This document shows positions 1 through 64,000 of a stretch of DNA of 64,000 nucleotides, one piece after another; within the stretch, counting starts at the first letter, position 1; every line of letters begins with the position of its first letter. The stretch lies in the NCBI GenBank assembly GCA_015066225.1, contig SVOT01000004.1, forward strand, positions 124,001 through 188,000. Reading direction: 5' to 3'. The translations under genes were made by a program, and so were the position numbers. A model generated the notes under the pieces. That model made no database searches. It was not told the origin of the DNA and was given only the letters and a program-made list of their open reading frames with translations. This DNA is from Oscillospiraceae bacterium (lineage in GTDB: Bacteria > Bacillota > Clostridia > Oscillospirales > Acutalibacteraceae).

Positions 1-339
1 TTTTGTGATGCCGTGAACTGAGGGAAGAACACCTGTGTACATTGAGCCAAAGCAGACAGGCGTAACGCTTGGCATAACCGAAAGCATCGGCAAGGCTAAA
101 TCCGAGCAAAGAGCCGCATCATTAAACATTTCGGTATATTTCTGGTATAGCCACAAAGCCACCGCATCGGGATTATAGAGAACGAATCTGTCGCACTTTT
201 TATCGCCCAGCTTTTTCTTTAACAGCGCTTCAACAAGAGTGTTTGCGTTCTCGGAATCGTTTCTTATAGCAACCCCCGCAAGTGAAAGCACTGTGTTTTT
301 CACGGAGGTTATACAAATTGAATTATAGTTCTCTGCCAT
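1..339 (-). CDS. Alkaline-phosphatase-superfamily / type I phosphodiesterase-like protein (3' part cut by the window)
   Basis: Only the first 113 codons are present; the gene runs off the left edge. The ATG at 337-339 is preceded by GGTGG. The stretch around residues 92-108 (MPSVTPVCFGSMYTG, then PSVHGI) matches the N-terminal metal/nucleophile region of nucleotide pyrophosphatase/phosphodiesterase and related alkaline-phosphatase-fold proteins, where a Thr or Ser following a Pro binds substrate. No signal peptide is visible, so it may be cytoplasmic. It lies 48 bases downstream of ddh on the same strand, with a hairpin between them. The superfamily call is an inference from one motif; substrate unknown. 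Confidence 0.55.
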   Translation of the reverse strand, partial: MAENYNSICITSVKNTVLSLAGVAIRNDSENANTLVEALLKKKLGDKKCDRFVLYNPDAVALWLYQKYTEMFNDAALCSDLALPMLSVMPSVTPVCFGSMYTGVLPSVHGITK

Positions 340-356
340 ATTACCACCATTCAGAA

Positions 357-381
357 AACCGCAAAGATAAACTTTGCGGTT
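357..381 (-). terminator. Hairpin terminator after ddh
   Basis: Perfect 10-bp stem (AACCGCAAAG / CTTTGCGGTT) with a 5-base loop, followed on the minus strand by TTTTC. It lies between the ddh stop and the next minus-strand gene. The U-run is short, so termination may be partial. Confidence 0.6.
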
Positions 382-387
382 CACGTA

Positions 388-1368
388 TCAGAGCATCTCT
401 TTTCTTAACTCTTCTGCACTTTTTTGTGAAAGGTATGCCGGTGCAATGTCAAACACGGTTTTGCAACCACTCATTCCCTCTTTATTCATTCGGTATGCCG
501 CTCTTGCATAAGCCACAATAACGCTTGATGTGAACTCGGGGTTCGAGTCAAGCTTCAGGCTGTATTCAATAACGTGGTTATTCTCACAGCTCTGACCTGT
601 TTTACCTGTTCTTATAACAAAGCCGCCGTGGGGAATACCCTTGTGGTCACGGTCAAGCTCCTCCTGTGAAATGAAGTGAACGGTTGTGTCGTATTCGTCG
701 AAGTAGTTTTTCATTGTAACTATTTCTTTTTCGATTCTCTCAAGGTCTGCACCGTCCTCGGCAACAACAAAGCATTCTCTTGTATGCTTCTGTCTTGTTG
801 TGAGCTCGGGCTGAGAACCGCTTCTTACCGCATCAAGAGCTTCATCAACCGGTATTGTATATTGTCTTGCATCAATGACACCGTCAACTCTTCTGATAGC
901 ATCGGAATGGCCCTGGCTGACGCCCTTGCCCCAGAAGGTATAATCCTTGCCATCGGGCAGAATACAACTTCCGTAAAGCCTGTTGAGAGAGAACATTCCC
1001 GGGTCCCAACCGACTGAAATGACAGCAATTTTACCGGATTTTTTAGCAGCACTATCAACGTTTTCAAAATGAACGGGAATATTTTTGTGGGTATCAAAGC
1101 TGTCAACAACGTTGAAATGCTCTGCCATTGCGGGGGTCTGAACAGGCAAATCGGTTGCACTGCCGCCACACATAATCAAAACGTCGATATCGTCTTTGTG
1201 AGAAAGAATGCTGTCTGTTTTATATACGGGTGCACCGGAAATGGTTGAAAGCCCCGACGGGTCACGTCTTGTAAACACGCAGGATATTGTCATATCACTG
1301 TTTTGTTTAACGGCGCATTCAACTCCCCTTGCGATGTTGCCGTAGCCGTAAAGTCCAATTTTTATCAT
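388..1368 (-). CDS. ddh: meso-Diaminopimelate D-dehydrogenase
   Basis: 326 aa, the normal length for the family. The N-terminus IGLYGYGNIARGVE is the NADPH-binding Rossmann glycine motif, followed by FTRRDPSGL, also typical of Ddh. The enzyme reductively aminates L-2-amino-6-oxopimelate to meso-diaminopimelate in one step (EC 1.4.1.16), giving lysine and the peptidoglycan cross-linking residue in the cytoplasm. The ATG has GGAGTG nine bases upstream and a clear promoter further up. It appears to be its own transcription unit, ending in the hairpin at 357-381. Confidence 0.93.
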   Translation of the reverse strand: MIKIGLYGYGNIARGVECAVKQNSDMTISCVFTRRDPSGLSTISGAPVYKTDSILSHKDDIDVLIMCGGSATDLPVQTPAMAEHFNVVDSFDTHKNIPVHFENVDSAAKKSGKIAVISVGWDPGMFSLNRLYGSCILPDGKDYTFWGKGVSQGHSDAIRRVDGVIDARQYTIPVDEALDAVRSGSQPELTTRQKHTRECFVVAEDGADLERIEKEIVTMKNYFDEYDTTVHFISQEELDRDHKGIPHGGFVIRTGKTGQSCENNHVIEYSLKLDSNPEFTSSVIVAYARAAYRMNKEGMSGCKTVFDIAPAYLSQKSAEELRKEML

Positions 1369-1404
1369 TGTGTATCACTCCATTTGTGTGAAAAATACTC
1401 CACT

Positions 1405-1433
1405 ATTGTATTACCATTTATTTTTACAGTCAA
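1405..1433 (-). promoter_or_regulatory. Sigma-A-type promoter of ddh
   Basis: On the minus strand TTGACT (1428-1433), a 17-base spacer, then TACAAT (1405-1410). The start codon lies about 37 bases downstream of the -10 box. Confidence 0.75.
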
Positions 1434-1440
1434 CTGTTTT

Positions 1441-2643
1441 TTATTCATTAACTGGATTTTTTTTGCTCTTTACTTTCCCATCGGCATTATGCTTTAAAAG
1501 CCTTTCGCTTTTTTGTTTGTAAAGATATTTATCTGCGGCACCAATAAACTCGGATATACTTTTAATTTCAGGAGTGTATTTGAAATAACCCACGCTCATA
1601 TGCAGGTTATATGCCTTGTTATGCTTTTTGGTTTCTTCCTCCAGACACAAATTAATAAGCTCACGAAATTCTTTCGGGTCAAAATCTTTTTTTGTTTCGC
1701 CGATAATAACAAACTCGTCACCGCCGTAACGGCTGACGAAAAAGTTTGTTTTTCTTACAGCATTTTTGAGAGCATCTGCCGCCATTATTATGGCAAGGTC
1801 ACCCTCAACGTGGCCGAGCTTGTCATTTATGCGTTTAAATGAATCAATATCGGTTATGAACAAATACAAATCCTTATTGGGATTTACATTTTTCATTTTA
1901 TTATCAAGGTACTTGACCATTTCGGTTCTGTTGTTGAGCTTTGTTAACGGGTCAACCGAAATCAACTGCTCACGTGTGCTAATATAAACCTGAAGCGCGG
2001 CAAAGGTAACACCCGCACTAATCATCGGCGAGCCCACGAGAAGCACCTGCAAAACGCCCATTACAAGCGGGAAAATGCAGAACGAGGCGAGTGTTCTGTA
2101 TTTTTCTCTTTTAAGATAGTTATCCTTATAAAACGAACGTATAAACGCCTTCAGAGAGGTCAGGAGAATGTAGAAAAAGCATATCCCGATATGCAAAATA
2201 TACAAATCGCCACGCTCATAAATCCCCTCATCATTTATAGAGAAGACCCAACCCTCATTAAACGAGCCAAGAATTATAACAATGCCCACAGCAAAAGGAA
2301 TCATACTTGTTATTAGCCCTTTTTTCGTTGTGGTTGTTCTTGTTTCAAGCTCGCTTTCTGAATAGAGATACCACATATATGAAACAATAAGCGTGAAAAT
2401 ATGGTAGATAAAGTTAACAACAAAATCCACTGAATCAGAAAAATGCCATTTGTAGGAAAAGTCAATTATACCCCAAACAAGGTCGCTTGTGCAAAGAATC
2501 GCAGACGACATTATAAACAACGAATACATCGTCTGGGACATTCGCTTGTCTGAGCTTTTAAGAATACGCAAAAGTATTGTTAAAAGAATACAAATACAAA
2601 AAACGTTCAGCGTACAATAAAGTATGCCTTCCATACTACCCAT
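1441..2643 (-). CDS. Membrane-bound diguanylate cyclase (GGDEF)
   Basis: 400 aa. The first ~225 residues hold about seven hydrophobic segments and no recognisable sensor motif; a GGDEF domain fills residues ~228-390. The intact RYGGDEF signature at ~305-311 and the upstream DPLTKLNNR motif indicate an active cyclase that joins two GTP into c-di-GMP at the membrane. The RxxD inhibitory site expected just before GGDEF is absent (KTNF there), so product feedback through that site is unlikely. The ATG has GAGGTGG upstream. It lies 16 bases after the rRNA methyltransferase gene and is probably co-transcribed with it. No EAL or PilZ partner is in the window. Confidence 0.9.
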   Translation of the reverse strand: MGSMEGILYCTLNVFCICILLTILLRILKSSDKRMSQTMYSLFIMSSAILCTSDLVWGIIDFSYKWHFSDSVDFVVNFIYHIFTLIVSYMWYLYSESELETRTTTTKKGLITSMIPFAVGIVIILGSFNEGWVFSINDEGIYERGDLYILHIGICFFYILLTSLKAFIRSFYKDNYLKREKYRTLASFCIFPLVMGVLQVLLVGSPMISAGVTFAALQVYISTREQLISVDPLTKLNNRTEMVKYLDNKMKNVNPNKDLYLFITDIDSFKRINDKLGHVEGDLAIIMAADALKNAVRKTNFFVSRYGGDEFVIIGETKKDFDPKEFRELINLCLEEETKKHNKAYNLHMSVGYFKYTPEIKSISEFIGAADKYLYKQKSERLLKHNADGKVKSKKNPVNE

Positions 2644-2659
2644 ATTTCCACCTCATTTC

Positions 2660-3826
2660 TTAGATTTTTGTGAGCAGCACAACCGTCTCAACGTGTGCCG
2701 TAAACGGGAACATATCAACCGGTTGAATTTTTTTCACTTTATAGCCGTTTTTAGTGAGATAAAACAAATCTCTTTGCTGTGTTTCGGGATTGCAGGAAAT
2801 GTAAACTATTCTTTCGGGTGCCAGCGAAATGGCACTTGAGAGAAACTTTTTGTCGCTGCCTGCCCTTGGCGGGTCCATAAACAACACATCACATTTTTCG
2901 CCCTGCTCCTTCATAGAGAGCATAAACTCACCCGCATCGGCACAAGCAAATTGAATATTTGCTTTTTCATTTATTTTTGCGTTGATTTTTGCATCTTTCA
3001 CCGCATCGGGGTTAAGCTCGCAACCGATAACCTCGCCCGCCTTTTCGGATGCCACAATTCCGATTGTTCCGATACCGCAATATGCGTCAATAACTCTTTC
3101 TTTGCCTGTCAACCCGGCGAATTCAACGGCTTTGTTATACAGAATTTCTGTTTGTATGGGGTTTATCTGGTAAAATGATTTTGCAGATATTCTGAAACGG
3201 CAACCACACAAAATATCTTCAATATAGCCCTTGCCGTAAAGAACACTTTCTTTGTCACCAAGCACCATACTTGTAAACTTGTTGTTTACATTCTGAATAA
3301 TTGTTGTTATTTCGGGATGAAGCTTCAAGAGCTCTTTTATAAAATCATTTTTCGAGGGAAATACCGTCGTGCCTGTTACCAGCACCACCATAATCTCACC
3401 GGTTGAAAAGCCATGCTTTACAAGCACATGGCGAAGAAACCCTCTTGAATTGCGCTCATCGTAAACAGTCAGTTTAAAGCTTTTGACAAGTTTTCTTATG
3501 GTACAGATTATTTCGTCTGCTTTATCATCTTCTATAAGACAGCTTTCAGTTTTAACAATGTTATGGGTGCTTGATTGATAAACGCCCGATATTATTTCAC
3601 CGCCACGAGTTCTGCCGAATGCCGCCTGCACCTTGTTTCTGTAGTGAAAAGGATTGTGCATACCGATAATGGGCGAAACCCTGTGAAAGCCCGCAAGAAG
3701 CTTAATTACCTTCGCTTGCTTGAACCTGAGCTGTTCCTCATAGCTCATATTCATAAGCTGACAGCCGCCGCATTTCCTTGAAACGGGACATATTCTGTTT
3801 TGAGAAGATTTTTTATTTTGCGGCAT
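2660..3826 (-). CDS. rlmCD: 23S rRNA (uracil-5-)-methyltransferase, RlmCD/RumA family
   Basis: 388 aa. N-terminal cysteines (CPVSRKCGGC, residues 13-22) form the 4Fe-4S site of the family. The Rossmann part has DAYCGIGTIG for S-adenosylmethionine, FMDPPRAG, and the catalytic cysteine in YISCNPETQQRD. It methylates uridines of 23S rRNA at C5. The N-terminal TRAM domain seen in many homologues is missing. The start overlaps the end of the upstream GtrA gene by 14 bases, implying translational coupling. Whether it modifies one or two uridines cannot be told from sequence. Confidence 0.9.
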   Translation of the reverse strand: MPQNKKSSQNRICPVSRKCGGCQLMNMSYEEQLRFKQAKVIKLLAGFHRVSPIIGMHNPFHYRNKVQAAFGRTRGGEIISGVYQSSTHNIVKTESCLIEDDKADEIICTIRKLVKSFKLTVYDERNSRGFLRHVLVKHGFSTGEIMVVLVTGTTVFPSKNDFIKELLKLHPEITTIIQNVNNKFTSMVLGDKESVLYGKGYIEDILCGCRFRISAKSFYQINPIQTEILYNKAVEFAGLTGKERVIDAYCGIGTIGIVASEKAGEVIGCELNPDAVKDAKINAKINEKANIQFACADAGEFMLSMKEQGEKCDVLFMDPPRAGSDKKFLSSAISLAPERIVYISCNPETQQRDLFYLTKNGYKVKKIQPVDMFPFTAHVETVVLLTKI

Positions 3827-4313
3827 TTTGTTTTTCCTTTTCTTTTTTTGCTACATCGTTTGTATTCATACTGTCTTTGTAAACAAAGAAACGGCAGAAC
3901 AGAAATTCAGTTACCATATTCGTTGCCATTGTAACACCAAGAACAAGATATTCTGCAAAATCCCAGGGCAGGCTCTTCGTTGCAAGCTCGCCCAAAATTG
4001 TTGACACAGGTGTGAACACACAATAAAAGCCGAAAACCTTAAGCATTGCTACGGGTATATTGGTAGCTGACTTGAAAGTAAACTTTCTGTTGAAGGTAAA
4101 ATTCCAGATAACAGAAAGAATAAGAGCAACAAGATAATATGCTCCGTATTCAGATTCAAAAAACCATTTTGTAAAACCGTTTGTTCCCTTGATTTCGGGC
4201 ATTAACTCATTTAACAGGGTAAAACTCAAAACCTGTATTGCCCCCGCCGAGGCAGAAAAGCAAGCAAACTTCACCGCTTGCAGAATATTATCTCTTTTAC
4301 TCATTTTCTCCAT
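3813..4313 (-). CDS. GtrA family membrane protein
   Basis: 166 aa from the ATG at 4311-4313, chosen because GAGGTGG lies five bases upstream; a GTG nine bases earlier would overlap that site. Four membrane segments with the GtrA-like motif NFTFNRKFTFKS after the second. Family members are thought to move or present lipid-linked sugars for cell-surface polysaccharide or teichoic acid glycosylation. No glycosyltransferase partner is adjacent. First gene of the unit that continues into the rRNA methyltransferase and the diguanylate cyclase. Confidence 0.8.
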   Translation of the reverse strand: MEKMSKRDNILQAVKFACFSASAGAIQVLSFTLLNELMPEIKGTNGFTKWFFESEYGAYYLVALILSVIWNFTFNRKFTFKSATNIPVAMLKVFGFYCVFTPVSTILGELATKSLPWDFAEYLVLGVTMATNMVTEFLFCRFFVYKDSMNTNDVAKKEKEKQNAAK

Positions 4314-4342
4314 TTTTACCACCTCACAGTATGTATATAATC

Positions 4343-4371
4343 AGTATAGCACAGCAAGCTTTATATTGCAA
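4343..4371 (-). promoter_or_regulatory. Promoter of the GtrA - rRNA methyltransferase - diguanylate cyclase unit
   Basis: Minus strand TTGCAA (4366-4371), 17-base spacer, TATACT (4343-4348), about 30 bases before the GtrA ATG. Confidence 0.65.
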
Positions 4372-4385
4372 ATAAAAGATACATT

Positions 4386-4634
4386 ACTCCGAGGTCATCA
4401 AAACGCCTAAAAAATAGTACCCTCGGTAAAACCGAGGGTACGTTATTTTTGTTCTGCGTAAAAAGCAATTAACAATAGTTTGTAGATATTAATTGATTTT
4501 TGATGCAGAAGGCGTTTTTGTTGCACCGACGGTGTATAAAAATACTCCGAGGTCAGCAAAACGCCTAAAAATAAAAAGCCCTCGGTAAAACCGAGGGCAT
4601 ATTTTATTTTGTTCTGCGCAAAAAGCAATTAATA
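4386..4634 (-). repeat. Structured intergenic repeat, locus A (two copies, period 159)
   Basis: Two copies lie behind the LCAT-like gene, reading in that gene's direction. Each contains a U-tailed hairpin (4579-4598 and 4418-4440, stem built on CCCTCGGT/ACCGAGGG) flanked by conserved blocks: GCAGAACAAAA before it, then AGGCGTTTTG and CGGAGTAT-TTTT-ATACACCG (a second hairpin) and CTTCTGCATCAAAAA after it. The second copy ends before the GtrA promoter. The same flanks recur at 24924-25295 with a different stem sequence. The first hairpin would also serve as the terminator for the hydrolase gene. A 61-codon open frame here is a shadow of the repeat. Confidence 0.8.
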
Positions 4635-6308
4635 GATACCTGTTGCCATGTAGAGGATTTCCTTAGCATCAGCTGTTGTAATCTTTTCATCCTCATCAAT
4701 ATCACCGAGAACAAGAAGCTCGTCAGTAGCCTTCATCTGGCCTGCGGCAATTTTAAGAGCAATTCTTGCATCAGCTGTTGTAACTGCACCGCTCTTATCA
4801 AGGTCGCCAATTATACCATCAATTGTGATGGGCTTTGTTGTTCTCTTGTATGTGTTGTGAAGGAAGAACTGGGGATAATTCTCTTTATCGGTTGTAACAG
4901 TCATCTGCTTCTTTGCACCAAGGAGCCACATAATGATATCTGTTGAACCGTCGTCTGCATTGTAAGTATGCTGAAGGTTTTTGATGAACCATGTGTTCTC
5001 GGGGAACATACATGTAGAAGCATCTACCTTACAATCCCAAGAAACGTGGTTGTGCTGGTCCTTAACTGCCTGCTCGTGAATCTGTGCCCAGTCATTGTGT
5101 GCCTGGAGATATTTTGAACAGGTTGCACCGCCGCTCCAGTATTTAACGTCGATGATTGTGTCGCTCTGTTCAAACTCTTTGCTTACAGGAATCATCTGGC
5201 AGTTGTAACCACCAACGATGCCGAACCTCATACCGTCTGCCATAGCATCTTCGATGATGTTCTTAGCATCCTTCTGGATTTCATAGTAAGCGTCAATCTT
5301 ATCTTCGAGAGCTTTATTGATATCTTTACCGAAGATAAACTCTTTACCCTTTTCATAATCCTCACCGGGGACAAGGCTCCAGAAGCCGGGCATACCCGCA
5401 ATGTAGGGATTGAATGTGTCGGTATAAGAACGAGGAAGAATATTTGACAAAACATATTCAATATCGCCGAAATATTCACCTGAAAGGTCTTCGTAGGTTG
5501 CTATAAATGAAATAATGAAAGCAGCAATATGTGTTGTAGCGCTGACATTTGCCAACTGAACAAGGAAGTTTTCAACAGCAAATGCATCGATTTCAAGCTC
5601 GTTGGTAACAACGTTACCTGCAAGGCTTGTTCCCTGCCATGCGGGAGAAACAAATACAAGGTTGTTAATAAGGCTACCGCCATTAGCAGCAAGGTATGCA
5701 AGAACAACGTTTGCACCCATACTGTAACCGATAAGGTTAACTTTTCTTACACCTGTTTCATTTTTAACGGTTTTGATGAAATCCTTCAACTCAGCAGCAA
5801 CATCAATAGGAGATGAGCGCCAGTCATAGCTGAAGTTATAAACATTCTCTTCGCCGTATTCTTTTGCATAAACCTCTGCAAAAACAACAAGGCTTGCCTT
5901 TTCTTCTTCTGTGTACTGTGACATGGGCTTTGTAAGCTGTTTAAAGCCAATTGTGTCATCAACAGGAGTACCATCGGGATTGTAGCCGATAGGCTCAAGG
6001 TATTTGTTTACAACAGGGAAGAATTCGTTTGCAAATTCGTCGTAATCCTTCTTTGCTGTGCCGTATTTGATAATGCCACCGATAAGAGCGCCACCGATGT
6101 CTTTACCCATAGCTGTGAGAGAATCTGAATCCGTGGGGAAAACGGGTGCTTCATCAGCAGTACCGTAGTTTTTATACAACTCGGTAGAGAATATACCGTC
6201 AACAATAATGAGGGGCAAGGCTTTAGCCGCTGAAACGGGCATAACAAAAGCAAGAGCCACAAGCACTATTGCTAAGGTAACGCTAACAATTTTCTTAGTT
6301 GCTTTCAT
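4629..6308 (-). CDS. Secreted LCAT-like alpha/beta hydrolase with C-terminal dockerin-like domain
   Basis: 559 aa from the ATG at 6306-6308, which has AGGAGG five bases upstream and begins a clear signal peptide (MKATKK, hydrophobic core, cleavage near VSA-AKA at 27). A longer frame lacks both. Residues ~30-450 form an alpha/beta hydrolase of the lecithin:cholesterol acyltransferase/lipase type: FSYDWR at ~159-164 and nucleophile elbow GYSMG at 194-198 (Ser196). The last ~60 residues hold two DxDxxxxxTxxDA calcium-loop segments (GDLDKSGAVTTADA and GDIDEDEKITTADA), as in type I dockerins. Probably an extracellular esterase, phospholipase or acyltransferase; substrate unknown. No cohesin or scaffoldin is in the window. 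Confidence 0.78.
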   Translation of the reverse strand: MKATKKIVSVTLAIVLVALAFVMPVSAAKALPLIIVDGIFSTELYKNYGTADEAPVFPTDSDSLTAMGKDIGGALIGGIIKYGTAKKDYDEFANEFFPVVNKYLEPIGYNPDGTPVDDTIGFKQLTKPMSQYTEEEKASLVVFAEVYAKEYGEENVYNFSYDWRSSPIDVAAELKDFIKTVKNETGVRKVNLIGYSMGANVVLAYLAANGGSLINNLVFVSPAWQGTSLAGNVVTNELEIDAFAVENFLVQLANVSATTHIAAFIISFIATYEDLSGEYFGDIEYVLSNILPRSYTDTFNPYIAGMPGFWSLVPGEDYEKGKEFIFGKDINKALEDKIDAYYEIQKDAKNIIEDAMADGMRFGIVGGYNCQMIPVSKEFEQSDTIIDVKYWSGGATCSKYLQAHNDWAQIHEQAVKDQHNHVSWDCKVDASTCMFPENTWFIKNLQHTYNADDGSTDIIMWLLGAKKQMTVTTDKENYPQFFLHNTYKRTTKPITIDGIIGDLDKSGAVTTADARIALKIAAGQMKATDELLVLGDIDEDEKITTADAKEILYMATGIY

Positions 6309-6376
6309 TGTAATCCTCCTAATTATAGATACCGACAGCAATACACAATACAGTACGCTATCATATATACAAACAG

Positions 6377-6405
6377 ATTTTATCACACAATTCCGCTAAT
6401 TGCAA
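6377..6405 (-). promoter_or_regulatory. Promoter of the LCAT-like hydrolase gene
   Basis: Minus strand TTGCAA (6400-6405), 17-base spacer, TAAAAT (6377-6382). It leaves a leader of about 60 bases before the ATG at 6308. Confidence 0.65.
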
Positions 6406-6483
6406 GTAAATTGAAAAATTTTTCATCTCACTAATGACGATTTTGAACATTATTTATTGTTGATTTTTCATAATTTTTCTCTG

Positions 6484-7278
6484 TCAGATTTTTAAAGAGA
6501 CTTCTCCCGATGAAACTACCCCTTTTTCACCGTTTTCATAGGTTACCTTCAATTCACAATTTTCAGTTATTCCGTCAACAAAGGCTGACCTGACACTATC
6601 ACCCGAAATCACAGAAACCTGTTTGCCGATAACAATACTTCTTCGTATATATTCATCGGTGTGACTTTTCAGTGACATACCATTATTATATACATCAAAA
6701 AATTCACTCAAAAAAGCGGCACAAAATTTGTTTCTAAGATTTTCTTTTCTTTCACTAAAAACCGCGCCTGCAATATTTTTAATTTCCTCAGGGAAACCGC
6801 TATCGGGAGCATATATATTAACCCCAACCCCCAGAACTGCATAGCTCAGCTTGTTGCTTGACGGGTCAATGCTTGCTTCTGTCAGAATTCCGCACACTTT
6901 TTTGCCACCGACAAAAATATCGTTGACCCATTTTATTTCGGGAGCCTTCGCACCGCATTCTTCTAACGCTCTGCAGACCGCTACCGCTGCCGCAGTAGTT
7001 ATAAAAACGGATTCCGCCGCTTTTATTTCGGGTCTGAGCAGCAAGCTCATATAAACGCCTGTGTCACCGGGGGAATAAAAGCTTCTGCCAAGACGCCCTC
7101 TGCCAGCGGTTTGCTCGCCCGCCACAACAAACAAGCCCTCTTCTGCCCCATTCTCTGCAAATGAGCGCACCAAAGAATTTGTTGAATCCGTTTTTCCAAA
7201 AACCTTTATTAAAACTTTATCTTTAAGCTTTTCTGACAAGCTGAGGGCAATGTTTTCTGCGTTTAAAAAATCTGTCAT
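6484..7278 (-). CDS. birA: Biotin--[biotin carboxyl-carrier protein] ligase
   Basis: 264 aa from the ATG at 7276-7278 (GAGG seven bases upstream); an earlier in-frame start would run into the terminator stem of the preceding gene. It has the biotinyl-AMP loop GRGRLGRSFYSP, then KWVNDIFVGGKKVCGILTE and the C-terminal SH3-like domain. It activates biotin with ATP and attaches it to a lysine of acetyl-CoA carboxylase carrier or similar proteins. The N-terminal winged-helix repressor domain of E. coli BirA is absent, so it should not act as a transcriptional regulator. Own transcription unit or readthrough from the gene at 7332. Confidence 0.9.
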   Translation of the reverse strand: MTDFLNAENIALSLSEKLKDKVLIKVFGKTDSTNSLVRSFAENGAEEGLFVVAGEQTAGRGRLGRSFYSPGDTGVYMSLLLRPEIKAAESVFITTAAAVAVCRALEECGAKAPEIKWVNDIFVGGKKVCGILTEASIDPSSNKLSYAVLGVGVNIYAPDSGFPEEIKNIAGAVFSERKENLRNKFCAAFLSEFFDVYNNGMSLKSHTDEYIRRSIVIGKQVSVISGDSVRSAFVDGITENCELKVTYENGEKGVVSSGEVSLKI

Positions 7279-7291
7279 ATATACCTCGTAA

Positions 7292-7320
7292 TAAAAAAAC
7301 AGCGTCACAAGGACGCTGTT
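7292..7320 (-). terminator. Rho-independent terminator after the glycine-rich repeat protein
   Basis: Stem AACAGCGTC/GACGCTGTT with a 5-base loop, followed on the minus strand by a run of seven T. It lies 12 bases after the stop of the gene at 7332. Confidence 0.9.
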
Positions 7321-7331
7321 TCAAATGCTGA

Positions 7332-8330
7332 TTAATAGTCAATCTTGTATTCTGTGATAACCTCAATACCAACCTTTGCACCATTGATTTTAAGGGGACC
7401 CATAGCGGCATCAAGACCAAGAATACAGGGAGCATCAAGATCAAGGCTTACAAGGTTGCCGGTTGCTTTGTCAATAGTTGCAACAGCTGTAACGTTTTCA
7501 TAATCAATGTTGATATTGTTGAGTTTAAGAAGAGGGAAGCTACCGATAGCACCTGTAATCTGTGATTCTTCGATAACACCTGCAACAGCACCGACACCGT
7601 CAGCACCGGTTTGGGGGTTTGTTGCGTTTTTAGCAACTACTGTAATAACGTAGTTGTTGCCTTTTTCTTCTTTTGTTATTTTCTGGATACCGTTCAAAGT
7701 AAGATTAGAGGCATCAGGAAGCTTTTCTTTTTCCCAAGGCTCGTTTTTTTCTTGGATTGAAGCAGCATCCTTAACCATAAACATACCCATCAAAGAGCTG
7801 CCGACACTTGAAAGTGCACCGGCTTCAACAATGCCCTTGTAGTTGATAGCACCGTCTTTAACACGGATAACACTCTTGGATTTTGTTCTTGCGCTATTTA
7901 CTGCTTTTTTATAAATATCAAGGGTTGCCTGATCATTGGTAGCAGCACCTGCATTACCTGCGCTACCTGCATCGCCTGTACCTGCATTACCTGCATCGCC
8001 TGTGCCCGCGTTACCTGCGTCGCCCGTACCCGCATCGCCTGTGCTTGCGTTACCTGCGTCGCCTGTGCCCGCGTTACCTGCGTCGCCTGTACCAACGTCG
8101 CCTGTGCCTGCGTTACCTGCATCGCCCGTTCCGACGTTACCTGTTCCGACACTGTTATTATTCTGATATGACTGGTTATTGCTACCCGCCTGAACCTGCT
8201 GAGTCTTGCCATCTTCTCTTGAAGCAACAATTAACATAACAGAAGCCATATTGTTTGCTGTGATAAGAGCAATTGCGATGGTAACCGCCGCAACAGCCAA
8301 AATTATCTTTTTAACAGGTGACATATTCAT
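7332..8330 (-). CDS. Membrane-anchored protein with GTGDAGNA repeats
   Basis: 332 aa from ATG 8328-8330 (MNMSPVKK); GGAG lies ten bases upstream. One N-terminal hydrophobic helix (residues ~6-32) then NNMAS; no lipobox, so a signal anchor or secreted protein. Residues ~55-125 are low complexity, built from eight-residue units close to GTGDAGNA with some five-residue units. The ~200-residue C-terminal part has charged beta-like segments ending in IEVITEYKIDY, reminiscent of secreted substrate- or lipid-binding folds, but I do not recognise it. Units differ at synonymous sites, so the repeat is not freshly expanded. The Asp residues could bind calcium; that is speculation. Strong consensus promoter, own terminator. 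Confidence 0.7.
   Translation of the reverse strand: MNMSPVKKIILAVAAVTIAIALITANNMASVMLIVASREDGKTQQVQAGSNNQSYQNNNSVGTGNVGTGDAGNAGTGDVGTGDAGNAGTGDAGNASTGDAGTGDAGNAGTGDAGNAGTGDAGSAGNAGAATNDQATLDIYKKAVNSARTKSKSVIRVKDGAINYKGIVEAGALSSVGSSLMGMFMVKDAASIQEKNEPWEKEKLPDASNLTLNGIQKITKEEKGNNYVITVVAKNATNPQTGADGVGAVAGVIEESQITGAIGSFPLLKLNNINIDYENVTAVATIDKATGNLVSLDLDAPCILGLDAAMGPLKINGAKVGIEVITEYKIDY
7935..8155 (-). repeat. Coding tandem repeat, 24-nt unit (GTGDAGNA)
   Basis: Degenerate 24-base and 15-base units inside the gene at 7332-8330. The opposite strand also stays open through the repeat, producing Pro/Ala-rich frames with no ribosome binding site; those are shadows. Confidence 0.85.
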
Positions 8331-8366
8331 TACATGCACACTCCATTTCATAATATGAGTACATAT

Positions 8367-8395
8367 ATTATAATTAAAGAAAACGGAATTGTCAA
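8367..8395 (-). promoter_or_regulatory. Full-consensus sigma-A promoter of the glycine-rich repeat protein
   Basis: Minus strand TTGACA (8390-8395), exactly 17 bases, TATAAT (8367-8372). Both hexamers match consensus at every position, suggesting high basal expression. Confidence 0.85.
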
Positions 8396-8435
8396 TAACT
8401 TTCACATAAGGTTGTAAATATTTTTAATATCGCTA

Positions 8436-8464
8436 TTGTTTATTTCAGATAATTATTGTAAAAT
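8436..8464 (+). promoter_or_regulatory. Promoter of the SulP-like transporter gene
   Basis: TTGTTT (8436-8441), 17-base spacer, TAAAAT (8459-8464), divergent from the promoter at 8367-8395. Confidence 0.6.
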
Positions 8465-8496
8465 ACTCTGCAATGAATGAAACTGAGGTTTATAAA

Positions 8497-9633
8497 ATGA
8501 GTGATTTTTGCGTTAAAAAAAGCAAATTAACCGACGTAGCCAACGGTATAAGTGCCGCTATGCTTATCGGCTCATACACCTTTTGTGTATGCGCCGCCGC
8601 GGGTCTCGGCAAATGGAGCATGCTCATCTGTTCTTTGATTTGCTGCGTGGCATCCATCGGCAACAAAAATAAAATCTTCGCACCGTCCACAGCACTTCTG
8701 GTGCCCGTGCTTATCATCATCGGTCAAGCAAGTGCCGCTACTCTCGCACTGAGCATAGCCTTGGGCTCCTTGCTTTTTCTTTTAATGAAAAAAGGAAAAG
8801 CGTCTATAAGCATCACCCCTGTGGTAAAAGGCGGCGTAGGTTTAGGCATTGCACTTGTTGCAACAATCCTCTTAACTAACCTTTATTTCGGTATAGGCGC
8901 AAGCGGTGCCGAAGCCTTTGAAATGTTAAAATCCTACAGATATTTAGGTTTCCACCCGAATTTCAGGGGGCTTTTATATGGAACAATAACTCTTTTTGCC
9001 ATGATTACCTACCCCTTCAAATTCAAAAAGCTCAACAAACACATCCCTGCTTCTTTCATAACACTTGCGGTTCCCTTTTTATTAAACCTTATTCTTAACC
9101 CTGTAGCTGAGCTGACAACCATCAACGAAATCCCGACTGTTGCAAGCAATGTTTTTCCGCTTTCTTCTTTGGTGTCGTTTGACAAAATAAAAATAAGCAC
9201 CCTTCTTGAGGGCATCATTTCAACAGCGTTTTTGCTTTATCTTAATTGTGCAGAAGAAAAGAAGGTACGCCCCGCAATAACAAACGTATCAACAGGGCTC
9301 CTTTCGGGTATGCCCGTTCAAGAGCATACCTGTGCAGGCTTCAGCCCCCTGTCTGCAGTGGTCTGTTACGCTCTTTGTGTTGTTGCTTTCGGCTTCTTCC
9401 CCGAAATACTCTCACGCATACCGATGCATTGCGTAGGTGCTATGCTTATCGTTTCGGTCTGGCAAAACGTTCCGTATAAATCTCTGAGTGAAGCATTCGG
9501 CAAAAAGAAAATATCATCACTTATATTTGTTGTGCTGATTTGTGTTGGTTGCATTTTTTATGCTTACCCTGTGCTTTTTGTGTGTTTTTGCTGCTCACAA
9601 ATAAAAAAGGAGGCAAAAGATGCAAAAGGATAA
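8497..9633 (+). CDS. Divergent SulP-type (SLC26-like) membrane transporter without STAS domain
   Basis: 378 aa from the ATG at 8497, chosen for GAGG eight bases upstream; an ATG 24 bases earlier sits only nine bases after the -10 box. About ten membrane segments. The blocks DVANGISAAMLIGSYTF near the start and TGLLSGMPVQEHTCAGFSPLSAVV near residue 265 resemble the SulP transmembrane domain (anion or sugar-acid exchange), but the match is weak. There is no C-terminal STAS domain. The end overlaps the next gene by 14 bases. Other multi-pass anion or purine permease families are possible. Confidence 0.5.
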   Translation: MSDFCVKKSKLTDVANGISAAMLIGSYTFCVCAAAGLGKWSMLICSLICCVASIGNKNKIFAPSTALLVPVLIIIGQASAATLALSIALGSLLFLLMKKGKASISITPVVKGGVGLGIALVATILLTNLYFGIGASGAEAFEMLKSYRYLGFHPNFRGLLYGTITLFAMITYPFKFKKLNKHIPASFITLAVPFLLNLILNPVAELTTINEIPTVASNVFPLSSLVSFDKIKISTLLEGIISTAFLLYLNCAEEKKVRPAITNVSTGLLSGMPVQEHTCAGFSPLSAVVCYALCVVAFGFFPEILSRIPMHCVGAMLIVSVWQNVPYKSLSEAFGKKKISSLIFVVLICVGCIFYAYPVLFVCFCCSQIKKEAKDAKG

Positions 9634-10630
9634 GAAAAAGCTTGCAAGAGTGATTGCAACCTGGGTTGTCACTTGTGTTATGCTCTCTGTTTTCATTCTT
9701 GATATTATTGTGGTGGCAATAGGTAACGCTCTCGTTAACAAGGTGTCCATCACCGATGAAACCTTTGAAAATGATTCAAACAGCGACAGAATTCATTTTC
9801 TGAATACCGCAAACTCCGATTGCATCATTCTCGAAAGCAACGGAAAATTTGCTCTTGTTGATTCCGGTGAGGGTAACGAAAACCCACGCAGAAAAACAGA
9901 ATATAAGGGCTACCGTGACGAGGTTATCAGCTACATCAAAAAGGTTGCCGCCGACGAAAAGGGTAATGTGAATTTTGAGTTTATTCTGGGCACACATATC
10001 CACTATGACCACGCGGGTAACTTTGAAGCTATTTTCAGCGATGAAGCTATCACCGCCAAAAAAGCCTATTTCAAAAAGTTTGACACGGACGTTTCAACAA
10101 AGCTTGAATCCGAGGATTGGGGAAACCAAAAAACATACAATAATATAATAGCTACCCTAGAAAAACGTAATATTGATGTAATAAGTAATTTGCCCGATGA
10201 AAAATTTGAGTTCGGGGATTTCACAATACAGTTTCTGAACACAAACACCGCCGATGCGCTCAAAGCAAAAGGCGAAAACGCAAGCAGTGTCGGTGTTATT
10301 GTAAAAAAAGGTGAAAAACGGGCCTTTCTCGCCGCCGACTTCACAAAAGACACAGGGCTTGAGGGAATGTATGCCGAAAAAATCGGTGATGTTGACCTTT
10401 TGAAAATCGGTCACCACGGTTACTACGGCTCATCTTCAAAAAGCTTTTTAAAGGTGCTCAAGCCCGAAATTGCAATCTGCACAAACTACATCGGCAAAAT
10501 TTACCCCAACGTCAAGTGGAACCTCACAATGTATGCGAAAGCACCCGTATTTTCTACACATCACCGGAACGGTATTATTGCAACATTCACAGACAAAAAC
10601 GAAATCATTCTTACACAAAACATAATGTAA
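9620..10630 (+). CDS. Membrane-anchored ComEC-type metallo-beta-lactamase-fold protein
   Basis: 336 aa. GGAGG lies seven bases before the ATG, inside the end of the upstream gene (14-base overlap, translational coupling). One N-terminal membrane helix (residues ~10-36) places the rest outside. HxHxDH metal motif THIHYDHAG at ~129-137, then AADFT at ~234-238 and IGHHGYYGS at ~257-265, as in the ComEC/Rec2 C-terminal hydrolase domain. Such stand-alone domains are presumed extracellular phosphoesterases or nucleases. Coupling to a transporter is unusual and could mean the hydrolysis product is imported; that is inference. Terminated by the hairpin at 10632. Confidence 0.75.
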   Translation: MQKDKKKLARVIATWVVTCVMLSVFILDIIVVAIGNALVNKVSITDETFENDSNSDRIHFLNTANSDCIILESNGKFALVDSGEGNENPRRKTEYKGYRDEVISYIKKVAADEKGNVNFEFILGTHIHYDHAGNFEAIFSDEAITAKKAYFKKFDTDVSTKLESEDWGNQKTYNNIIATLEKRNIDVISNLPDEKFEFGDFTIQFLNTNTADALKAKGENASSVGVIVKKGEKRAFLAADFTKDTGLEGMYAEKIGDVDLLKIGHHGYYGSSSKSFLKVLKPEIAICTNYIGKIYPNVKWNLTMYAKAPVFSTHHRNGIIATFTDKNEIILTQNIM

Positions 10631-10631
10631 A

Positions 10632-10670
10632 AGAACTCGGTACACATTGCGGTACCGAGTTCTGGTTTTA
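10632..10670 (+). terminator. Rho-independent terminator after the MBL-fold gene
   Basis: 12-bp stem AGAACTCGGTAC/GTACCGAGTTCT (10632-10643 with 10652-10663) followed by GGTTTTA. Confidence 0.85.
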
Positions 10671-10678
10671 TAAAGTTA

Positions 10679-11239
10679 TCACAGTAATTTCCCGAGTAGT
10701 GAAACTGCGGGTAAAACGAAATTAAAGATCCACGGAAATGCAACGGCAAAAGCAACCGCCAGAATAAATGTTATTGAATATCTTTCTAAGAACGCCATTG
10801 CATACGCAACACCGAAGAACGGTGCAAGAAGCACCTTCAAAGCCACACTGCCGTCTTTTGAATAGAACATATCCTTGAATGAAAGTATATCCTCAAAAGA
10901 GGGGGCACAGTTTGCAAGACAGGAAACACCCACGTAAAGGAATACCCAATATTTTATTGCGGCATAGTTGCCGAGATAAATAATTCTGTAAGAGCCGCTC
11001 AGAAGCAAAAGGAAGCCCAGAATAAAGTTAAGTGTGAAGGGCAACCAACACATAAGAAATGCCTGTTTTTTTGTTTTGAGAAGCTCGTGCTCCACGTGGC
11101 CGCAAAGCTCGCTGACCTTAAACGCTCTTATATCCTCTGCAACGATTTTTGCAACGCGGCAGACAAGATGCTCCCAGAAAACTCTCATTTCTGTTCCGAA
11201 AAAGGTCAGCACACGTGTAATAACATAAAGATGTATCAT
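10679..11239 (-). CDS. Uncharacterised multi-pass membrane protein
   Basis: 186 aa, unrecognised. About four membrane segments (around 65-85, 95-112, 135-150, 158-180) after an N-terminal region with CGHVEHELLKTKKQAF. The His/Glu cluster HVEHE is suggestive but is not a full HExxH metalloprotease motif. The ATG overlaps the TGA of the upstream TPR gene by four bases, so the two are translationally coupled and likely work together. Convergent with the MBL-fold gene. Confidence 0.65.
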   Translation of the reverse strand: MIHLYVITRVLTFFGTEMRVFWEHLVCRVAKIVAEDIRAFKVSELCGHVEHELLKTKKQAFLMCWLPFTLNFILGFLLLLSGSYRIIYLGNYAAIKYWVFLYVGVSCLANCAPSFEDILSFKDMFYSKDGSVALKVLLAPFFGVAYAMAFLERYSITFILAVAFAVAFPWIFNFVLPAVSLLGKLL

Positions 11240-12726
11240 TCCACTTCACCTGTCCCTTTCGTAAACATATCCTTTGCGGATATTTCGCCCTTGAGATAGC
11301 TTTTTATTTTGTCTGACAGCTTGGCATCCATATCCTCAATTGCTTTTTTGTATTCTTCCACCTTGTCGTCGTTGCCAAGCTCATTTTCAATTACTATTGC
11401 GGTTTCATAGGCATTGACATATTGGTCAATCTGCAACGCCGTATCAACAGCCTCTTTTGCAGAGTCGTAATCGCCCTTTACAACGTACGCCATAGCAAGT
11501 GCTCTGTAAAAATCCGGGAAGTTCGGCTCGATTGCGATACCGTCTTTAGCCCATTGAATTGCCTTGTCGGGTTGATTCTGCATTCTGTAAATTGAAGAAT
11601 AGAGCTCATAGGCATCGGCAGAATCGAGATTGTTTTTATAAAGCTTATCGGCATATTCGGTAGCTTTATCAATATTTCCGAGCTGCAGCTCAACAGAGCC
11701 CAGCTGATATGCATAAAGCCACAACAAGTCGGGCTCAAGCTCCGCAACTCTGTTCATATATGCGTAAAATTCGTCGTTTTTGCCCAAGGAATAAGCGAGC
11801 ATACTCTGATACCAGCGCACAGCTGCTTCACTGCAATTTGCTTTTTGTGTAGTCTCGCTGTCTGCAGAAATAACCGAAACCTTTTCGCCTAATATATCCT
11901 CAAGGTCGGAAGTCATTGCTTCATAAACCTTTTCATCCTTACCATCAAAGTCTGCATACTCCTCGTTTTCCGTAACGGCATAAACCTTTTGAAGCGTGCC
12001 GTAGATAATAAGGCTCTTTGTTCGCATATCTGCGTATTCTTTGTAAATGGGCATATTAAGCTCCGCCGGAGTAAGCGTTGAGTCAATCAACGTAACAAGC
12101 TGGCTCATTGAGCTGACACCCTGTGGCATTGTATCATATAAGATATCAACCATTTTCAAGGAGGCGGTTTTTGAAACCGAGTTCTGCTCCTTGAGGGCAG
12201 ATGCTGCATCGTTATATTCGTAATATGCAGAATAAAGCTTGCCCTGAGCATAATATTCGTCGCCCTGCTTCACGTTTTCATATATTTTGTAATCAACCGC
12301 AAAATTCAGCACGCTGACTACTGCCACAAAAACAACCGCAACAGCAAGAATAAGCGTGGGGATACTGAAGGGATAACGGCGCATAGCCTCTGTGCAGACA
12401 TCACAGTACTCGTGGTTCTGACCGTATGATCTATCCTTCACACGCTCACCGCAGCACTGGCACAAATCCTCTTCGGGAATACTGTTTTCTTCAGAAAAAC
12501 CGTTTTGCTCCAACTCATCGGGAGTCATATTCTTTGCTTTTTCATATTCGTTTTTAAAGGTCAGCGCCAGCTGTTCAAGCTCCAAAGACAAATCATCATT
12601 TGAATACTCTGAGGTTTTATTCATAGCGGAAGCAACTCGGTCCTCGGAAAGAACCTTGTCATCAATGATTTTCGCCGCCATATCCTGAACCGACTCAAGC
12701 TCACCCTTTGTTTTTTTATCTCTCAA
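11236..12726 (-). CDS. Zinc-ribbon, single-pass TPR protein (TTG start)
   Basis: 496 aa from TTG at 12724-12726. I prefer this start because GAGGGGG sits seven bases upstream, and because the promoter at 12758-12786 overlaps the first 20 codons of the longer frame. N-terminal cytoplasmic part with a CQCCGERV..YCDVC zinc ribbon (~100-130), a membrane helix (~135-160), then an outside region of tetratricopeptide-type helices (for example DKAIQWAKDGIAIEPNFPDFY). Likely a scaffold joining an intracellular zinc ribbon to an extracellular helical-repeat domain. Function unknown; coupled to the membrane protein at 10679. Confidence 0.75.
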   Translation of the reverse strand: MRDKKTKGELESVQDMAAKIIDDKVLSEDRVASAMNKTSEYSNDDLSLELEQLALTFKNEYEKAKNMTPDELEQNGFSEENSIPEEDLCQCCGERVKDRSYGQNHEYCDVCTEAMRRYPFSIPTLILAVAVVFVAVVSVLNFAVDYKIYENVKQGDEYYAQGKLYSAYYEYNDAASALKEQNSVSKTASLKMVDILYDTMPQGVSSMSQLVTLIDSTLTPAELNMPIYKEYADMRTKSLIIYGTLQKVYAVTENEEYADFDGKDEKVYEAMTSDLEDILGEKVSVISADSETTQKANCSEAAVRWYQSMLAYSLGKNDEFYAYMNRVAELEPDLLWLYAYQLGSVELQLGNIDKATEYADKLYKNNLDSADAYELYSSIYRMQNQPDKAIQWAKDGIAIEPNFPDFYRALAMAYVVKGDYDSAKEAVDTALQIDQYVNAYETAIVIENELGNDDKVEEYKKAIEDMDAKLSDKIKSYLKGEISAKDMFTKGTGEVE

Positions 12727-12757
12727 GGAAAAACCCCCTCGGAAAAATCTTTTTATC

Positions 12758-12786
12758 ATTTTATCATCATTTGTGACAAAATTCAA
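12758..12786 (-). promoter_or_regulatory. Promoter of the zinc-ribbon TPR gene
   Basis: Minus strand TTGAAT (12781-12786), 17-base spacer, TAAAAT (12758-12763). A transcript would begin near 12751, about 25 bases before the TTG start and after all upstream in-frame ATG codons. Confidence 0.7.
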
Positions 12787-12834
12787 ATAAAATCTGAAAT
12801 TCCCGAAGAGGTTTACAAATATTTTACTTTTAAA

Positions 12835-13428
12835 TTATTTTTTTCGTTTTCTTATCTTGATTTCAGGTGCACTCAAATCAAACAAAGCACCGATTACAAC
12901 GCAACCGAAAACAGTAATTGCGAGCTCGGGCAGCATATATCCACCGTTGTAGGACAATGAATATTCCCACACAGCCTGTGCGCCCTGAGAATAGTCACCC
13001 CAGATTGTGACACCGCTGACAAAGTGGCACAAAAATCTGATAACCGAAACCACCGCACCGCCTAAAGCCAACGAAACAGAAGGCTCCTTAACCTTGCTTC
13101 TGAACATTCCGCCAAGGCCAAGACAACCGAAAGCTATTATGTAATCCGCAAAAATAAGTATCAGATATGCCAATATTCCGCTGACGTATGCAAAATTACC
13201 CATACCGAAAAGCATTTGTATGATACCCATTGTAAGACCGCCGAATACGCCCCACTTCACACCATAGCGATATGAAATAACAATCATAGGCACCTGGCTG
13301 AATATTGTGACACTTCCCCCGAAAGGAAATTTCACCACGGCAAGCTCCGACAGAATTGTTGCAAGTGCAAGCATTATTGCGGTTTCTGCAAGCCGTCTTA
13401 TTTTTTGTTTTTTTGTAAGTTCATTCAT
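12835..13428 (-). CDS. thiT: Thiamine-specific ECF transporter S component
   Basis: 197 aa with six membrane segments. The pattern LAETAIMLALATILSELAV at the start, WGVFGGLTMGIIQMLFG in the middle and the late HFVSGVTIWGDYS...YSLSYNGGYMLPE region match ThiT, whose aromatic and Asn/His/Glu residues hold thiamine. It captures thiamine at the membrane and relies on a shared energy module (EcfA, EcfA', EcfT), which is not in the window. The TPP riboswitch directly upstream confirms the substrate. GGAGG precedes the ATG. Confidence 0.92.
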   Translation of the reverse strand: MNELTKKQKIRRLAETAIMLALATILSELAVVKFPFGGSVTIFSQVPMIVISYRYGVKWGVFGGLTMGIIQMLFGMGNFAYVSGILAYLILIFADYIIAFGCLGLGGMFRSKVKEPSVSLALGGAVVSVIRFLCHFVSGVTIWGDYSQGAQAVWEYSLSYNGGYMLPELAITVFGCVVIGALFDLSAPEIKIRKRKK

Positions 13429-13453
13429 AAAAATTAATACCTCCGAATTAAAA

Positions 13454-13490
13454 TCTCCCTACGGCGGTAACACAGCCATAGGGAGAGAGT
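13454..13490 (-). terminator. Riboswitch expression-platform terminator for thiT
   Basis: Minus-strand stem TCTCCCTAYGGC/GCCGTAGGGAGA (13475-13486 with 13454-13465) followed by TTTT, ending about five bases before the thiT GGAGG. It is the likely off-switch when TPP is bound. Confidence 0.8.
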
Positions 13491-13499
13491 ATCTCAAAG

Positions 13500-13595
13500 G
13501 TATTTTTCCTACGGCGGCATTATCCGCATCAGGTTATTAGGGTCAGAAAAGGAATGTTTTCTATCTCAGCCGACGTCCGTCAGCCCCCCTGTTTT
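13500..13595 (-). promoter_or_regulatory. TPP riboswitch aptamer (THI element) controlling thiT
   Basis: Minus strand contains the conserved parts in order: GGGGGGCTGACGG, GGCTGAGA (pyrimidine-binding arm), ACCC, AACCTGATGCGGATAATGCC and GCCGTAGGAA (pyrophosphate-binding arm). It lies between the thiT promoter and a terminator hairpin, so thiamine pyrophosphate should end transcription early. Confidence 0.95.
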
Positions 13596-13656
13596 ATTTT
13601 CGGCACACCAAGGAAAACCTTGAAAAGATGTAGCTACAAATCTTTGTGCAAAAATC

Positions 13657-13684
13657 ATTATACTAAAAAATCGAAAAATGTCAA
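13657..13684 (-). promoter_or_regulatory. Promoter of the thiT riboswitch transcript
   Basis: Minus strand TTGACA (13679-13684), 16-base spacer, TATAAT (13657-13662), giving a leader of about 220 bases that contains the aptamer and terminator. Confidence 0.8.
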
Positions 13685-13687
13685 TAT

Positions 13688-13726
13688 AAAAAAGCTGTAA
13701 AAACTCATCATTTTTACAGCTTTTTT
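13688..13726. terminator. Terminator after minD
   Basis: Stem AAAAAAGCTGTAAAAA/TTTTTACAGCTTTTTT with a 7-base loop; A- and T-runs on both sides. It ends the minus-strand morphogenesis run just upstream of the thiT promoter. Confidence 0.85.
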
Positions 13727-13728
13727 CA

Positions 13729-14448
13729 TCAAAGATTTTTCACTCTGAACGGAAGATTTTCGCCATCCATTCTTTTAGCTATGCGTACAATCGCTTCGTT
13801 GCCCTTGCAGGAATACGGGATTTTTTCACCGTCGGAGCAATTATATATTTCTTCAGAATACGGAACAATGCCCAGAAGCCTTGCACCGACAGTGTCTATA
13901 ACCGAATCCACATCTATTTTCCTGTGTGTTTTTTTATTGAATTTGTTAACCACAAGTCTCACATCATTTATACCCGCTTTGCGAACACCGTCGCAGGCAT
14001 AGGACGCCGCACGTATGCTTACAGTGTCCGGTGTTGTGATTATAACACAGCTGTCGCCCGAGCCCGCCGAAAGAAGAAAGCCTCTTTCAAGCCCCGCAGG
14101 CGCATCAAGAAAAATGTAATCGAAGTCTTTTTTATAGGGTCCGATTGCTTCCTTGAATTTCTCGGGCGTGTAGCTTTCGGAAAAATCAATGGGTGCCGGC
14201 AAAAGATAAAGATTTCTGCTGACCTCTATAACTGCCTGTCTGAAATCACAATTGCCCTTTAAAAGGTCGCCCCAGTTATAAACAGTTTTTTCGGCAACAC
14301 CGAGAAGTATGTCAAGGCTTCTCACGCCGATATCCATATCAACAAGAAGCACCCTTTTATCGTGCAGGGCGTGCACCTTGCCCACGCAAGAGCAAAATGT
14401 GGATTTACCCACTCCGCCTTTTGCGGATGCAACTGTAACAACTTTCAT
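13729..14448 (-). CDS. minD: MinD/ParA-type P-loop ATPase at the end of the mre operon
   Basis: 239 aa. Deviant Walker A KGGVGKST near the N-terminus, switch DMDIGVRSLD and DAPAG mark the MinD/ParA class. AAGGTGATAAA precedes the ATG, ten bases after PBP2. The neighbourhood mreB-mreC-mreD-pbp2-minD is the classical one for MinD, but minC is missing. The C-terminus (ENLPFRVKNL) lacks the usual amphipathic membrane helix of MinD. It may place the division site with a MinC encoded elsewhere, or be a MinD paralogue with another cargo; the second reading is reasonable given the missing tail. Confidence 0.75.
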   Translation of the reverse strand: MKVVTVASAKGGVGKSTFCSCVGKVHALHDKRVLLVDMDIGVRSLDILLGVAEKTVYNWGDLLKGNCDFRQAVIEVSRNLYLLPAPIDFSESYTPEKFKEAIGPYKKDFDYIFLDAPAGLERGFLLSAGSGDSCVIITTPDTVSIRAASYACDGVRKAGINDVRLVVNKFNKKTHRKIDVDSVIDTVGARLLGIVPYSEEIYNCSDGEKIPYSCKGNEAIVRIAKRMDGENLPFRVKNL

Positions 14449-14457
14449 TTTATCACC

Positions 14458-16569
14458 TTACGGAATAAGATTATCGGGTATTCCCGCCGTGTCGTATTTT
14501 GTGCGCTGACCGAAATAGTAATTATAAACCGGTACCGCCGCCTGAGAGGTCTGGCTACCTGTAAGGGCATTTTCTGCAACTATTGCAATGGCTATTTCGG
14601 GGTCGTCGTATGGCGCAAAGGAAATAAAGAACCCGTTATTGCAGGTCATTGTGACACCGCTTTCGGTTGTTCTTTTAACCTGTGACGTACCTGTTTTACC
14701 CGCAACGTCAACTATACAATCCTTATAATAGTACGAAGATGCACCGTTTTTAACAACGTTATGCATACCTTCTTTTACAATCTCAAGGGTTTTGTCGCTG
14801 ACATTGATTGTGTTAAGAACTGTGGGCTCTGTTTCATATATAATCTCAGACATATCTGCAGAGAGAACGGACTTTATAATATAGGGCTTGTATCGTGTAC
14901 CGCCGTTTGCTATTGTTGCACAATAGTTGGCAAGCTGAAGAGGTGTGAAAAGGTTATCAGACTGACCGATTGCCGCCTGAACGGTGTCACCGGGGTTCCA
15001 CACCTGGTTATTTGCCTCTTTGTTGGCGATGCTTGCAAGCATACCCTCTGCCTCAGGCAATTCTATACCTGTTTTCTGACCGAGACCGAGAAGATTGCAA
15101 TATTTGTTCATTTTGTCTATACCAAGGGTTTTGCCCGTTTCAAAGAAGAAAATGTTGCAGGATTTTTCAATGGCAGTTGTAACGTTGAGGTAACCGTGAC
15201 TTGAAAGGCATTTGAAGGTTTGGTCCTCAAGAACGTAGGTTCCGCCGCAGTAGCAGCTGCTGTTGATATCTATTTCTTTTTCCTCAAGTGCCGCAATTGC
15301 TACGGCAGGCTTCATTGTTGAACCGGGAGCATAGGCACTTTGCAGACTTCTGTTCCACAGGGGACTTTCAGTGTCTGCAACAAGCTTATCATAATCCTTG
15401 AAATATCTTGTGATATCATACGACGGCAATGATACGCTGGCTAAAACTGCCCCTGTTTTGCAGTTCATAACCACCATAGCACCCGCTGTGCCGAAATATG
15501 ATGAGTTTTTATTGTCAACAAGCATATCCGCAAGGGCTTTTGCCGCAACCTTCTGAAGCTCGGCATCAACGGTTGTGACAACCGTGTTACCCTGAACCGG
15601 CTTTGAAAGATAGGCTTCCGTAACGCTTCCGTCAGATGCGGTGGTTGTTGTTTTTATTCCGTTAACACCTCTGAGGTAGCTTTCCATAGCGTATTCTATA
15701 CCGCTTTTTCCGTAGCTGTCATTTAAGGTATATGCATTATTTTTCAGAACGGAAATCTGGGCACCTGTCAACGCTTCGTCACTAAGCTTTTCCTTGAGTT
15801 TGTTGCTTTCAAGAGCATATTCATCAGCGCTGATTGAGCCCACAACACCAAGAATGTGAGAATAGCTTGTAGTATCCTTGTATTCACGATAGCCCACAGC
15901 CTCAGAAGCAACGCCCGCATACTTCTCGCTGTTTTCCATTATCGTTGCCACAACATTTGTGGGCACGTCCTCTGCAAAGGTATAGGGTGATACAACTGAA
16001 AACGATGCATATTTCATACCGAAGCAAACAGCCGCAATATTTCTTGCGTCCTCGGGTGAATACTCTTCAAGACCGTATCTTTTGATTAACGCCTGCATAC
16101 ATTCATCAGCAGTTGAATCTGTACCCTTTTCAAGCTCAAGCATATTTTCTGACACCATATACTCAAACTCTGTCATGCGTTCTTTATCAATAACAAGAAC
16201 GCCTTTTTTGTTATATTTCAATGGCAGAATATCTTTCCACTCAAGGTCGTTTTTTTCAAACAGGCTTATAAGTGAAAAAATAACATCATTTCTTTCCTGC
16301 TGATTTTTTGCAGCAGGGAAATCCGCGTGTTTAAAAACAATAGAATTTCCTGTTCTGTTTGTTACAAGGGGTAAACCGTTACAATCAAGAATTTCTCCCC
16401 TTGAGGCTTTAACAGAGCTCACCGAAACCGCAAGGCTGTCCGCCGCGGCTTTATACTTTTCACCGTTAACAAGCTGTGTTCTGCCAAGAGCAATCACTAA
16501 CAGCAGAAAAAGCACGCCGATGATAACGGTGCCCGATATTCTTCTTCTTTTTCTTAAATTGACTGACAT
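14458..16569 (-). CDS. mrdA: Penicillin-binding protein 2 (elongation transpeptidase)
   Basis: 703 aa: one N-terminal membrane helix (~12-29), dimerisation domain with ASRGEILDCNG (~55-65), and transpeptidase domain with nucleophile STMK (Ser417), SCN (470-472) and KTGT (~626-629). It cross-links peptidoglycan during side-wall growth, working with RodA and MreBCD. The SSCYCGGTY...KC cysteine cluster near 438-454 sits where other Firmicute PBP2 proteins also have one. RodA is not encoded next to it. AAGGTGTCGAAAA precedes the ATG. Confidence 0.93.
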   Translation of the reverse strand: MSVNLRKRRRISGTVIIGVLFLLLVIALGRTQLVNGEKYKAAADSLAVSVSSVKASRGEILDCNGLPLVTNRTGNSIVFKHADFPAAKNQQERNDVIFSLISLFEKNDLEWKDILPLKYNKKGVLVIDKERMTEFEYMVSENMLELEKGTDSTADECMQALIKRYGLEEYSPEDARNIAAVCFGMKYASFSVVSPYTFAEDVPTNVVATIMENSEKYAGVASEAVGYREYKDTTSYSHILGVVGSISADEYALESNKLKEKLSDEALTGAQISVLKNNAYTLNDSYGKSGIEYAMESYLRGVNGIKTTTTASDGSVTEAYLSKPVQGNTVVTTVDAELQKVAAKALADMLVDNKNSSYFGTAGAMVVMNCKTGAVLASVSLPSYDITRYFKDYDKLVADTESPLWNRSLQSAYAPGSTMKPAVAIAALEEKEIDINSSCYCGGTYVLEDQTFKCLSSHGYLNVTTAIEKSCNIFFFETGKTLGIDKMNKYCNLLGLGQKTGIELPEAEGMLASIANKEANNQVWNPGDTVQAAIGQSDNLFTPLQLANYCATIANGGTRYKPYIIKSVLSADMSEIIYETEPTVLNTINVSDKTLEIVKEGMHNVVKNGASSYYYKDCIVDVAGKTGTSQVKRTTESGVTMTCNNGFFISFAPYDDPEIAIAIVAENALTGSQTSQAAVPVYNYYFGQRTKYDTAGIPDNLIP

Positions 16570-16580
16570 TTTTCGACACC

Positions 16581-17096
16581 TTACTCATCAGCGGTTTTAA
16601 ACGCCGAATAAACTAACTTAACAATTTCGTAGCAAATGGGGATAATCAACACCGACAACAACAGCGAGGGCAGATAGAAGGAGAATATTGCCCCCAATGA
16701 CAGCCCCGCTCCCGCATAGTTTATTATGATATACATAATTTCATACACAAAAAGGGAGCCCGTGCCCAGAACCAATGCAGTTATATAATTGTTTCTCATA
16801 AAATGGCTTATCAGCAGACTGCAGACCGCACACAAAACCACGAACAAAACAGCATTGAAGCCATCTGCCCCGCAGGAAATATCCAACAGAACGCCTGTGA
16901 AGGCACCAATCAGCGAAGATGCTATTTCTCTTTCAAACATAGCCACACAAACAGCTATGCACACAGCGATAAAAATCCTTGCACTGCCGGGCTTGAAAAA
17001 ATGGCCTGCCGAATTCTGCAGTAATACTGCAACAGCACCTATGAGCACGTATATTGCCCATCGTATATACTTTGGCTTGTTGTTACCGTAGCGCAA
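16581..17096 (-). CDS. mreD: Rod shape-determining protein MreD (TTG start)
   Basis: 171 aa with about five membrane segments and the family-typical small hydrophobic profile (LIGAFTGVLLDISCGADGFNAV). TTG at 17094-17096 is favoured because AGAGGTG lies six bases before it; the in-frame GTG at 17103-17105 is part of that ribosome binding site. It is the integral membrane member of the MreBCD elongation complex. Fourteen bases after mreC. Confidence 0.85.
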   Translation of the reverse strand: MRYGNNKPKYIRWAIYVLIGAVAVLLQNSAGHFFKPGSARIFIAVCIAVCVAMFEREIASSLIGAFTGVLLDISCGADGFNAVLFVVLCAVCSLLISHFMRNNYITALVLGTGSLFVYEIMYIIINYAGAGLSLGAIFSFYLPSLLLSVLIIPICYEIVKLVYSAFKTADE

Positions 17097-17110
17097 GATT
17101 TTCACCTCTC

Positions 17111-17965
17111 TTAATTACTGCTTTCCTCCCCTTGGCCTTCAAAGGAGGTTATTACAAAAACATCTGTTATTTCATCAAGCTTTGCAAAGGGCTTCACCTC
17201 TGCATAATATGAAGCTGAAATATCGTCGTGCTCCACAGCGGAAACCTCGCCGATTATGAGACCGTTGGGGAAAACTCCGCCCGCGCCCGAGGTGCAGACA
17301 ATTCCGCCACCCACAACCGAGGTTGACGAATCGAGCCCCGACAGCTTACAAAGGCCGTCCTTATAGAGCTTTTCATCGCCGCTGACGTAGCCGTATTCTC
17401 TCGTGCCCGATTCAAAAGCACCGATGTTCACTCTCGGATCTGTCACAAGGTAGACCACACAGGTGGATAAATTTACTTTTTTCACCACACCCACAACATA
17501 TTCGCCGTATATTACCGGATCGTTTGCCTCAACACCATCCTTGGAGCCGATATCAAGCACAAATGAACCGTACACGTCGGCGGCATCACGTGATATAACA
17601 GAGCCGTAGCTGAATTCATAATCGGGGTTGGTTTTTTTGATACCGTAGAATTCCTCATAGGCATCAACACGTTTTTTTAATTCTTCATATTCTGCCAGCT
17701 TTTTTCTGTATTCCTGAAGCTCGCCCTCCAAGCGTTCATTCTCTTCTTTATAAACCGAGGATGACACAAATGAGCCTGATAAATCATCTATATTATCGGC
17801 TATGGCCGCCGATAATTTCTGAAGTGGCGAGAAAACAAAGCTTATTGCAGACGTTAACGGTGAAGACGCATTATGGCTCAGCGAAGCTGTCAGTGCACCC
17901 GCAAGGAGCACAACAGCTATCACCACCAAATTGCGAAAAACCGCACTGCGTAAAAATCTTTTCAT
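17111..17965 (-). CDS. mreC: Rod shape-determining protein MreC
   Basis: 284 aa: N-terminal membrane helix (~10-28), coiled coil (~75-110, rich in Glu/Lys/Leu), then a beta-domain ending before a Ser-rich tail. It links the MreB cytoskeleton to PBP2 outside the membrane. AGAAGGG precedes the ATG; three bases separate it from mreB. Confidence 0.92.
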   Translation of the reverse strand: MKRFLRSAVFRNLVVIAVVLLAGALTASLSHNASSPLTSAISFVFSPLQKLSAAIADNIDDLSGSFVSSSVYKEENERLEGELQEYRKKLAEYEELKKRVDAYEEFYGIKKTNPDYEFSYGSVISRDAADVYGSFVLDIGSKDGVEANDPVIYGEYVVGVVKKVNLSTCVVYLVTDPRVNIGAFESGTREYGYVSGDEKLYKDGLCKLSGLDSSTSVVGGGIVCTSGAGGVFPNGLIIGEVSAVEHDDISASYYAEVKPFAKLDEITDVFVITSFEGQGEESSN

Positions 17966-17968
17966 AAA

Positions 17969-18973
17969 TTAACCCTTCTTGAAGCCTAAAAGATCTTTTT
18001 CAAGGCAAATTCCCGTTCCGTTAACAACACAGTCAAGGGGATTTTCCGCCACGTGAACAGGCATACCCGTTTCGGTGGAAATAAGCTTATCGAGACCTCT
18101 GAGCAAAGCACCGCCACCTGTAAGGGTGATGCCTCTTTCGATAATATCCGCCGCAAGCTCGGGTGGAGTTCTGTCAAGAGTGTATCTTATAGAATCAAGA
18201 ATCTGGTCAACGGGGTCAGCAAGTGCCTGGCGCACCTGCTCACTTGTTATTTCAACAGATTTGGGAAGACCGTCTATAAGGTTTCTGCCCTTTATTTCCA
18301 TTGCCGCCTCGCCCTCATAGGGGTAAGCAGAGCCCAACTTGAGCTTTATATCCTCTGCCGAACGCTCACCAATGAGAAGATTAAAGGTTCTTTTTACGTA
18401 AGAAATAATTGCATCGTCGAAGTTATCACCCGCAACTCTGACGGATTTTGAGGTTACTATATCACCCAGAGAGATAACTGCCACCTCACTTGTACCTCCG
18501 CCGATGTCAACAATCATACTGCCTGTTGCCTCAAGCACGGGAAGACCCGCACCGATTGCTGCCGCCATAGGCTCCTCTATAAGGCTGACATATCTTGCGC
18601 CCGCACTTTTTGCAGCATCGTGAACAGCTCTTCTTTCAACCTCGGTAACGCCCGAGGGGATGCATATCATAACTCTTGCCCTGTTAAAGGGTGAGCCGCT
18701 GATTGCTCTTTTAACAAATTCCTTGAGCATATCAGAGGTCATATCAAAGTCGGCAATAACGCCGTCTTTAAGGGGACGAACGGCGGTGATTGAGCCGGGA
18801 GTTCTGCCTATCATCCTTTTGGCATCGGCACCCACCGCTACAACTGTTTTGGGGTTTGTTCTTTCGTCAACCGCAACAACAGAGGGCTCGCGGATAACAA
18901 TACCCTTACCTTTAACAAAAACCAGGGTATTGGCTGTGCCCAAATCGACACCGATATCTTGTGAAAATAACAT
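17969..18973 (-). CDS. mreB: Actin-like cell-shape protein MreB
   Basis: 334 aa. Nucleotide-binding motifs [15 protein letters not shown] at the N-terminus, [18 protein letters not shown] (~155-172) and [14 protein letters not shown] near the C-terminus are those of MreB/Mbl. It polymerises beneath the membrane and guides wall synthesis. AAAGGAC precedes the ATG. Only 21 bases separate it from znuB and no promoter is visible there, so the mre genes may be read through from the upstream zinc operon. Confidence 0.95.
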
Positions 18974-18994
18974 TTATATACAGTCCTTTCGGGA

Positions 18995-19828
18995 TTATTT
19001 TTTTCTGAAAATATAAGTAATGAAAAATACTGCTGCTGAAATTGTAACGATTGTTGCCCCGGCTGAGGTATCGAAATAAAACGAGCTTATAAGACCCGAT
19101 ATGGAGCAGACGAACGATATCAGAACAGACAAAGCAAGATATTGCCTTGAATTTTTCGCAACGTTTCTTGCACTTGCGGCGGGAAGAATCAAAAGGGAGT
19201 TAATCAGAAGAATTCCCACCCATTTTATTGAAATCATTACAACAACCGCAACAAGAACAACGAAAAGGTTTTCATAAAGTGAGGTTTTTATGCCTCTTGA
19301 TGCCGCAAGCTCACGGTTAACTGAAATTATAAGGAGCTTGTTGTAAATAACGCACCAGACACCAACAACCACAATAAGAGTTATAAGAAGGCCGATTATT
19401 TCATCGGGTGAAACACTGAGCACGTCGCCAACAAGGTAGCTGCTGTATTTTGAAAAGCCACCGCCGTAGGAAAGCACCAGCAAACCAACAGCAACACAGG
19501 TCGATGAAAACACACTGATTACCGTGTCTGACGAAGCGTTGCCTTTATTTTTCACCCTTGTTATGACCAAGGCAAGAAAAACGCCGAAAGCCAACAGAGA
19601 TATCAACTGGTTATGTATGCCGAGAACAACACCAAGGGCGATACCCGTAAATGCGCTGTGACCCAACGCATCGGAGAAAAAAGCCATCTTGTTGTTTACC
19701 GCCATTGTTCCGAGAATACCCATCAACGGAGCAATCAGCATAACCGCCAGCAAGGCGTTTATCATAAATTTATAGTCTGCCCAGGAAAAAGGTACGACAG
19801 ACGAAAAAAAGCTGTATATCACGTTCAT
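18995..19828 (-). CDS. znuB: Zinc ABC transporter permease
   Basis: 277 aa, about eight membrane segments, ABC-3 permease family (MIAPLMGILGTMAVNNKMAFFSDALGHSAFTGIALG near the start, VGILLINSLLILPAASARN later). It forms the channel for zinc or manganese. GGAGG precedes the ATG, which overlaps the end of znuC by four bases. Confidence 0.88.
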   Translation of the reverse strand: MNVIYSFFSSVVPFSWADYKFMINALLAVMLIAPLMGILGTMAVNNKMAFFSDALGHSAFTGIALGVVLGIHNQLISLLAFGVFLALVITRVKNKGNASSDTVISVFSSTCVAVGLLVLSYGGGFSKYSSYLVGDVLSVSPDEIIGLLITLIVVVGVWCVIYNKLLIISVNRELAASRGIKTSLYENLFVVLVAVVVMISIKWVGILLINSLLILPAASARNVAKNSRQYLALSVLISFVCSISGLISSFYFDTSAGATIVTISAAVFFITYIFRKK

Positions 19829-20577
19829 TTCTTTTCCTCCTTTTCGCCAAGGCAGAAAAAGCTGTTTTTGAATTCGCCCGAATCGAAAACCTCTTGGGCT
19901 GAGCCTTTTTTCAAAACAGATTTATTTATAAGAAGAACGTTGTCGGCATAATCTCTTACAATTCCCAAATCGTGCGATACCATAGCTATCGCCATATGAT
20001 AATTATGCCTGAGATTATCAATTGTTTCATAAAATCTTTCACTACCCAAAGCATCCACACCCGAAACGGGCTCGTCAAGAATGAGAAGCTCCGGCAATGG
20101 GTGAAGAGCATTGACCAGCATAACTCTTTGAAGCTCGCCACCGGATAAAGCACCCAGGGGCCTTTTCTTCAAATCACGGCAACCGACCATATCAAGAGCA
20201 TCATCAATCTCTTTAATAAGCTTTTTGTTTTTTCTGAAGCATATTGGTGAATTAGTACGCCCTGTCAATAAAAAGTCCTCAACGCTTATGGGGGCAGATT
20301 TGTCGAAATCAAGGTGCTGTGGCACGTAGCCTATTGTTATGTTCCCGATTTTTTCGCCATCGTGGGATTCAAAAGAAACGCTACCCTCATGACGTATTTC
20401 ACCGAGAATTGCCTTTATGAGCGTTGTTTTACCGGCACCGTTAACGCCGATAACAGCCGTCAGCTCACCGCAATGAAGCTCAAAGGAAACGTCTGAAAGC
20501 AGGACCTCACCGCCTTTTTTAACGCCGATATTTTCAATTTTTATTTTGCAGAGTCCGCATCCGTTTCCTGACGACAT
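19825..20577 (-). CDS. znuC: Zinc ABC transporter ATP-binding protein
   Basis: 250 aa. Walker A GVNGAGKTT, signature LSGGELQRV, Walker B LLILDEPVSG and the switch His in MVSHDLG. The ATG sharing bases with the znuA stop (TGATG) is preferred to the GTG three bases earlier because AAAGGCGG is then seven bases away. It powers the ZnuB permease. Confidence 0.9.
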   Translation of the reverse strand: MSSGNGCGLCKIKIENIGVKKGGEVLLSDVSFELHCGELTAVIGVNGAGKTTLIKAILGEIRHEGSVSFESHDGEKIGNITIGYVPQHLDFDKSAPISVEDFLLTGRTNSPICFRKNKKLIKEIDDALDMVGCRDLKKRPLGALSGGELQRVMLVNALHPLPELLILDEPVSGVDALGSERFYETIDNLRHNYHMAIAMVSHDLGIVRDYADNVLLINKSVLKKGSAQEVFDSGEFKNSFFCLGEKEEKK

Positions 20578-21494
20578 CACTTCACCGCCTTTAAAATAGT
20601 TTCGTAGTTTTGTTTCATTGTATCCTCGTAAGCACTCAGTTTTCTGTCACCGCTGATTACAGGATTGAGTTCATATATTTCGGATCCCGTTTCACGGGCA
20701 AGAATTTCTGCCGCCGAGCCTTCATACCCGGGCTCTGTGAAAAGAGCCTTTATTTTTTCATTTTTTATCAGCTCACTAAGTTCAGCAAGCTCCTTTGCAG
20801 GCGGCTCGCCACCGTCATCCGTTTCAATGGTTTCGGAAATTACGAAGCCCGTTTCAACTGCCAGATATTCATAGGCACCGTGAAAGGATACTGCCTTTTT
20901 ACCTTTAACCTGTTCTGAAAATTCATCTCTTGCTTTTTCAAGCTCCGCCAATCTCAGAAGATATTTCTCAAAGTTTTCGTTTATTTCGTCCTCATATTGG
21001 GGAAAATTCTCAATTATACCGTTCTTTATGTTTTCTATCTGTTTTTTTGCATTTTTAACCGAAAGCCATATATGAGAATTTTCATCGTGATGATGGTGAG
21101 AAGATTCCTCAGCACCTTCGTGATGCTTATGATTGCACAGCACTTCTATGCCCTCTGAAGAATCAACAACTTTTAACCCGTCAACACCCTCAAAAACATC
21201 CTCCATAAAGGTTTCCATGCCTGCACCGTTCATCACGAACAAATCTGCATCATCGAGAAGCTTAACGTCCTTTGCGGTTAACGAATAATCGTGAAGACAG
21301 CCAACGTTCTGTTGCGCCAGACTTTCCACCCTGAAATCATCAATACCATCCACGAGATTCGCCGTGAAAATATATATGGGGTAAAAAGAAGCAACAAGAA
21401 CATATCTGTTTTCTTTATCAAGGGGGGCACCACATGAGCAGCACCCCGCAGCAATTATCACAACCGCCAACAGCACACAAATAAGTTTTTTCAT
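20577..21494 (-). CDS. znuA: Zinc-binding lipoprotein of the ABC transporter
   Basis: 305 aa, cluster A-1 solute-binding protein. Signal peptide with lipobox IIAAGC (Cys ~17), so it is lipid-anchored. The acidic, His-rich loop CNHKHHEGAEESSHHHHDENSHIW (~120-145) is typical of zinc rather than manganese binders. Conserved metal ligands include the His of SHIW and SFHGAYEY. Zur operators were not recognised; the genes are fed from upstream (24 bases after the PPC protein). Confidence 0.9.
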   Translation of the reverse strand: MKKLICVLLAVVIIAAGCCSCGAPLDKENRYVLVASFYPIYIFTANLVDGIDDFRVESLAQQNVGCLHDYSLTAKDVKLLDDADLFVMNGAGMETFMEDVFEGVDGLKVVDSSEGIEVLCNHKHHEGAEESSHHHHDENSHIWLSVKNAKKQIENIKNGIIENFPQYEDEINENFEKYLLRLAELEKARDEFSEQVKGKKAVSFHGAYEYLAVETGFVISETIETDDGGEPPAKELAELSELIKNEKIKALFTEPGYEGSAAEILARETGSEIYELNPVISGDRKLSAYEDTMKQNYETILKAVK

Positions 21495-21518
21495 CGTCCA
21501 CTCACTTTTCCGTGAAAA

Positions 21519-23120
21519 TCACCCTACACTAACTCTGAAGTAATAAGGGATCTCAGATTCATACATACCCGTTTCTATCTTGACGTAGTAGGTACCCTGT
21601 GACAGCTTAACGTCGCCTGTTGAAATAACTCCGTCATCGGGAGAGGATTCTATTGAATACAGCGCTTCGTTATCTTCGTCAACAATGCTTGCAATCCAGG
21701 AAATTGAACCGTCTGGCACTATTTCGTGACCAAGCTCAAGGTTAACAGTCATATCCTCGGTGATTTCGAGTTTATAATAATCCTCGTCAAAAATCATATC
21801 CGATGAAATAATTGCACCGTAATAATATTCGTTGAAGCTGATTGTCTGTGCCCTCTTCATAACGTTGTTGGGCTCTTTTTCGAAGTTTTCTTTTGCGGTG
21901 AAGTTCCACTGTATTGAATACGTTGCAGAATTGTGTGCAAGAGAATCCGCATCAATAACAATGTAGTAATCGCCCGCGGCAAGCCCCAGGCTGTAAACAG
22001 AAACGTCCTTGTCCTTCCATTTTGACATCTTCTTTACTACCTGATAATATTCGCCGTTATCATCCTGCTTCATAAGTCTGATATTCCAGCCGTTTTTGTC
22101 GCCTTCTATTTCGCTGTGCTTGAAATAGAATTCAACGTAGCCATCGGCGGGAACAGTAAATTTATAATAATCCTTATCAAGGCTGAGGAGCTTTTCTGCA
22201 AGAGCACCTGTTATTGCAATACCCTTGGGAAGGTCTGTTGCTGTTTCAGGTGTGTCGTTCATTTCAAACTCGTGGTTTTTCGCCTTGTCTGCGGCTATGA
22301 GCACGCTGTAGGTATCTGCAATAGGTGTCTGTGATTCAACCTTGATGTAATACGTGCCTGCTCTCAGACCGATTGTACCCGTTTTGAGATGAACATCCGT
22401 AAGAAGTGAACGGTAATCGCAGACAATCTGCTCATCCTCTGTGAGAATCTTGATATTCCAGCCCGATGTGGGTAAGGTAAGGTCATCGTGAATAAAGGAT
22501 ATGTCAATACAGCTGTCGTATTCAAGCTCGAATCTGTACCAGTCAACATCCGTGCCCTCTTTGAGCTGTGACGAGGACGCATAGAAAGATTCACCTACTT
22601 TTACTTCATTTGAAGCCTCTTTTATGTTGTTGGGCTCTTTCTCGTAAGCCGGAGTTGCCGTGAAAGCGGTCACAAGGGTGAAATCACCGAAAATAATATC
22701 CACTCCCGGTTCAACAACCACAACATAGGTGCCAACAGAAACACCTGTTTCGCCCCAGCTTGAGGTTGTTTCATTCCAGAAGGATTCAAAATATGTTATC
22801 TCCTGATATGTGTTTTTTTCGCCCTCTATTATTTTATAAAGAGTCAGTACGTAACCGCATTTAACCGTATCGAGAAGGTTATCGTGCTGGAGCTTAACTA
22901 CAAGAGCACCCGGTTTTTCAACCTCAAAAATAAACGCCTCGTAATCCTCTTTTTTCTCAATTGTACCGACAACGGTTGAGTTGCAGGTTATTCGCATTGG
23001 TGTGTCGGTGTTAAAAAGGGAATCCTCAACTGTGAGGGATATGCCGATAACACCCAGAACGGTTACAGCCGTCAGAACAGCCGCAACAATCGCTATTATC
23101 CTGATTCTTATTTTACTCAT
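21519..23120 (-). CDS. Secreted protein of four PPC-like beta domains
   Basis: 533 aa from the ATG at 23118-23120 (AGAAGGAG upstream); a frame 30 codons longer runs through the flavodoxin-like gene and lacks a ribosome binding site. One N-terminal hydrophobic helix (~6-28). Then about four domains of ~115-125 residues, each beginning with an acidic E-x-EPNN/E-x-ND-T motif (~160, ~284, ~410) and containing DxDWYRFE or KDYYKFTV-like strands, as in bacterial pre-peptidase C-terminal (PPC) domains. No catalytic domain is attached. Such domains bind surfaces or carbohydrates; here they may form an extracytoplasmic adhesin or binding rod. Its start overlaps the upstream gene's end by eight bases. 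Confidence 0.72.
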   Translation of the reverse strand: MSKIRIRIIAIVAAVLTAVTVLGVIGISLTVEDSLFNTDTPMRITCNSTVVGTIEKKEDYEAFIFEVEKPGALVVKLQHDNLLDTVKCGYVLTLYKIIEGEKNTYQEITYFESFWNETTSSWGETGVSVGTYVVVVEPGVDIIFGDFTLVTAFTATPAYEKEPNNIKEASNEVKVGESFYASSSQLKEGTDVDWYRFELEYDSCIDISFIHDDLTLPTSGWNIKILTEDEQIVCDYRSLLTDVHLKTGTIGLRAGTYYIKVESQTPIADTYSVLIAADKAKNHEFEMNDTPETATDLPKGIAITGALAEKLLSLDKDYYKFTVPADGYVEFYFKHSEIEGDKNGWNIRLMKQDDNGEYYQVVKKMSKWKDKDVSVYSLGLAAGDYYIVIDADSLAHNSATYSIQWNFTAKENFEKEPNNVMKRAQTISFNEYYYGAIISSDMIFDEDYYKLEITEDMTVNLELGHEIVPDGSISWIASIVDEDNEALYSIESSPDDGVISTGDVKLSQGTYYVKIETGMYESEIPYYFRVSVG

Positions 23121-23673
23121 CTTCTGAACTCCTTCTAAGAAGCGTTTGAAATTCGTTAAGTGAATTTTCATAATCGGGCTCAGTATCCGTGTTTTTACAA
23201 AGGACCGCACCCGTCAAGGAAATATTGAGAATGGTAAAGGAGCGTTCAAGCTGTTTTTTCACGTATGAAAACTCATCCTCGCCATCTCTGCCGGCGGTAC
23301 AAAGCAAAATTGCCTTACGCCGTTTTTTTATTGGTTGAATTTTTTCGTTTTTGTAAAAAAGATTAAAATAAACCTGAAATCTGTCAACAAGAGCTTTCAG
23401 CGGTGATGAAAGCCCGCCATTATAAATTGGGCTCAGAAAAACAATAACGTCTGTTTTTTCAAATAAATCAAAAAATTCTTTCAGGTCATCAAACACGCAC
23501 TCGCCGATTTCTGCACATTTGCCACAGGCAATACAAGGTTTGATTTGGTTTTCGTAGCAATCAAAAACCGCTACATTTTTAAAGCCTGTGTTTTTCAATG
23601 ATTCTGAGCAAATTGTGTTTGTAAAGCCCTCTTTTCTGGGCGACCCGTTAATAATAAGCAAATTTCCTGCCAT
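23113..23673 (-). CDS. Flavodoxin-like NAD(P)H-dependent oxidoreductase
   Basis: 186 aa. N-terminal NGSPRKEGFTNTI is the FMN phosphate-binding loop; CYENQIKPCIACGKCAEIGECVFDD (~40-62) and VFLSPIYNGGLSSPLKALVDRF (~77-98) are typical of iron-sulfur flavoprotein-like or NADPH-dependent FMN reductases with a C-x2-C-x2-C-x5-C segment. Cytoplasmic electron transfer is likely, partner unknown. The ATG abuts the stop of the ATCase-like gene (TAAATG). Confidence 0.75.
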   Translation of the reverse strand: MAGNLLIINGSPRKEGFTNTICSESLKNTGFKNVAVFDCYENQIKPCIACGKCAEIGECVFDDLKEFFDLFEKTDVIVFLSPIYNGGLSSPLKALVDRFQVYFNLFYKNEKIQPIKKRRKAILLCTAGRDGEDEFSYVKKQLERSFTILNISLTGAVLCKNTDTEPDYENSLNEFQTLLRRSSEDE

Positions 23674-24726
23674 TTATTTCAACTCTTGTCCGCAATATTT
23701 ACAAATCTTTCTGCCGTCTGACGTTTCAAAAAACAACGACGGAAGATATTTTTCAGTTGACGTTATGCAATCCTCTTTATCGCAACAAACATCGTGTGTG
23801 GATTCTTCGTAATCAGGCTCAATCAATCTGCCCGCTTTGCCGCTGACAGTTTTGAGAATAGCCGCCATACAAGCATCCACGTACCTGTCGAACATATCAA
23901 AGTATTTTGCTCTGCTGTCATTGTCAACAGTATAGTCAAGCTCGTCACCCCTCGGAAACGGGTGAAGAATAACAAGGTCGGGCTTTGCAGAAAGGAGCAT
24001 TCTTTCATCAAGAACAAAGTTGTGCTTTCTGGCGTTAAACATTATTTCGCTGTCAAAACTCTTTGACGTTACAGGAGTCATATAAAGAACGTCAAGCTCA
24101 CCGATAACGTCGAAAAGATTATCAAACACCGTGAAGTTCTTTTCACGTTTATCCATAAGATTAACGTAATCATCCGAAACAGGCTTGCCGTTAACCGAGA
24201 TAAAATAAAACTCATTGCCCTTGTAAAGGTTAAGGCACTGTAAAAGGCTTTTCACAAGTGCATTATCGCTGAAATCGCCCAGAAAGCCGATTTTCATATT
24301 TGAAACGTGATTTTTCTCAATCCACACAGATGAAAAATCACAAAGTGTTTTTACGGGGTATGCTCTTTTACCGTCACCGGCATTTATGACGGGAACCCTT
24401 GCATAAAGAGATGCCGCCCTTGCCGCACCCTTCTTGGGGTGTGAAATAGCAATAACATCTGCATATGACGACATAGCTATAACGGCATCCTTGAGGCTTT
24501 CACCCTCAACGCTTTCAAACGGAATAACGCTGCCACCCATTCTGAGAACCGCTGTTCTGAACGCCGACTCGCTGTTGCGGTCTTTTTCCCAAAATGCACT
24601 TACAAGAGTTTTCTTATTCATCTCTGTGGAATAAAAACCCCTGTTATCTTTCATAAACGTCATAAGGTTAAGGGCTTCTCGCAGACCTTCTCTGGAAAAA
24701 TCTGTTATATCAAGAAATCTTTTCAT
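23674..24726 (-). CDS. Aspartate transcarbamoylase homologue lacking active-site residues, fused to a PyrI-type zinc tail
   Basis: 350 aa from ATG 24724-24726; an in-frame GTG two codons earlier has better spacing from AAGGTGA and may be used. The ATCase fold aligns over residues 1-295 (retained: NAGDG, HPFPRGDE). Against E. coli PyrB, STRTR becomes DRNSE (49-53), Arg105 becomes Ser95, His134 Tyr123, Gln137 Lys126, Arg167 Ala156, Arg229 Pro218, Gln231 Thr220, and the Ser80/Lys84 loop is shortened. Catalysis as ATCase is therefore not expected. Residues 315-345 carry C-x4-C-x21-C-x2-C with NCI/KYC-like context, as in the PyrI zinc domain; the PyrI nucleotide-binding domain is absent. First gene of a long minus-strand run. 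Confidence 0.78.
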   Translation of the reverse strand: MKRFLDITDFSREGLREALNLMTFMKDNRGFYSTEMNKKTLVSAFWEKDRNSESAFRTAVLRMGGSVIPFESVEGESLKDAVIAMSSYADVIAISHPKKGAARAASLYARVPVINAGDGKRAYPVKTLCDFSSVWIEKNHVSNMKIGFLGDFSDNALVKSLLQCLNLYKGNEFYFISVNGKPVSDDYVNLMDKREKNFTVFDNLFDVIGELDVLYMTPVTSKSFDSEIMFNARKHNFVLDERMLLSAKPDLVILHPFPRGDELDYTVDNDSRAKYFDMFDRYVDACMAAILKTVSGKAGRLIEPDYEESTHDVCCDKEDCITSTEKYLPSLFFETSDGRKICKYCGQELK

Positions 24727-24783
24727 TGCCACAATAATCACCTTCGTTTTCAAAAATGATGACACCTATCCATTATCCATAAG

Positions 24784-24813
24784 ATTATATCATATATTAC
24801 ATATAAATTACAA
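24784..24813 (-). promoter_or_regulatory. Promoter of the ATCase-like gene and the run below it
   Basis: Minus strand TTGTAA (24808-24813), 18-base spacer, TATAAT (24784-24789). The last strong promoter seen before the whole 24.7-13.7 kb same-strand series. Confidence 0.65.
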
Positions 24814-24886
24814 TTAAAAATTATTAAATTTTTGATAATTATAATATTTATTTACAGTTACAGATTAAAATAAAAAATATAATAAC

Positions 24887-24909
24887 TCCCGACAAAAACC
24901 GGGAGTTAC
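24887..24909 (-). terminator. Fourth hairpin at the end of the ferredoxin repeat locus
   Basis: Stem AACTCCC/GGGAGTT (24887-24893 with 24900-24906) with a 6-base loop; minus-strand tail is TTATTATATTTT. It lies beyond the tandem repeats, without their conserved flanks. Confidence 0.55.
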
Positions 24910-24923
24910 AAAAAAAGATAAAA

Positions 24924-25295
24924 AAGTAAAAAGCTCCCGACACAATCGGGAGCAAATTTTACTTTTGTTCTGCGCTAAAAGCAACACAAATTTAATTTTT
25001 TGGTTTTTGATGCAGAAGGCGGCTTTGCTGTGCCGACTGTGTATAAAGATACTCCGAGGCCGGCAAAACGACTAAAAAGTAAAAAGCTCCCGACGCAATC
25101 GGGAGCAAATTTTACTTTTGTTCTGCGCTAAAAGCAACACAAATTTAATTTTTTGATTTTTGATGCAGAAGGCGGCTTTGCTGTGCCGACGGTGTATAAA
25201 GATACTCCGAGGCCGGCAAAACGACTAAAAAAGTAAAAAGCTCCCGACACAATCGGGAGCAAATTTTACTTTTGTTCTGCGCTAAAAGCAAAAAA
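24924..25295 (-). repeat. Structured intergenic repeat, locus B (two full units plus a partial, period 153-154)
   Basis: Directly behind the ferredoxin stop, in its direction. Hairpins with stem GCTCCCGA/TCGGGAGC lie at 25239-25262, 25085-25107 and 24931-24953, each extended by AAAAGTAAAA/TTTTTACTTTT arms. Between them come CGGAGTAT-CTTT-ATACACCG (second hairpin), GCACAGCAAAGCCGCCTTCTGCATC and TGCTTTTAGCGCAGAACAAAAG. GCAGAA and TTCTGC could pair to close a larger loop around the first hairpin. The units are nearly identical. The flanks match locus A, the stem does not. A 76-codon frame here is a repeat shadow. Confidence 0.85.
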
Positions 25296-25466
25296 TTAAG
25301 CCTCAACAGGAGCACCAACGGGGCAAGAACCTGCACAAGCACCGCAATCGATGCAAGTATCAGCATCGATAACATAGATGCCGTCGCCTTCAGAGATAGC
25401 CTCTACGGGGCAATCTGCTGCACAAGCACCGCATGAAATGCAATCTTCAGTAATCTTGTATGCCAT
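25296..25466 (-). CDS. Small 2[4Fe-4S] ferredoxin
   Basis: 56 aa, just under usual ORF-length cut-offs. Two CxxCxxCxxxCP clusters (CISCGACAADCP and CIDCGACAGSCP), the clostridial ferredoxin pattern. A low-potential electron carrier for anaerobic oxidoreductases. AGGGAGG lies about nine bases before the ATG. Single-gene transcript with its own promoter and a row of hairpins behind it. Confidence 0.95.
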   Translation of the reverse strand: MAYKITEDCISCGACAADCPVEAISEGDGIYVIDADTCIDCGACAGSCPVGAPVEA

Positions 25467-25497
25467 TTTCTCTGACCTCCCTTTGCTTTTTTTGTTT

Positions 25498-25525
25498 ATT
25501 GTAGCACATATTTTGTGAAAATCAA
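25498..25525 (-). promoter_or_regulatory. Promoter of the ferredoxin gene
   Basis: Minus strand TTGATT (25520-25525), 16-base spacer, TACAAT (25498-25503), about 30 bases before the ATG. Confidence 0.65.
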
Positions 25526-25541
25526 TAGGATTTTGTAATTT

Positions 25542-26396
25542 TTATTCCTCTGAATCCTCAACTTCTTCATCTTTCGGGGGTTTTGCACCTTTAACAAGGC
25601 GCACCTCCTTGCGTGAAAACTCTGCAGGAATTGCTTCGGGACGCCTGTCGAGCTGAACCTTGAGCATACCTGTTAAAAGATTGCTGTCGGTAACGGTTCC
25701 CCTGCCCTCACGGGTGTCAACAACCGAGCCGATGCGTGGGGTTACCTTCAAAAGATACTCGTAGCTTTCCTGTTCATATTTAAGGCAACAAAGCAATCTG
25801 CCACAGGTTCCGCTGATTTTACCGGGGTTAAGGGAAAGCCCCTGTTCCTTTGCCATTTTTATCGAAACCGGGTGAAAGCTGTCAAGGAACTGTGAGCAGC
25901 AGAAGGGTCTGCCGCAAATGCCGAGACCGCCAAGCATTTTTGAAACGTCTCTGACGCCTATCTGGCGCATCTCTATTCTTGTTCTGTAGTTGCCCGCAAG
26001 GATTTTAACAAGCTCTCTGAAATCCACTCTGTCGTCAGATGTGAAATAGAAGAGCATTTTGCTGCCGTCAAAAGCGCACTCAACCTCAACAAGGTCCATA
26101 TCAAGACCCAACTGTTCAACCTTTTTTTCACAGAAAGCAAAGGCATCCTTTGCCTTTTTCTGATTTTCGTTGACTATTTTTATATCTGCCTCGGTAGCGG
26201 CCCTTATAACCTTTTTCAAGGGGTGAATGATTTCAGCATCGTTGATTTTGTGGTTGACTGTTGCAACCTCGCCACACTCAATACCCCTCACCGTTTCAAC
26301 TATAACCTTTTCATTTTTGGAGTAAGCCTTTGAATCCGGGTCAAAGTAATAAACCTTGCCGTTTTCTTTAAAGCGAACGCCTACAACCTCTGCCAT
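25542..26396 (-). CDS. ricT: PSP1-domain protein RicT (YaaT)
   Basis: 284 aa from ATG 26394-26396 (GGAGA upstream). PSP1/YaaT fold with conserved cysteines CGRPFCC and CGRLLCCLKYE (~170-225). In Bacillus it joins RicA and RicF in a complex carrying iron-sulfur clusters that aids RNase Y and mRNA processing. The acidic tail KDEEVEDSEE is extra. It follows holB with an overlapping, unused upstream frame. RicA/RicF are not in the window. Confidence 0.9.
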   Translation of the reverse strand: MAEVVGVRFKENGKVYYFDPDSKAYSKNEKVIVETVRGIECGEVATVNHKINDAEIIHPLKKVIRAATEADIKIVNENQKKAKDAFAFCEKKVEQLGLDMDLVEVECAFDGSKMLFYFTSDDRVDFRELVKILAGNYRTRIEMRQIGVRDVSKMLGGLGICGRPFCCSQFLDSFHPVSIKMAKEQGLSLNPGKISGTCGRLLCCLKYEQESYEYLLKVTPRIGSVVDTREGRGTVTDSNLLTGMLKVQLDRRPEAIPAEFSRKEVRLVKGAKPPKDEEVEDSEE

Positions 26397-26422
26397 AATA
26401 AATCTCCGTTTGTCTGTTATTT

Positions 26423-27277
26423 TTAAAGCCCGGCGCAAAATACAGCCGAAAGCAATGTGTAGTTAGGATTATTTTCAAGAGAGCGTAACAGCTCCTCTGT
26501 TTTTTCATACATTTCGAGAATTTTGCCGAGAGAAAGTCTTTGTGCAATCTCGGTACATCCTTCAAAATCTGCTAATTCGCGTGATTGTGAATTGTTTTTT
26601 ATTGCTATTGCATCACGCAACACAAGGCAAAACATACTCAAAACCTCTGCGGTGAGCTGTTTGTTACCCTCCATTGGTGCAACGGCAACAATTCTGTCGA
26701 TTTCATAGGGCGACAAAACCGCTTTGGACAATTCAGCCACAACGCTTATTGCTTTTTCGCTGAAGCTTGCCGAAGAGGATTTGCCCAATCTGAGCCTTAC
26801 AACTCGTGAAAGAACGGTGCCGATAACCGAGTTGGAATTCTGCGCAGTTAAAATAAAGGACGTGTAAACAGGCGGCTCTTCAAGAATTTTGAGCAAAACG
26901 TTCTGACTTTCCTCGGTCATATTCTGAAGCTCGCTGATTATGAAAACCTTTGTTGAAGCCTCGTTAGGTGTGAGATAGGCTTTGCCCACCATATCCTTAA
27001 CATCGGCTTTAACAAAGCTCTTTTTATCGTCGGGTTTTCTGTAAACCACGATATCGGGGTGAATCTGCTCCGCCGCTTTTCTGCAGCATTCGCACTCACC
27101 ACATGGAGTCATTGCGGGATTTTCACAAACCATCATTTTTGCCGCAAGCTGAGCACATGCTGCTCTTTCTTCATCACTTGCACCGTCTATGAGCATTGCG
27201 TGGGGGCGGCGCCCGTCAAAAAAGAAGCTGTCAAGCGTCGCCAACACACCTTCAGGGAAATTAACATTATTCATCAT
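26423..27277 (-). CDS. holB: DNA polymerase III delta' subunit
   Basis: 284 aa. Clamp-loader AAA+ fold with the zinc module CGECECC (~58-64), KVFIISELQNMTEESQNVLLKILEEPP and sensor-type SRVVRLRL. The Walker A loop is degenerate (DGASDEERAA), as expected for the non-ATP-binding delta' subunit. Starts inside the darA stop (ATGA overlap), the conserved order in Firmicutes. Confidence 0.9.
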   Translation of the reverse strand: MMNNVNFPEGVLATLDSFFFDGRRPHAMLIDGASDEERAACAQLAAKMMVCENPAMTPCGECECCRKAAEQIHPDIVVYRKPDDKKSFVKADVKDMVGKAYLTPNEASTKVFIISELQNMTEESQNVLLKILEEPPVYTSFILTAQNSNSVIGTVLSRVVRLRLGKSSSASFSEKAISVVAELSKAVLSPYEIDRIVAVAPMEGNKQLTAEVLSMFCLVLRDAIAIKNNSQSRELADFEGCTEIAQRLSLGKILEMYEKTEELLRSLENNPNYTLLSAVFCAGL

Positions 27278-27600
27278 AATTTAATCATTTTATCCACATC
27301 AACAACAAACAACGTTGCGCCACCGATAGTGACCTCAACGGGTGTTGCGCTGATAAAGCCCTCGCCCATAAATGGCGTTGTTGTGGGAATCATCTGTGTT
27401 CTGCGTGAACAACAGGTTTTGAAAATATCAACTACCTGAGCAACCTGGTCGTCTTCAACGCCAACAAGCACGGTAACGTTACCCATTTTCAAAAAACCGC
27501 CTGATGTTGAAAGCTTGGTTGCCTGAAAAGATGCTTTTGTTATTTCGGTGAGCAAATCGTTTGCATCATCGTTGTTGATTATACCGATAATAAGTTTCAT
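27274..27600 (-). CDS. darA: Cyclic-di-AMP receptor DarA (YaaQ, PstA)
   Basis: 108 aa, PII-like protein of the DUF970 family: MKLIIGIINNDDANDLLTEI, TKLSTSGGFLKMGNVTVLVG and the C-terminal beta strands. It binds c-di-AMP as a trimer in Gram-positive bacteria; downstream partners are still uncertain. GGAGG precedes the ATG by four bases. First gene of darA-holB-ricT. Confidence 0.92.
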   Translation of the reverse strand: MKLIIGIINNDDANDLLTEITKASFQATKLSTSGGFLKMGNVTVLVGVEDDQVAQVVDIFKTCCSRRTQMIPTTTPFMGEGFISATPVEVTIGGATLFVVDVDKMIKL

Positions 27601-27633
27601 GGTTGCCTCCTGTTATCAATAAATTTCATATAT

Positions 27634-27662
27634 ATTATAATTTATTTTTCTCATCATTACAA
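27634..27662 (-). promoter_or_regulatory. Promoter of darA-holB-ricT
   Basis: Minus strand TTGTAA (27657-27662), 17-base spacer, TATAAT (27634-27639). It overlaps the last codons of the QueG-like gene. Confidence 0.65.
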
Positions 27663-28438
27663 CACATTATTTTTAAGTTTCTTTCAATGACGTTTCTGCC
27701 CCGCCAGGAATATGCTCTGTGCTCAAGATTATCTCCGCTTTCATAAAAGCTTTTCGCCGAGCTGTGGAATTCTTTAACAGGTGATACCGAAACGTTTTTA
27801 TTCATGGGGCAGATATCCTGACAACCGTCACAGCCCCAAATAATGCCTTGATTTTTAATATATTTTGCTGTGCTTTCAGACAGCTCGCCCTTTTTCTGGG
27901 TGAGGTAAGAAAAGCAATTTTCTTTTAAAAAGCCACTGCCCGACAAGGCTTTGCCGAAGCAATGCTTTTTACACAAGCCGCATTGAAAACAGCGTTTTTC
28001 TTCATACATTGTGCAATCAACGGGCATATCGGTAACTATTTCGCCTATAAAGCAAAAGCTACCGTACTTTTCGTTTATGAGAAGACCGTTTTCGCCCACA
28101 ACACCCAACCCGCAAAGGCTTGCCGCCTTTACCTCGGGTATGGGAGAATTGTCACAAAACCAGGTAAATTCAAAATCGGGATAGCTGTTTTTCAGCTCCG
28201 CAACCGATTTTTCAAGGTACTCACCAACAATTTCGTGATAATCTCTTGAAACGGCGTATTTTGAAATATTCGTGTGAAAATAGGCAGCTTCGCCGAGATA
28301 ATAGGGAAACAGATACACTATTATACTTTTTGAGTTTTCGGGAAGCCTTTGCCCGGCACGGCAATCAAGCAAGCAATTTTCAACCGCCGAAAAACTGCAC
28401 GCCCCAACAGGCAGCAAATCAAAAAACGGAAAATTCAT
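27635..28438 (-). CDS. QueG-like iron-sulfur protein, short form
   Basis: 267 aa. It shares with epoxyqueuosine reductase the segment LCGLGVVGENGLLINEKYGSFCFIGEIVTD and two cluster motifs, CFQCGLCKKHC and GCDGCQDICPMN. QueG proper has about 380 residues; here the N-terminal corrinoid part is shortened and the C-terminal HEAT-like tRNA-binding region is missing. It may therefore act on something other than tRNA epoxyqueuosine. AAGGTG precedes the ATG; four bases after the AEC transporter. Confidence 0.7.
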   Translation of the reverse strand: MNFPFFDLLPVGACSFSAVENCLLDCRAGQRLPENSKSIIVYLFPYYLGEAAYFHTNISKYAVSRDYHEIVGEYLEKSVAELKNSYPDFEFTWFCDNSPIPEVKAASLCGLGVVGENGLLINEKYGSFCFIGEIVTDMPVDCTMYEEKRCFQCGLCKKHCFGKALSGSGFLKENCFSYLTQKKGELSESTAKYIKNQGIIWGCDGCQDICPMNKNVSVSPVKEFHSSAKSFYESGDNLEHRAYSWRGRNVIERNLKIMCCNDEKNKL

Positions 28439-28442
28439 ATAA

Positions 28443-29372
28443 TTACACCTTGCTCAACGCTACCATAACGGGTATGGTGAAAACCGACACCAGCGAGCAC
28501 AGCGCCACAATTTTCGAGGCTACGCCTGTATCCTTACCGTATTTTGCAGAGAACATAACCGTGTTGTTTGCACTCGGAACAGCCGCGGAAATAATGCAGG
28601 CCGTGAGCATTGTGCCGCCGATACCAAACAGCTTTAACGCCCCAAGCATAATTAACGGCATAATAACAAGCTTCAGCAAAAGCACAAGGTAGTTGTTTTT
28701 TTCCTTGAACATTGTTTTTAAATCCGTGTTAGCAATATACGTTCCGAAGAAAATCATTGCAACCGGTGTGTTGAGGCTTGCCACGTAGCCCACGGCAGAC
28801 TCCACCGCAACGGGCAGATTAATGTCGAAAACAAACAGCGGAACACCGATAAGCACGGAGATAACACCCGGATTGAGAATCAATCTTTTGGAGTCAAATT
28901 TTGCTGTTCCCTCACCCTTTGTCATTACCCAGATGCCGTGAGTGAATGATAAAATGTTAAATGCAACAACGCCCGCCGAGCAATAAAAGACACCTTCCGT
29001 TCCAAGCATTGCCTGGCAAAGCGGCAGTGCCATATAACCCATATTGCCATACGAAACCGCATATTTGAAGACTGCGCCGTTTTTTCGATCCTTGTTGAAA
29101 AACGGTATTGGCAAAAACATGCCAAGCACCAACGTGCCCGTCATACAAAGAAAGGCTATTGCCCATGCGCCGGCGGTTTTAACGTCGAAATCCATATTCA
29201 TAAAGGACTGTATCATAACCGCAGGAGTTATGATATAAAACAACAGGTCGTTTGAACGCTTTGCTGTATCCTGCCCAAAAATATGGAAACGGTCGGCTGC
29301 AAAGCCGACCGCAACTATCAGATACAAAATTATAACCTGTTGCGCGGCTGTTGCCATATTACTAAGAAACAT
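28443..29372 (-). CDS. AEC (auxin efflux carrier) family transporter
   Basis: 309 aa, ten membrane segments in two halves, with the family pattern of a central N-containing break (LNPGVISVLIGVPLF, ~150-165). Bacterial members export malate, other organic acids or amino acids. GGGAGG lies seven bases before the ATG. Same strand and close to the QueG-like gene. Confidence 0.85.
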   Translation of the reverse strand: MFLSNMATAAQQVIILYLIVAVGFAADRFHIFGQDTAKRSNDLLFYIITPAVMIQSFMNMDFDVKTAGAWAIAFLCMTGTLVLGMFLPIPFFNKDRKNGAVFKYAVSYGNMGYMALPLCQAMLGTEGVFYCSAGVVAFNILSFTHGIWVMTKGEGTAKFDSKRLILNPGVISVLIGVPLFVFDINLPVAVESAVGYVASLNTPVAMIFFGTYIANTDLKTMFKEKNNYLVLLLKLVIMPLIMLGALKLFGIGGTMLTACIISAAVPSANNTVMFSAKYGKDTGVASKIVALCSLVSVFTIPVMVALSKV

Positions 29373-29393
29373 CCATTGCCCTCCCGCAACAAA

Positions 29394-30932
29394 TTATTTT
29401 TTCTGTCTGTTTTTGAGTTCTGCAAGAGAGATGGGAACAAATTCGTCACTCACTTGCTCTTTTTTCTCTGTTTTGCCGAAAATCTTGCGTTTTTTCGGCT
29501 CAGGTTTTTCTTCAAATGTATTTTCAGCTTTTTCTTCGCCTTTTTCTTGAGAAGCTTCCCCGATTGTTTCTTCAACAACCTCTTCGACTTCTGTTTCAGG
29601 GGTTTCTTCGGTGGATTCTGCTTCTGCTTCCCCTGTTTCATCAACGGGTGATTCCTCAACAATTTGCGCAGGTATTTCTTCATCATCTGTAACAAAATCC
29701 TCCACTGTATTCATGTCGAAATCCGCATTAATGCTGAATCCGCCTGAAGCCTCTTCTTTAGCGGGCTCCGCTTCTTCAGCCTCATCATTCATTTCGTCAA
29801 GCTTGCGGAGAAGCTCATCTATATCTGAGGAAACAGAAAAGCCTGTCTTTTTTCCCTCTGCGACAACCTCTTCAATATCCTCGGGCTCATAGGAAGCTTC
29901 TTCAATTTTATTAATTTCTTCAAACAATTCCTTGAGTTCTGCCGACATTTCAGCATTCTCACTCTCGCCAGCTTCGCTGTCGTCGCTTTTAAAAACAGCC
30001 TCGCTGTCGTCAGGCAAAGCAATGTCGTTGATTGCTCGTCTGTTCTTCAAGCCATCCTTGAAGCCTACGCCGAGAGATGCAAAAACGTATGCAAGAATAA
30101 ATACAACGCAAGCTAAATGAGAAAAATTAAACTCATAGCCCTTAACAGGGTTAAGACCGACAACGCTGATAACAATCCTGGGAATTGTAACAACAGCACC
30201 TAAGAAAGCTGCCGAAAGACCGTAGCCGTAAATACCCCACATACTGTTTTCTGTGAAAACACCAGATGAAATACGGGCGAAGGTAAGGAAAAACAGCATC
30301 AAAAATACGCACGTAAAAATCTCGAACAAAAGCTCTGACATTTTTGAAAAGCTGATTGCTGTCATAAGCCTTGAAATAAGCATCGTCATTACCCAGCACA
30401 AGGGTGCAAGGGCAAGAAGCTTGAACTCCTTGTAGGATGCCTTGCCGTTGAGGTGGCTTATTGCAAAAACGAGAAGATAAATTATTGAAAAGAATGCAAA
30501 AACAACCTGAAGCACGGCAAACATACCGCCCGCTTGATCAATGTTGGATTTGAGCAAATTATTAAATATTGCGGAGTTACCCACACCTGAGGGAACAACC
30601 TTTTCAATAAAAGCATATATATCGTAACAGGCACCGCCCGCAAGAACAAAGGATGCTATACCCAAAACAGGATTTTTACCTGCGGGGAGCTTGGGCGATG
30701 GTACTTCACGGCTCACATAGCTGAGCCCCATAAACAAAAGGCAGAATATTATTACCGCACCGTACAAAACGGGGACTGTAATATCGTTTTCTTTATAAAA
30801 TCCTGAGGCAGTGTCCACAATAGCAAGAAGCTGATAAACTCTTGCAGGCAAGCCTACCAAAACTGCAGCGGCAAAAACGAAAAGAAGATATTTCATTTTT
30901 ATTGCTGAAGAAGATCCTTTGATTTTACTCAT
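29394..30932 (-). CDS. Membrane protein with long acidic cytoplasmic tail
   Basis: 512 aa, not recognised. Residues 1-285 have about eight membrane segments; residues ~300-490 are hydrophilic and very rich in Glu, Asp and Ser (for example EEINKIEEASYEPEDIEEVV), ending in PISLAELKNRQKK. The tail looks disordered and could recruit partners. AAAGAAAGG precedes the ATG. Between citrate synthase and the AEC gene on the same strand. Confidence 0.7.
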   Translation of the reverse strand: MSKIKGSSSAIKMKYLLFVFAAAVLVGLPARVYQLLAIVDTASGFYKENDITVPVLYGAVIIFCLLFMGLSYVSREVPSPKLPAGKNPVLGIASFVLAGGACYDIYAFIEKVVPSGVGNSAIFNNLLKSNIDQAGGMFAVLQVVFAFFSIIYLLVFAISHLNGKASYKEFKLLALAPLCWVMTMLISRLMTAISFSKMSELLFEIFTCVFLMLFFLTFARISSGVFTENSMWGIYGYGLSAAFLGAVVTIPRIVISVVGLNPVKGYEFNFSHLACVVFILAYVFASLGVGFKDGLKNRRAINDIALPDDSEAVFKSDDSEAGESENAEMSAELKELFEEINKIEEASYEPEDIEEVVAEGKKTGFSVSSDIDELLRKLDEMNDEAEEAEPAKEEASGGFSINADFDMNTVEDFVTDDEEIPAQIVEESPVDETGEAEAESTEETPETEVEEVVEETIGEASQEKGEEKAENTFEEKPEPKKRKIFGKTEKKEQVSDEFVPISLAELKNRQKK

Positions 30933-30983
30933 TATTTACAAACCTTTCTTTTACGAAATGGATTAAAAACGAATGTTTTAGGG

Positions 30984-32396
30984 TTATCTTTCATCGAGGG
31001 GAATATATTGTGAATCACGTTTGAAGCCTGAAACTCGCTCATCAATATCGACGTAATCCTTCGGAACTGCAAGATTTTTATATGCAGGTCTGATAACACG
31101 GTTGCCTGAAATGAGCTCCTCTATTCTGTGAGCTGACCAGCCCGCAACCCTTGCTATTGCAAACAGCGGTGTGTAAAGGTCCTGTGGAATGCGAAGCATT
31201 TCATAAATAAGACCCGAATACATATCAACGTTTGCGCACATTTTCTTTGTGTTATGCTTTTCACTCGAGAAAATTTCGGGCGTGAGCTTTTCAATAAGCT
31301 CAAGCGCCTTGAACTCTGCACCAAAGCCTTTTTCTTCGGCAATTTTGCCCGCTTCACGTTTAAGAATTATCTGACGGGGATCAGAAAGAGTATAGACAGC
31401 GTGACCCATACCGTAAACAAGACCGCTTCTGTCACCTGCCTGTTTGTTAATGACCTTTTTAAGGAAATCTGCAACCTGACCTTCGTCGGTAATGTCGTTG
31501 ACATCCTCTTTGAGGTAGTTCAGCATTTCAGAAACCTTGATATTCGCACCGCCGTGGCGGGGACCCTTGAGGGCGCCCACACCTGCAGAAATTGCCGCAT
31601 AGGTATCTGTTCCGCTGGAGGAAAGAACTCTTGTTGCAAAAGCGGAGTTATTACCGCCACCGTGCTCAGCGTGAAGAATAAGGCAAAGGTCAAGAAGCTT
31701 TGCTTCTTCATCGGTATATTTTCTGTCTGAGCGGGTGTTGTAAAGAATGGTTTCAGCCGTTGAAAGACCGGGCTTGATGGGGTGGAGATACATACTCTTT
31801 TTCAAATAGTATCTTCTCTTTACCTGGTAAGCATAGGTCATAATCATCGGCAACTGAGCAATTATCTGAATGCTCTGTCGAAGAACGTTTTCAATTGAAA
31901 TATCGTCGGGATTCGGGTCGTACGAATAAAGAGAAAGAACAGAGCGCTCAAGCTTATTCATAATATTGGGCGACGGTGCTTTCATAATCATATCTTCAAT
32001 GAAATCCTCGGGAAGCTCTCTTGAAGCGGAAATAACACCGCTGAATTTTTCCAGCTGTGTTCTTGTGGGAAGGTGACCAAACAAAAGAAGCCATACTGTT
32101 TCTTCAAAACCGAAACGATTTTCTTTTATGCAAGCATTAACAATATCGTTAACATCCACGCCTCTGTATGTAAGGTGACCTTCAACGGGCTTTCTTTCGC
32201 CATCTTCTATATGATAACCTTCAACGGAGCAAACCTTTGTCAGCCCTGCCATTACGCCGCTACCATCGCGGTTTCTCAATCCTCTTTTAACATCAAATCT
32301 GTCGAAATACTCGGGGTCTATTGCACTGTAGCTTTTCAAATCATCGCAAAGTGTCTTCAAATAATTATCCGGAACGGGCTCGATAAATGTGTGCAT
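30984..32396 (-). CDS. gltA: Citrate synthase
   Basis: 470 aa from ATG 32394-32396 (AAGGAG seven bases upstream). Citrate synthase fold with catalytic His in LHAEHGGGNNS and GPRHGGANIKV, and the later MGHAVYTLSDPR. It condenses oxaloacetate with acetyl-CoA, supplying 2-oxoglutarate for glutamate in an anaerobe. Longer than the E. coli enzyme at its N-terminus. A 2-methylcitrate role cannot be excluded but no prp genes are near. Confidence 0.92.
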   Translation of the reverse strand: MHTFIEPVPDNYLKTLCDDLKSYSAIDPEYFDRFDVKRGLRNRDGSGVMAGLTKVCSVEGYHIEDGERKPVEGHLTYRGVDVNDIVNACIKENRFGFEETVWLLLFGHLPTRTQLEKFSGVISASRELPEDFIEDMIMKAPSPNIMNKLERSVLSLYSYDPNPDDISIENVLRQSIQIIAQLPMIMTYAYQVKRRYYLKKSMYLHPIKPGLSTAETILYNTRSDRKYTDEEAKLLDLCLILHAEHGGGNNSAFATRVLSSSGTDTYAAISAGVGALKGPRHGGANIKVSEMLNYLKEDVNDITDEGQVADFLKKVINKQAGDRSGLVYGMGHAVYTLSDPRQIILKREAGKIAEEKGFGAEFKALELIEKLTPEIFSSEKHNTKKMCANVDMYSGLIYEMLRIPQDLYTPLFAIARVAGWSAHRIEELISGNRVIRPAYKNLAVPKDYVDIDERVSGFKRDSQYIPLDER

Positions 32397-32452
32397 CTCA
32401 TCACTCCTTACTGATAAATTTGTACTCATAGATTCAGATAACAATTCATATT

Positions 32453-32481
32453 ATTTTATAACATATTGACTTTCTTGTCAA
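32453..32481 (-). promoter_or_regulatory. Promoter of gltA
   Basis: Minus strand TTGACA (32476-32481), 17-base spacer, TAAAAT (32453-32458). Confidence 0.8.
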
Positions 32482-32517
32482 TATTACACACAACAAAATT
32501 AAGGACAGGTGCAAATT

Positions 32518-33492
32518 ATGAAACGTTTTATTTTACTTGTTATTTCGTTGGCATTTGTTATGGCAATTCTGCCCATAGCCCTTTTGAAGGACACGGTTAA
32601 TATAACCCCACCCCAAAAAACGGACAAATCCCCAACCACAACTCAACAACAGCTTGAAAAAACCGAAACTATAACGGTTTTTCGTTCAACAGAGGGTAAA
32701 AATATTGAAATGGATATGTTTGAATACGTCTGCGGAAGTGTTGCCGCGGAAATGCCTCTGGCTTATGAGGTGGAGGCTCTCAAAGCCCAGGCTGTTGCCT
32801 GCCGAACAAATGCACAAAGATTAAAGCTTTACGGCAGTAACCTTGAAAACGCCAATATAAGCGACGATACCACCGTTCACCAGGGATATATCACCCCCGC
32901 CGAAAGAAAAGAAAAATGGGGGGATGAATTCGAAAAATATGAAGCAAAGCTTCAAAGCATTGTAAATGCCGTTGACGGTCAATGCCTTTATTATGACGGG
33001 GAGCTCTGTGTTGCGGCATTCTGCGCGCTGAGCAGCGGTAAAACCGAAAACGCCGAAAATCTGTGGAGCGAAAAGGTTCCGTATCTTAAAAGCGTTGTCA
33101 GCGAGGGGGACTCCCTTTCACCACGATACAGCACCACTGCAAGCTACACAAAGGAAGAATTTTTAAACTGCCTTAAAAAGAACGGTAAAAATGTAAAAAA
33201 CGTTAAAAATTTAGAAGATATCGCAAAAATCACGAAAAAAAGTAAGGTAGGCACGGTTCTCAAAATGAAAATCGATTCTGTTGAGCTGACAGGTGAAGAG
33301 GCAAGAAGAATCTTTTCTCTGAACAGCCCTGTTTTTGAGGTTGAATGCACAAAAACAACAGTAACCTTTTCGGTAAAAGGCAGAGGGCACGGCATAGGGA
33401 TGAGCCAATACGGCGCAGATTTTATGGCTCGCCAAGGCAGCACCTATGAAGAAATTCTTAAGCACTACTACACGGGCGTTGAGATAAAATAA
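32518..33492 (+). CDS. spoIID: Stage II sporulation protein D family (SpoIID/LytB)
   Basis: 324 aa from ATG 32518 (AGGTG six bases upstream; a GTG nine bases earlier is part of that site). N-terminal anchor (~4-22), SpoIID domain with VCGSVAAEMPLAYEVEALKAQAVACRTNA, and C-terminal GRGHGIGMSQYGA. SpoIID is a lytic transglycosylase that degrades peptidoglycan during engulfment, so the host probably forms spores or descends from spore formers. No clear sigma-A promoter is seen, which would fit sigma-E control. Confidence 0.88.
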   Translation: MKRFILLVISLAFVMAILPIALLKDTVNITPPQKTDKSPTTTQQQLEKTETITVFRSTEGKNIEMDMFEYVCGSVAAEMPLAYEVEALKAQAVACRTNAQRLKLYGSNLENANISDDTTVHQGYITPAERKEKWGDEFEKYEAKLQSIVNAVDGQCLYYDGELCVAAFCALSSGKTENAENLWSEKVPYLKSVVSEGDSLSPRYSTTASYTKEEFLNCLKKNGKNVKNVKNLEDIAKITKKSKVGTVLKMKIDSVELTGEEARRIFSLNSPVFEVECTKTTVTFSVKGRGHGIGMSQYGADFMARQGSTYEEILKHYYTGVEIK

Positions 33493-33496
33493 AAAA

Positions 33497-33530
33497 CCGA
33501 CTGCATTGTAAAATGCAGTCGGAAATTTTT
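33497..33530. terminator. Shared terminator of spoIID and the phosphatase gene
   Basis: Stem CCGACTGCAT/ATGCAGTCGG (33497-33506 with 33513-33522); plus-strand tail AAATTTTT, minus-strand tail TTTTTT. It lies between two convergent genes. Confidence 0.85.
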
Positions 33531-33542
33531 ATGCTTCAGAAA

Positions 33543-35018
33543 TCAGAACAAGCCGGCGATAAGCTGAGGAATGAACTTGATATAGGTAACAAGAAGACCG
33601 AAGATTTCTGCAAAGAAGTTAGCTACTGAGCCATCAAGAGAACCGATAGCATCTGTGGGAAGCTTGGATTCTTCTTTTTCTTCTGCCTTTGTTGTTTTCT
33701 TGATTGCGTATTCGTCAATCTTTGTTACTTCCTGAGTTTCATCGTTAACAACGTATGCTTCGTAAACGAGCTTGTTGCCGTCAACGTAGATATTTGAGAA
33801 GCAACCGCCGAGATCTCTTGTTGAGAGGGCTACATCAGCACAATCGTTGATGGGATCAATGGGATTCTCGTTTACTGTATATCTCTTTGTACCTGCTGTT
33901 GAAGGAAGAATGTAAACAGCGCCGTCGGGATTCTTAGCGAATGTTGTGTCAACGCCGTTGAATTTTTCTGTTACATAAGTTACGTCTTCGCAAACTGCGT
34001 CGCCTGCAACCTGCTTTGTTCTGAAATACATATGGTCGTGACCTGAAAGAACAATGTCAACATCTGTCTGGTCAACGATTTCAATGATAGTTTCTCTCAT
34101 TGCAAGTGTATCGGGCTTGTTGATGTTTTTACCTGCAGAATAGGGTGCACGGTGAAGAAGAAGGAATTTCCAATGAGCGTTGGAATTTGAGAGGTCGTTG
34201 ATAATCCAGTTTCTCTGAGCCTCTACCATAGGATACATATCATTTGAGTTAACAACGCAGAAGTGTGCATTGCCGTAATCAAATGAATAGTAAGTGCCGT
34301 TAACGCCGTTGCCTGCACCTTTGCCTGCGTCAAGGTTGAACATATTATCAAACCAACCGACATTAAGCTTATTTGTAATGTTACCTTCGTGGTTACCTGC
34401 AACGGGAACAAGTGTAAGGTTGGTGTTGGCTTCCATAAATGCCTCGCCGTACCAGTTCCACTCCTCGTTTGTACAATCATTGACGAAGTCGCCGAGGTTA
34501 ACTACGAATTCAGCCTTTTTGTTTGACTGCATAGCTGCATCCATAACAAGAGCTGCCTGCTGGAAATTCTCAAGGCTGCTTGCCTGAACGTCTGCAAGAG
34601 CAATAAATGAGAATTTCTTGTCGCCGTTGTCGGTAACAAACTTACCCGTCTGGCTCCAAGCATTTTTGTTAAGGCTGCCTACACGGTAGTAGTATGTTGT
34701 GCCGGGTTCGAGACCTGTGACAACTACCTTGTGACCATAGTAACCCTGAAACTCCTTTGTTGTTGCCTCGTAAACTGTGGAGTTGCCGAAGCTACCTTCA
34801 TATTCGGATGCCTTCACAATCTGGATAACACCATCGCAGGACTTCTCTGTGTACCATGTAAAGCCTCTTTGTGTCTTGGTGTCACCGTACATTGTGCAGT
34901 TAACACGCAATGTTTCAAAGCCTGTTGTTCTCTCAGCAGAGGCGCCCACACCAACGCAACTGAAAAGCATCATAATTGCGAGCAATACTGCAAGAGATCT
35001 TTTTGCTGTCTTTTTCAT
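33543..35018 (-). CDS. Secreted purple-acid-phosphatase-like metallophosphoesterase
   Basis: 491 aa. Signal peptide (residues 1-28, cleavage near ASA-ER). Fibronectin-III-like N domain (~35-130, VTGLEPGTTYYYRVG), then a calcineurin-like domain with LADVQ, GDFVND, AGNHE, LHRAPYSA and GHDHMYFR, the full set of dinuclear metal ligands. An extracellular phosphomonoesterase or diesterase is likely. The last 25 residues are strongly hydrophobic without charged residues after them, so it may be tethered or tail-inserted. No LPXTG motif. Confidence 0.83.
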   Translation of the reverse strand: MKKTAKRSLAVLLAIMMLFSCVGVGASAERTTGFETLRVNCTMYGDTKTQRGFTWYTEKSCDGVIQIVKASEYEGSFGNSTVYEATTKEFQGYYGHKVVVTGLEPGTTYYYRVGSLNKNAWSQTGKFVTDNGDKKFSFIALADVQASSLENFQQAALVMDAAMQSNKKAEFVVNLGDFVNDCTNEEWNWYGEAFMEANTNLTLVPVAGNHEGNITNKLNVGWFDNMFNLDAGKGAGNGVNGTYYSFDYGNAHFCVVNSNDMYPMVEAQRNWIINDLSNSNAHWKFLLLHRAPYSAGKNINKPDTLAMRETIIEIVDQTDVDIVLSGHDHMYFRTKQVAGDAVCEDVTYVTEKFNGVDTTFAKNPDGAVYILPSTAGTKRYTVNENPIDPINDCADVALSTRDLGGCFSNIYVDGNKLVYEAYVVNDETQEVTKIDEYAIKKTTKAEEKEESKLPTDAIGSLDGSVANFFAEIFGLLVTYIKFIPQLIAGLF

Positions 35019-35062
35019 AACTACCTCCGTAATTAGTTAAAATACAAAACCTGTGGCAAAAT

Positions 35063-35090
35063 ATCATACAATCTCACCATTTTGATTCAA
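35063..35090 (-). promoter_or_regulatory. Promoter of the secreted phosphatase gene
   Basis: Minus strand TTGAAT (35085-35090), 16-base spacer, TATGAT (35063-35068). A PHO-type operator was not recognised. Confidence 0.5.
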
Positions 35091-35241
35091 TTTATTATAC
35101 ACTTATTTTTTCCGCTTTTCAATAGCATTTGTAAATTTATAACATTTGCTTACACAAGCGGAATATTTTTGTTTATTTCGTCAATTTTTTTACAGATTTT
35201 TTTTGCATTTTTCCGTTTTTATTTTTCTTTTTCGACAACTA

Positions 35242-35270
35242 TTTACAAAATATTCACAATATGCTATATT
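35242..35270 (+). promoter_or_regulatory. Promoter of the zinc-ribbon PVEA-repeat gene
   Basis: TTTACA (35242-35247), 17-base spacer, TATATT (35265-35270), about 46 bases before the ATG. Confidence 0.55.
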
Positions 35271-35316
35271 TTGTTTGTGTAATTCAAGCACTATATAATG
35301 AAAAGGAGATATGATT

Positions 35317-37566
35317 ATGAAATGCACAAAATGTGGCGCAGAAATGCCTGACAATTCCAAATTCTGCCCCGAATGCGGTTCAGTTGTAGAAGCTCCCGTT
35401 GAGGCACCCATTGAAGCTCCCGTTGAGGCACCCATTGAAGCTCCTGTTGAGGCTCCTGTAGAGGCTCCTGTAGAGGCTCCTGTTGAGGCTCCTGTAGAAG
35501 CTCCCGTAGAGGCTCCTGTTGAGGCTCCTGTAGAGGCTCCCGTTGCAGCTCCTGTAGCAGCTCCTGTAGCAGCTCCTGTAGTAGCTCCCGCTGTTGAAGA
35601 ACCCGCAAAAGAACCCGCAAAAGCACCCAAGAAAGGCATCAAAAAGCTTATTCCCGTTGTTGCTGTTGTTCTTGTTGTTGCTATAATTGCAGGTGTTTTT
35701 CTCATCTTCGGTGGCAAAAAAGAAGATATCGCTCCCGCTGTTTATCACACCGACAGTGAGCTTTACGTTATCACCTCCTTAGGCGGTAGCAAAGCTAAAA
35801 CATTTGAAGTGACAGATGAGTATGCCGGCTTCCATGAATTCACAGAAGACAACAAATACATCATCTACGCAGAGGAAAACGACGACGACTACGACCTCTA
35901 TTACAGAGAAGTAGGCAAGGATAAAAAAGAGCCCGTTCTTATTGCAAAGGATGTTGACGATTTCTGTGGCGTTTCCGGCAGCATCGACAATATCTATTAC
36001 GAGAAAAACGGCAAAATATATGTATCTGACAAAAAAGGCAACAGTGAGAAAATCATCAGCGATGCATACTGTATGACAATTTCAGAGGATTACAAATATA
36101 TGCTTTGCGAAGTTGATGACGATGAGTATGACAATTATGAGCTTGTTGACTTGAAAACTCTTGATTCCGTTAAGGTTTCAAGCAAAGCACAGCAGTTCAG
36201 ATACACAGACGATTTGTCAAAATTCTATTGCCTCACAGAAAAAGGAAAGCTCCTTGAGTACGACAGAAACGGCAAAGACACAACAATAGAAAAAGATGTT
36301 ATCGGTATGAATCTTGTCGGTGATAAGCTTTATTATGCAAAAGAAAACAAGGTTTACACCCTTTACGATTTCGTTAATGACTCCGGCAAAGACGAAAAGG
36401 TTAAAGAGCCTGTTTGGGACGATTATGCACCAGATATCACAAAATACCAGACAGAAACAGTTGACCCCTTCTGGGGATTCACCTACACAGAGACAGACTA
36501 CGACGCATATTACGATGCTGTTGATGCTGCTGAGGAAAAATATGATGCTGCATACGATAAATATAATGCAGTAAAAAACAGAGAAAACCTCAGAGAAAAC
36601 CTTAAAGAGTACGAATACATCACAACATACAACGTATATTACCTTAACGGCTCAAAGGGTGAGCTCGTCACTGAAAACGGCGCATTTGCTGAAATCAGCA
36701 ATATTTACGACCTTGAAGGTGAAGAATCCGGTTACGGTTATCTTTCTGTGTATGTCGGCGGCGTTACTGAAATTGAAAAGGTAAGTATCGAAGATATTCA
36801 GTACACAAGCGACGTTATCGACCATCTCACAGAAAACATCAACAAAGGCTATGCTGTTGTAAAAGAAAAAACAATCAACACATATAACGTTGAAGATGTT
36901 AGCGAAGATTTATCCGTTGAAAACATCAAATACAACGCTTCAGGCTCAGAATTCCTTGTTATTGCAGAAGACAAGGCAAAAACAGAAGAGCTTGAGGAAA
37001 TCAGCGATTATGAAGCAATGTGTCTCTACACTCTCAAGGCTTCAGCTAAATCCGCAAAAGAGGCTAAGCTTATAGCAGAAGACATCGCAGGAGCATTCTT
37101 TACACAGAAGGATCCTGTTACACTTACAAACCTTGACGAGGACGATTGTGCTACAATCAGCTCCGGTAAGTTCTCTGCAGATGACGTATATTCAAGCTTT
37201 ATCTTCCTTGATGAAAACGACGCTGACACATTCTATTATGCTGCAGATTTTGATGCTGAGGATCACCTCGCAACAATTTACAAATACACAAACGGCAAAT
37301 CAACAAAAATCATCGAGGACGTTTACCCCTCATACAGACATTTCGCCAGCTATGACGGCAAATATCTCGCAATTGTTGATTACGACGACGGCGAAGGCGA
37401 TCTTATTTGCATCAACGGCAAAAAGACATATACCATCGAATCCGGTGTCGGCGGAATCCTCTGTGAAGGTCTCCGCACAGCATACAGTTACTCAAATGCC
37501 GACTATTATTCATACGGCAGCGATAACGACGACTACGACGATTACTACGGCGATTACTACTATTAA
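35317..37566 (+). CDS. Zinc-ribbon, PVEA-repeat, single-pass membrane protein with large acidic outer domain
   Basis: 749 aa from ATG 35317 (AAGGAG eight bases upstream; ATG 35311 is too close). A zinc ribbon (CTKCGAEMPDNSKFCPECGS) is followed by ~19 four-residue units (PVEA/PIEA/PVAA), a membrane helix (~113-137) and an outer region of ~610 residues rich in Asp, Tyr and Lys, with repeated short YxxDDxxDYELY-like strands resembling a beta-propeller sensor. The C-terminus is a Tyr/Asp run (DYDDYYGDYYY). Similar zinc-ribbon/helix/propeller proteins are common in Clostridia, without known function. Confidence 0.75.
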   Translation: MKCTKCGAEMPDNSKFCPECGSVVEAPVEAPIEAPVEAPIEAPVEAPVEAPVEAPVEAPVEAPVEAPVEAPVEAPVAAPVAAPVAAPVVAPAVEEPAKEPAKAPKKGIKKLIPVVAVVLVVAIIAGVFLIFGGKKEDIAPAVYHTDSELYVITSLGGSKAKTFEVTDEYAGFHEFTEDNKYIIYAEENDDDYDLYYREVGKDKKEPVLIAKDVDDFCGVSGSIDNIYYEKNGKIYVSDKKGNSEKIISDAYCMTISEDYKYMLCEVDDDEYDNYELVDLKTLDSVKVSSKAQQFRYTDDLSKFYCLTEKGKLLEYDRNGKDTTIEKDVIGMNLVGDKLYYAKENKVYTLYDFVNDSGKDEKVKEPVWDDYAPDITKYQTETVDPFWGFTYTETDYDAYYDAVDAAEEKYDAAYDKYNAVKNRENLRENLKEYEYITTYNVYYLNGSKGELVTENGAFAEISNIYDLEGEESGYGYLSVYVGGVTEIEKVSIEDIQYTSDVIDHLTENINKGYAVVKEKTINTYNVEDVSEDLSVENIKYNASGSEFLVIAEDKAKTEELEEISDYEAMCLYTLKASAKSAKEAKLIAEDIAGAFFTQKDPVTLTNLDEDDCATISSGKFSADDVYSSFIFLDENDADTFYYAADFDAEDHLATIYKYTNGKSTKIIEDVYPSYRHFASYDGKYLAIVDYDDGEGDLICINGKKTYTIESGVGGILCEGLRTAYSYSNADYYSYGSDNDDYDDYYGDYYY
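35388..35602 (+). repeat. Coding tandem repeat, 12-nt unit (PVEA)
   Basis: About 17-19 copies of a 12-base unit close to GAGGCTCCTGTA within the gene at 35317, with third-position differences between copies. The minus strand also stays open here (Ser/Thr-Gly or Leu/Gln-rich frames), a by-product of the repeat. Confidence 0.85.
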
Positions 37567-37574
37567 TTTCAAGA

Positions 37575-37600
37575 AAACCCACTCCCTCGGGAGTGGGTTT
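37575..37600 (+). terminator. Terminator of the zinc-ribbon PVEA-repeat gene
   Basis: Stem AAACCCACTCCC/GGGAGTGGGTTT with a 2-base centre, followed by ATTTC. Confidence 0.75.
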
Positions 37601-37608
37601 ATTTCAAC

Positions 37609-37655
37609 AAAAAAGCACCGTAAGACCGATGTGAGTGTGTCTTGCGGTGCTTTTT
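37609..37655 (-). terminator. Terminator of the triple zinc-ribbon gene
   Basis: Stem AAAAAGCACCG-AAGAC with partner GTCTTGCGGTGCTTTTT (37609-37625 with 37639-37655); the minus-strand tail is TTTTTTGTTG. Confidence 0.75.
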
Positions 37656-37665
37656 AAATTTCAAA

Positions 37666-38301
37666 TTAAAGCTTTGTTCCACAGCTAGTGCAGAAAATGC
37701 AATCAGCCTCTGCGGGAGTGCTGCAAACGGGGCAAACCTTGACTGCAACCGGTTCAACTACCGGTGCAACGGGTGCTTCATACACGGGAGCCACAGGTGC
37801 CTCATAAGCGGGGGCAGGCGCGGGAACTTCAGCCTGCTCTTCAACAACAGGAGTTCCGCAACCTGTGCAGAATTTGAAACCGGGTGTAATGGGCTGTAAG
37901 CACGTGGGGCAACGCTTTGTGCCATCAGGCATCGCGGGGGGTGCCTGTTTCACAACGGGTGCACCGCAAACGTTACAGAATGATGCTTCTTTAGAAATTT
38001 CTGCACCGCACTTTTCACACTTGGTAACGCTCTTGATTTCGTTAATCTGGTATTCATAAGCCGCAATATTGTTTGCGGTTATCTTTGCATTGTTCATAAG
38101 ATCTGCAAACTCGGGCTCGAAATCTTCATAATGCTTTTCAAAATAAAGAGCACCTATTTCTTTATAAAAATCGTGAAGTTGTCTCTCGTTTTCTGCGAGA
38201 ATCCCTTTGATTCTGACAATATCTGTTGCTTCTTTGGTTTTGCTGACTACGTTCTGACTTACCTGTGTAATCTTCTTGCTTACGTCATCAAAAAAAGCCA
38301 T
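37666..38301 (-). CDS. Triple zinc-ribbon protein with N-terminal helical domain
   Basis: 211 aa. Residues 1-90 are helical/amphipathic; then three CxxC...CxxC ribbons (CEKCGAEISKEASFCNVCG, CPTCLQPITPGFKFCTGCG, CPVCSTPAEADCIFCTSCG) separated by Pro/Ala/Glu linkers (YEAPVAPVYEAPVAP). No membrane helix. Convergent with the other zinc-ribbon gene, which uses a similar Pro-Val-Glu-Ala linker. AGGAGG precedes the ATG. Probably a protein-binding adaptor. Confidence 0.78.
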   Translation of the reverse strand: MAFFDDVSKKITQVSQNVVSKTKEATDIVRIKGILAENERQLHDFYKEIGALYFEKHYEDFEPEFADLMNNAKITANNIAAYEYQINEIKSVTKCEKCGAEISKEASFCNVCGAPVVKQAPPAMPDGTKRCPTCLQPITPGFKFCTGCGTPVVEEQAEVPAPAPAYEAPVAPVYEAPVAPVVEPVAVKVCPVCSTPAEADCIFCTSCGTKL

Positions 38302-38339
38302 AAAAATCCTCCTATACCAAAAATGTATAATGCTATTTA

Positions 38340-38368
38340 ATTTTAATACAACTTTTATCCCTAGTCAA
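38340..38368 (-). promoter_or_regulatory. Promoter of the triple zinc-ribbon gene
   Basis: Minus strand TTGACT (38363-38368), 17-base spacer, TAAAAT (38340-38345). Confidence 0.75.
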
Positions 38369-38412
38369 CAATTATTTGGTTTTGCGCTTTTGCACTCACC
38401 TTCAATTCAACA

Positions 38413-38448
38413 AAAAAATCATCGCAACCGAAGTTGCGATGATTTTTT
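38413..38448 (-). terminator. Terminator of the GH38 gene at 38455
   Basis: Stem AAAAATCATCGCAAC/GTTGCGATGATTTTT with a small loop; minus-strand tail TTTTTTTG. It ends the mannosidase transcript. Confidence 0.85.
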
Positions 38449-38454
38449 ATTTTT

Positions 38455-41400
38455 TTATTTCACTTTAACCTTGTAGCACTTAATTTCGAAGGGATTAATT
38501 TCAAAGTTGAGTGTTTTGCCGCTTGCAATATCAACTGCCACGTCGTTTCTTTCAAGAAGGTCGCATTCTGCTACGCTCTGGATTTCTGCGAAAAGCTCTG
38601 CAGAAACTTTAGTTCTGCTACCTGCTTTTTCAACGAAACGGATGATATATGCATCCTCATCCTCGCATTTTTTAACTGCTTCAAGTGTAACGTTTTTGCC
38701 GTCAACCTTAATGAAGGATTTTTCATCCTCGCCCTTTGCGTCGCCGCCGATTTCAACTGCAACTGCGGGGTTATTCATCTCAAGACCTCTTACAAGAGTC
38801 TGAGCATCCTTCCAGTTGCCTGCGTGAGGATAAATTGAATATGTGAAGTAGTGGTCACCACGGTCTGATTTGGGGTCGGGGTTCATGGGAGCCTTGAGAA
38901 GAGTGATAATCATTCTCTGCTTGTCAACCTCATAGCCGTATTTGCAATCGTTAAGGATTGATACACCGTAATTGTCCTCACTCATATCAATAAAGTTATG
39001 AGCAGAAACCTCAAACTTAGCCTTATCATAGGGGTTATGGCGATAGTTGGAGCTTTCAATTGTTGCATAAGCAATATCACGAGTGAATTTCTGTGCTTTA
39101 ACGTCAACGTCGAAGCCGACTTTAAGGAGCTTCTCCTGTTCATTCCAGTTGATGAATGTGTCAAAGTCGATTCTGTCGAGGTCGTTATAGATGATGATGT
39201 TCTGCTTAACAAGAGATTTGTTGATATTCTTTTCGATAGAAACCGCTGTAAATACATCACCAGTTGCAATGCCTGTTACCTTGCCGGGCTCTGTGTCAAA
39301 CTGGCGGTCAACGTAGGAAGCAACGATGTCCCAAGCGTCATATTTGCCGGGAAGGTCTTCATAAAGACGGAATACGTTACCCTTGCCGTCAAGAACCTCT
39401 CTGTTGTTTTTCTTGTCGAAAATAGAAACAAGCTCTGCGCTGTCATCAAGAACGATTCTGAAGTTTGCGTTTTCAACTGTGTTGCCGAAAGCAGCAACTG
39501 ATGTTGCTTCGCTCACAGCAGCATCCTTTGCATAGTAAACCTTGTAACCAACTGCGGGAATATCCTTTGCAACAAAGACAAGAACCTTTGTGCCGTCAAG
39601 CTTTGTATAGCTCTGAGTTGCAAGCTTGTTGCCGTCTGCATCATAGATTTCAACGTCCTTATAGGGAAGCTCAACCTTCTGTGTAGCAGCTGTGCCGAGA
39701 GAGTTGAAAAGAGCAAAGGGCTTGCCGAATTTTTCAGCGCCGTTTACGTTGCCTGCAATAACGTTGAGTGCCTCGTCTCTTACGCTTTCACCGATAGCGA
39801 TGATGTTATCGTAGATAGCGCAAAGGTCACCGAATACCTCTGTAATGTGTGAGCCGGGAAGAGAGTCGTGGAATTGGTTTGTAAGGATTGCCTGCCAACC
39901 CTCGTTAAGCTTTTCAAGAGGATATTTGTAGCCGTACTGCATTGCAATGCTTGCAAACATCTCTGCCTGACGATAGAGGTTTTCAGAATATCTGTTGAGC
40001 TTCTTGAGAAGAGCCTTTGTTGTGTGAACACCACGGTGCTCTTCGAGGTAAAGCTCATCCTTCCAGGTAGGAATGTTGGTTTCTGTTGCTTTTGCCTTCA
40101 TTCTTGCAAGAGAATCCTCAATCTTGCTTGTCTGGGTTTTGGGAAGACCCGGGAAGTTTTTGTAACGCTTAACGTATTCGAGCATTTCGGTGTCAACACC
40201 GCCGCCGCCGTCACCCCAGCCGTAGCAATACATAGATTCACCGATTGTTTCCTTGTCGGTGTATTTTTTCCAGTTAACTTTAAGGGAGTCTGCCTCAACA
40301 GTACCGATAAAGTGTGTGGGAGGAACGATTGAGAATACCTTTGAGCCGTCGGGACCTTCCCACCAGAAGGTGTTGTACTGCCAGGGGTTTGTATCGTTCC
40401 AGATACCCATTTTGTGAGTTACGAAATATTCAACGCCTGCTTTTTTAAGAATCTGGGGCATTGCATAGCCGTTACCGAAAACGTCGGGAACCCAACAGGT
40501 TTTGGGAGTGATGCCGAAGGTTTTTTCAGCAAAGCGGATACCGTGAAGAAGCTGACGAACAAAGGATTCACCCGAAACGAGGTTACAATCGGGCTCAACC
40601 CACATTGCACCGATGTATTCCCATCTGCCCTCTTCAATACGCTTTTTAACCTGCTCGTAGATATTGGGGTATCTCTTTGCCATTTCGATGTATGTGGGAG
40701 CTGTGCTCTGTGAGAAAATGAAATCATCATACTGCTCCATAAGGCGAAGCATTGTTGCGTGAGTTCTGCCGAGCTTACGGATATATTCTTTGTATGCCCA
40801 CATAAATACGATGTCAAGGTGAGAGTTACCAACAAGAGCAAGTGTGCCCTCTGACTTGTATGATGTGTTATTGTAAACCTTATCCTTGAGGATTTTCTGA
40901 GCCTGGCGAAGACCCTCCTTGAACTCTTCCCCGTCAAGGTCAAAGTTAACGTATGTAAACGCTTCTTTAAGAGATGCACGGATAAGCTCCTGAAGACCTG
41001 TGTCGTGAACAGGCATAAATAAAGCGTTGAAAACTGCTTTGAAATCCCAATAAATCTCTTCGATTTCGGGGTCAACAACGCCAACGAAGGAGCAGGAAAG
41101 AGTCTTTATTGTTGATTCGTTTGAGTGCCAAACGTAGTATGACTCAATGTCAACGTCGTAGTGCTCGTCGCCCTTTGCACAGTCTGTGAGAAGAACTGAG
41201 TTTCTGAAGGGGTCAAGACCCTGATAGGGCTCACCGTTGAGAGAAAGAAGTGAGTCACCGCCGAAATAAACGTTGAGTGTAACCTTTTTACCCTTGAAAC
41301 GTTCGGGCATATCGAATGAATTTTTGAAGAATGCGCTCCAGCCGTTGTTACCCCAGCGGTCACCAACGTTAAGCTCCTTCCATTCGTCATAAAGGAATTC

Positions 41401-41625
41401 GTAATCGTCAACACCTTTATAGATGCATTCCTTCATTTTCCATGCCGGAATGGATTCAATATCGGTGTAAATTCTTTTTTTGAGGTTTTTGATTTTGAGC
41501 GCCGCAACGTCATCAAAAGAGAAAATGCCTCTCTGTTTGCCCTTTGTGGCGTCACGCCAATCGTCAACGTGGGCATCCATGGCATCGAGTGCCGCAACAG
41601 CGTCAAGGTTCTTAATCTCAGCCAA
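38455..41625 (-). CDS. Alpha-mannosidase, glycoside hydrolase family 38
   Basis: 1056 aa starting at TTG 41623-41625 (AAGGAC six bases upstream). N-terminal galactose-binding-like region (~60-180), catalytic (beta/alpha)7 barrel with zinc ligands NSHLD (His269, Asp271) and nucleophile in WVPDVFGN (Asp381), helical linker with HDSLPGSH, and C-terminal beta sandwiches. No signal peptide, so it acts on imported alpha-mannosides. Length and layout match the large cytosolic bacterial/fungal alpha-mannosidases. It sits behind the GPH symporter but has its own promoter. Confidence 0.92.
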   Translation of the reverse strand: MAEIKNLDAVAALDAMDAHVDDWRDATKGKQRGIFSFDDVAALKIKNLKKRIYTDIESIPAWKMKECIYKGVDDYEFLYDEWKELNVGDRWGNNGWSAFFKNSFDMPERFKGKKVTLNVYFGGDSLLSLNGEPYQGLDPFRNSVLLTDCAKGDEHYDVDIESYYVWHSNESTIKTLSCSFVGVVDPEIEEIYWDFKAVFNALFMPVHDTGLQELIRASLKEAFTYVNFDLDGEEFKEGLRQAQKILKDKVYNNTSYKSEGTLALVGNSHLDIVFMWAYKEYIRKLGRTHATMLRLMEQYDDFIFSQSTAPTYIEMAKRYPNIYEQVKKRIEEGRWEYIGAMWVEPDCNLVSGESFVRQLLHGIRFAEKTFGITPKTCWVPDVFGNGYAMPQILKKAGVEYFVTHKMGIWNDTNPWQYNTFWWEGPDGSKVFSIVPPTHFIGTVEADSLKVNWKKYTDKETIGESMYCYGWGDGGGGVDTEMLEYVKRYKNFPGLPKTQTSKIEDSLARMKAKATETNIPTWKDELYLEEHRGVHTTKALLKKLNRYSENLYRQAEMFASIAMQYGYKYPLEKLNEGWQAILTNQFHDSLPGSHITEVFGDLCAIYDNIIAIGESVRDEALNVIAGNVNGAEKFGKPFALFNSLGTAATQKVELPYKDVEIYDADGNKLATQSYTKLDGTKVLVFVAKDIPAVGYKVYYAKDAAVSEATSVAAFGNTVENANFRIVLDDSAELVSIFDKKNNREVLDGKGNVFRLYEDLPGKYDAWDIVASYVDRQFDTEPGKVTGIATGDVFTAVSIEKNINKSLVKQNIIIYNDLDRIDFDTFINWNEQEKLLKVGFDVDVKAQKFTRDIAYATIESSNYRHNPYDKAKFEVSAHNFIDMSEDNYGVSILNDCKYGYEVDKQRMIITLLKAPMNPDPKSDRGDHYFTYSIYPHAGNWKDAQTLVRGLEMNNPAVAVEIGGDAKGEDEKSFIKVDGKNVTLEAVKKCEDEDAYIIRFVEKAGSRTKVSAELFAEIQSVAECDLLERNDVAVDIASGKTLNFEINPFEIKCYKVKVK

Positions 41626-41697
41626 ATTTATCGTCCTTTCTCTAATCGAAAAACACTTTTAAAACAAGACATATTTTTCGATTTTATTATCTTTTTC

Positions 41698-41726
41698 AGT
41701 ATATCATTATATGTAAAAAATGGCAA
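41698..41726 (-). promoter_or_regulatory. Promoter of the GH38 gene at 38455
   Basis: Minus strand TTGCCA (41721-41726), 17-base spacer, TATACT (41698-41703), a leader of about 65 bases. No cre box recognised. Confidence 0.65.
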
Positions 41727-41745
41727 GATGATTTTTGAAAAAACA

Positions 41746-41772
41746 GCCACGAAGCCCGGTAGGCTTCGTGGC
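41746..41772 (-). terminator. Terminator of the GPH symporter gene
   Basis: Stem GCCACGAAGCC/GGCTTCGTGGC with a 5-base loop; minus-strand tail TGTTTTTT, plus-strand tail ATTTTTTT. Confidence 0.88.
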
Positions 41773-41791
41773 ATTTTTTTAACAAATTTTA

Positions 41792-43219
41792 TTATACGTT
41801 TGCCGCTCTTCTTTCAGCAAGCTCTTTTTCAACCCTTGCTCTTTTTTCGGGAGTGTAGCGGATGAAAAGAAGGGGGATTATATAAAGCAGGCTTGCTATT
41901 GCGGGGGTGAGCATAACAAGGGGCCATATCCACGCTTCGAAAGCGGCAGACTGTGTGCCCACAAACACCGCCGCAGAATCATCAATAGCCTTGTAATCAA
42001 GGAGGTGGAGCGCAAGCGCCGCAAGACCTGCGGTGATACCGCTTGAAATTTTTGTGAAGAAGGTCTGCATTGAGAATGTAACACCCTCTGTCCTTTTGCC
42101 TGTTTTCCACTCCATATAATCTATGCTGTCGCAGAAAATAGAGGTCTGTGCGATAGATACCGCTCCCATAGGGATACTACCGATTGCAAGAAGCGCCATA
42201 CCTATCCAGAGATTTACACCGTCGAAGCCGATTGCAAAAGCAACAATTCTTGTAACGATGTTAACCGCCTGCATAAATATAAGTGCATTGACATAGCCCT
42301 TGCACATTTTCTTGATTTTGTCAGCAAAAATCATACCGATAAAGCCGGGACCGCCGGTAATTGCAAAATAGATTGTTGTCAGACCCAAAGCACCGATAAT
42401 GCTGTTTGCGCCGAGGAAATCCGCAGGAATTTTGTACTTGAAAAAATATGTCATAAGCTGGCTTCCGAAGGCAAAAGCTCCGAGAATATTTGACAACGTA
42501 ACAAGCATAAGCATTTTGTTTTGAAAAAGAAGCTTTACGCTTTCAAAAACCGAAGTCTGCTGGGTTTGTACGTTAACACGTATGCGCTCCTGCGCTTTAT
42601 ATGTTCTTGCACTTACCATTGCACCGCCAAGACCGAGGATAACCGCAAAAACAAGAGTTATCAGCGACATTGAGCGCTTTGTTGTGTTTGCCACCATTTC
42701 AATAATCATTGGGATTGCCATACTGAAAATGCCATAGACGCACGAGCCCACGGTTCTTGCCCATTTAACAAAATTATCTCTTTCATCGCTGTTGGGCGAT
42801 ACGCTTGCGGTGATGCCCCACATTGAAACATCCTGCAATGTGTAAACAACATCCCAAGCTATGTACATAATTACAAAATAGGCAACTCTGAGCCAGAGCA
42901 TATCCTCCTCGGTTGAGAAAACAAGGAAAATCAGCACCGTGAAAACGCCAACGGGCAGAGGAGTGTATTTTAAAAACGGACGCAGCTTTTCGCCGTTTTT
43001 GAAGGTGTGGCGGTCAATAAGCGAGCCTACTACGGGGTCGTTTATACCGTCCCAGATTTTCATAACAATAAGCAACACAGAAACTACCAACGCCGGGAAC
43101 ATCGCAATATCCGTCATAAAATAGGTGAAAAATGAGCCACCTATGAAGGAATAGACAATATTCTGACCCGAAAGCCCCGCATAAAAGTTTATTTTTTCTT
43201 TTTTGCTGATATATTTCAA
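41792..43219 (-). CDS. GPH-family (MelB-like) sugar:cation symporter (TTG start)
   Basis: 475 aa from TTG 43217-43219; the preceding 21 codons of the open frame contain the promoter, and GGTGGGTGG lies just upstream of this TTG. Twelve membrane segments with MKIWDGINDPVVGSLIDRH (loop 2-3 Asp motif) and GMIFADKIKK. Family members import oligosaccharides or glycosides with H+ or Na+. Flanked by two GH38 genes, so manno-oligosaccharides or mannosides are the likely cargo (inference). Confidence 0.87.
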   Translation of the reverse strand: MKYISKKEKINFYAGLSGQNIVYSFIGGSFFTYFMTDIAMFPALVVSVLLIVMKIWDGINDPVVGSLIDRHTFKNGEKLRPFLKYTPLPVGVFTVLIFLVFSTEEDMLWLRVAYFVIMYIAWDVVYTLQDVSMWGITASVSPNSDERDNFVKWARTVGSCVYGIFSMAIPMIIEMVANTTKRSMSLITLVFAVILGLGGAMVSARTYKAQERIRVNVQTQQTSVFESVKLLFQNKMLMLVTLSNILGAFAFGSQLMTYFFKYKIPADFLGANSIIGALGLTTIYFAITGGPGFIGMIFADKIKKMCKGYVNALIFMQAVNIVTRIVAFAIGFDGVNLWIGMALLAIGSIPMGAVSIAQTSIFCDSIDYMEWKTGKRTEGVTFSMQTFFTKISSGITAGLAALALHLLDYKAIDDSAAVFVGTQSAAFEAWIWPLVMLTPAIASLLYIIPLLFIRYTPEKRARVEKELAERRAANV

Positions 43220-43244
43220 GCTACCACCCACCAAGTTTTTTCTT

Positions 43245-43273
43245 ATTTTAACATTATTCCTTTGCAAGGTCAA
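43245..43273 (-). promoter_or_regulatory. Promoter of the GPH symporter gene
   Basis: Minus strand TTGACC (43268-43273), 17-base spacer, TAAAAT (43245-43250). It implies a leader of only about 20 bases before the TTG start. Confidence 0.8.
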
Positions 43274-43319
43274 CACAAACAATTTTTTGCGTTTTTCAGA
43301 AATATTTTTTAGTTTTCAA

Positions 43320-43348
43320 TTTACTTAGAGAAAGCTTTGTGATAATAT
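43320..43348 (+). promoter_or_regulatory. Promoter of the HAD - GH38 operon
   Basis: TTTACT (43320-43325), 17-base spacer, TAATAT (43343-43348), divergent from the symporter promoter about 50 bases away. The gap between them could hold an operator; none recognised. Confidence 0.55.
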
Positions 43349-43382
43349 AGTTTTAATTATGTATAAGAAAGGACTTTCTTCT

Positions 43383-44378
43383 ATGCTTCTTGACAAAAAA
43401 CTTTATATCCCCGACCTTGGCGAGGTTGATATAGACAGTGGCTTCCACCTTCTCCCCGCCACAGAGGACGGCAGATTTGTTGCAGGCAAAAACGGCGTTG
43501 AATTTGTTGTTGCAACAGGCGACCAGAAGGTTGAGTTCATCTCCTTCGGCACTCACTCCCTCGCCTGTGTGAAATCAGCAATCGCTTACCCCGTATATTA
43601 CCCTGTTTATCCCGTAAAAACAGAATATCCCCTCAACGCAGTTCTTATGGATTTGGACGGCACAACAGTGCGTAGTGAGGAATTCTGGATATGGATTATT
43701 GAAATGACAACCGCAAGCATGCTCGGTAACCCGAAATTCCAGCTTGAAGAGGCTGATATCCCCTTTGTTTCGGGTCACAGCGTTTCAGAGCATCTTCAGT
43801 ATTGCATAGACAAATACTGCCCCGGCGAATCCCTTGAAAAAGCAAGAAACTTTTATTTCGAGCACACCCACAGAGAGATGGAAGAAATTATGGCGGGCAG
43901 AGGCAAGGACGGTGCATTCACCCCCACAGAGGGCGTCAAGGATTTCCTTTACGAGTTAAAGGATATGGGCATCAAAATCGGCCTTGTAACCTCCGGTCTT
44001 TATGAAAAGGCTTGGCCCGAAATCCTTTCTGCATTCAAAACACTCGGCATGGGCGACCCCAAGGATTTCTACGATGCAATTATTTCTGCGGGCTTCCCCC
44101 TTCGCAAGGGCAGCGTAGGAACACTCGGCGAGCTTTCACCAAAGCCCCACCCCTGGCTTTACAGCGAAACATCAATCGTAGGTCTTGGCGAAGCATTTGC
44201 TGACAGAAACAGAGTTATTGGCATTGAGGACAGCGGCGCGGGTGCTTGCTCTGTTCGTCTTGCAGGCTACACAACAATCGGTATCGCAGGCGGCAACATT
44301 GAATCAAGCGGCACAAAGGCTGTTTGCTCACACTTCTGCCAGAATTTTGAAGAAATAATGAAAATAATCAAAGGATAA
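43383..44378 (+). CDS. HAD-superfamily phosphatase/phosphomutase with extra N-terminal domain
   Basis: 331 aa from ATG 43383 (AAGGAC eight bases upstream). Residues ~1-75 are a beta-rich region not found in ordinary beta-phosphoglucomutase-like enzymes; the HAD core follows with nucleophile motif LMDLDGTTVRSEE, LVTSGLYEKA and IGIEDSGAGACSVRLAG. A cap domain lies between motifs I and II. A sugar-phosphate phosphatase or mutase serving mannoside use is likely. Twelve bases before the second GH38 gene. Codons strongly favour C at the third position. Confidence 0.78.
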   Translation: MLLDKKLYIPDLGEVDIDSGFHLLPATEDGRFVAGKNGVEFVVATGDQKVEFISFGTHSLACVKSAIAYPVYYPVYPVKTEYPLNAVLMDLDGTTVRSEEFWIWIIEMTTASMLGNPKFQLEEADIPFVSGHSVSEHLQYCIDKYCPGESLEKARNFYFEHTHREMEEIMAGRGKDGAFTPTEGVKDFLYELKDMGIKIGLVTSGLYEKAWPEILSAFKTLGMGDPKDFYDAIISAGFPLRKGSVGTLGELSPKPHPWLYSETSIVGLGEAFADRNRVIGIEDSGAGACSVRLAGYTTIGIAGGNIESSGTKAVCSHFCQNFEEIMKIIKG

Positions 44379-44389
44379 GGAGATAGATT

Positions 44390-47245
44390 ATGGAAAACAA
44401 AGACAAAATCCAATGTCACTTTATATCCAACACCCATTGGGACAGAGAATGGCGTTTCTCCGCTCGCAGAACCCAGTATATGCTTGGATATATGCTCGAT
44501 ATGTTGCTTGACATTCTTGACAAGAATCCCGATTACAAGCACTTTCACCTTGATTCGCAGACAATGCCTATACAGGATTATCTTGAGGTTTACCCCGAAA
44601 AGAAAGAGAAGCTTCAGAAATACATAAAAGAGGGTCGCATCGCAGTTGGTCCCTGGTTCTGCCTCCCCGACGAGTTCACTGTCGGCAGCGAAGCACTTAT
44701 CAGAAACCTTCTTCTCGGCCACAAAATCGGCAAAGAGATGGGCGGCATCAGCAAAACAGGCTACTCACCCTTCGGCTGGGGTCAGATTTCACAGCTTCCG
44801 CAGATTTACAACGGCTTCGGCATAAACTTTGCCTCGTTCTACCGCGGAATCAACGAATACAAGGCTCCCAACTCCGAATTTTTCTGGGAAAGCCCCGACG
44901 GCACACGCATTTTTGCATCACGTCTTGCAAAGCGCCCCCGCTACAACATCTGGTACGTTGTTCAGCGTCCCGTTTACTTTAACCAGAAGGATGAAAACAA
45001 CCGTGATATGCTCTGGAACGACAACAACGGCGTTTTCAAGCTTATTGACCGTGATTGGAAGCTTGACTACCAGTACACACACCCCTTCTACGAGTACCAC
45101 AAGGAGAACGTAAAGGCAAGAGCTGAGCAGGCTATGAAGGAGCAGGACAACGACTGGACAACAAACCACCGCTTCTGGTCAATCGGCCACGACTCCTCCT
45201 GCCCCGACGAAAGAGAGGTTCAGCTTGTTAACGACCTTAACGATGCACTCCCCGAGGCAGAGGTTTTCCACAGCACCCTCAAGGAAATGGAGCAGGGCAT
45301 CATTGACAACTTCAAGGCAGATTCACCCGTTCTCAAGGGCGAAATGCGTGACCCCTACACAAAGGGTAGCGTCAGCGAGCTTTGTGGCTGGATTCTTTCT
45401 GCAAGAACATACATCAAGCAGGAAAACTTCGACACCGAAAGAAGACTTATAAACTACGCAGAGCCCATGGCTGTTTTCGCATCTCTTTCAGGTGCACCCT
45501 ATCCGCAGAACTTCATTGACCTTTCATATAACTACCTTCTTCAGAACCATGGCCACGACTCTATCGGCGCTTGCGGACGTGACGTTGTTTATGAAGATGT
45601 AATGTCACGTTACAGACAGTCAAGAGAGCTTTCAATGTGCGTATTTGAGCGTGCATTTATGGATATTGCAGGCGACATCGACCTCAAATCCTTCAGCCGT
45701 GATGATGTTGCGGTTGTTCTCTTCAACCCCGCTCCCTTCAAGAGAACCGAAACTGTTAACCTCAGACTTGAAATCCCCGCTGAGTGGAAAGCAGACAGCT
45801 TCGAAATTCTTGACACAGACGGCAGCAAAATCAAATACCAGGTCATTTCCACAAACAAGGAAAATGCACAGATTATTCAGAACCCCAACGACACGGCAAA
45901 CGTTCTTCACACCCAGCAGTATCTTATCGCCGCAGAGGTTAAGAACGTTCCCGCAATGGGCTACAAGACACTCAAGGTTCGTCCCCTTTACAACGTTCGT
46001 GCAACAACACCCGTTACACTTGTTAAAACAACAAACGTTATGGAGAACGAATATCTCAAGGTCAGCTTCAACCACAACGGTACCTTCAACGTTGTTGAAA
46101 AAGAAACAGGCAGAGAGTTTAAAAACCTCGGCTATTTCAAGGACAGCGGCGAAATCGGTAACCCCTGGCAGCACGTTGCTCCCGAAACAGACGAAACATT
46201 TACAACTCTCGGTGAGCAGGCAAACGTTACACTTCTCAGACAGGGTGAGTTTGAAACAACCTTTAAAATCACAATGCGTTGGGAGCTCCCCGAAAAACGT
46301 TCATTCGATGAAAAATCAAGAAGCGAGCACAAGCTTCCTGTTGACATAGAAAGCCTTGTTACTCTTCGCAAGGGTGCAAAATTCGTTGAAATTGAAACAA
46401 CAATAAACAACCGCTGTGAGGACCACTATCTTCAGGTTGGCTTCCCCACAGGCATCAAGGCAAAATACGCTGATTCTCAGGGTCAGTTCGACGTTGTTTC
46501 AAGACCTATTGCGGCTCCCGATTATTCACTTTATGACGAACCGCCCATGACAGAGCACCCCATGAACTCCTTTGTCAGCATCAACGACGGCGTTAACGGT
46601 GCGGCTCTTCTCAACACAGGCCTCAAGGCATACGAAGCAGCAGACGACGAGGACGGCACACTTTATCTTTCACTTATCCGTGCATATCCCCTTCGTATAT
46701 GTGTTACTAAGGATATGCAGAACTATTCCGATTGGGATAAGGGCTCACAGTGCATCGGCAAAAACACCTTCCGCTATGCATTTATGCCCCACAAGGGTAA
46801 CTGGGAGGATGCAAACGTATGGCAGGAAAGCGAACGCTTCAACCTTTACCTCACAATCGGTCAGATTGCTCCCACAGACCACGGTAAGAACCCCCTTGAC
46901 CACTCATTCCTTGAGCTCAGGGATGAAAACCTTAACGTCAGCGCAATCAAGAGCAGTGAGGACGGCACAGGCTACGTTGTCAGACTCTTTAACCCCTCTG
47001 ACAAGGCTGTTAAAAATGCTATCCGCCTCAACGGTAACATTGCCCCCATTGAAAAGGCTCAGTCACCCGTTGAAAGACAAAAGGCAGAATTCGAATTGCC
47101 CGCATACTCCGGCAAACAGTGGAAGGAAATCAAGCTTGTTACTCTTGAAGAGCTTGACGAAAAGCCCCTCACAGTTGACAAGGACGGCTTCGCAGAATTC
47201 GAAATCACAGGCAAAAAGATTCTTACAATCAAATTTGTCGGCTAA
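44390..47245 (+). CDS. GH38 family protein with substituted catalytic nucleophile
   Basis: 951 aa; AAGGAGATAGATT precedes the ATG. Closest in layout to mannosylglycerate hydrolase (MngB): NTHWDREW near the start (His16, Asp18), PWFCLPDEF (~88-96), GHDSIGACGRD further on, then beta sandwiches. The segment TGYSPFGWGQISQLPQIYNGFG (123-144) aligns without gaps to MngB [22 protein letters not shown], placing Phe128 where the nucleophile Asp is required. So it either uses another residue or mechanism, or is a binding/regulatory homologue. No signal peptide. In operon with the HAD gene. Heavy use of C-ending codons suggests high expression. Confidence 0.82.
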   Translation: MENKDKIQCHFISNTHWDREWRFSARRTQYMLGYMLDMLLDILDKNPDYKHFHLDSQTMPIQDYLEVYPEKKEKLQKYIKEGRIAVGPWFCLPDEFTVGSEALIRNLLLGHKIGKEMGGISKTGYSPFGWGQISQLPQIYNGFGINFASFYRGINEYKAPNSEFFWESPDGTRIFASRLAKRPRYNIWYVVQRPVYFNQKDENNRDMLWNDNNGVFKLIDRDWKLDYQYTHPFYEYHKENVKARAEQAMKEQDNDWTTNHRFWSIGHDSSCPDEREVQLVNDLNDALPEAEVFHSTLKEMEQGIIDNFKADSPVLKGEMRDPYTKGSVSELCGWILSARTYIKQENFDTERRLINYAEPMAVFASLSGAPYPQNFIDLSYNYLLQNHGHDSIGACGRDVVYEDVMSRYRQSRELSMCVFERAFMDIAGDIDLKSFSRDDVAVVLFNPAPFKRTETVNLRLEIPAEWKADSFEILDTDGSKIKYQVISTNKENAQIIQNPNDTANVLHTQQYLIAAEVKNVPAMGYKTLKVRPLYNVRATTPVTLVKTTNVMENEYLKVSFNHNGTFNVVEKETGREFKNLGYFKDSGEIGNPWQHVAPETDETFTTLGEQANVTLLRQGEFETTFKITMRWELPEKRSFDEKSRSEHKLPVDIESLVTLRKGAKFVEIETTINNRCEDHYLQVGFPTGIKAKYADSQGQFDVVSRPIAAPDYSLYDEPPMTEHPMNSFVSINDGVNGAALLNTGLKAYEAADDEDGTLYLSLIRAYPLRICVTKDMQNYSDWDKGSQCIGKNTFRYAFMPHKGNWEDANVWQESERFNLYLTIGQIAPTDHGKNPLDHSFLELRDENLNVSAIKSSEDGTGYVVRLFNPSDKAVKNAIRLNGNIAPIEKAQSPVERQKAEFELPAYSGKQWKEIKLVTLEELDEKPLTVDKDGFAEFEITGKKILTIKFVG

Positions 47246-47252
47246 AAACACA

Positions 47253-47290
47253 ACACATCTATCTGCACAAATGCAGATAGATGTGTTTTT
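47253..47290 (+). terminator. Terminator of the HAD - GH38 operon
   Basis: 15-bp stem ACACATCTATCTGCA/TGCAGATAGATGTGT with a 4-base loop, then TTTTTTC. Confidence 0.92.
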
Positions 47291-47356
47291 TCTTTATGTA
47301 TTGAAAACAATTTGCTAAAGTGTTAAAATATCAACAAAATGCGACAGGGTGATTTT

Positions 47357-47992
47357 ATGACTAAAAAACAGCGTGCAGAAAAGGTTTGCCAGCTTTTGAA
47401 AACAGAATATCCCGAGGCTGTTTGCCAGCTTAATGCCGACACGCCTTTTCAGCTTCTTGTTGCAACAAGGCTTTCTGCCCAATGCACCGATGCAAGAGTG
47501 AACCTTGTTACCCCCGCCCTTTTCAAGAAATACCCCACTGAAAACGAGCTTGCCGAGGCAGAAATTGAAGACGTTGAGAAGCTTATTCATTCCTGCGGCT
47601 TTTACCACGGCAAGGCACGTGACCTTGTTGGCATGGCAAAGGCTGTGCGTGATGTGCACGGCGGCATTTTGCCCGACACCATTGAAGAATTAACAACGCT
47701 TCCCGGTGTTGGCAGAAAAACCGCCAACCTTATAGTGGGCGACGTTTATAAAAAGCCTGCCGTTGTTGCCGACACCCACGTTATCAGAATAACCAATCTT
47801 CTCGGCCTTGTGAGTGGCACAAAAGACCCGAAAAAGGTTGAAGAGGAGCTCAAAAAAATCCTCCCGCCGGACGAAAGCAACGATTTCTGCCACAGAATTG
47901 TTCTGCACGGGCGGGCAGTCTGCATTGCACGCAGACCGAAATGCGCCGAATGTGTTTTAGGCGACATTTGCAAAAACAGACCGAATAAATAA
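47357..47992 (+). CDS. nth: Endonuclease III (DNA glycosylase/AP lyase)
   Basis: 211 aa from ATG 47357 (GGGTG four bases upstream); an ATG six codons earlier has no such site. Helix-hairpin-helix LPGVGRKTAN with catalytic Lys121, Asp139 in VVADTHV, and the 4Fe-4S loop C-x6-C-x2-C-x5-C (CIARRPKCAECVLGDIC). It removes oxidised pyrimidines and cleaves abasic sites in base-excision repair. VanZ-like gene follows 12 bases later. Confidence 0.93.
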   Translation: MTKKQRAEKVCQLLKTEYPEAVCQLNADTPFQLLVATRLSAQCTDARVNLVTPALFKKYPTENELAEAEIEDVEKLIHSCGFYHGKARDLVGMAKAVRDVHGGILPDTIEELTTLPGVGRKTANLIVGDVYKKPAVVADTHVIRITNLLGLVSGTKDPKKVEEELKKILPPDESNDFCHRIVLHGRAVCIARRPKCAECVLGDICKNRPNK

Positions 47993-48004
47993 TAAGAGGT
48001 ATTT

Positions 48005-48460
48005 ATGAAATACACTTTAAAACGAAAAATATATATCGTCATTTCTGCCGCCGCACTTCTTGCTGTTTTAGTTACCATTTTTTACCTTTCAGCGCAAACG
48101 GCAAAAGAATCCTCAGGCACAAGCGGTGGCTTGATTTCTTGGCTGAAGGATGTTCTTCACATTGAATTTTCACAAGACTTTATCAGAACCGTTGCACATA
48201 TGTGTGAATTTGCGGGGCTGGGGCTTCTTGTGCAGAATATGGAATTTTCTTTAAAAGACAAGACAAGCCCTTTTCTTTGCGCGCTTCTCAGCTGGGCTTA
48301 TGCCTGGACGGATGAAATTCACCAGATTTTTGTTGACGGCAGAGCCTTTCAGCTTTCCGATTTATTTGTTGACCTTGCGGGAATAATCCTGGGGGTCGCG
48401 GCATTTAACATTGTTTACACATTAATAAAAACAAAAAAGAAAAAATCAGTTAGTCCTTAA
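48005..48460 (+). CDS. VanZ-like membrane protein
   Basis: 151 aa with four membrane segments. Core motif YLSAQTAKES near residue 28, RTVAHMCEFAGLGLL and YAWTDEIHQIFVDGRAFQLSDLFVDLAG are typical of the VanZ/phosphotransbutyrylase-like family, membrane proteins of unclear role (teicoplanin resistance in one case). AGAGGT precedes the ATG. Downstream of nth, probably co-transcribed. Confidence 0.85.
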   Translation: MKYTLKRKIYIVISAAALLAVLVTIFYLSAQTAKESSGTSGGLISWLKDVLHIEFSQDFIRTVAHMCEFAGLGLLVQNMEFSLKDKTSPFLCALLSWAYAWTDEIHQIFVDGRAFQLSDLFVDLAGIILGVAAFNIVYTLIKTKKKKSVSP

Positions 48461-48482
48461 TGTGACTAACTGATTTTATTTT
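48442..48482. terminator. Shared terminator of the VanZ-like gene and the recA operon
   Basis: 14-bp stem AAAATCAGTTAGTC/GACTAACTGATTTT (48442-48455 with 48464-48477). It includes the last codons of the VanZ-like gene; T-runs on both strands. Confidence 0.8.
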
Positions 48483-49155
48483 ACTGATATTCGCCTTTGG
48501 TTACGGTAATCAAGGAAATAAGGTTGTAGCCTGTTTCCGTTTCCTTGAGGGTGATGTCTGCGTATTTGTCGGGCTGGGTGGCAGAAAGTGTGCCATCCGG
48601 CGAAACCTCAACGCTGTTTGTGCCAACGTAACCGACTCTTAAAACAACAAGTCCGCCTGTTTTTTCAACGGATTCAATCCTTGCTGTAAAGGGTGGCGTA
48701 ACACCTGTCAGCGGAACTGTATAGGTTTTTGTTTTTGCGTCATAAATAAACTCATAGCCGTATCCGATAACGCTTGCGTGAATCATCGACACGTCTGCAC
48801 CGAACATTTTAAGGTGATATGCTTCAACGTCCGCCGCCGGAACAATCAAGCCTTTTTCAGTTACGTTATATTCGCCCGTTTTCACGCCGTCTGTGAGCAA
48901 GGTGCACAGGGCAATGTTGAGAAGCGTTGATTTGTCTGCCTTTGTTATGTCCGAAATCGGGTCGGGGTCAACGCCCACAACCCAAGTGAGAAAATCTGCA
49001 TATTCGGTGTAATCAACCTCTTCCTCCTTGGCACTGAATTCGTCAAGGGCGAAATCCACTATGCTGACAACACCTGTAATTGCAAGCGAAAGAACGAGCA
49101 GACCGATTAAAAACGGCCACCTTTTTCTCTTTTTTACTTTTACAACTTCGCTCAT
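48481..49155 (-). CDS. Uncharacterised single-pass membrane protein
   Basis: 224 aa, not recognised. Basic N-terminus KVKKRKRWPF, one membrane helix (~13-36), then an outer domain with alternating beta-rich segments (AYHLKMFGADVSMIHASVIGYGYEFIYD). Last gene of the recA-containing unit, five bases after yhbY. Confidence 0.65.
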   Translation of the reverse strand: MSEVVKVKKRKRWPFLIGLLVLSLAITGVVSIVDFALDEFSAKEEEVDYTEYADFLTWVVGVDPDPISDITKADKSTLLNIALCTLLTDGVKTGEYNVTEKGLIVPAADVEAYHLKMFGADVSMIHASVIGYGYEFIYDAKTKTYTVPLTGVTPPFTARIESVEKTGGLVVLRVGYVGTNSVEVSPDGTLSATQPDKYADITLKETETGYNLISLITVTKGEYQ

Positions 49156-49160
49156 ATTTT

Positions 49161-49532
49161 TTACCTGCTGTATTTTTTTCTGTTGCGCTCGGTGCGTCTT
49201 TCCAACGCTTCACGGCGCTCTTTTTCCTTCTGACGGTTTCTTTTTTCAGCCGCCTTTTGTCTGAGCAAAAGGTTTATTCTGAAAACTACGATTGTGCCGC
49301 CGATAACCTGAACAATATCACAGCCCGTTGCCTCGGCAAGCTTTTGCGCCATTTCTTTGGGTGTTTCGGGGGCTGTTTCAAGGTGAACCTTTATTTTAAA
49401 AAGCTCCCTTGTGTTAAAAGTGTCTTCTATCTGTGCAATTACGGCTTCAGTGACACCCTCTTTGCCTATCTGAAAAATGGGGTCAAGGCCGTTCGCCTCT
49501 GCTCGAAGCTTTGCTCTTTCTTTACTTGTCAT
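49161..49532 (-). CDS. yhbY: CRM/YhbY-type RNA-binding protein
   Basis: 123 aa. The CRM domain fills residues ~1-90 (GLDPIFQIGKEGVTEAVIAQIEDTF, then the GxxG-like loop in QVIGGTIVVFR). It associates with ribosome assembly intermediates in bacteria. The Lys/Arg/Glu-rich tail (~95-123) is extra. AGGATAATTTT precedes the ATG. Confidence 0.88.
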   Translation of the reverse strand: MTSKERAKLRAEANGLDPIFQIGKEGVTEAVIAQIEDTFNTRELFKIKVHLETAPETPKEMAQKLAEATGCDIVQVIGGTIVVFRINLLLRQKAAEKRNRQKEKERREALERRTERNRKKYSR

Positions 49533-49544
49533 AAAATTATCCTT

Positions 49545-50969
49545 TTATTCCTTTGTCCATTTTGTGCCTTCGCGGGTATCAAGAATTTTTACGCCCTTTG
49601 ATGCCAGCTCGTCACGGATTCTGTCTGCTTCTGCGAAGTTTTTGGCTTTTTTAGCCTCAACCCTCAAAGCAATCTGCTCTTCAACGTATTTTGCGAAATC
49701 ATCAAGCTCTGCGCTATCTTCTTTCTTTTCGGCGAGCTTCTTTGCGCCCTCTACAAGGTCAAGTGAAAGAACTCTGTCAAAATCGTTGAGAAGGTAGATT
49801 TTTGTTTTATCGTTTGTTTTTTCTTTAAGAACATCATAAACCGCTGTAACCGCAAGGGATGTGTTTATGTCGTTATCAAGGGCTGCTTTAAAGGAGCCCT
49901 GAAGCTTTTCAACCGCCGCCATATCAAGCTCGTCACCGTCCTCAGGCTTGAGGGCTGCAATTTTTTTGAGAAGCTTTTCGTATGCCGTTGCGGCACCGTC
50001 AAGGTTTTCGTATGAGAAAACAAGCTGCTTTCTGTAGTGTGACTGCAAGCAGAAAAATCTGTATGCAAGGGGGTTGTAGCCCTTTTCTTCAAGAAGTGAA
50101 ACTGTGAGAAATTCGCCCTTTGATTTGCTCATTTTTCCCGAATTTGTGTTAAGGTGCAAAACGTGGAACCAATAGTTACACCATTTATGGCCGAGATATG
50201 CCTCACTCTGGGCAATTTCGTTTGTGTGGTGGGGGAAGGCATTGTCGATACCGCCGCAATGAATATCCATATATTCGCCAAGGTGCTTGAGGCTGATTGC
50301 GGAGCATTCAATATGCCAGCCTGGGTAGCCTACGCCCCAGGGTGAATCCCATTTGAGCGCCTGCTCTTCGAATTTTGATTTTGTAAACCACAAAACGAAA
50401 TCGTTTTTATTCCTTTTGTTTGTATCCTCTTCAACGCCGTCACGCACACCAACCATCAACTCTTCGCTGTCGTGCTTGTTGAAAACGTAGTATTCATCGA
50501 GCTTTGATGTGTCAAAATAAACGTTGCCGCCTGCAACGTATGCATAGCCCTTTTGAAGAAGGCCCTGAACCATATTGATAAATTCATCAATGCAGTTTGT
50601 TGCGGGCTCAACAACGTCGGGAATTTTAATGTTGAGCTTTTTGCAATCCTCAAAGAACGCATCTGTATAGAATTTTGCAATATCCATAACAGATTTGTTT
50701 TCACGCTTTGCACCCTTGAGCATTTTATCCTCGCCGGTGTCAGCATCGCTTGAAAGGTGGCCGACGTCTGTTATGTTCATTACCCTTTTTACGTCATAGC
50801 CGCTGTAACGAAGATGCTTTTCAAGAACATCCTCCATAATATAGCTTCTCAGGTTGCCGATGTGGGCAAAGTGATAAACCGTGGGCCCGCAGGTGTACAT
50901 ATTAACCTTGCCGGGAACATTTTCTTTGAAATCTTCTTTTTTATGTGAAAGTGAATTATAAAGCTGCAT
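49545..50969 (-). CDS. cysS: Cysteinyl-tRNA synthetase
   Basis: 474 aa, class I synthetase. HIGH-type motif YHFAHIGNLRS, KMSKS in SGKMSKSKGEF, zinc ligands including the early CGPTVY and the WHIECSAI cysteine. It charges tRNA-Cys. AAGGTG precedes the ATG; nine bases after pgsA. No T-box leader, in keeping with its internal operon position. Confidence 0.95.
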   Translation of the reverse strand: MQLYNSLSHKKEDFKENVPGKVNMYTCGPTVYHFAHIGNLRSYIMEDVLEKHLRYSGYDVKRVMNITDVGHLSSDADTGEDKMLKGAKRENKSVMDIAKFYTDAFFEDCKKLNIKIPDVVEPATNCIDEFINMVQGLLQKGYAYVAGGNVYFDTSKLDEYYVFNKHDSEELMVGVRDGVEEDTNKRNKNDFVLWFTKSKFEEQALKWDSPWGVGYPGWHIECSAISLKHLGEYMDIHCGGIDNAFPHHTNEIAQSEAYLGHKWCNYWFHVLHLNTNSGKMSKSKGEFLTVSLLEEKGYNPLAYRFFCLQSHYRKQLVFSYENLDGAATAYEKLLKKIAALKPEDGDELDMAAVEKLQGSFKAALDNDINTSLAVTAVYDVLKEKTNDKTKIYLLNDFDRVLSLDLVEGAKKLAEKKEDSAELDDFAKYVEEQIALRVEAKKAKNFAEADRIRDELASKGVKILDTREGTKWTKE

Positions 50970-50978
50970 ATTGTCACC

Positions 50979-51551
50979 TTATTTTGAAAAATCGATAAGT
51001 TTAATTGATTGTTTAACGTAAATAACGCCTGAAACAACGCAAAGGGCGGCTGTTATCCACAAAAGTCCGTTTGAAACTGCAGAAAGAGGGAACTTGTCGC
51101 CGAGAACACCGGCATAGTTGAGCTCTGCAAGAATCATAATCACCAATGAGAAAACCATCTGTGAAATTGTTTTTAGCTTGCCGTAGATGTTGGCGGGGAT
51201 AACAATGCCCTGGGCTGTTGCAACAAGGCGGAAGGATGTGATTGTGAACTCACGGAGCAATACAATCATAATAATCCAGATGTTGCAAAGACCGAACTGC
51301 ATAAAAGCAAGAAGTGCGGCTGTTGTGAGAATTTTGTCTGCAACAGGGTCGGCAAGCTGACCGAAAACCGTCACAATGCCTTTTTTTCTTGCAATTTTGC
51401 CGTCAAGAAAATCGGTAAATGAGCCGATTGCGAAAATAATCAAGCCCCAAAGAAAATGATGGCTGATGTTGCTGAGAAAAACCGCAAGGAAAACAGGCGT
51501 AAGTATTATTCTGATTATTGTAAGCTGGTTGGGAACGTTCATATTTTTCAT
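50979..51551 (-). CDS. pgsA: CDP-diacylglycerol--glycerol-3-phosphate 3-phosphatidyltransferase
   Basis: 190 aa, about five membrane segments, with the CDP-alcohol phosphatidyltransferase signature DFLDGKIARKKGIVTVFGQLADPVADK (D-x2-DG-x2-AR-x8-G-x3-D-x3-D). It makes phosphatidylglycerol phosphate, the precursor of phosphatidylglycerol. ATGA overlap with rimO. Confidence 0.93.
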   Translation of the reverse strand: MKNMNVPNQLTIIRIILTPVFLAVFLSNISHHFLWGLIIFAIGSFTDFLDGKIARKKGIVTVFGQLADPVADKILTTAALLAFMQFGLCNIWIIMIVLLREFTITSFRLVATAQGIVIPANIYGKLKTISQMVFSLVIMILAELNYAGVLGDKFPLSAVSNGLLWITAALCVVSGVIYVKQSIKLIDFSK

Positions 51552-52876
51552 ACTGCTTCACCAATGAGCGCATACTCTTCCTTATCAAATATTTCAACGG
51601 GAACAATGTCGCCGTTGTCAATTCTGTAGCCCGATGTGAAAATAACGGTATTGTCAATATCGGGGGCATCCATATAGCTTCTGCCGTAGTAGCTGTCTGT
51701 ATAAGGGTCATAATCCTCAACGAGAACATCAAGGGTTTTGCCGATGTATTCACCAAGCTTTTCTTCAGAGATTCTGAACTGTTGGTCCATTATTACCTCA
51801 GCACGGCTTGCCGCAACCTCGGGGTCAACCTGATTTGGGAAATCGTAAGCAGGTGTGCCCTCCTCGCGGGAATATGCAAAGCAACCGACTCTGTCAATTT
51901 TTGCTTCGTTCACAAACTCCGAAAGAACCGTGAAGCTTTCTTCCGTTTCGCCGGGGAAGCCTGTTATAAACGTTGTTCTGAGAATAACATCGGGGATTTT
52001 GGCTCTTATTTTTTCAACTAATGCCAAAAGGCTCTCTTTGTCGCCTTTTCTGTTCATGGCCTTGAGAATTTCGCCGTCGGCGTGTTGCATTGGAAGGTCT
52101 ATGTAGTGGCAGACCTTCTCATTTCTCACCATTGCGTCAAGAAGCTCGTCAGTTATTCTTTCGGGGTAGCAGTAAAGGAGTCTTATCCATTGAAGACCTT
52201 CGATTTTATTAAGCTCGTCAAGCAGCTCGGGCAATCTGAGCTCACCGTAAATATCCTCGCCGTAGCGTGTTGTATCCTGTGCAACAACAATAAGCTCTTT
52301 AACGCCCTTTTCACAAAGTGTTTTTGCCTCGTCAACAATATCCTCAATCTTGCGGCTTCTGAAAGCACCTCTTATGGAGGGAATAGCACAATATGAGCAA
52401 CAGTTAGAGCAACCGTCGGCGATTTTAATGTATGCGGTGTATTCGGGAGTTGTGAGAATTCTGCCGCCGTCAAGGGGGAGCTTTTCTTTATCGGGGAATG
52501 CGCTGTATTGCTCGTCGCTTTCAAAAAGAGCATCACAAGCAGCAACAATATCGTCGTTTGCGCCGATACCTATAACGCCGTCAACCTCAGGGATTTCGGC
52601 AAAAACCTCGTCAGCATAGCGCTGAGCAAGACAACCGGTTACAAGAATTTTTTGCAGAATACCGTCTTCCTTAAGGTCTGCCATTTCAAGTATTGCATCA
52701 ATAGACTCTCTTTTAGAATCCTCGATAAATCCACAGGTGTTAACAATTACAACATCTGCTTTGTCTGCATCCTGAACGAGGATATAGCCGGCATCAACAA
52801 GTTTTTTCAGCATTATTTCGGCATCCACCTGGTTTTTGGGACAACCAAGACTAATCATTCCTACTTTTCGTGACAT
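51548..52876 (-). CDS. rimO: Ribosomal protein S12 methylthiotransferase
   Basis: 442 aa from ATG 52874-52876 (AGAGGTGAGAGTT upstream); the longer frame has no signal. UPF0004 domain with ISLGCPKNQVDAE and NTCGFIEDSK, radical SAM cluster CSNCCSYC, C-terminal TRAM domain. It adds a methylthio group to Asp of S12. The GCPKN motif and length separate it from the tRNA enzyme MiaB. Confidence 0.94.
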   Translation of the reverse strand: MSRKVGMISLGCPKNQVDAEIMLKKLVDAGYILVQDADKADVVIVNTCGFIEDSKRESIDAILEMADLKEDGILQKILVTGCLAQRYADEVFAEIPEVDGVIGIGANDDIVAACDALFESDEQYSAFPDKEKLPLDGGRILTTPEYTAYIKIADGCSNCCSYCAIPSIRGAFRSRKIEDIVDEAKTLCEKGVKELIVVAQDTTRYGEDIYGELRLPELLDELNKIEGLQWIRLLYCYPERITDELLDAMVRNEKVCHYIDLPMQHADGEILKAMNRKGDKESLLALVEKIRAKIPDVILRTTFITGFPGETEESFTVLSEFVNEAKIDRVGCFAYSREEGTPAYDFPNQVDPEVAASRAEVIMDQQFRISEEKLGEYIGKTLDVLVEDYDPYTDSYYGRSYMDAPDIDNTVIFTSGYRIDNGDIVPVEIFDKEEYALIGEAV

Positions 52877-52898
52877 AACTCTCACCTCTGCGGTAAAA

Positions 52899-53513
52899 TC
52901 AATATCCGGGCATTTCCAGCTCACATTCGTCAAAAGCCGAACGTATGTCGCTGTATGAATAGCCCATTCTGACAAAACGGTTAACAAGCTTTTTTAATTC
53001 CTTTTCAGAATTCGTCTTATTATAGTATTTTGTCCTTAACATTTCTATAATACGCAAAATTGGCTCATTGTCAAGTGTTTTCAACGCATTAGAGGCAATT
53101 TCACTATCAATTCCCTTGAGTTTTAACTCGTATGAAATCCTCTTTACATCATATTTTTTAACTTCAAAAAGATACCCGGCATATTCCGTTGCAAAGGCTT
53201 CATCGTTAATATAACCGAGATAATCAAGCTTTTCTATTGCTCTTTCGGCGGCGGGGGCTCCGTATTTAAGCTTTAGCTTTTCAAACAGCTCTTTTCGTGA
53301 GTGACTTCGGTTTGTAAGATACTGAATCCCCTTCTCATAAGCAAGGCGAAAGCCTGCCTCCTCTTTCAAGGAAGCAAGCTCTTCTTCTGAAATTTCCTGG
53401 CCCTCTTTAATCTTCAGACGGTACCAATAATCGTCATAAAGGGTTAAAGTGTATTTGCCGTCGATTGAAATGTGAACCTTATTGCCGAGACCCGGCTTTG
53501 ATGTAATAATCAT
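52899..53513 (-). CDS. recX: RecA regulator RecX
   Basis: 204 aa, three-helix repeats of the RecX family (YLTNRSHSRKELFEKLKLKYG, DYLGYINDEAFATEYAGYL). It binds RecA filaments and limits or extends their activity. Its ATG overlaps the recA stop (TAATG). Confidence 0.88.
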   Translation of the reverse strand: MIITSKPGLGNKVHISIDGKYTLTLYDDYWYRLKIKEGQEISEEELASLKEEAGFRLAYEKGIQYLTNRSHSRKELFEKLKLKYGAPAAERAIEKLDYLGYINDEAFATEYAGYLFEVKKYDVKRISYELKLKGIDSEIASNALKTLDNEPILRIIEMLRTKYYNKTNSEKELKKLVNRFVRMGYSYSDIRSAFDECELEMPGY

Positions 53514-54625
53514 TATTCGTCGTCAACAGTAATATCAATTTTTGCACGTGCTTTTTCTTTTGTTACGGGCTCCTGTACAGGGGCGGCGCCTTCAGTGGCA
53601 CGTCTTGTTAAAGGGTTTCTTGCAGAAATGAGTGCTTTTATGCCCTCACGCACCTTTTCTTCAAGCTCTTTGCAGAATTCGGGATTGTTGCGGATGTATT
53701 CTTTTACATTATCCCTACCCTGACCGAGACGCTCCTCGCCGTAATAGAACCATGCACCGCTTTTTCTGACGCAATCCATTTTAACTGCAAGGTCAAGTAT
53801 TTCGCCGTATTTGGAAATACCCTCGCCGAACATAATGTCAAACTCAGCCTCTTTAAAGGGGGGCGCAACCTTGTTTTTAACGATTTTTGCCCTTGTTCTT
53901 GAGCCGATAAATTCGTTACCGGGACCCTTGAGCTGTTCAACTCTTCTTACGTCGATACGGATTGTTGAATAGAATTTAAGTGCACGGCCACCTGTTGTAA
54001 CCTCTGGGTTACCGTAGATAACGCCAACCTTTTCACGAAGCTGGTTGATGAATATAACAATGGTGTTTGACCTTGAAATTGCACCTGTGAGCTTTCTGAG
54101 AGCCTGTGACATAAGTCTTGCATGAAGGCCAACGTGGCTGTCGCCCATTTCGCCCTCGATTTCTGCCTTGGGTGTAAGAGCCGCAACAGAGTCAACAACG
54201 ATAACGTCAAGGGCACCTGAGCGTGCGAGATACTCGGTGATTTCAAGAGCCTGCTCGCCGTTGTCGGGCTGTGATACAAGAAGAGAATCAATGTCAACGC
54301 CCAATGCCGCCGCATAAACGGGGTCAAGCGCATGCTCAGCGTCTATGAAAGCAGCTTCGCCGCCCATTTTCTGTGCCTCGGCAACAACGTGCAGGGCAAG
54401 AGTTGTTTTACCTGAGCTTTCAGGACCGTAGATTTCGATTATTCTTCCACGGGGAAGACCGCCGATGCCTGTTGCGGCATCAAGAGCGATTGAGCCTGTG
54501 GGAATAGCCTCCACACTCATACCCGCATTTTCGCCAAGACGCATAATTGCACCTTTGCCGAAGCTTTTTTCTATCTGAGCAAGGGCAGTATCCAATGCTT
54601 TTGTTTTCTCTGATTTTTCTGCCAT
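53513..54625 (-). CDS. recA: Recombinase RecA
   Basis: 370 aa. Walker [14 protein letters not shown], Walker [14 protein letters not shown]-binding loops ([33 protein letters not shown]). Central recombinase and SOS co-protease. First gene of recA-recX-rimO-pgsA-cysS-yhbY and the membrane protein; all junctions overlap or have gaps under 25 bases, so the operon should be DNA-damage inducible through the LexA-like box. Confidence 0.97.
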
Positions 54626-54651
54626 AGTTTATTTTCTCTCCCTTTCGAAGT

Positions 54652-54663
54652 GTACAAATGTTC
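54652..54663 (-). promoter_or_regulatory. LexA-like SOS box of recA
   Basis: Minus strand GAACATTTGTAC fits the Gram-positive LexA operator GAAC-N4-GTTC at 7 of 8 fixed positions. It lies about 12 bases after the -10 box, at the transcription start region. Confidence 0.65.
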
Positions 54664-54675
54664 GGTTTGGACTTC

Positions 54676-54704
54676 ATTATATAATATAACTGCAGAAAAA
54701 TCAA
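54676..54704 (-). promoter_or_regulatory. Promoter of the recA operon
   Basis: Minus strand TTGATT (54699-54704), 17-base spacer, TATAAT (54676-54681), followed by the LexA-like box. Confidence 0.75.
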
Positions 54705-54784
54705 GCAATTTTCAAAAAAATATTCGCCAAAAACACGATTATTATGTAAAAGTTCATAAAATCGGTCTTTTTCAAAAAAAAGAC

Positions 54785-54813
54785 TTGCATTTGCAGTTGA
54801 AAGGTGTTATTAT
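54785..54813 (+). promoter_or_regulatory. Promoter of rpmB
   Basis: TTGCAT (54785-54790), 17-base spacer, TATTAT (54808-54813). Confidence 0.6.
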
Positions 54814-54872
54814 ACGTTCGTTGTCTTATGTTTAGACGTATCTTATAATTTCGACGAAGGAGGTGCAGCTCA

Positions 54873-55061
54873 ATGGCAAAATGCGAATTTTGTAACAAAG
54901 AAGTTGCTTTCGGCATCAAGGTTTCTCACTCACACAGACGTTCAAACAGAACATGGAAGCCCAACGTTAAACGCGTAAAAGCTATCGTAGACGGTTCTCC
55001 CCGCAGAGTTTATGCTTGCACACGCTGCTTGCGCTCCGGTAAGGTTACACGTGCCCTTTAA
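54873..55061 (+). CDS. rpmB: Ribosomal protein L28
   Basis: 62 aa. Begins MAKCEFCNKEVAFG and ends with CTRCLRSGKV: the two CxxC pairs make this the zinc-binding (C+) form. GSPRRVYACTRC and SHSHRRSNRTWKPN are the usual L28 blocks. GGAGG precedes the ATG. Single-gene unit with terminator. Confidence 0.96.
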   Translation: MAKCEFCNKEVAFGIKVSHSHRRSNRTWKPNVKRVKAIVDGSPRRVYACTRCLRSGKVTRAL

Positions 55062-55082
55062 TCGTTTAACCCGTGCTATTTA

Positions 55083-55128
55083 AAGCAAAAGTATTGCCCC
55101 GAAGCATTGCTTCGGGGCTTTGCTTTTT
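55083..55128 (+). terminator. Terminator of rpmB
   Basis: Stem GCCCCGAAGC/GCTTCGGGGC (55096-55105 with 55109-55118), with an outer AAGCAAA/TTTGCTT arm, then TTTTT. Confidence 0.9.
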
Positions 55129-55175
55129 ATTGCCTTGTAACAAAACTTGTCGTTATTTTTGTATAAACATTCCTA

Positions 55176-55204
55176 TTGAAAAGACTTCGTGCCTAATATA
55201 TAAT
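55176..55204 (+). promoter_or_regulatory. Promoter of the LRR-protein operon
   Basis: TTGAAA (55176-55181), 17-base spacer, perfect TATAAT (55199-55204). Confidence 0.8.
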
Positions 55205-55243
55205 ATAATTAGTATATTATGACTTATAAGGGAAGTGATTTCC

Positions 55244-56701
55244 ATGAAAAAGAAAAATATAATCGCATTTGTTCTTAGCCTTGTTCTTTTATTGTCGGTG
55301 GTTATTCTGCCCGACAGCTCTGTTGCTTCATCGCTTACGGCACTTGGTGTTTCCAGCACCGAGCCGATAGTCCCCGACGAAGATGATTTCGACTACGACG
55401 TAATTGATGTTGACGGCGTTAAAAAGGTTATGATTTACGCTTACAACGGCAACGCTTCGCACGTAATTGTGCCCGAAACAATCGGCGGTTACGTCGTTGA
55501 CACGCTTGAATGCACAACCTTTAGTGCCAATGACAATCTGGTTTATGTAAAAATCCCCGCAACAGTTGAAAACATCGTTGACAACATCTTTAACGCCTGC
55601 CTTTCTCTTGAAGAAATCGAGGTTGACCCCCAAAACCCCAGATACGTCACCCTTGACGGCATTCTTTACGAAAAAGAAACAAACGAGTCTTCGTCACTTT
55701 TCGGCAAGCCCCAAAGGCTTATTGCCTGCCCGCCTGAAAAAAGCGGTGCAATCGTTATCCCCTATGGTGTTAAAACAATCGGTGCCTGTGCATTCGAGCA
55801 TTGCTACAACATAACAAGCGTGAATATGTACAACACCGTCACCAAAATTGAGTTCAACGCCTTCGCATTCTGTTGGGGCATTACAAGCCTCAGGCTCAGC
55901 GACAACCTCAAAACAATCGGCGACAAAGCATTTGCCAACTGCGACTCACTCAAGAGCATTTCCATACCCGCAACGGTTACGTCAATCGGTAAGGATGCTT
56001 TCCTTGGCGGTATCGACTCAAAGGATAACAAGTTTTATTACTATACAGACGGTATTTATTGCACAAAGGGAACTTATGCATACAATTATGTAATCAAACA
56101 GCATATCCCCCCGAAAGCAATAATTCAAAAGCACCGTTCAATTACCGATATTGACACAGGCATAACCTTTGTTGACGCCTATTCCGTTTTGCCTGCTAAC
56201 AAATATGTTGACATAAAAGTCACTCCTGTTGATATTAACAAGGTCACCGATATTCCTGTGAGATATGCCGAGGGCTACGCATACGATATCAAATGTATTG
56301 ACTCAAACGGCAAAAGCTACTCACCTACAGGTGAATTTGTTCTGAATTTTGAGAGAATCGGCGAAAACGCTATACCCAATGCAACAAAAATTTACAGGGT
56401 TACGGATTCGGGAATGATTTCCGCAAACGGCAGTCCCACAATCCCCTTTGTTGGTGCTCAATCAAACAAAACAGGTAGATTTATCGTTCTTGTAAACAAC
56501 GATTTTTCTATAAAAGGCGACGTTGACGGTGACGGAATAATCACCCTTTATGACGCAAAAGCCGCTCTGTTGGCTTCAACGGGCATATTAAAGCTCACAA
56601 AAGAGCAGGAAAAAGCCGCAAACGCCGACAATTCAACAAAAACAAAGCCCACAACTGCCGACGTGAGAAAAATCCTCAGACAGGCATCGGGTATTAAATA
56701 A
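55244..56701 (+). CDS. Secreted BspA-type leucine-rich-repeat protein with degenerate dockerin-like tail
   Basis: 485 aa from ATG 55244 (GGGAAGTG upstream). Signal peptide (residues 1-~30). LRR_5/BspA repeats over ~75-260 (VTKIEFNAFAFCWGITSLRLSDNLKTIGDKAFANC). A beta domain, then a C-terminal ~60 residues with one clear calcium loop GDVDGDGIITLYDAKAAL and a second degraded one (NSTKTKPTTADVRKIL). BspA repeats often mediate attachment to host or matrix proteins. First of four plus-strand genes. Confidence 0.8.
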   Translation: MKKKNIIAFVLSLVLLLSVVILPDSSVASSLTALGVSSTEPIVPDEDDFDYDVIDVDGVKKVMIYAYNGNASHVIVPETIGGYVVDTLECTTFSANDNLVYVKIPATVENIVDNIFNACLSLEEIEVDPQNPRYVTLDGILYEKETNESSSLFGKPQRLIACPPEKSGAIVIPYGVKTIGACAFEHCYNITSVNMYNTVTKIEFNAFAFCWGITSLRLSDNLKTIGDKAFANCDSLKSISIPATVTSIGKDAFLGGIDSKDNKFYYYTDGIYCTKGTYAYNYVIKQHIPPKAIIQKHRSITDIDTGITFVDAYSVLPANKYVDIKVTPVDINKVTDIPVRYAEGYAYDIKCIDSNGKSYSPTGEFVLNFERIGENAIPNATKIYRVTDSGMISANGSPTIPFVGAQSNKTGRFIVLVNNDFSIKGDVDGDGIITLYDAKAALLASTGILKLTKEQEKAANADNSTKTKPTTADVRKILRQASGIK

Positions 56702-56714
56702 AAGGAGAATATTT

Positions 56715-57026
56715 ATGATAGGTGTAGGAAAATACAAGGTAGCAATCGACCATATGTTTTTTAAGGGCGACGCTGTTTTTGAAATTAAATATGACGACGG
56801 TAAATATGAATTTGAAATTGAAATCGATGACGCAGATTTCGATTTTGACATTGATATTATCGAAACAGAAGAGGATGAAAACACTCTTTATGCCAAAGCA
56901 ACTGTCGCAATTCTCCCCGGCAAAACCATTGACCTCACCCTCACGTTTGACGGTGACAAGTGCAACGGCTTTCTTAAAATCCCCTTTGTTGGCAAAATTA
57001 AAATCAAGGATGCAGTAAAAATCTGA
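56715..57026 (+). CDS. Small acidic beta-strand protein
   Basis: 103 aa, not recognised. Alternating Asp/Glu-rich strands (KYEFEIEIDDADFDFDIDII), no signal peptide or membrane segment, net acidic. AAGGAG lies nine bases before the ATG, 13 bases after the LRR gene, so expression with its neighbours is likely. Beta-sandwich or lipocalin-like folds are possible. Confidence 0.65.
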   Translation: MIGVGKYKVAIDHMFFKGDAVFEIKYDDGKYEFEIEIDDADFDFDIDIIETEEDENTLYAKATVAILPGKTIDLTLTFDGDKCNGFLKIPFVGKIKIKDAVKI

Positions 57027-57053
57027 CCGTACAGATTTTAAAGGAGAGTTTTT

Positions 57054-58349
57054 GTGGCAGATAAGAAGAAACAACAACCCGAATGGTTCCGGCTTGATAA
57101 TGCCGCCGCCATCTTCCCGGGGCAGAATACCAACACGTGGTCAAACGTGTTCAGGGTTACAATTGAATTAAAAGAAGATATTGAGCCCGAAATTCTGCAA
57201 CAGGCGCTTGAGAGGGTGTTGCCCCGTTTCCCCGGCTTCAACGTCAGAATCCGCAAGGGTCTTTTTTGGTATTATTTCGAAAAAAACCCCAACAAGGCTC
57301 CCCTTGTTACCCACGACGTACAAAATCCCTGCCACCGTGTTAAATTCAAAGAAAACAACGGCTTTCTTTTCAAGGTTTATTACCACAAAAAGAAAATCTC
57401 CGTTGACACCTTTCATTCCATAACCGACGGCCACGGAACAGCCATTTTCATCAGCACCCTTGCCGCAGAATACCTACGCCTTATGGGTCACGACATACCT
57501 TGCGGCAAAATGGTTTATGACATTAACGAGCCACCCAAAGCAGGTGAAATGGAGGATTCCTTTGCCGTGTATGCTACATCCACGGGCAAGGTTAAAAGAA
57601 CTGATAAATGGGTATATCACGCAAAAGGCACAAAGCTACCCACACACCTTGTCAACGTAACCTCCGGCATAATGTCTTTTGAGGAGCTTCACAGAATAAC
57701 CAAGGAAAAAGGTGTTACCATAACCGAATTTTTTGCTGCCGTTCTTTTAGATATTCTTTGCAAAAAGCAGGCACGTGAAGAAAAAAAGCAAAAAGAGGTT
57801 TCAATACAGATTCCCATTGACCTCAGGCGTGTTTACGGCTCTGAAACTATGAGAAACTTTACAATCTGCCTGAGAGTAAAGGTTGACCCCAACCTGGGTG
57901 AATACTCTTTTGACGAGCTTCTCAGACAGGTTTCATACCAGCTTCGCCTTGCAAACGACGAAAAGAAGCTGAGAGCGATGATAACAGCAAATATGGGGCT
58001 TCAGGAGAACCCCGTTATGAAATTTTTACCGCTGATACTTAAGGATTTCGGTATCGGCATATCCTTTGCAATAACCGCGGAGCAGACAACATCCTCACTG
58101 CTTACTAACGTGGGGGCAATTTATCTGCCCGATGAAATGCTTCAATACGTTGAAAAGCCATTGTTTATGCCAAGCCCCGGTCTGGTTAATGCCGCAAGGT
58201 GCGGTGTTGCAACAATCGGTGACAAGCTTGTTTTCACCTTTTCAAACATCTACAAAGAAAGTGACGTGGAGCGTGACTTTTTCACCACACTTGTTAAAAT
58301 GGGTATTCACGTTAAAATCGAAAGCAACAGAGAATCAAACGAGGTATAA
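57054..58349 (+). CDS. HXXXD-type acyltransferase (alcohol acetyltransferase/condensation-like)
   Basis: 431 aa from a GTG start with AAGGAGAG eight bases upstream. BAHD/condensation fold with active-site HSITDGHG (His121, Asp125), and later IPIDLRRVYGSETMRNF, as in bacterial alcohol-acetyltransferase-like proteins. It should transfer an acyl group from CoA or a carrier to an alcohol or amine; neither is known. No signal peptide. Adjacent to a zinc-ribbon membrane protein of the type often found beside such enzymes. Confidence 0.8.
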   Translation: MADKKKQQPEWFRLDNAAAIFPGQNTNTWSNVFRVTIELKEDIEPEILQQALERVLPRFPGFNVRIRKGLFWYYFEKNPNKAPLVTHDVQNPCHRVKFKENNGFLFKVYYHKKKISVDTFHSITDGHGTAIFISTLAAEYLRLMGHDIPCGKMVYDINEPPKAGEMEDSFAVYATSTGKVKRTDKWVYHAKGTKLPTHLVNVTSGIMSFEELHRITKEKGVTITEFFAAVLLDILCKKQAREEKKQKEVSIQIPIDLRRVYGSETMRNFTICLRVKVDPNLGEYSFDELLRQVSYQLRLANDEKKLRAMITANMGLQENPVMKFLPLILKDFGIGISFAITAEQTTSSLLTNVGAIYLPDEMLQYVEKPLFMPSPGLVNAARCGVATIGDKLVFTFSNIYKESDVERDFFTTLVKMGIHVKIESNRESNEV

Positions 58350-58351
58350 AA

Positions 58352-59056
58352 ATGTCCTATTGTGTAAATTGCGGGGTGGAGCTTGACAGAAGCGCCACAA
58401 AATGTGTGCTTTGTAACACACCCATCCCCAACACCGAAAATCATCCCGACAGACCCGTGCCCACTCCCTTTTCGGAGGAGGCGATGATACCGAAAAAAAT
58501 AAAAGAGCGATTTCTCGCCCTTATAACCACATTTATTATTCTTATCCCCAATATAGTTTGCGCACTTGTAAACCTGTTCTTTTCACCTGAGAAGCTGTGG
58601 TTTGTTTTTCTCGCGTCTTCGTCGTTTTTGTTCTGGGTTATTTTTATTCTGCCTTTTCTTATGAACCAAAAACAGCCCCACCTTCTGTGGGCGATTGACA
58701 CCGTCGCAGTTGCTCTTTACGGCCTCGTTTTTCATATAAGAGGCATTGGCGAAAACAATTGGTATTTTAAAATCGCTTTGCCTGTAATCGGCATAGCTTC
58801 ACTTTGTGTTTTATGCTATATCTGTTGGGCACGTAAAAGCAAGCACCACAAAGCATCAAAAGCACTTCATATATTTATTGATATTGTGCTTGTACTTTCG
58901 GTTTTGTGCCTGTGCCTTTTCATTTCAAATTACATAGTAAAAGCACAGATGGTTCTCATCGCAGACGCTTGTTGCTTTGCACTTGTTTTATTCTGGCTTT
59001 ACGTTTGCAAAAGCAAAAAAACGAGAGCATATCTTTCCAGAAAGCTTTTTGTATAA
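58352..59056 (+). CDS. Zinc-ribbon membrane protein, DUF6320-like
   Basis: 234 aa. N-terminal ribbon YCVNCGVELDRSATKCVLCNTPIPN, then six membrane helices. From memory, proteins with this layout (DUF6320) occur next to acetyltransferase-like genes; the domain number is a recollection, not a search. The ATG lies two bases after the acyltransferase stop, suggesting a two-gene module in which this protein holds or regulates the enzyme at the membrane. Confidence 0.7.
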   Translation: MSYCVNCGVELDRSATKCVLCNTPIPNTENHPDRPVPTPFSEEAMIPKKIKERFLALITTFIILIPNIVCALVNLFFSPEKLWFVFLASSSFLFWVIFILPFLMNQKQPHLLWAIDTVAVALYGLVFHIRGIGENNWYFKIALPVIGIASLCVLCYICWARKSKHHKASKALHIFIDIVLVLSVLCLCLFISNYIVKAQMVLIADACCFALVLFWLYVCKSKKTRAYLSRKLFV

Positions 59057-59096
59057 AAAATCACTACCTTGAAAATTTCAAGGTAGTGATTTTTTT
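59055..59096. terminator. Shared terminator of the LRR operon and the GH106-like gene
   Basis: Stem AAAAAATCACTACCTTGAA with partner TTCAAGGTAGTGATTTTTT; T-runs on both strands between two convergent genes. Confidence 0.88.
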
Positions 59097-62000
59097 ACAG
59101 TCTTATTACAGATGCTTTTAAAACTCCTGTTTTACGAAGCACGTATTCATAGCTCCAGTTTCTGCCGGTGCTTCTCCATGCACCGGGTCCGTGCCAGGAT
59201 TCTTTTTCGTCAACAAGATGGATAGGTCCGAAGGAGTTGTATCGGTGCGTGAAAAGTGTCACGCCGATTTCGTGCTCGCCGTTTTCGACATTTTCAATTC
59301 TGAGGGTGTAGGGCGGGTAAATAATTCTTCCCTTTTTCTCGCCGTCAAGAGAAACGGTTATAAGAGCACCGCGGTAATCCGATGCTTCAACCTCAACGAA
59401 GCCGTTTTCAACGTTAACGGGGAGCTTGTAGGTAACAGCACCGCTGTAGAACGGTAAGCCCTGTGAAAGAATTTCACCGAAGCCGATTCTTTCGGGAAGT
59501 GAAAAAATCGTGCTTTCAGTACCAACAACCTTTACGCCGAAAAATCCCAGAACAAAAACGCTTTCAAGGTTTGCAGACGGTCCGAAGGGGTATGTAATAA
59601 GAAGCTCGTTTTCGCCCTTTATGATTTTACCAAGCTTCACCTTATAAATCGAAAAATCAACGTAATTGTCAACGATTTCATTAGAAATCTTTTCGCCGTT
59701 GAAAATTATCTCTGCCTTCTCTGCATCCTCAAGACCGAGGAATGCACCCTCGTAATCAATTTCGCTATTGAAGGTATATCTGAGAGTGACCTTGCTCACG
59801 TCCGGTGCCTCGCCATAGACCCAGGGCTGAACGATAGCCTCGCCCCTTTCACGAAGACCCAGTCTTTCACGGCAGATATTATCAAGCCTGAGAATTTCTT
59901 CCTTGGGTGAAAACTCCTTTTCACCCTCAATTTTGAATTCGGCCATATCAAGAACAAGAATGTTTTCCTCTGAAAGCTCGTAGCTTACCTGTGAGGGCAC
60001 ACGGATTTCTTTACCCTCGTCAGCATTTCCGGAGGATTTTGAAGCCGCCAAGGAGGGGGCAACCAATTTATAAAGCCTTGACTCGTAGCCGTAAATATGG
60101 TCTGAAATTATTGTTTTGCCGTTTTTAATTTCGTAATCGGCTGAAATAATTTCACCATTTTCGGTGTCATAGATGACAACTCCGTATTCACCGTTTATTG
60201 TGATTCTTACATCGTCGCCACGGTCAACATCTTTATTGTAGGGTTCTTTGTCGTGGCAGACAAAAAGCCATTTGCAATCATCATCCTGACGGAGCTGATA
60301 AATAAGATCGTCTGTAAGACTGCCGTCATCATAGCGCATTGTGAGTGTTCTGTCACTTTCCATTGCAGTGATTATCGCCGAGCGTGTGTAATCTATATGC
60401 TCGCTTATATCATAAAGAGCCTTACCTCTCTCTGAAGCGACAGCGTCGCAAAGCTTTGGTGCGGCACCCAGGAAAACAAGTCTGCCGCCGTTTTTGCGAA
60501 ATTCCTCAAGACGCTCCAGAGTTGTTGAACGCAAGGTCTCGCAAGCGGGAACAATAATTGTGTCATATTCCATTTTGCCAACCTTCAGGGGTGCGGAGCC
60601 CTTTTCACAAAGAGTTGGCAGAAGAGATTCGCAGATAAAATTGAAGTCTATGCTGCCCTCAAGAAGCCATTTTGTAAGATTTTGGAAATTTTCATCTGCG
60701 CCGTCACGGAAAATGGCAGATTTGTCGTTGGGACCCCAATGAAGCCAGAAGCTTTCAACAGGGTGAATAACGCCCACCTTAACAATAGGTTTACCCCTTG
60801 TAAGAGCCGTGTTAACACGCGCAAAATGGTCTTCTATTGCACCATATTCTTTATACCAAGGTGACTGATAAGAAATTGATGCGGGATAATCACGCTTTGC
60901 CTCACCCGCCATAGCGTACCATGAAAGGTGGGGAACGCGGATTGTTATGCCAAGAGCCGCTTGCCAGTCGCCCTGATGCTTGTAGGTTCTGAAATCACAA
61001 TCCCAGCCGGTTACGCCGTAAAGCTCTGAAAGCACACCCTCATAGCCAAACTGATGAGCGGCGGATTGTGCCTGCTTTGCAGTTGTAAATTCATGAGCAT
61101 TGCAAAGTAAATCTATACCGGGAAGGCGGAAGCCCCTGTACGAACGCATAGCCTCGCCCAATGCCGCTGTCTGGCTGTGAAGAGTGGGCTCCTCCATCAT
61201 ATGACCGGTGAGCGCTATACCGTTTTCTTCACACCAAGAGCCGACTGTATCCGCAAAGGATTGTGCAAAAAGCTCGGCAATAAAATCGTGGTAGCGGTAG
61301 CGGTGAATAGACGGTGCGCTACCTTTCAAATCCCAGAAAATTTCGGGAAGTGTGTCAAGAATATCCGCCCCGTAAGCCTTTTTATAAAGCTCGGGAACCT
61401 TATCTGTCCACGGCATTGTGACGTCTTCTGTATCAAAAGAATTGTCAAATGTGTCTTTTCTTGTGAACTGAGGCTCATCGGTAAAAATTGCCGGCACGGT
61501 TTTATCGAACTCATAACCCACGCTTTCTTTGTATCTTTCGTGAGTAACCTCAATAAATCTTTTTATTGCATCGGAGTTTAGAGTGTCAACATATGTCTGG
61601 TCGTTATGCCAGCTATTGGGACCATAAACGTTGAGAAGCGCATACCATTTTGTGCCCTGTGCTTCGTCGTTTTCGTTTATTTTTTTGTAGCCTTCAAGGT
61701 AGCCGTCCTCGTCAAGCACAACGTCATAGCAGGCAAGAAGAGTTTCGTTGCCGCTTCTGTCGCCGTTTGAGCGTGAGCAGTTGCCTGCGCTGAAGCTCTC
61801 ACCCTGTTTTTCTGTTGTGAAAACAAGGTTTCTTGCCCTGTATCTTTCGTCGCAGGTAACAAGACCGCCTGCGGCACCCGAGGGCCACCTGTCTTCGTCA
61901 TAAAGCCAGGCAAGCATATCCTCGCTTTTTGCCTTTTCAACACAAGCCTTTACAAGCTCCATATATTCATCGCTGAGATATTTGTTCTTGAGCCCCGTTC

Positions 62001-62178
62001 GCACGTGCATATGAAAACCGCCGAGCCCCATTTCCTTGAAAATGTCTATCTGACGGCAAAGCTCTTCTTCGGTGAGAAGATTATTCCACGCCCAGAAGGG
62101 TGTTCCGCGATATTCTGCGGTTGGGTTTTTAAACAATTCCTCTGACAAGGCAGGGGTTGAATTTTTCTTGTAAAGCAT
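59095..62178 (-). CDS. Glycoside hydrolase, GH106-like (alpha-L-rhamnosidase type)
   Basis: 1027 aa. Typical N-terminus YRGTPFWAWNNLLTEEELCRQI, GLGGFHMHVRTGL and WLYDEDRWPSGAAGG, the pattern of the large Glyco_hydro_106 family. A TIM-barrel-like catalytic part is followed by beta domains. No signal peptide, so it acts on imported oligosaccharides, perhaps rhamnosylated or other plant/host glycans. GGGAGG precedes the ATG. The substrate call is tentative since the family includes members without proven rhamnosidase activity. Confidence 0.78.
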   Translation of the reverse strand: MLYKKNSTPALSEELFKNPTAEYRGTPFWAWNNLLTEEELCRQIDIFKEMGLGGFHMHVRTGLKNKYLSDEYMELVKACVEKAKSEDMLAWLYDEDRWPSGAAGGLVTCDERYRARNLVFTTEKQGESFSAGNCSRSNGDRSGNETLLACYDVVLDEDGYLEGYKKINENDEAQGTKWYALLNVYGPNSWHNDQTYVDTLNSDAIKRFIEVTHERYKESVGYEFDKTVPAIFTDEPQFTRKDTFDNSFDTEDVTMPWTDKVPELYKKAYGADILDTLPEIFWDLKGSAPSIHRYRYHDFIAELFAQSFADTVGSWCEENGIALTGHMMEEPTLHSQTAALGEAMRSYRGFRLPGIDLLCNAHEFTTAKQAQSAAHQFGYEGVLSELYGVTGWDCDFRTYKHQGDWQAALGITIRVPHLSWYAMAGEAKRDYPASISYQSPWYKEYGAIEDHFARVNTALTRGKPIVKVGVIHPVESFWLHWGPNDKSAIFRDGADENFQNLTKWLLEGSIDFNFICESLLPTLCEKGSAPLKVGKMEYDTIIVPACETLRSTTLERLEEFRKNGGRLVFLGAAPKLCDAVASERGKALYDISEHIDYTRSAIITAMESDRTLTMRYDDGSLTDDLIYQLRQDDDCKWLFVCHDKEPYNKDVDRGDDVRITINGEYGVVIYDTENGEIISADYEIKNGKTIISDHIYGYESRLYKLVAPSLAASKSSGNADEGKEIRVPSQVSYELSEENILVLDMAEFKIEGEKEFSPKEEILRLDNICRERLGLRERGEAIVQPWVYGEAPDVSKVTLRYTFNSEIDYEGAFLGLEDAEKAEIIFNGEKISNEIVDNYVDFSIYKVKLGKIIKGENELLITYPFGPSANLESVFVLGFFGVKVVGTESTIFSLPERIGFGEILSQGLPFYSGAVTYKLPVNVENGFVEVEASDYRGALITVSLDGEKKGRIIYPPYTLRIENVENGEHEIGVTLFTHRYNSFGPIHLVDEKESWHGPGAWRSTGRNWSYEYVLRKTGVLKASVIRL

Positions 62179-62207
62179 AGAAAAGCCTCCCGAATTTTAT
62201 TAAAACA

Positions 62208-62236
62208 ATTCTATCATAGGGCAGTTTTAAAAGCAA
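62208..62236 (-). promoter_or_regulatory. Promoter of the GH106-like gene
   Basis: Minus strand TTGCTT (62231-62236), 17-base spacer, TAGAAT (62208-62213), 30 bases before the ATG. Confidence 0.65.
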
Positions 62237-62271
62237 CAAAAAGCACCTATCGGGAAGATACAATTTCGATG

Positions 62272-62301
62272 TTGTATTATGTGCAATTTGTATGATATAA
62301 T
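62272..62301 (+). promoter_or_regulatory. Promoter of the sialidase-fold gene
   Basis: TTGTAT (62272-62277), 18-base spacer, TATAAT (62296-62301), divergent from the GH106-like promoter. Confidence 0.65.
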
Positions 62302-62334
62302 TTATTGTACACAAATTGATTTGGGGTGAGTTTC

Positions 62335-63411
62335 GTGAAAAAAGTCGGCAGAAAAGTTCATTTTATGGCACCCGAGGGCAATGTAAAACGAATCGGCGAG
62401 GGCTCGTTTATTCGCTTGAATAACGGCAATATTCTGTTTGCCTTTACTGAGTTCTCAGGAGGCAGAGAGGATGAGGACATCGCCGGAATATCTGTTATTT
62501 CTTCATCTGACGAGGGCGAAAGCTGGTCAGAAAAAAGAGTTCTTTTCGAAAAAGGCGAAAATGATCTTAACATTATGAGCTTTTCGTTTTTGAGAATGGA
62601 AAACGGCGATATCGGTGCGTTTTATATTGTTAAAAACAAAGATGGCTCCGACACTATCGTTATAAGACGCTCCGCTGACGAGGGCAAGAGCTGGAGCGAC
62701 CCGCAAAATTGCTTGAACTCACTCGAAAAGCCCGATTATTTTATACTCAATAACGACAGGGTTTTAAAGCTGAAAAACGGCAGAATCATCCTACCCCTGG
62801 CACGTCACACAATTTACACCGACAGTGACGATTTATCTGTGGGTGAGCTTTGCTTTTTTGTTTCCGACGACGATGGCAGAAGCTTTAGAAAAACCGATAC
62901 AGAATTAAAAACACCCTTTCCGAATGATAAAATCGGCTTTCAGGAGCCGGGGCTGTATGAGCTCCCCGACGGCAGAATATGGTGCTATATAAGAACACTT
63001 TTGGGCTACCAGTACGAGTGTTATTCAGAGGATAACGGTGAGACCTGGTCAACACCCGAGCCCAACGTTTTCTTTTCTTCCCCCGCATCGCCAATGTCCG
63101 TTAAGGATTTTAAAGACCTTACGGTTGCAATTTTCAACCCCATTCCCGAGCATATTTTAAGAGATGACGACGCTGAATTCTGGGGCAGAACACCATACGT
63201 GATGGCAATAAGGAAAAAAGAAGAAAATAAATTCACGCAAGAAAAGCTCTTTTATCTTGAGGATGACCTCAACAACGGCTATTGCTACCCCGCCACATTT
63301 GAGGGCGACGGCTATCTTCTCGTTGCCTATTACCACTCCAACAACACCGATTGCTGCCTTAACAGCACAAAAATCATTAAGGTCTGCTATGAGGAATTAA
63401 CAGACAATTAA
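62335..63411 (+). CDS. Sialidase-fold (BNR/Asp-box) glycosidase
   Basis: 358 aa from GTG 62335 (GGGGTG a few bases upstream). Six-bladed propeller with four Asp boxes (SSDEGESWSE, SADEGKSWSD, SDDDGRSFR, SEDNGETWS). IRR-like and EPGLYELPDGRIWCYIRT blocks fit BNR_2/GH33-like enzymes. No signal peptide. The catalytic Tyr/Glu and the arginine triad could not be confirmed by eye, so it may cleave sialic acid or another sugar acid. Confidence 0.75.
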   Translation: MKKVGRKVHFMAPEGNVKRIGEGSFIRLNNGNILFAFTEFSGGREDEDIAGISVISSSDEGESWSEKRVLFEKGENDLNIMSFSFLRMENGDIGAFYIVKNKDGSDTIVIRRSADEGKSWSDPQNCLNSLEKPDYFILNNDRVLKLKNGRIILPLARHTIYTDSDDLSVGELCFFVSDDDGRSFRKTDTELKTPFPNDKIGFQEPGLYELPDGRIWCYIRTLLGYQYECYSEDNGETWSTPEPNVFFSSPASPMSVKDFKDLTVAIFNPIPEHILRDDDAEFWGRTPYVMAIRKKEENKFTQEKLFYLEDDLNNGYCYPATFEGDGYLLVAYYHSNNTDCCLNSTKIIKVCYEELTDN

Positions 63412-63479
63412 CTCTTGCATTGATAAATTTTGTATGTTATCATTAAAATGTATAATTTTGAGATTTACGGAGGTAGAAA

Positions 63480-64000
63480 ATGAAACACGCAGATCTTATT
63501 AAACAGATGACTCTTGAAGAAAAGGCAAGTCTTTGCGACGGTCTTGATTACTGGCACAGCCAACCGGTTGAGCGCCTTGGAATCAAATCCTTTGCTCTTA
63601 ACGACGGCCCTCACGGTATCCGTAAAAAAGGCAACCCCGAGGAAAACACCGACCTTTTAAAGGGTGTTCCCGCAATTTGCTTCCCCACAGCATCGGCTAC
63701 AGCCTGCTCCTGGGACACAGACCTTATTTATAAAATGGGCGAGGCTCTCGGTGAAGAATGCCTCAAGGAACAGGTTAGTGTTCTTCTTGGCCCCGGCACA
63801 AACATCAAGCGTTCTCCCCTTTGCGGAAGAAACTTTGAATATTTCTCTGAGGACGGTGTTCTTGCAGGTGAAATGTCTGCCGCCTTTGTTAACGGCGTTC
63901 AGTCAAAGGGTGTCGGCACATCACTCAAGCACTTTGCCGCAAACAACCAGGAAACACGCCGTATGACCGTTAACACGGTTGTTGACGAAAGAACATTGCG
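63480..64000 (+). CDS. GH3 beta-glucosidase-like enzyme (5' part)
   Basis: First 173 codons; the gene continues beyond the right edge. GGAGG precedes the ATG by six bases; a weak promoter (TATAAT at 63451-63456) lies upstream. GH3 N-terminal domain blocks: [67 protein letters not shown]. Cytoplasmic (no signal peptide). It probably removes beta-linked glucose or xylose from imported oligosaccharides. The catalytic Asp lies beyond the window. Confidence 0.9.

Follow-up and report, generated by a model that had tools for sequence, protein, structure and literature searches.

Here, we report that a minus-strand gene in a 64,000-nucleotide stretch of a contig from an Oscillospiraceae gut bacterium (the whole stretch is called the window below) seemingly encodes a non-catalytic aspartate transcarbamoylase (ATCase) scaffold, i.e., a pseudoenzyme that arose from the lineage's own former ATCase and keeps a second role. 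We put the probability of this reading at roughly 60%. The degenerate gene is carried by 15 of the 22 genomes of the genus, 13 with a close type that includes the window's own sequence and two with a deep type (G009, G019); identity to the window protein is 60-68% for the 12 other close sequences and 44-46% for the deep ones. Counting against a scaffold, six of the 22 genomes are without the gene, and loss of the fused gene is the common outcome. The features of the gene are the following.

24784..24813, minus strand: sigma-70-like promoter match, TTGTAA-18-TATAAT, with TG ahead of the -10 (alignment by eye)
23674..24732, minus strand: degenerate ATCase-fold protein with a PyrI-type zinc tail; GTG start (an ATG at 24726 would give 350 aa)
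24571..24582, minus strand: equivalent of the STRT loop (S52-T55), here DRNS, placed by alignment
24430..24432, minus strand: Lys99, equivalent of E. coli Glu109 (zinc-domain contact), Lys in 15/15 degenerate sequences
24346..24366, minus strand: equivalent of the HPTQ loop, here RAYPVKT, with R-A-Y-P-V-(K/R) in 13/13 close sequences
23677..23799, minus strand: zinc tail with Cys315/320/342/345, assigned from the cysteines and from relatives

The open reading frame spans 23674-24765 on the minus strand with its best start at the GTG at 24732, and because this GTG sits behind GAAGGTGAT, a ribosome-binding-like site, 23674-24732 is a good gene call. The PyrB-like fold that the first-pass annotation had proposed for the product is borne out by two Pfam domains above cut-off (OTCace_N, PF02729, 77.8 bits; OTCace, PF00185, 62.7 bits) and by a PDB sequence alignment in which residues 7-297 of E. 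coli chain 1at1_A align to the protein at E 5.1e-43; the two-domain carbamoyltransferase fold is predicted with confidence from these matches. The D90 residue (E. coli D100), the core glycines, and the INAGDG segment are kept as in PyrB. On the NCBIfam ATCase model, TIGR00670, the window protein reaches 161.3 bits, below the cut-off of 236.95, and two canonical fused relatives score 333 and 337.

Most close orthologues have a similar -10 upstream followed by GGATAATGG (alignment by eye). Roughly GATATAAT then GGATAATGG, or a near form of it, recurs by eye upstream of most of them (L053-L061 and the window), and this element could be a regulator site or a start-site context. Rfam at the gathering threshold gave no RNA element within 14000-36000. 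Three near-identical terminator-bearing copies, ~153-154 bases apart, occupy 24930-25300 (stems at 25260, 25106, and 24953, minus strand) and sit between the degenerate ATCase gene and a small ORF (25296-25466, minus strand, 56 aa), which has two CxxCxxC...CP clusters and by eye resembles a 2[4Fe-4S] ferredoxin.

The annotation had also stated that the carbamoyl-phosphate and aspartate ligands are replaced and the 80s loop is shortened, and alignments with the E. coli chain and with canonical relatives confirm both. In E. coli numbering, the carbamoyl-phosphate loop carries S52>D, T53>R, and R54>N, accompanied by R105>S, H134>Y, Q137>K, R167>A, R229>P, and Q231>T, and the 80s loop has six residues fewer than that of the canonical relatives listed. 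R54, R105, H134, R167, R229, and Q231 are present in 100% of the canonical sequences (100-101 sequences) and in 0/13 close sequences, and Q137 in 39/39 and 0/13, respectively. The two deep sequences keep R229 and have lost R54, R105, H134, Q137, R167, and Q231, and these last six are missing from all 15 degenerate sequences. Little is left of the catalytic loops in the close sequences (E50 in 5/13, T55 in 3/13, S80 in 2/13, K84 in 1/13); S80 and K84 of ATCase come from the neighbouring chain.

The replacements are themselves conserved in part. H134 has become Tyr, T136 Val, and Q137 Lys or Arg, each in 13/13 close sequences, and two residues before H134 the His of canonical sequences is Arg in 13/13. 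A check proposed at first pass, whether the DRNSE and YPVK segments are conserved, came out divided: Y-P-V-(K/R) stands in all 13 close sequences, but DRNSE is kept only partially (D 12/13, R 10/13, N 9/13), and the deep sequences differ, reading L-P-C-K or L-P-C-D at the HPTQ equivalent. The HPFPRGDE segment, described as a retained scaffold motif, is indeed present in the window protein but only partly kept among relatives, in that P266 varies (Q 7, P 3, H 1, and G 1 among the 12 close sequences with a letter there) and L267 is mostly F.

Passages of a 2015 review name SxRT, HPxQ, and HxLP as motifs common to all known transcarbamylases and note, too, sequences without these motifs (PMC4581275). 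The window protein has none of the three: DRNS replaces SxRT, and R54 is found in 0/13 close, 0/2 deep, and 100/100 canonical sequences with a letter at the position; YPVK replaces HPxQ, with H134 and Q137 in 0/15 degenerate sequences; and HPFP stands where HxLP is expected, with F in 10 and L in 2 of the 12 close sequences with a letter at L267. The RxQxxER motif (R229, Q231) is likewise found in 0/13 close sequences. One may ask whether the protein is an enzyme with a new chemistry or a new substrate in a remodelled pocket, as polar residues are fixed or nearly so in the old active site, i.e., D49 in 12/13 and R121, Y123, K/R126, and N155 in 13/13. Such an enzyme is rather improbable given the loss of SxRT, HPxQ, and HxLP from the window protein (motif set from the part of the review cited above, PMC4581275) and the scarcity of S80 (2/13) and K84 (1/13) in the close sequences. 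The specific version raised at first pass, a transcarbamoylase with a new substrate, is unlikely with all three motifs gone, and judged from its substitutions the window protein would almost certainly carry out no carbamoyl transfer.

The window's genome (G000) has three genes of this fold, i.e., OTC, a canonical PyrB of 306 aa, and the window gene. The canonical pyrB, the search for which had been suggested as a check, is thus present elsewhere in the genome, followed by pyrI inside a pyr operon, where a minus-strand run reads dihydroorotase, carB, pyrK, pyrD, pyrF, pyrE, pyrB, pyrI (dihydroorotase called by TIGR00857 above cut-off; carB, pyrK, pyrD, pyrF, and pyrE named by sequence inspection). 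G000 does not need the window gene for pyrimidines; the gene lies outside the pyr operon, and its product is 36% identical to the resident PyrB. A separate PyrB was found in all 15 carriers, as contig-edge fragments in G015 and G016 (the 70-aa fragment of G015 was kept out of the alignments). As for the other genomes of the genus, G010 (95% complete) has a canonical fused ATCase with no separate PyrB found, G006, G008, G013, G017, and G020 have the separate PyrB only, and G004 (81% complete) gave no match to the fused gene or to a separate PyrB. For the six genomes that lack the fused gene, a tblastn search of the interval from PSP1 to the flavodoxin-like gene detected no remnant at E up to 10.

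In a 53-sequence tree (L064 was left out here and limited to its first 255 columns in the dN/dS comparison), the degenerate sequences form one group (100/100) that makes a supported split together with the fused gene of G010 (100/97), and the separate PyrB sequences of the genus belong to another lineage (99/98). Please note that the tree program warned of long branches that meet at the point of attachment of the degenerate clade. The ancestry is supported independently by gene order, as flavodoxin-like, PPC, and znu-type genes follow the canonical fused gene of G010 just as they follow the window gene. Because of the tree split and the gene order shared with G010, the window gene is most likely the former ATCase of the genus and not a duplicate of the present PyrB. 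The close and deep sequences have several changes in common, i.e., T53>R (10/13 close), E109>K, the 80s-loop deletion, and L267>F (10/12 close), which suggests that catalysis was lost before the close/deep split.

Pairwise dN/dS of the degenerate gene, calculated with our own Nei-Gojobori script, is 0.05-0.29 over pairs with dS < 2. The closest pairs are at 0.05-0.08, and PyrB from these genomes ranges over 0.02-0.13. Between G000 and G018 the degenerate protein is 65% identical and PyrB 84% (flavodoxin-like neighbour, 40%; ZnuA, 50%), i.e., the degenerate protein evolves faster than PyrB. There are 95 near-invariant canonical positions (97% or more, 101 sequences), and 37 of them are unchanged in the close sequences, including the four Cys, 32 have turned variable (about half in catalytic motifs), eight are fixed on another residue, and the rest are intermediate, while 42 formerly variable positions are now invariant in the close sequences.

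If the gene were redundant after displacement and in slow decay, kept by chance or for translational coupling to the flavodoxin-like gene, then its absence without remnant from six of the 22 genomes, its faster evolution than PyrB, the abutment of its stop on the next start, and the common loss of the fused gene elsewhere would all be understandable. However, dN/dS is far below 1, new residues are fixed in 13/13 close sequences, the four Cys are kept in 13/13 sequences with a tail, the gene is full-length in 13 of the 15 carriers (L063 ends at a contig edge and L064 is frame-shifted near a contig end), and the case is repeated in a second genus, which makes decay very unlikely; we consider the window gene, with good confidence, to be functional. 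The first-pass suggestion of a conserved pseudoenzyme is well supported by orthologues that do not vary randomly, purifying dN/dS, newly fixed residues, and a canonical pyrB elsewhere in the genome, the sequence comparison indicating that catalytic residues were lost while the protein stayed under purifying selection.

The annotation's description of the tail, PyrI-like with no nucleotide-binding domain, also agrees with the sequence: Cys315/320/342/345 have the spacing C-x4-C-x21-C-x2-C, and the allosteric domain PF01948 has no match in the window protein and is present in PyrI of the same genome. The PyrI_C model (PF02748) gives the window tail 17.4 bits, under the cut-off of 23.4, with the four Cys present, and the zinc tail is therefore assigned from its cysteines and from relatives scoring above the cut-off (canonical L067, 33.9 bits, and L069, 31.7; degenerate L237 of the second genus, 30.2; the deep L065 has 21.4). 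All four Cys are invariant in the 13 aligned degenerate sequences with a tail. The tail was not newly acquired, since PyrB-zinc fusions are common among ATCases of the order. Such fused ATCases, with no nucleotide-binding domain, are widespread there (82 distinct sequences; L067-L072, L079-L092, L129-L193), and they raise the question of how a zinc domain works without the allosteric domain.

In the R state of E. coli ATCase, the regulatory chain is bonded through its Asn111 to Glu109 in the catalytic chain, according to passages of one paper (PMC6056424). The Glu109 equivalent is Glu or Asp in 71/82 canonical fused sequences, Glu in 19/19 separate PyrB, and Lys in 15/15 degenerate sequences. 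On the zinc side, the knuckle position preceding the second Cys carries Arg or Lys in 60/82 canonical fused sequences and Arg in 18/18 PyrI found (at one of the 19 loci, G012, PyrI was not found beside PyrB); in the 13 degenerate sequences with a tail it is Asp in 10, Glu in 2, and Asn in 1, with Asp in 10/11 of the close ones. At the Asn111 position itself, the two deep sequences keep Asn, and all 11 close sequences with a tail have Lys or Arg. The contact charges thus reverse those of the canonical pair and of the PyrB/PyrI pair of the genus, which disfavours docking on true PyrB and favours self-docking; it looks like a reversed salt bridge that would tie the tail to its own protein rather than to PyrB. 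The idea offered at first pass, docking on a true PyrB through zinc-domain contacts, finds no support in this reversed pair, where Lys (15/15) faces Asp or Glu (12/13). Within the canonical fused sequences there is a hint of covariation of the pair (Fisher p 3e-6 over 82 sequences), but on the tree the pair changed independently only twice, and a sign test is not significant. As for the trimer, the Arg65-Asp100 interaction is described in the same passages as important for the stability of the E. coli trimer (PMC6056424); D90 is kept in 12/13 close sequences and R62 is Arg in 10/13, so that this contact appears largely kept, judged from two positions of which R65 is poorly conserved even in canonical sequences (Arg in just 68).

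The charges also bear on whether the protein is a regulatory pseudo-subunit of the resident ATCase, which would enter PyrB trimers or compete with PyrI through its zinc tail and so tune pyrimidine synthesis. Such a role would fit the same fold, the same type of zinc domain, and the separate PyrB in 15/15 carriers, and it has a precedent in Pseudomonas, whose ATCase requires a pseudo-dihydroorotase subunit (PMC7053772). We consider it unlikely, because the zinc-contact charges are reversed versus PyrB (E 19/19) and PyrI (R 18/18 found) of the genus, identity to the resident PyrB is 36%, and the gene is outside the pyr operon; please note that the charge argument is inapplicable to the degenerate proteins of the second genus, which keep the canonical zinc-contact charges. 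A scaffold apart from the resident enzyme is the reading we prefer for the window protein. Its neighbours, all downstream of it, are the following.

23113..23673, minus strand: flavodoxin-like / FMN_red protein, its start abutting the stop of the degenerate ATCase gene
21519..23210, minus strand: secreted-looking protein with a weak, sub-threshold PPC-domain match; the listed ORF overlaps the flavodoxin gene and the true start is probably further in
18995..21494, minus strand: genes of a znuA-znuC-znuB-type metal ABC transporter, lying downstream in the majority of relatives examined

That the gene heads a run with a flavodoxin-like protein, as noted at first pass, is seen at 15/15 testable degenerate loci, with the flavodoxin-like gene directly downstream at 13/13 in the window's genus and 2/2 in the second genus (two loci of the former end at contig edges, L063 was not counted, and L241 has just 835 bases downstream). 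The same gene stands next to the canonical fused gene at 9/23 loci tested, and since it adjoins canonical fused genes too, the ATCase-flavodoxin pair seems to predate both catalytic losses. The flanking genes, PSP1 upstream and the flavodoxin-like gene downstream, are still in place in the six genomes that lack the fused gene. We rejected a dependence of the flavodoxin-like gene on the ATCase gene, as it is kept in 6/6 genomes lacking the latter; any dependence would run one way. A zinc-acquisition link through znuACB was dropped, these genes being absent from the run of G009 and kept in genomes without the ATCase gene. The product of 21519-23210 (minus strand) is ~530-560 aa long, and in most of the examined genomes of the genus its gene lies next to the flavodoxin-like one.

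A second genus of the same family (11 genomes) has a comparable situation. G386 and G276 have a degenerate fused protein together with a canonical separate PyrB; their fused proteins read AVAT or AVAA for STRT and RPAR or RPCE for HPTQ, and RxQxER and HPLP are broken. In a tree of 40 sequences, a chosen subset, they cluster (100/100) with canonical fused genes from their genus and from close relatives. A single origin shared with the window clade is rejected on these sequences (AU p 0.0017, with a test that supposes the group to be named beforehand), i.e., the catalytic loss seems to have arisen independently in the second genus. Such a recurrence hints that the protein has a second role, so far hidden. 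The catalytic parts of the G386 and G276 proteins are 77% identical (dN 0.137, dS 0.77, dN/dS 0.18), their 43-residue tails, a short stretch, 98% (dN 0.010, dS 0.23), and the PyrB proteins of the two genomes 96% (dN 0.021, dS 0.51, dN/dS 0.04). This second case consists of two sequences, too few for newly fixed residues to be called. G337 has a canonical fused gene and a canonical separate gene, which is possibly an intermediate state before one copy dies; these are two apparently intact ATCases in one genome (L196, L198). G440 (85% complete) and G438 (64% complete) have the canonical fused gene only, and the other six of the 11 genomes have matches at separate-PyrB length only.

In the family sample, two ATCase-level matches (E 1e-40 or better) occur in 7/398 genomes, i.e., G000, G007, and G018 of the window's genus, G276, G337, and G386 of the second genus, and G224, which was rejected as a further case, both of its matches being pieces of one separate PyrB. 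In the order sample they occur in 5/395 genomes (E 1e-45 or better), one of them the window's; the four others were not counted as further cases, being fragments or, in G358, having an OTC-like second match (162 bits, 303 aa). More diverged dead copies could fall below these E thresholds. As far as examined, a dead fused copy is seen in two genera only, and genomes with a separate PyrB usually no longer have the fused gene; retention is thus rare, which is evidence against a broadly essential second role. In many genomes of the order, the only ATCase-level match is a fused PyrB-zinc protein, and some of these genomes have a flavodoxin-like gene behind it.

How might these observations fit together? 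We propose that a separate PyrB and PyrI in the pyr operon displaced the old fused PyrB-zinc gene in the window's genus, and that the fused gene, at the place it has in G010, lost its carbamoyl-phosphate site and part of the 80s loop before the 15 carriers diverged. Since then, purifying selection has acted on it, with new residues becoming fixed in the old pocket. The fused enzyme may have had a second, non-catalytic role, which was left over once catalysis was taken over. The protein probably still assembles into a trimer like that of ATCase and binds its own zinc tail through the charge-reversed contact, which would keep the dead protein apart from the resident PyrB/PyrI. Its function is probably that of a scaffold or a ligand sensor, perhaps exerted together with the flavodoxin-like protein, and a different anion may bind in its remodelled, basic pocket (R50, R121, Y123, K126). 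A wider version holds that the fused PyrB-zinc ATCase of the family is bifunctional, combining catalysis with a non-catalytic role tied to the flavodoxin-like protein, that dead ATCases have been born from it repeatedly, and that the contact was reversed in the window's genus against mixing with the live ATCase; this we hold only tentatively and think it doubtful as a whole, because the rarity of retention counts against it.

ATCase is a textbook enzyme, and two independent cases of displacement followed by retention without chemistry would make moonlighting of a core metabolic enzyme testable, with a natural before/after/without series in the canonical fused protein of G010 or G440, the dead sister, and the genomes without the gene. 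If the wider version is true, selection can keep a scaffold for a hidden role where another PyrB takes over the chemistry, and two such births are seen. By score, dead proteins could easily pass for ATCase in annotation.

We found no conserved, catalytically dead ATCase catalytic chain in the open-access literature, most subscription journals being outside the scope of this search. With PyrB (TIGR00670) the window protein shares the two-domain fold, a near full-length alignment, the core glycines, INAGDG, and D90, but the carbamoyl-phosphate and aspartate ligands are lacking. Its tail resembles the PyrI zinc domain (PF02748) in the C-x4-C...C-x2-C arrangement and the CIT-x-x-E motif, whereas it is fused to a catalytic-type chain, has no allosteric nucleotide-binding domain beside it, and has N111 of the contact changed to K/R in 11/11 close degenerate sequences with a tail. 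The fused PyrB-zinc ATCases of the order (L067, L069) have the same architecture and, in G010, the same genomic place, but they keep the catalytic residues and are mostly the only ATCase of their genome as far as searched. YgeW and UGTCase are, like the window protein, relatives with the ATCase/OTCase fold beyond the classical roles; in the review passages, however, both are counted as transcarbamylases, and YgeW structures show carbamoyl phosphate as substrate (PMC4581275). The nearest analogue within the pathway is the Pseudomonas pseudo-dihydroorotase, also a pseudoenzyme of pyrimidine synthesis, which differs in having the dihydroorotase fold and in being required for ATCase assembly and activity (PMC7053772).
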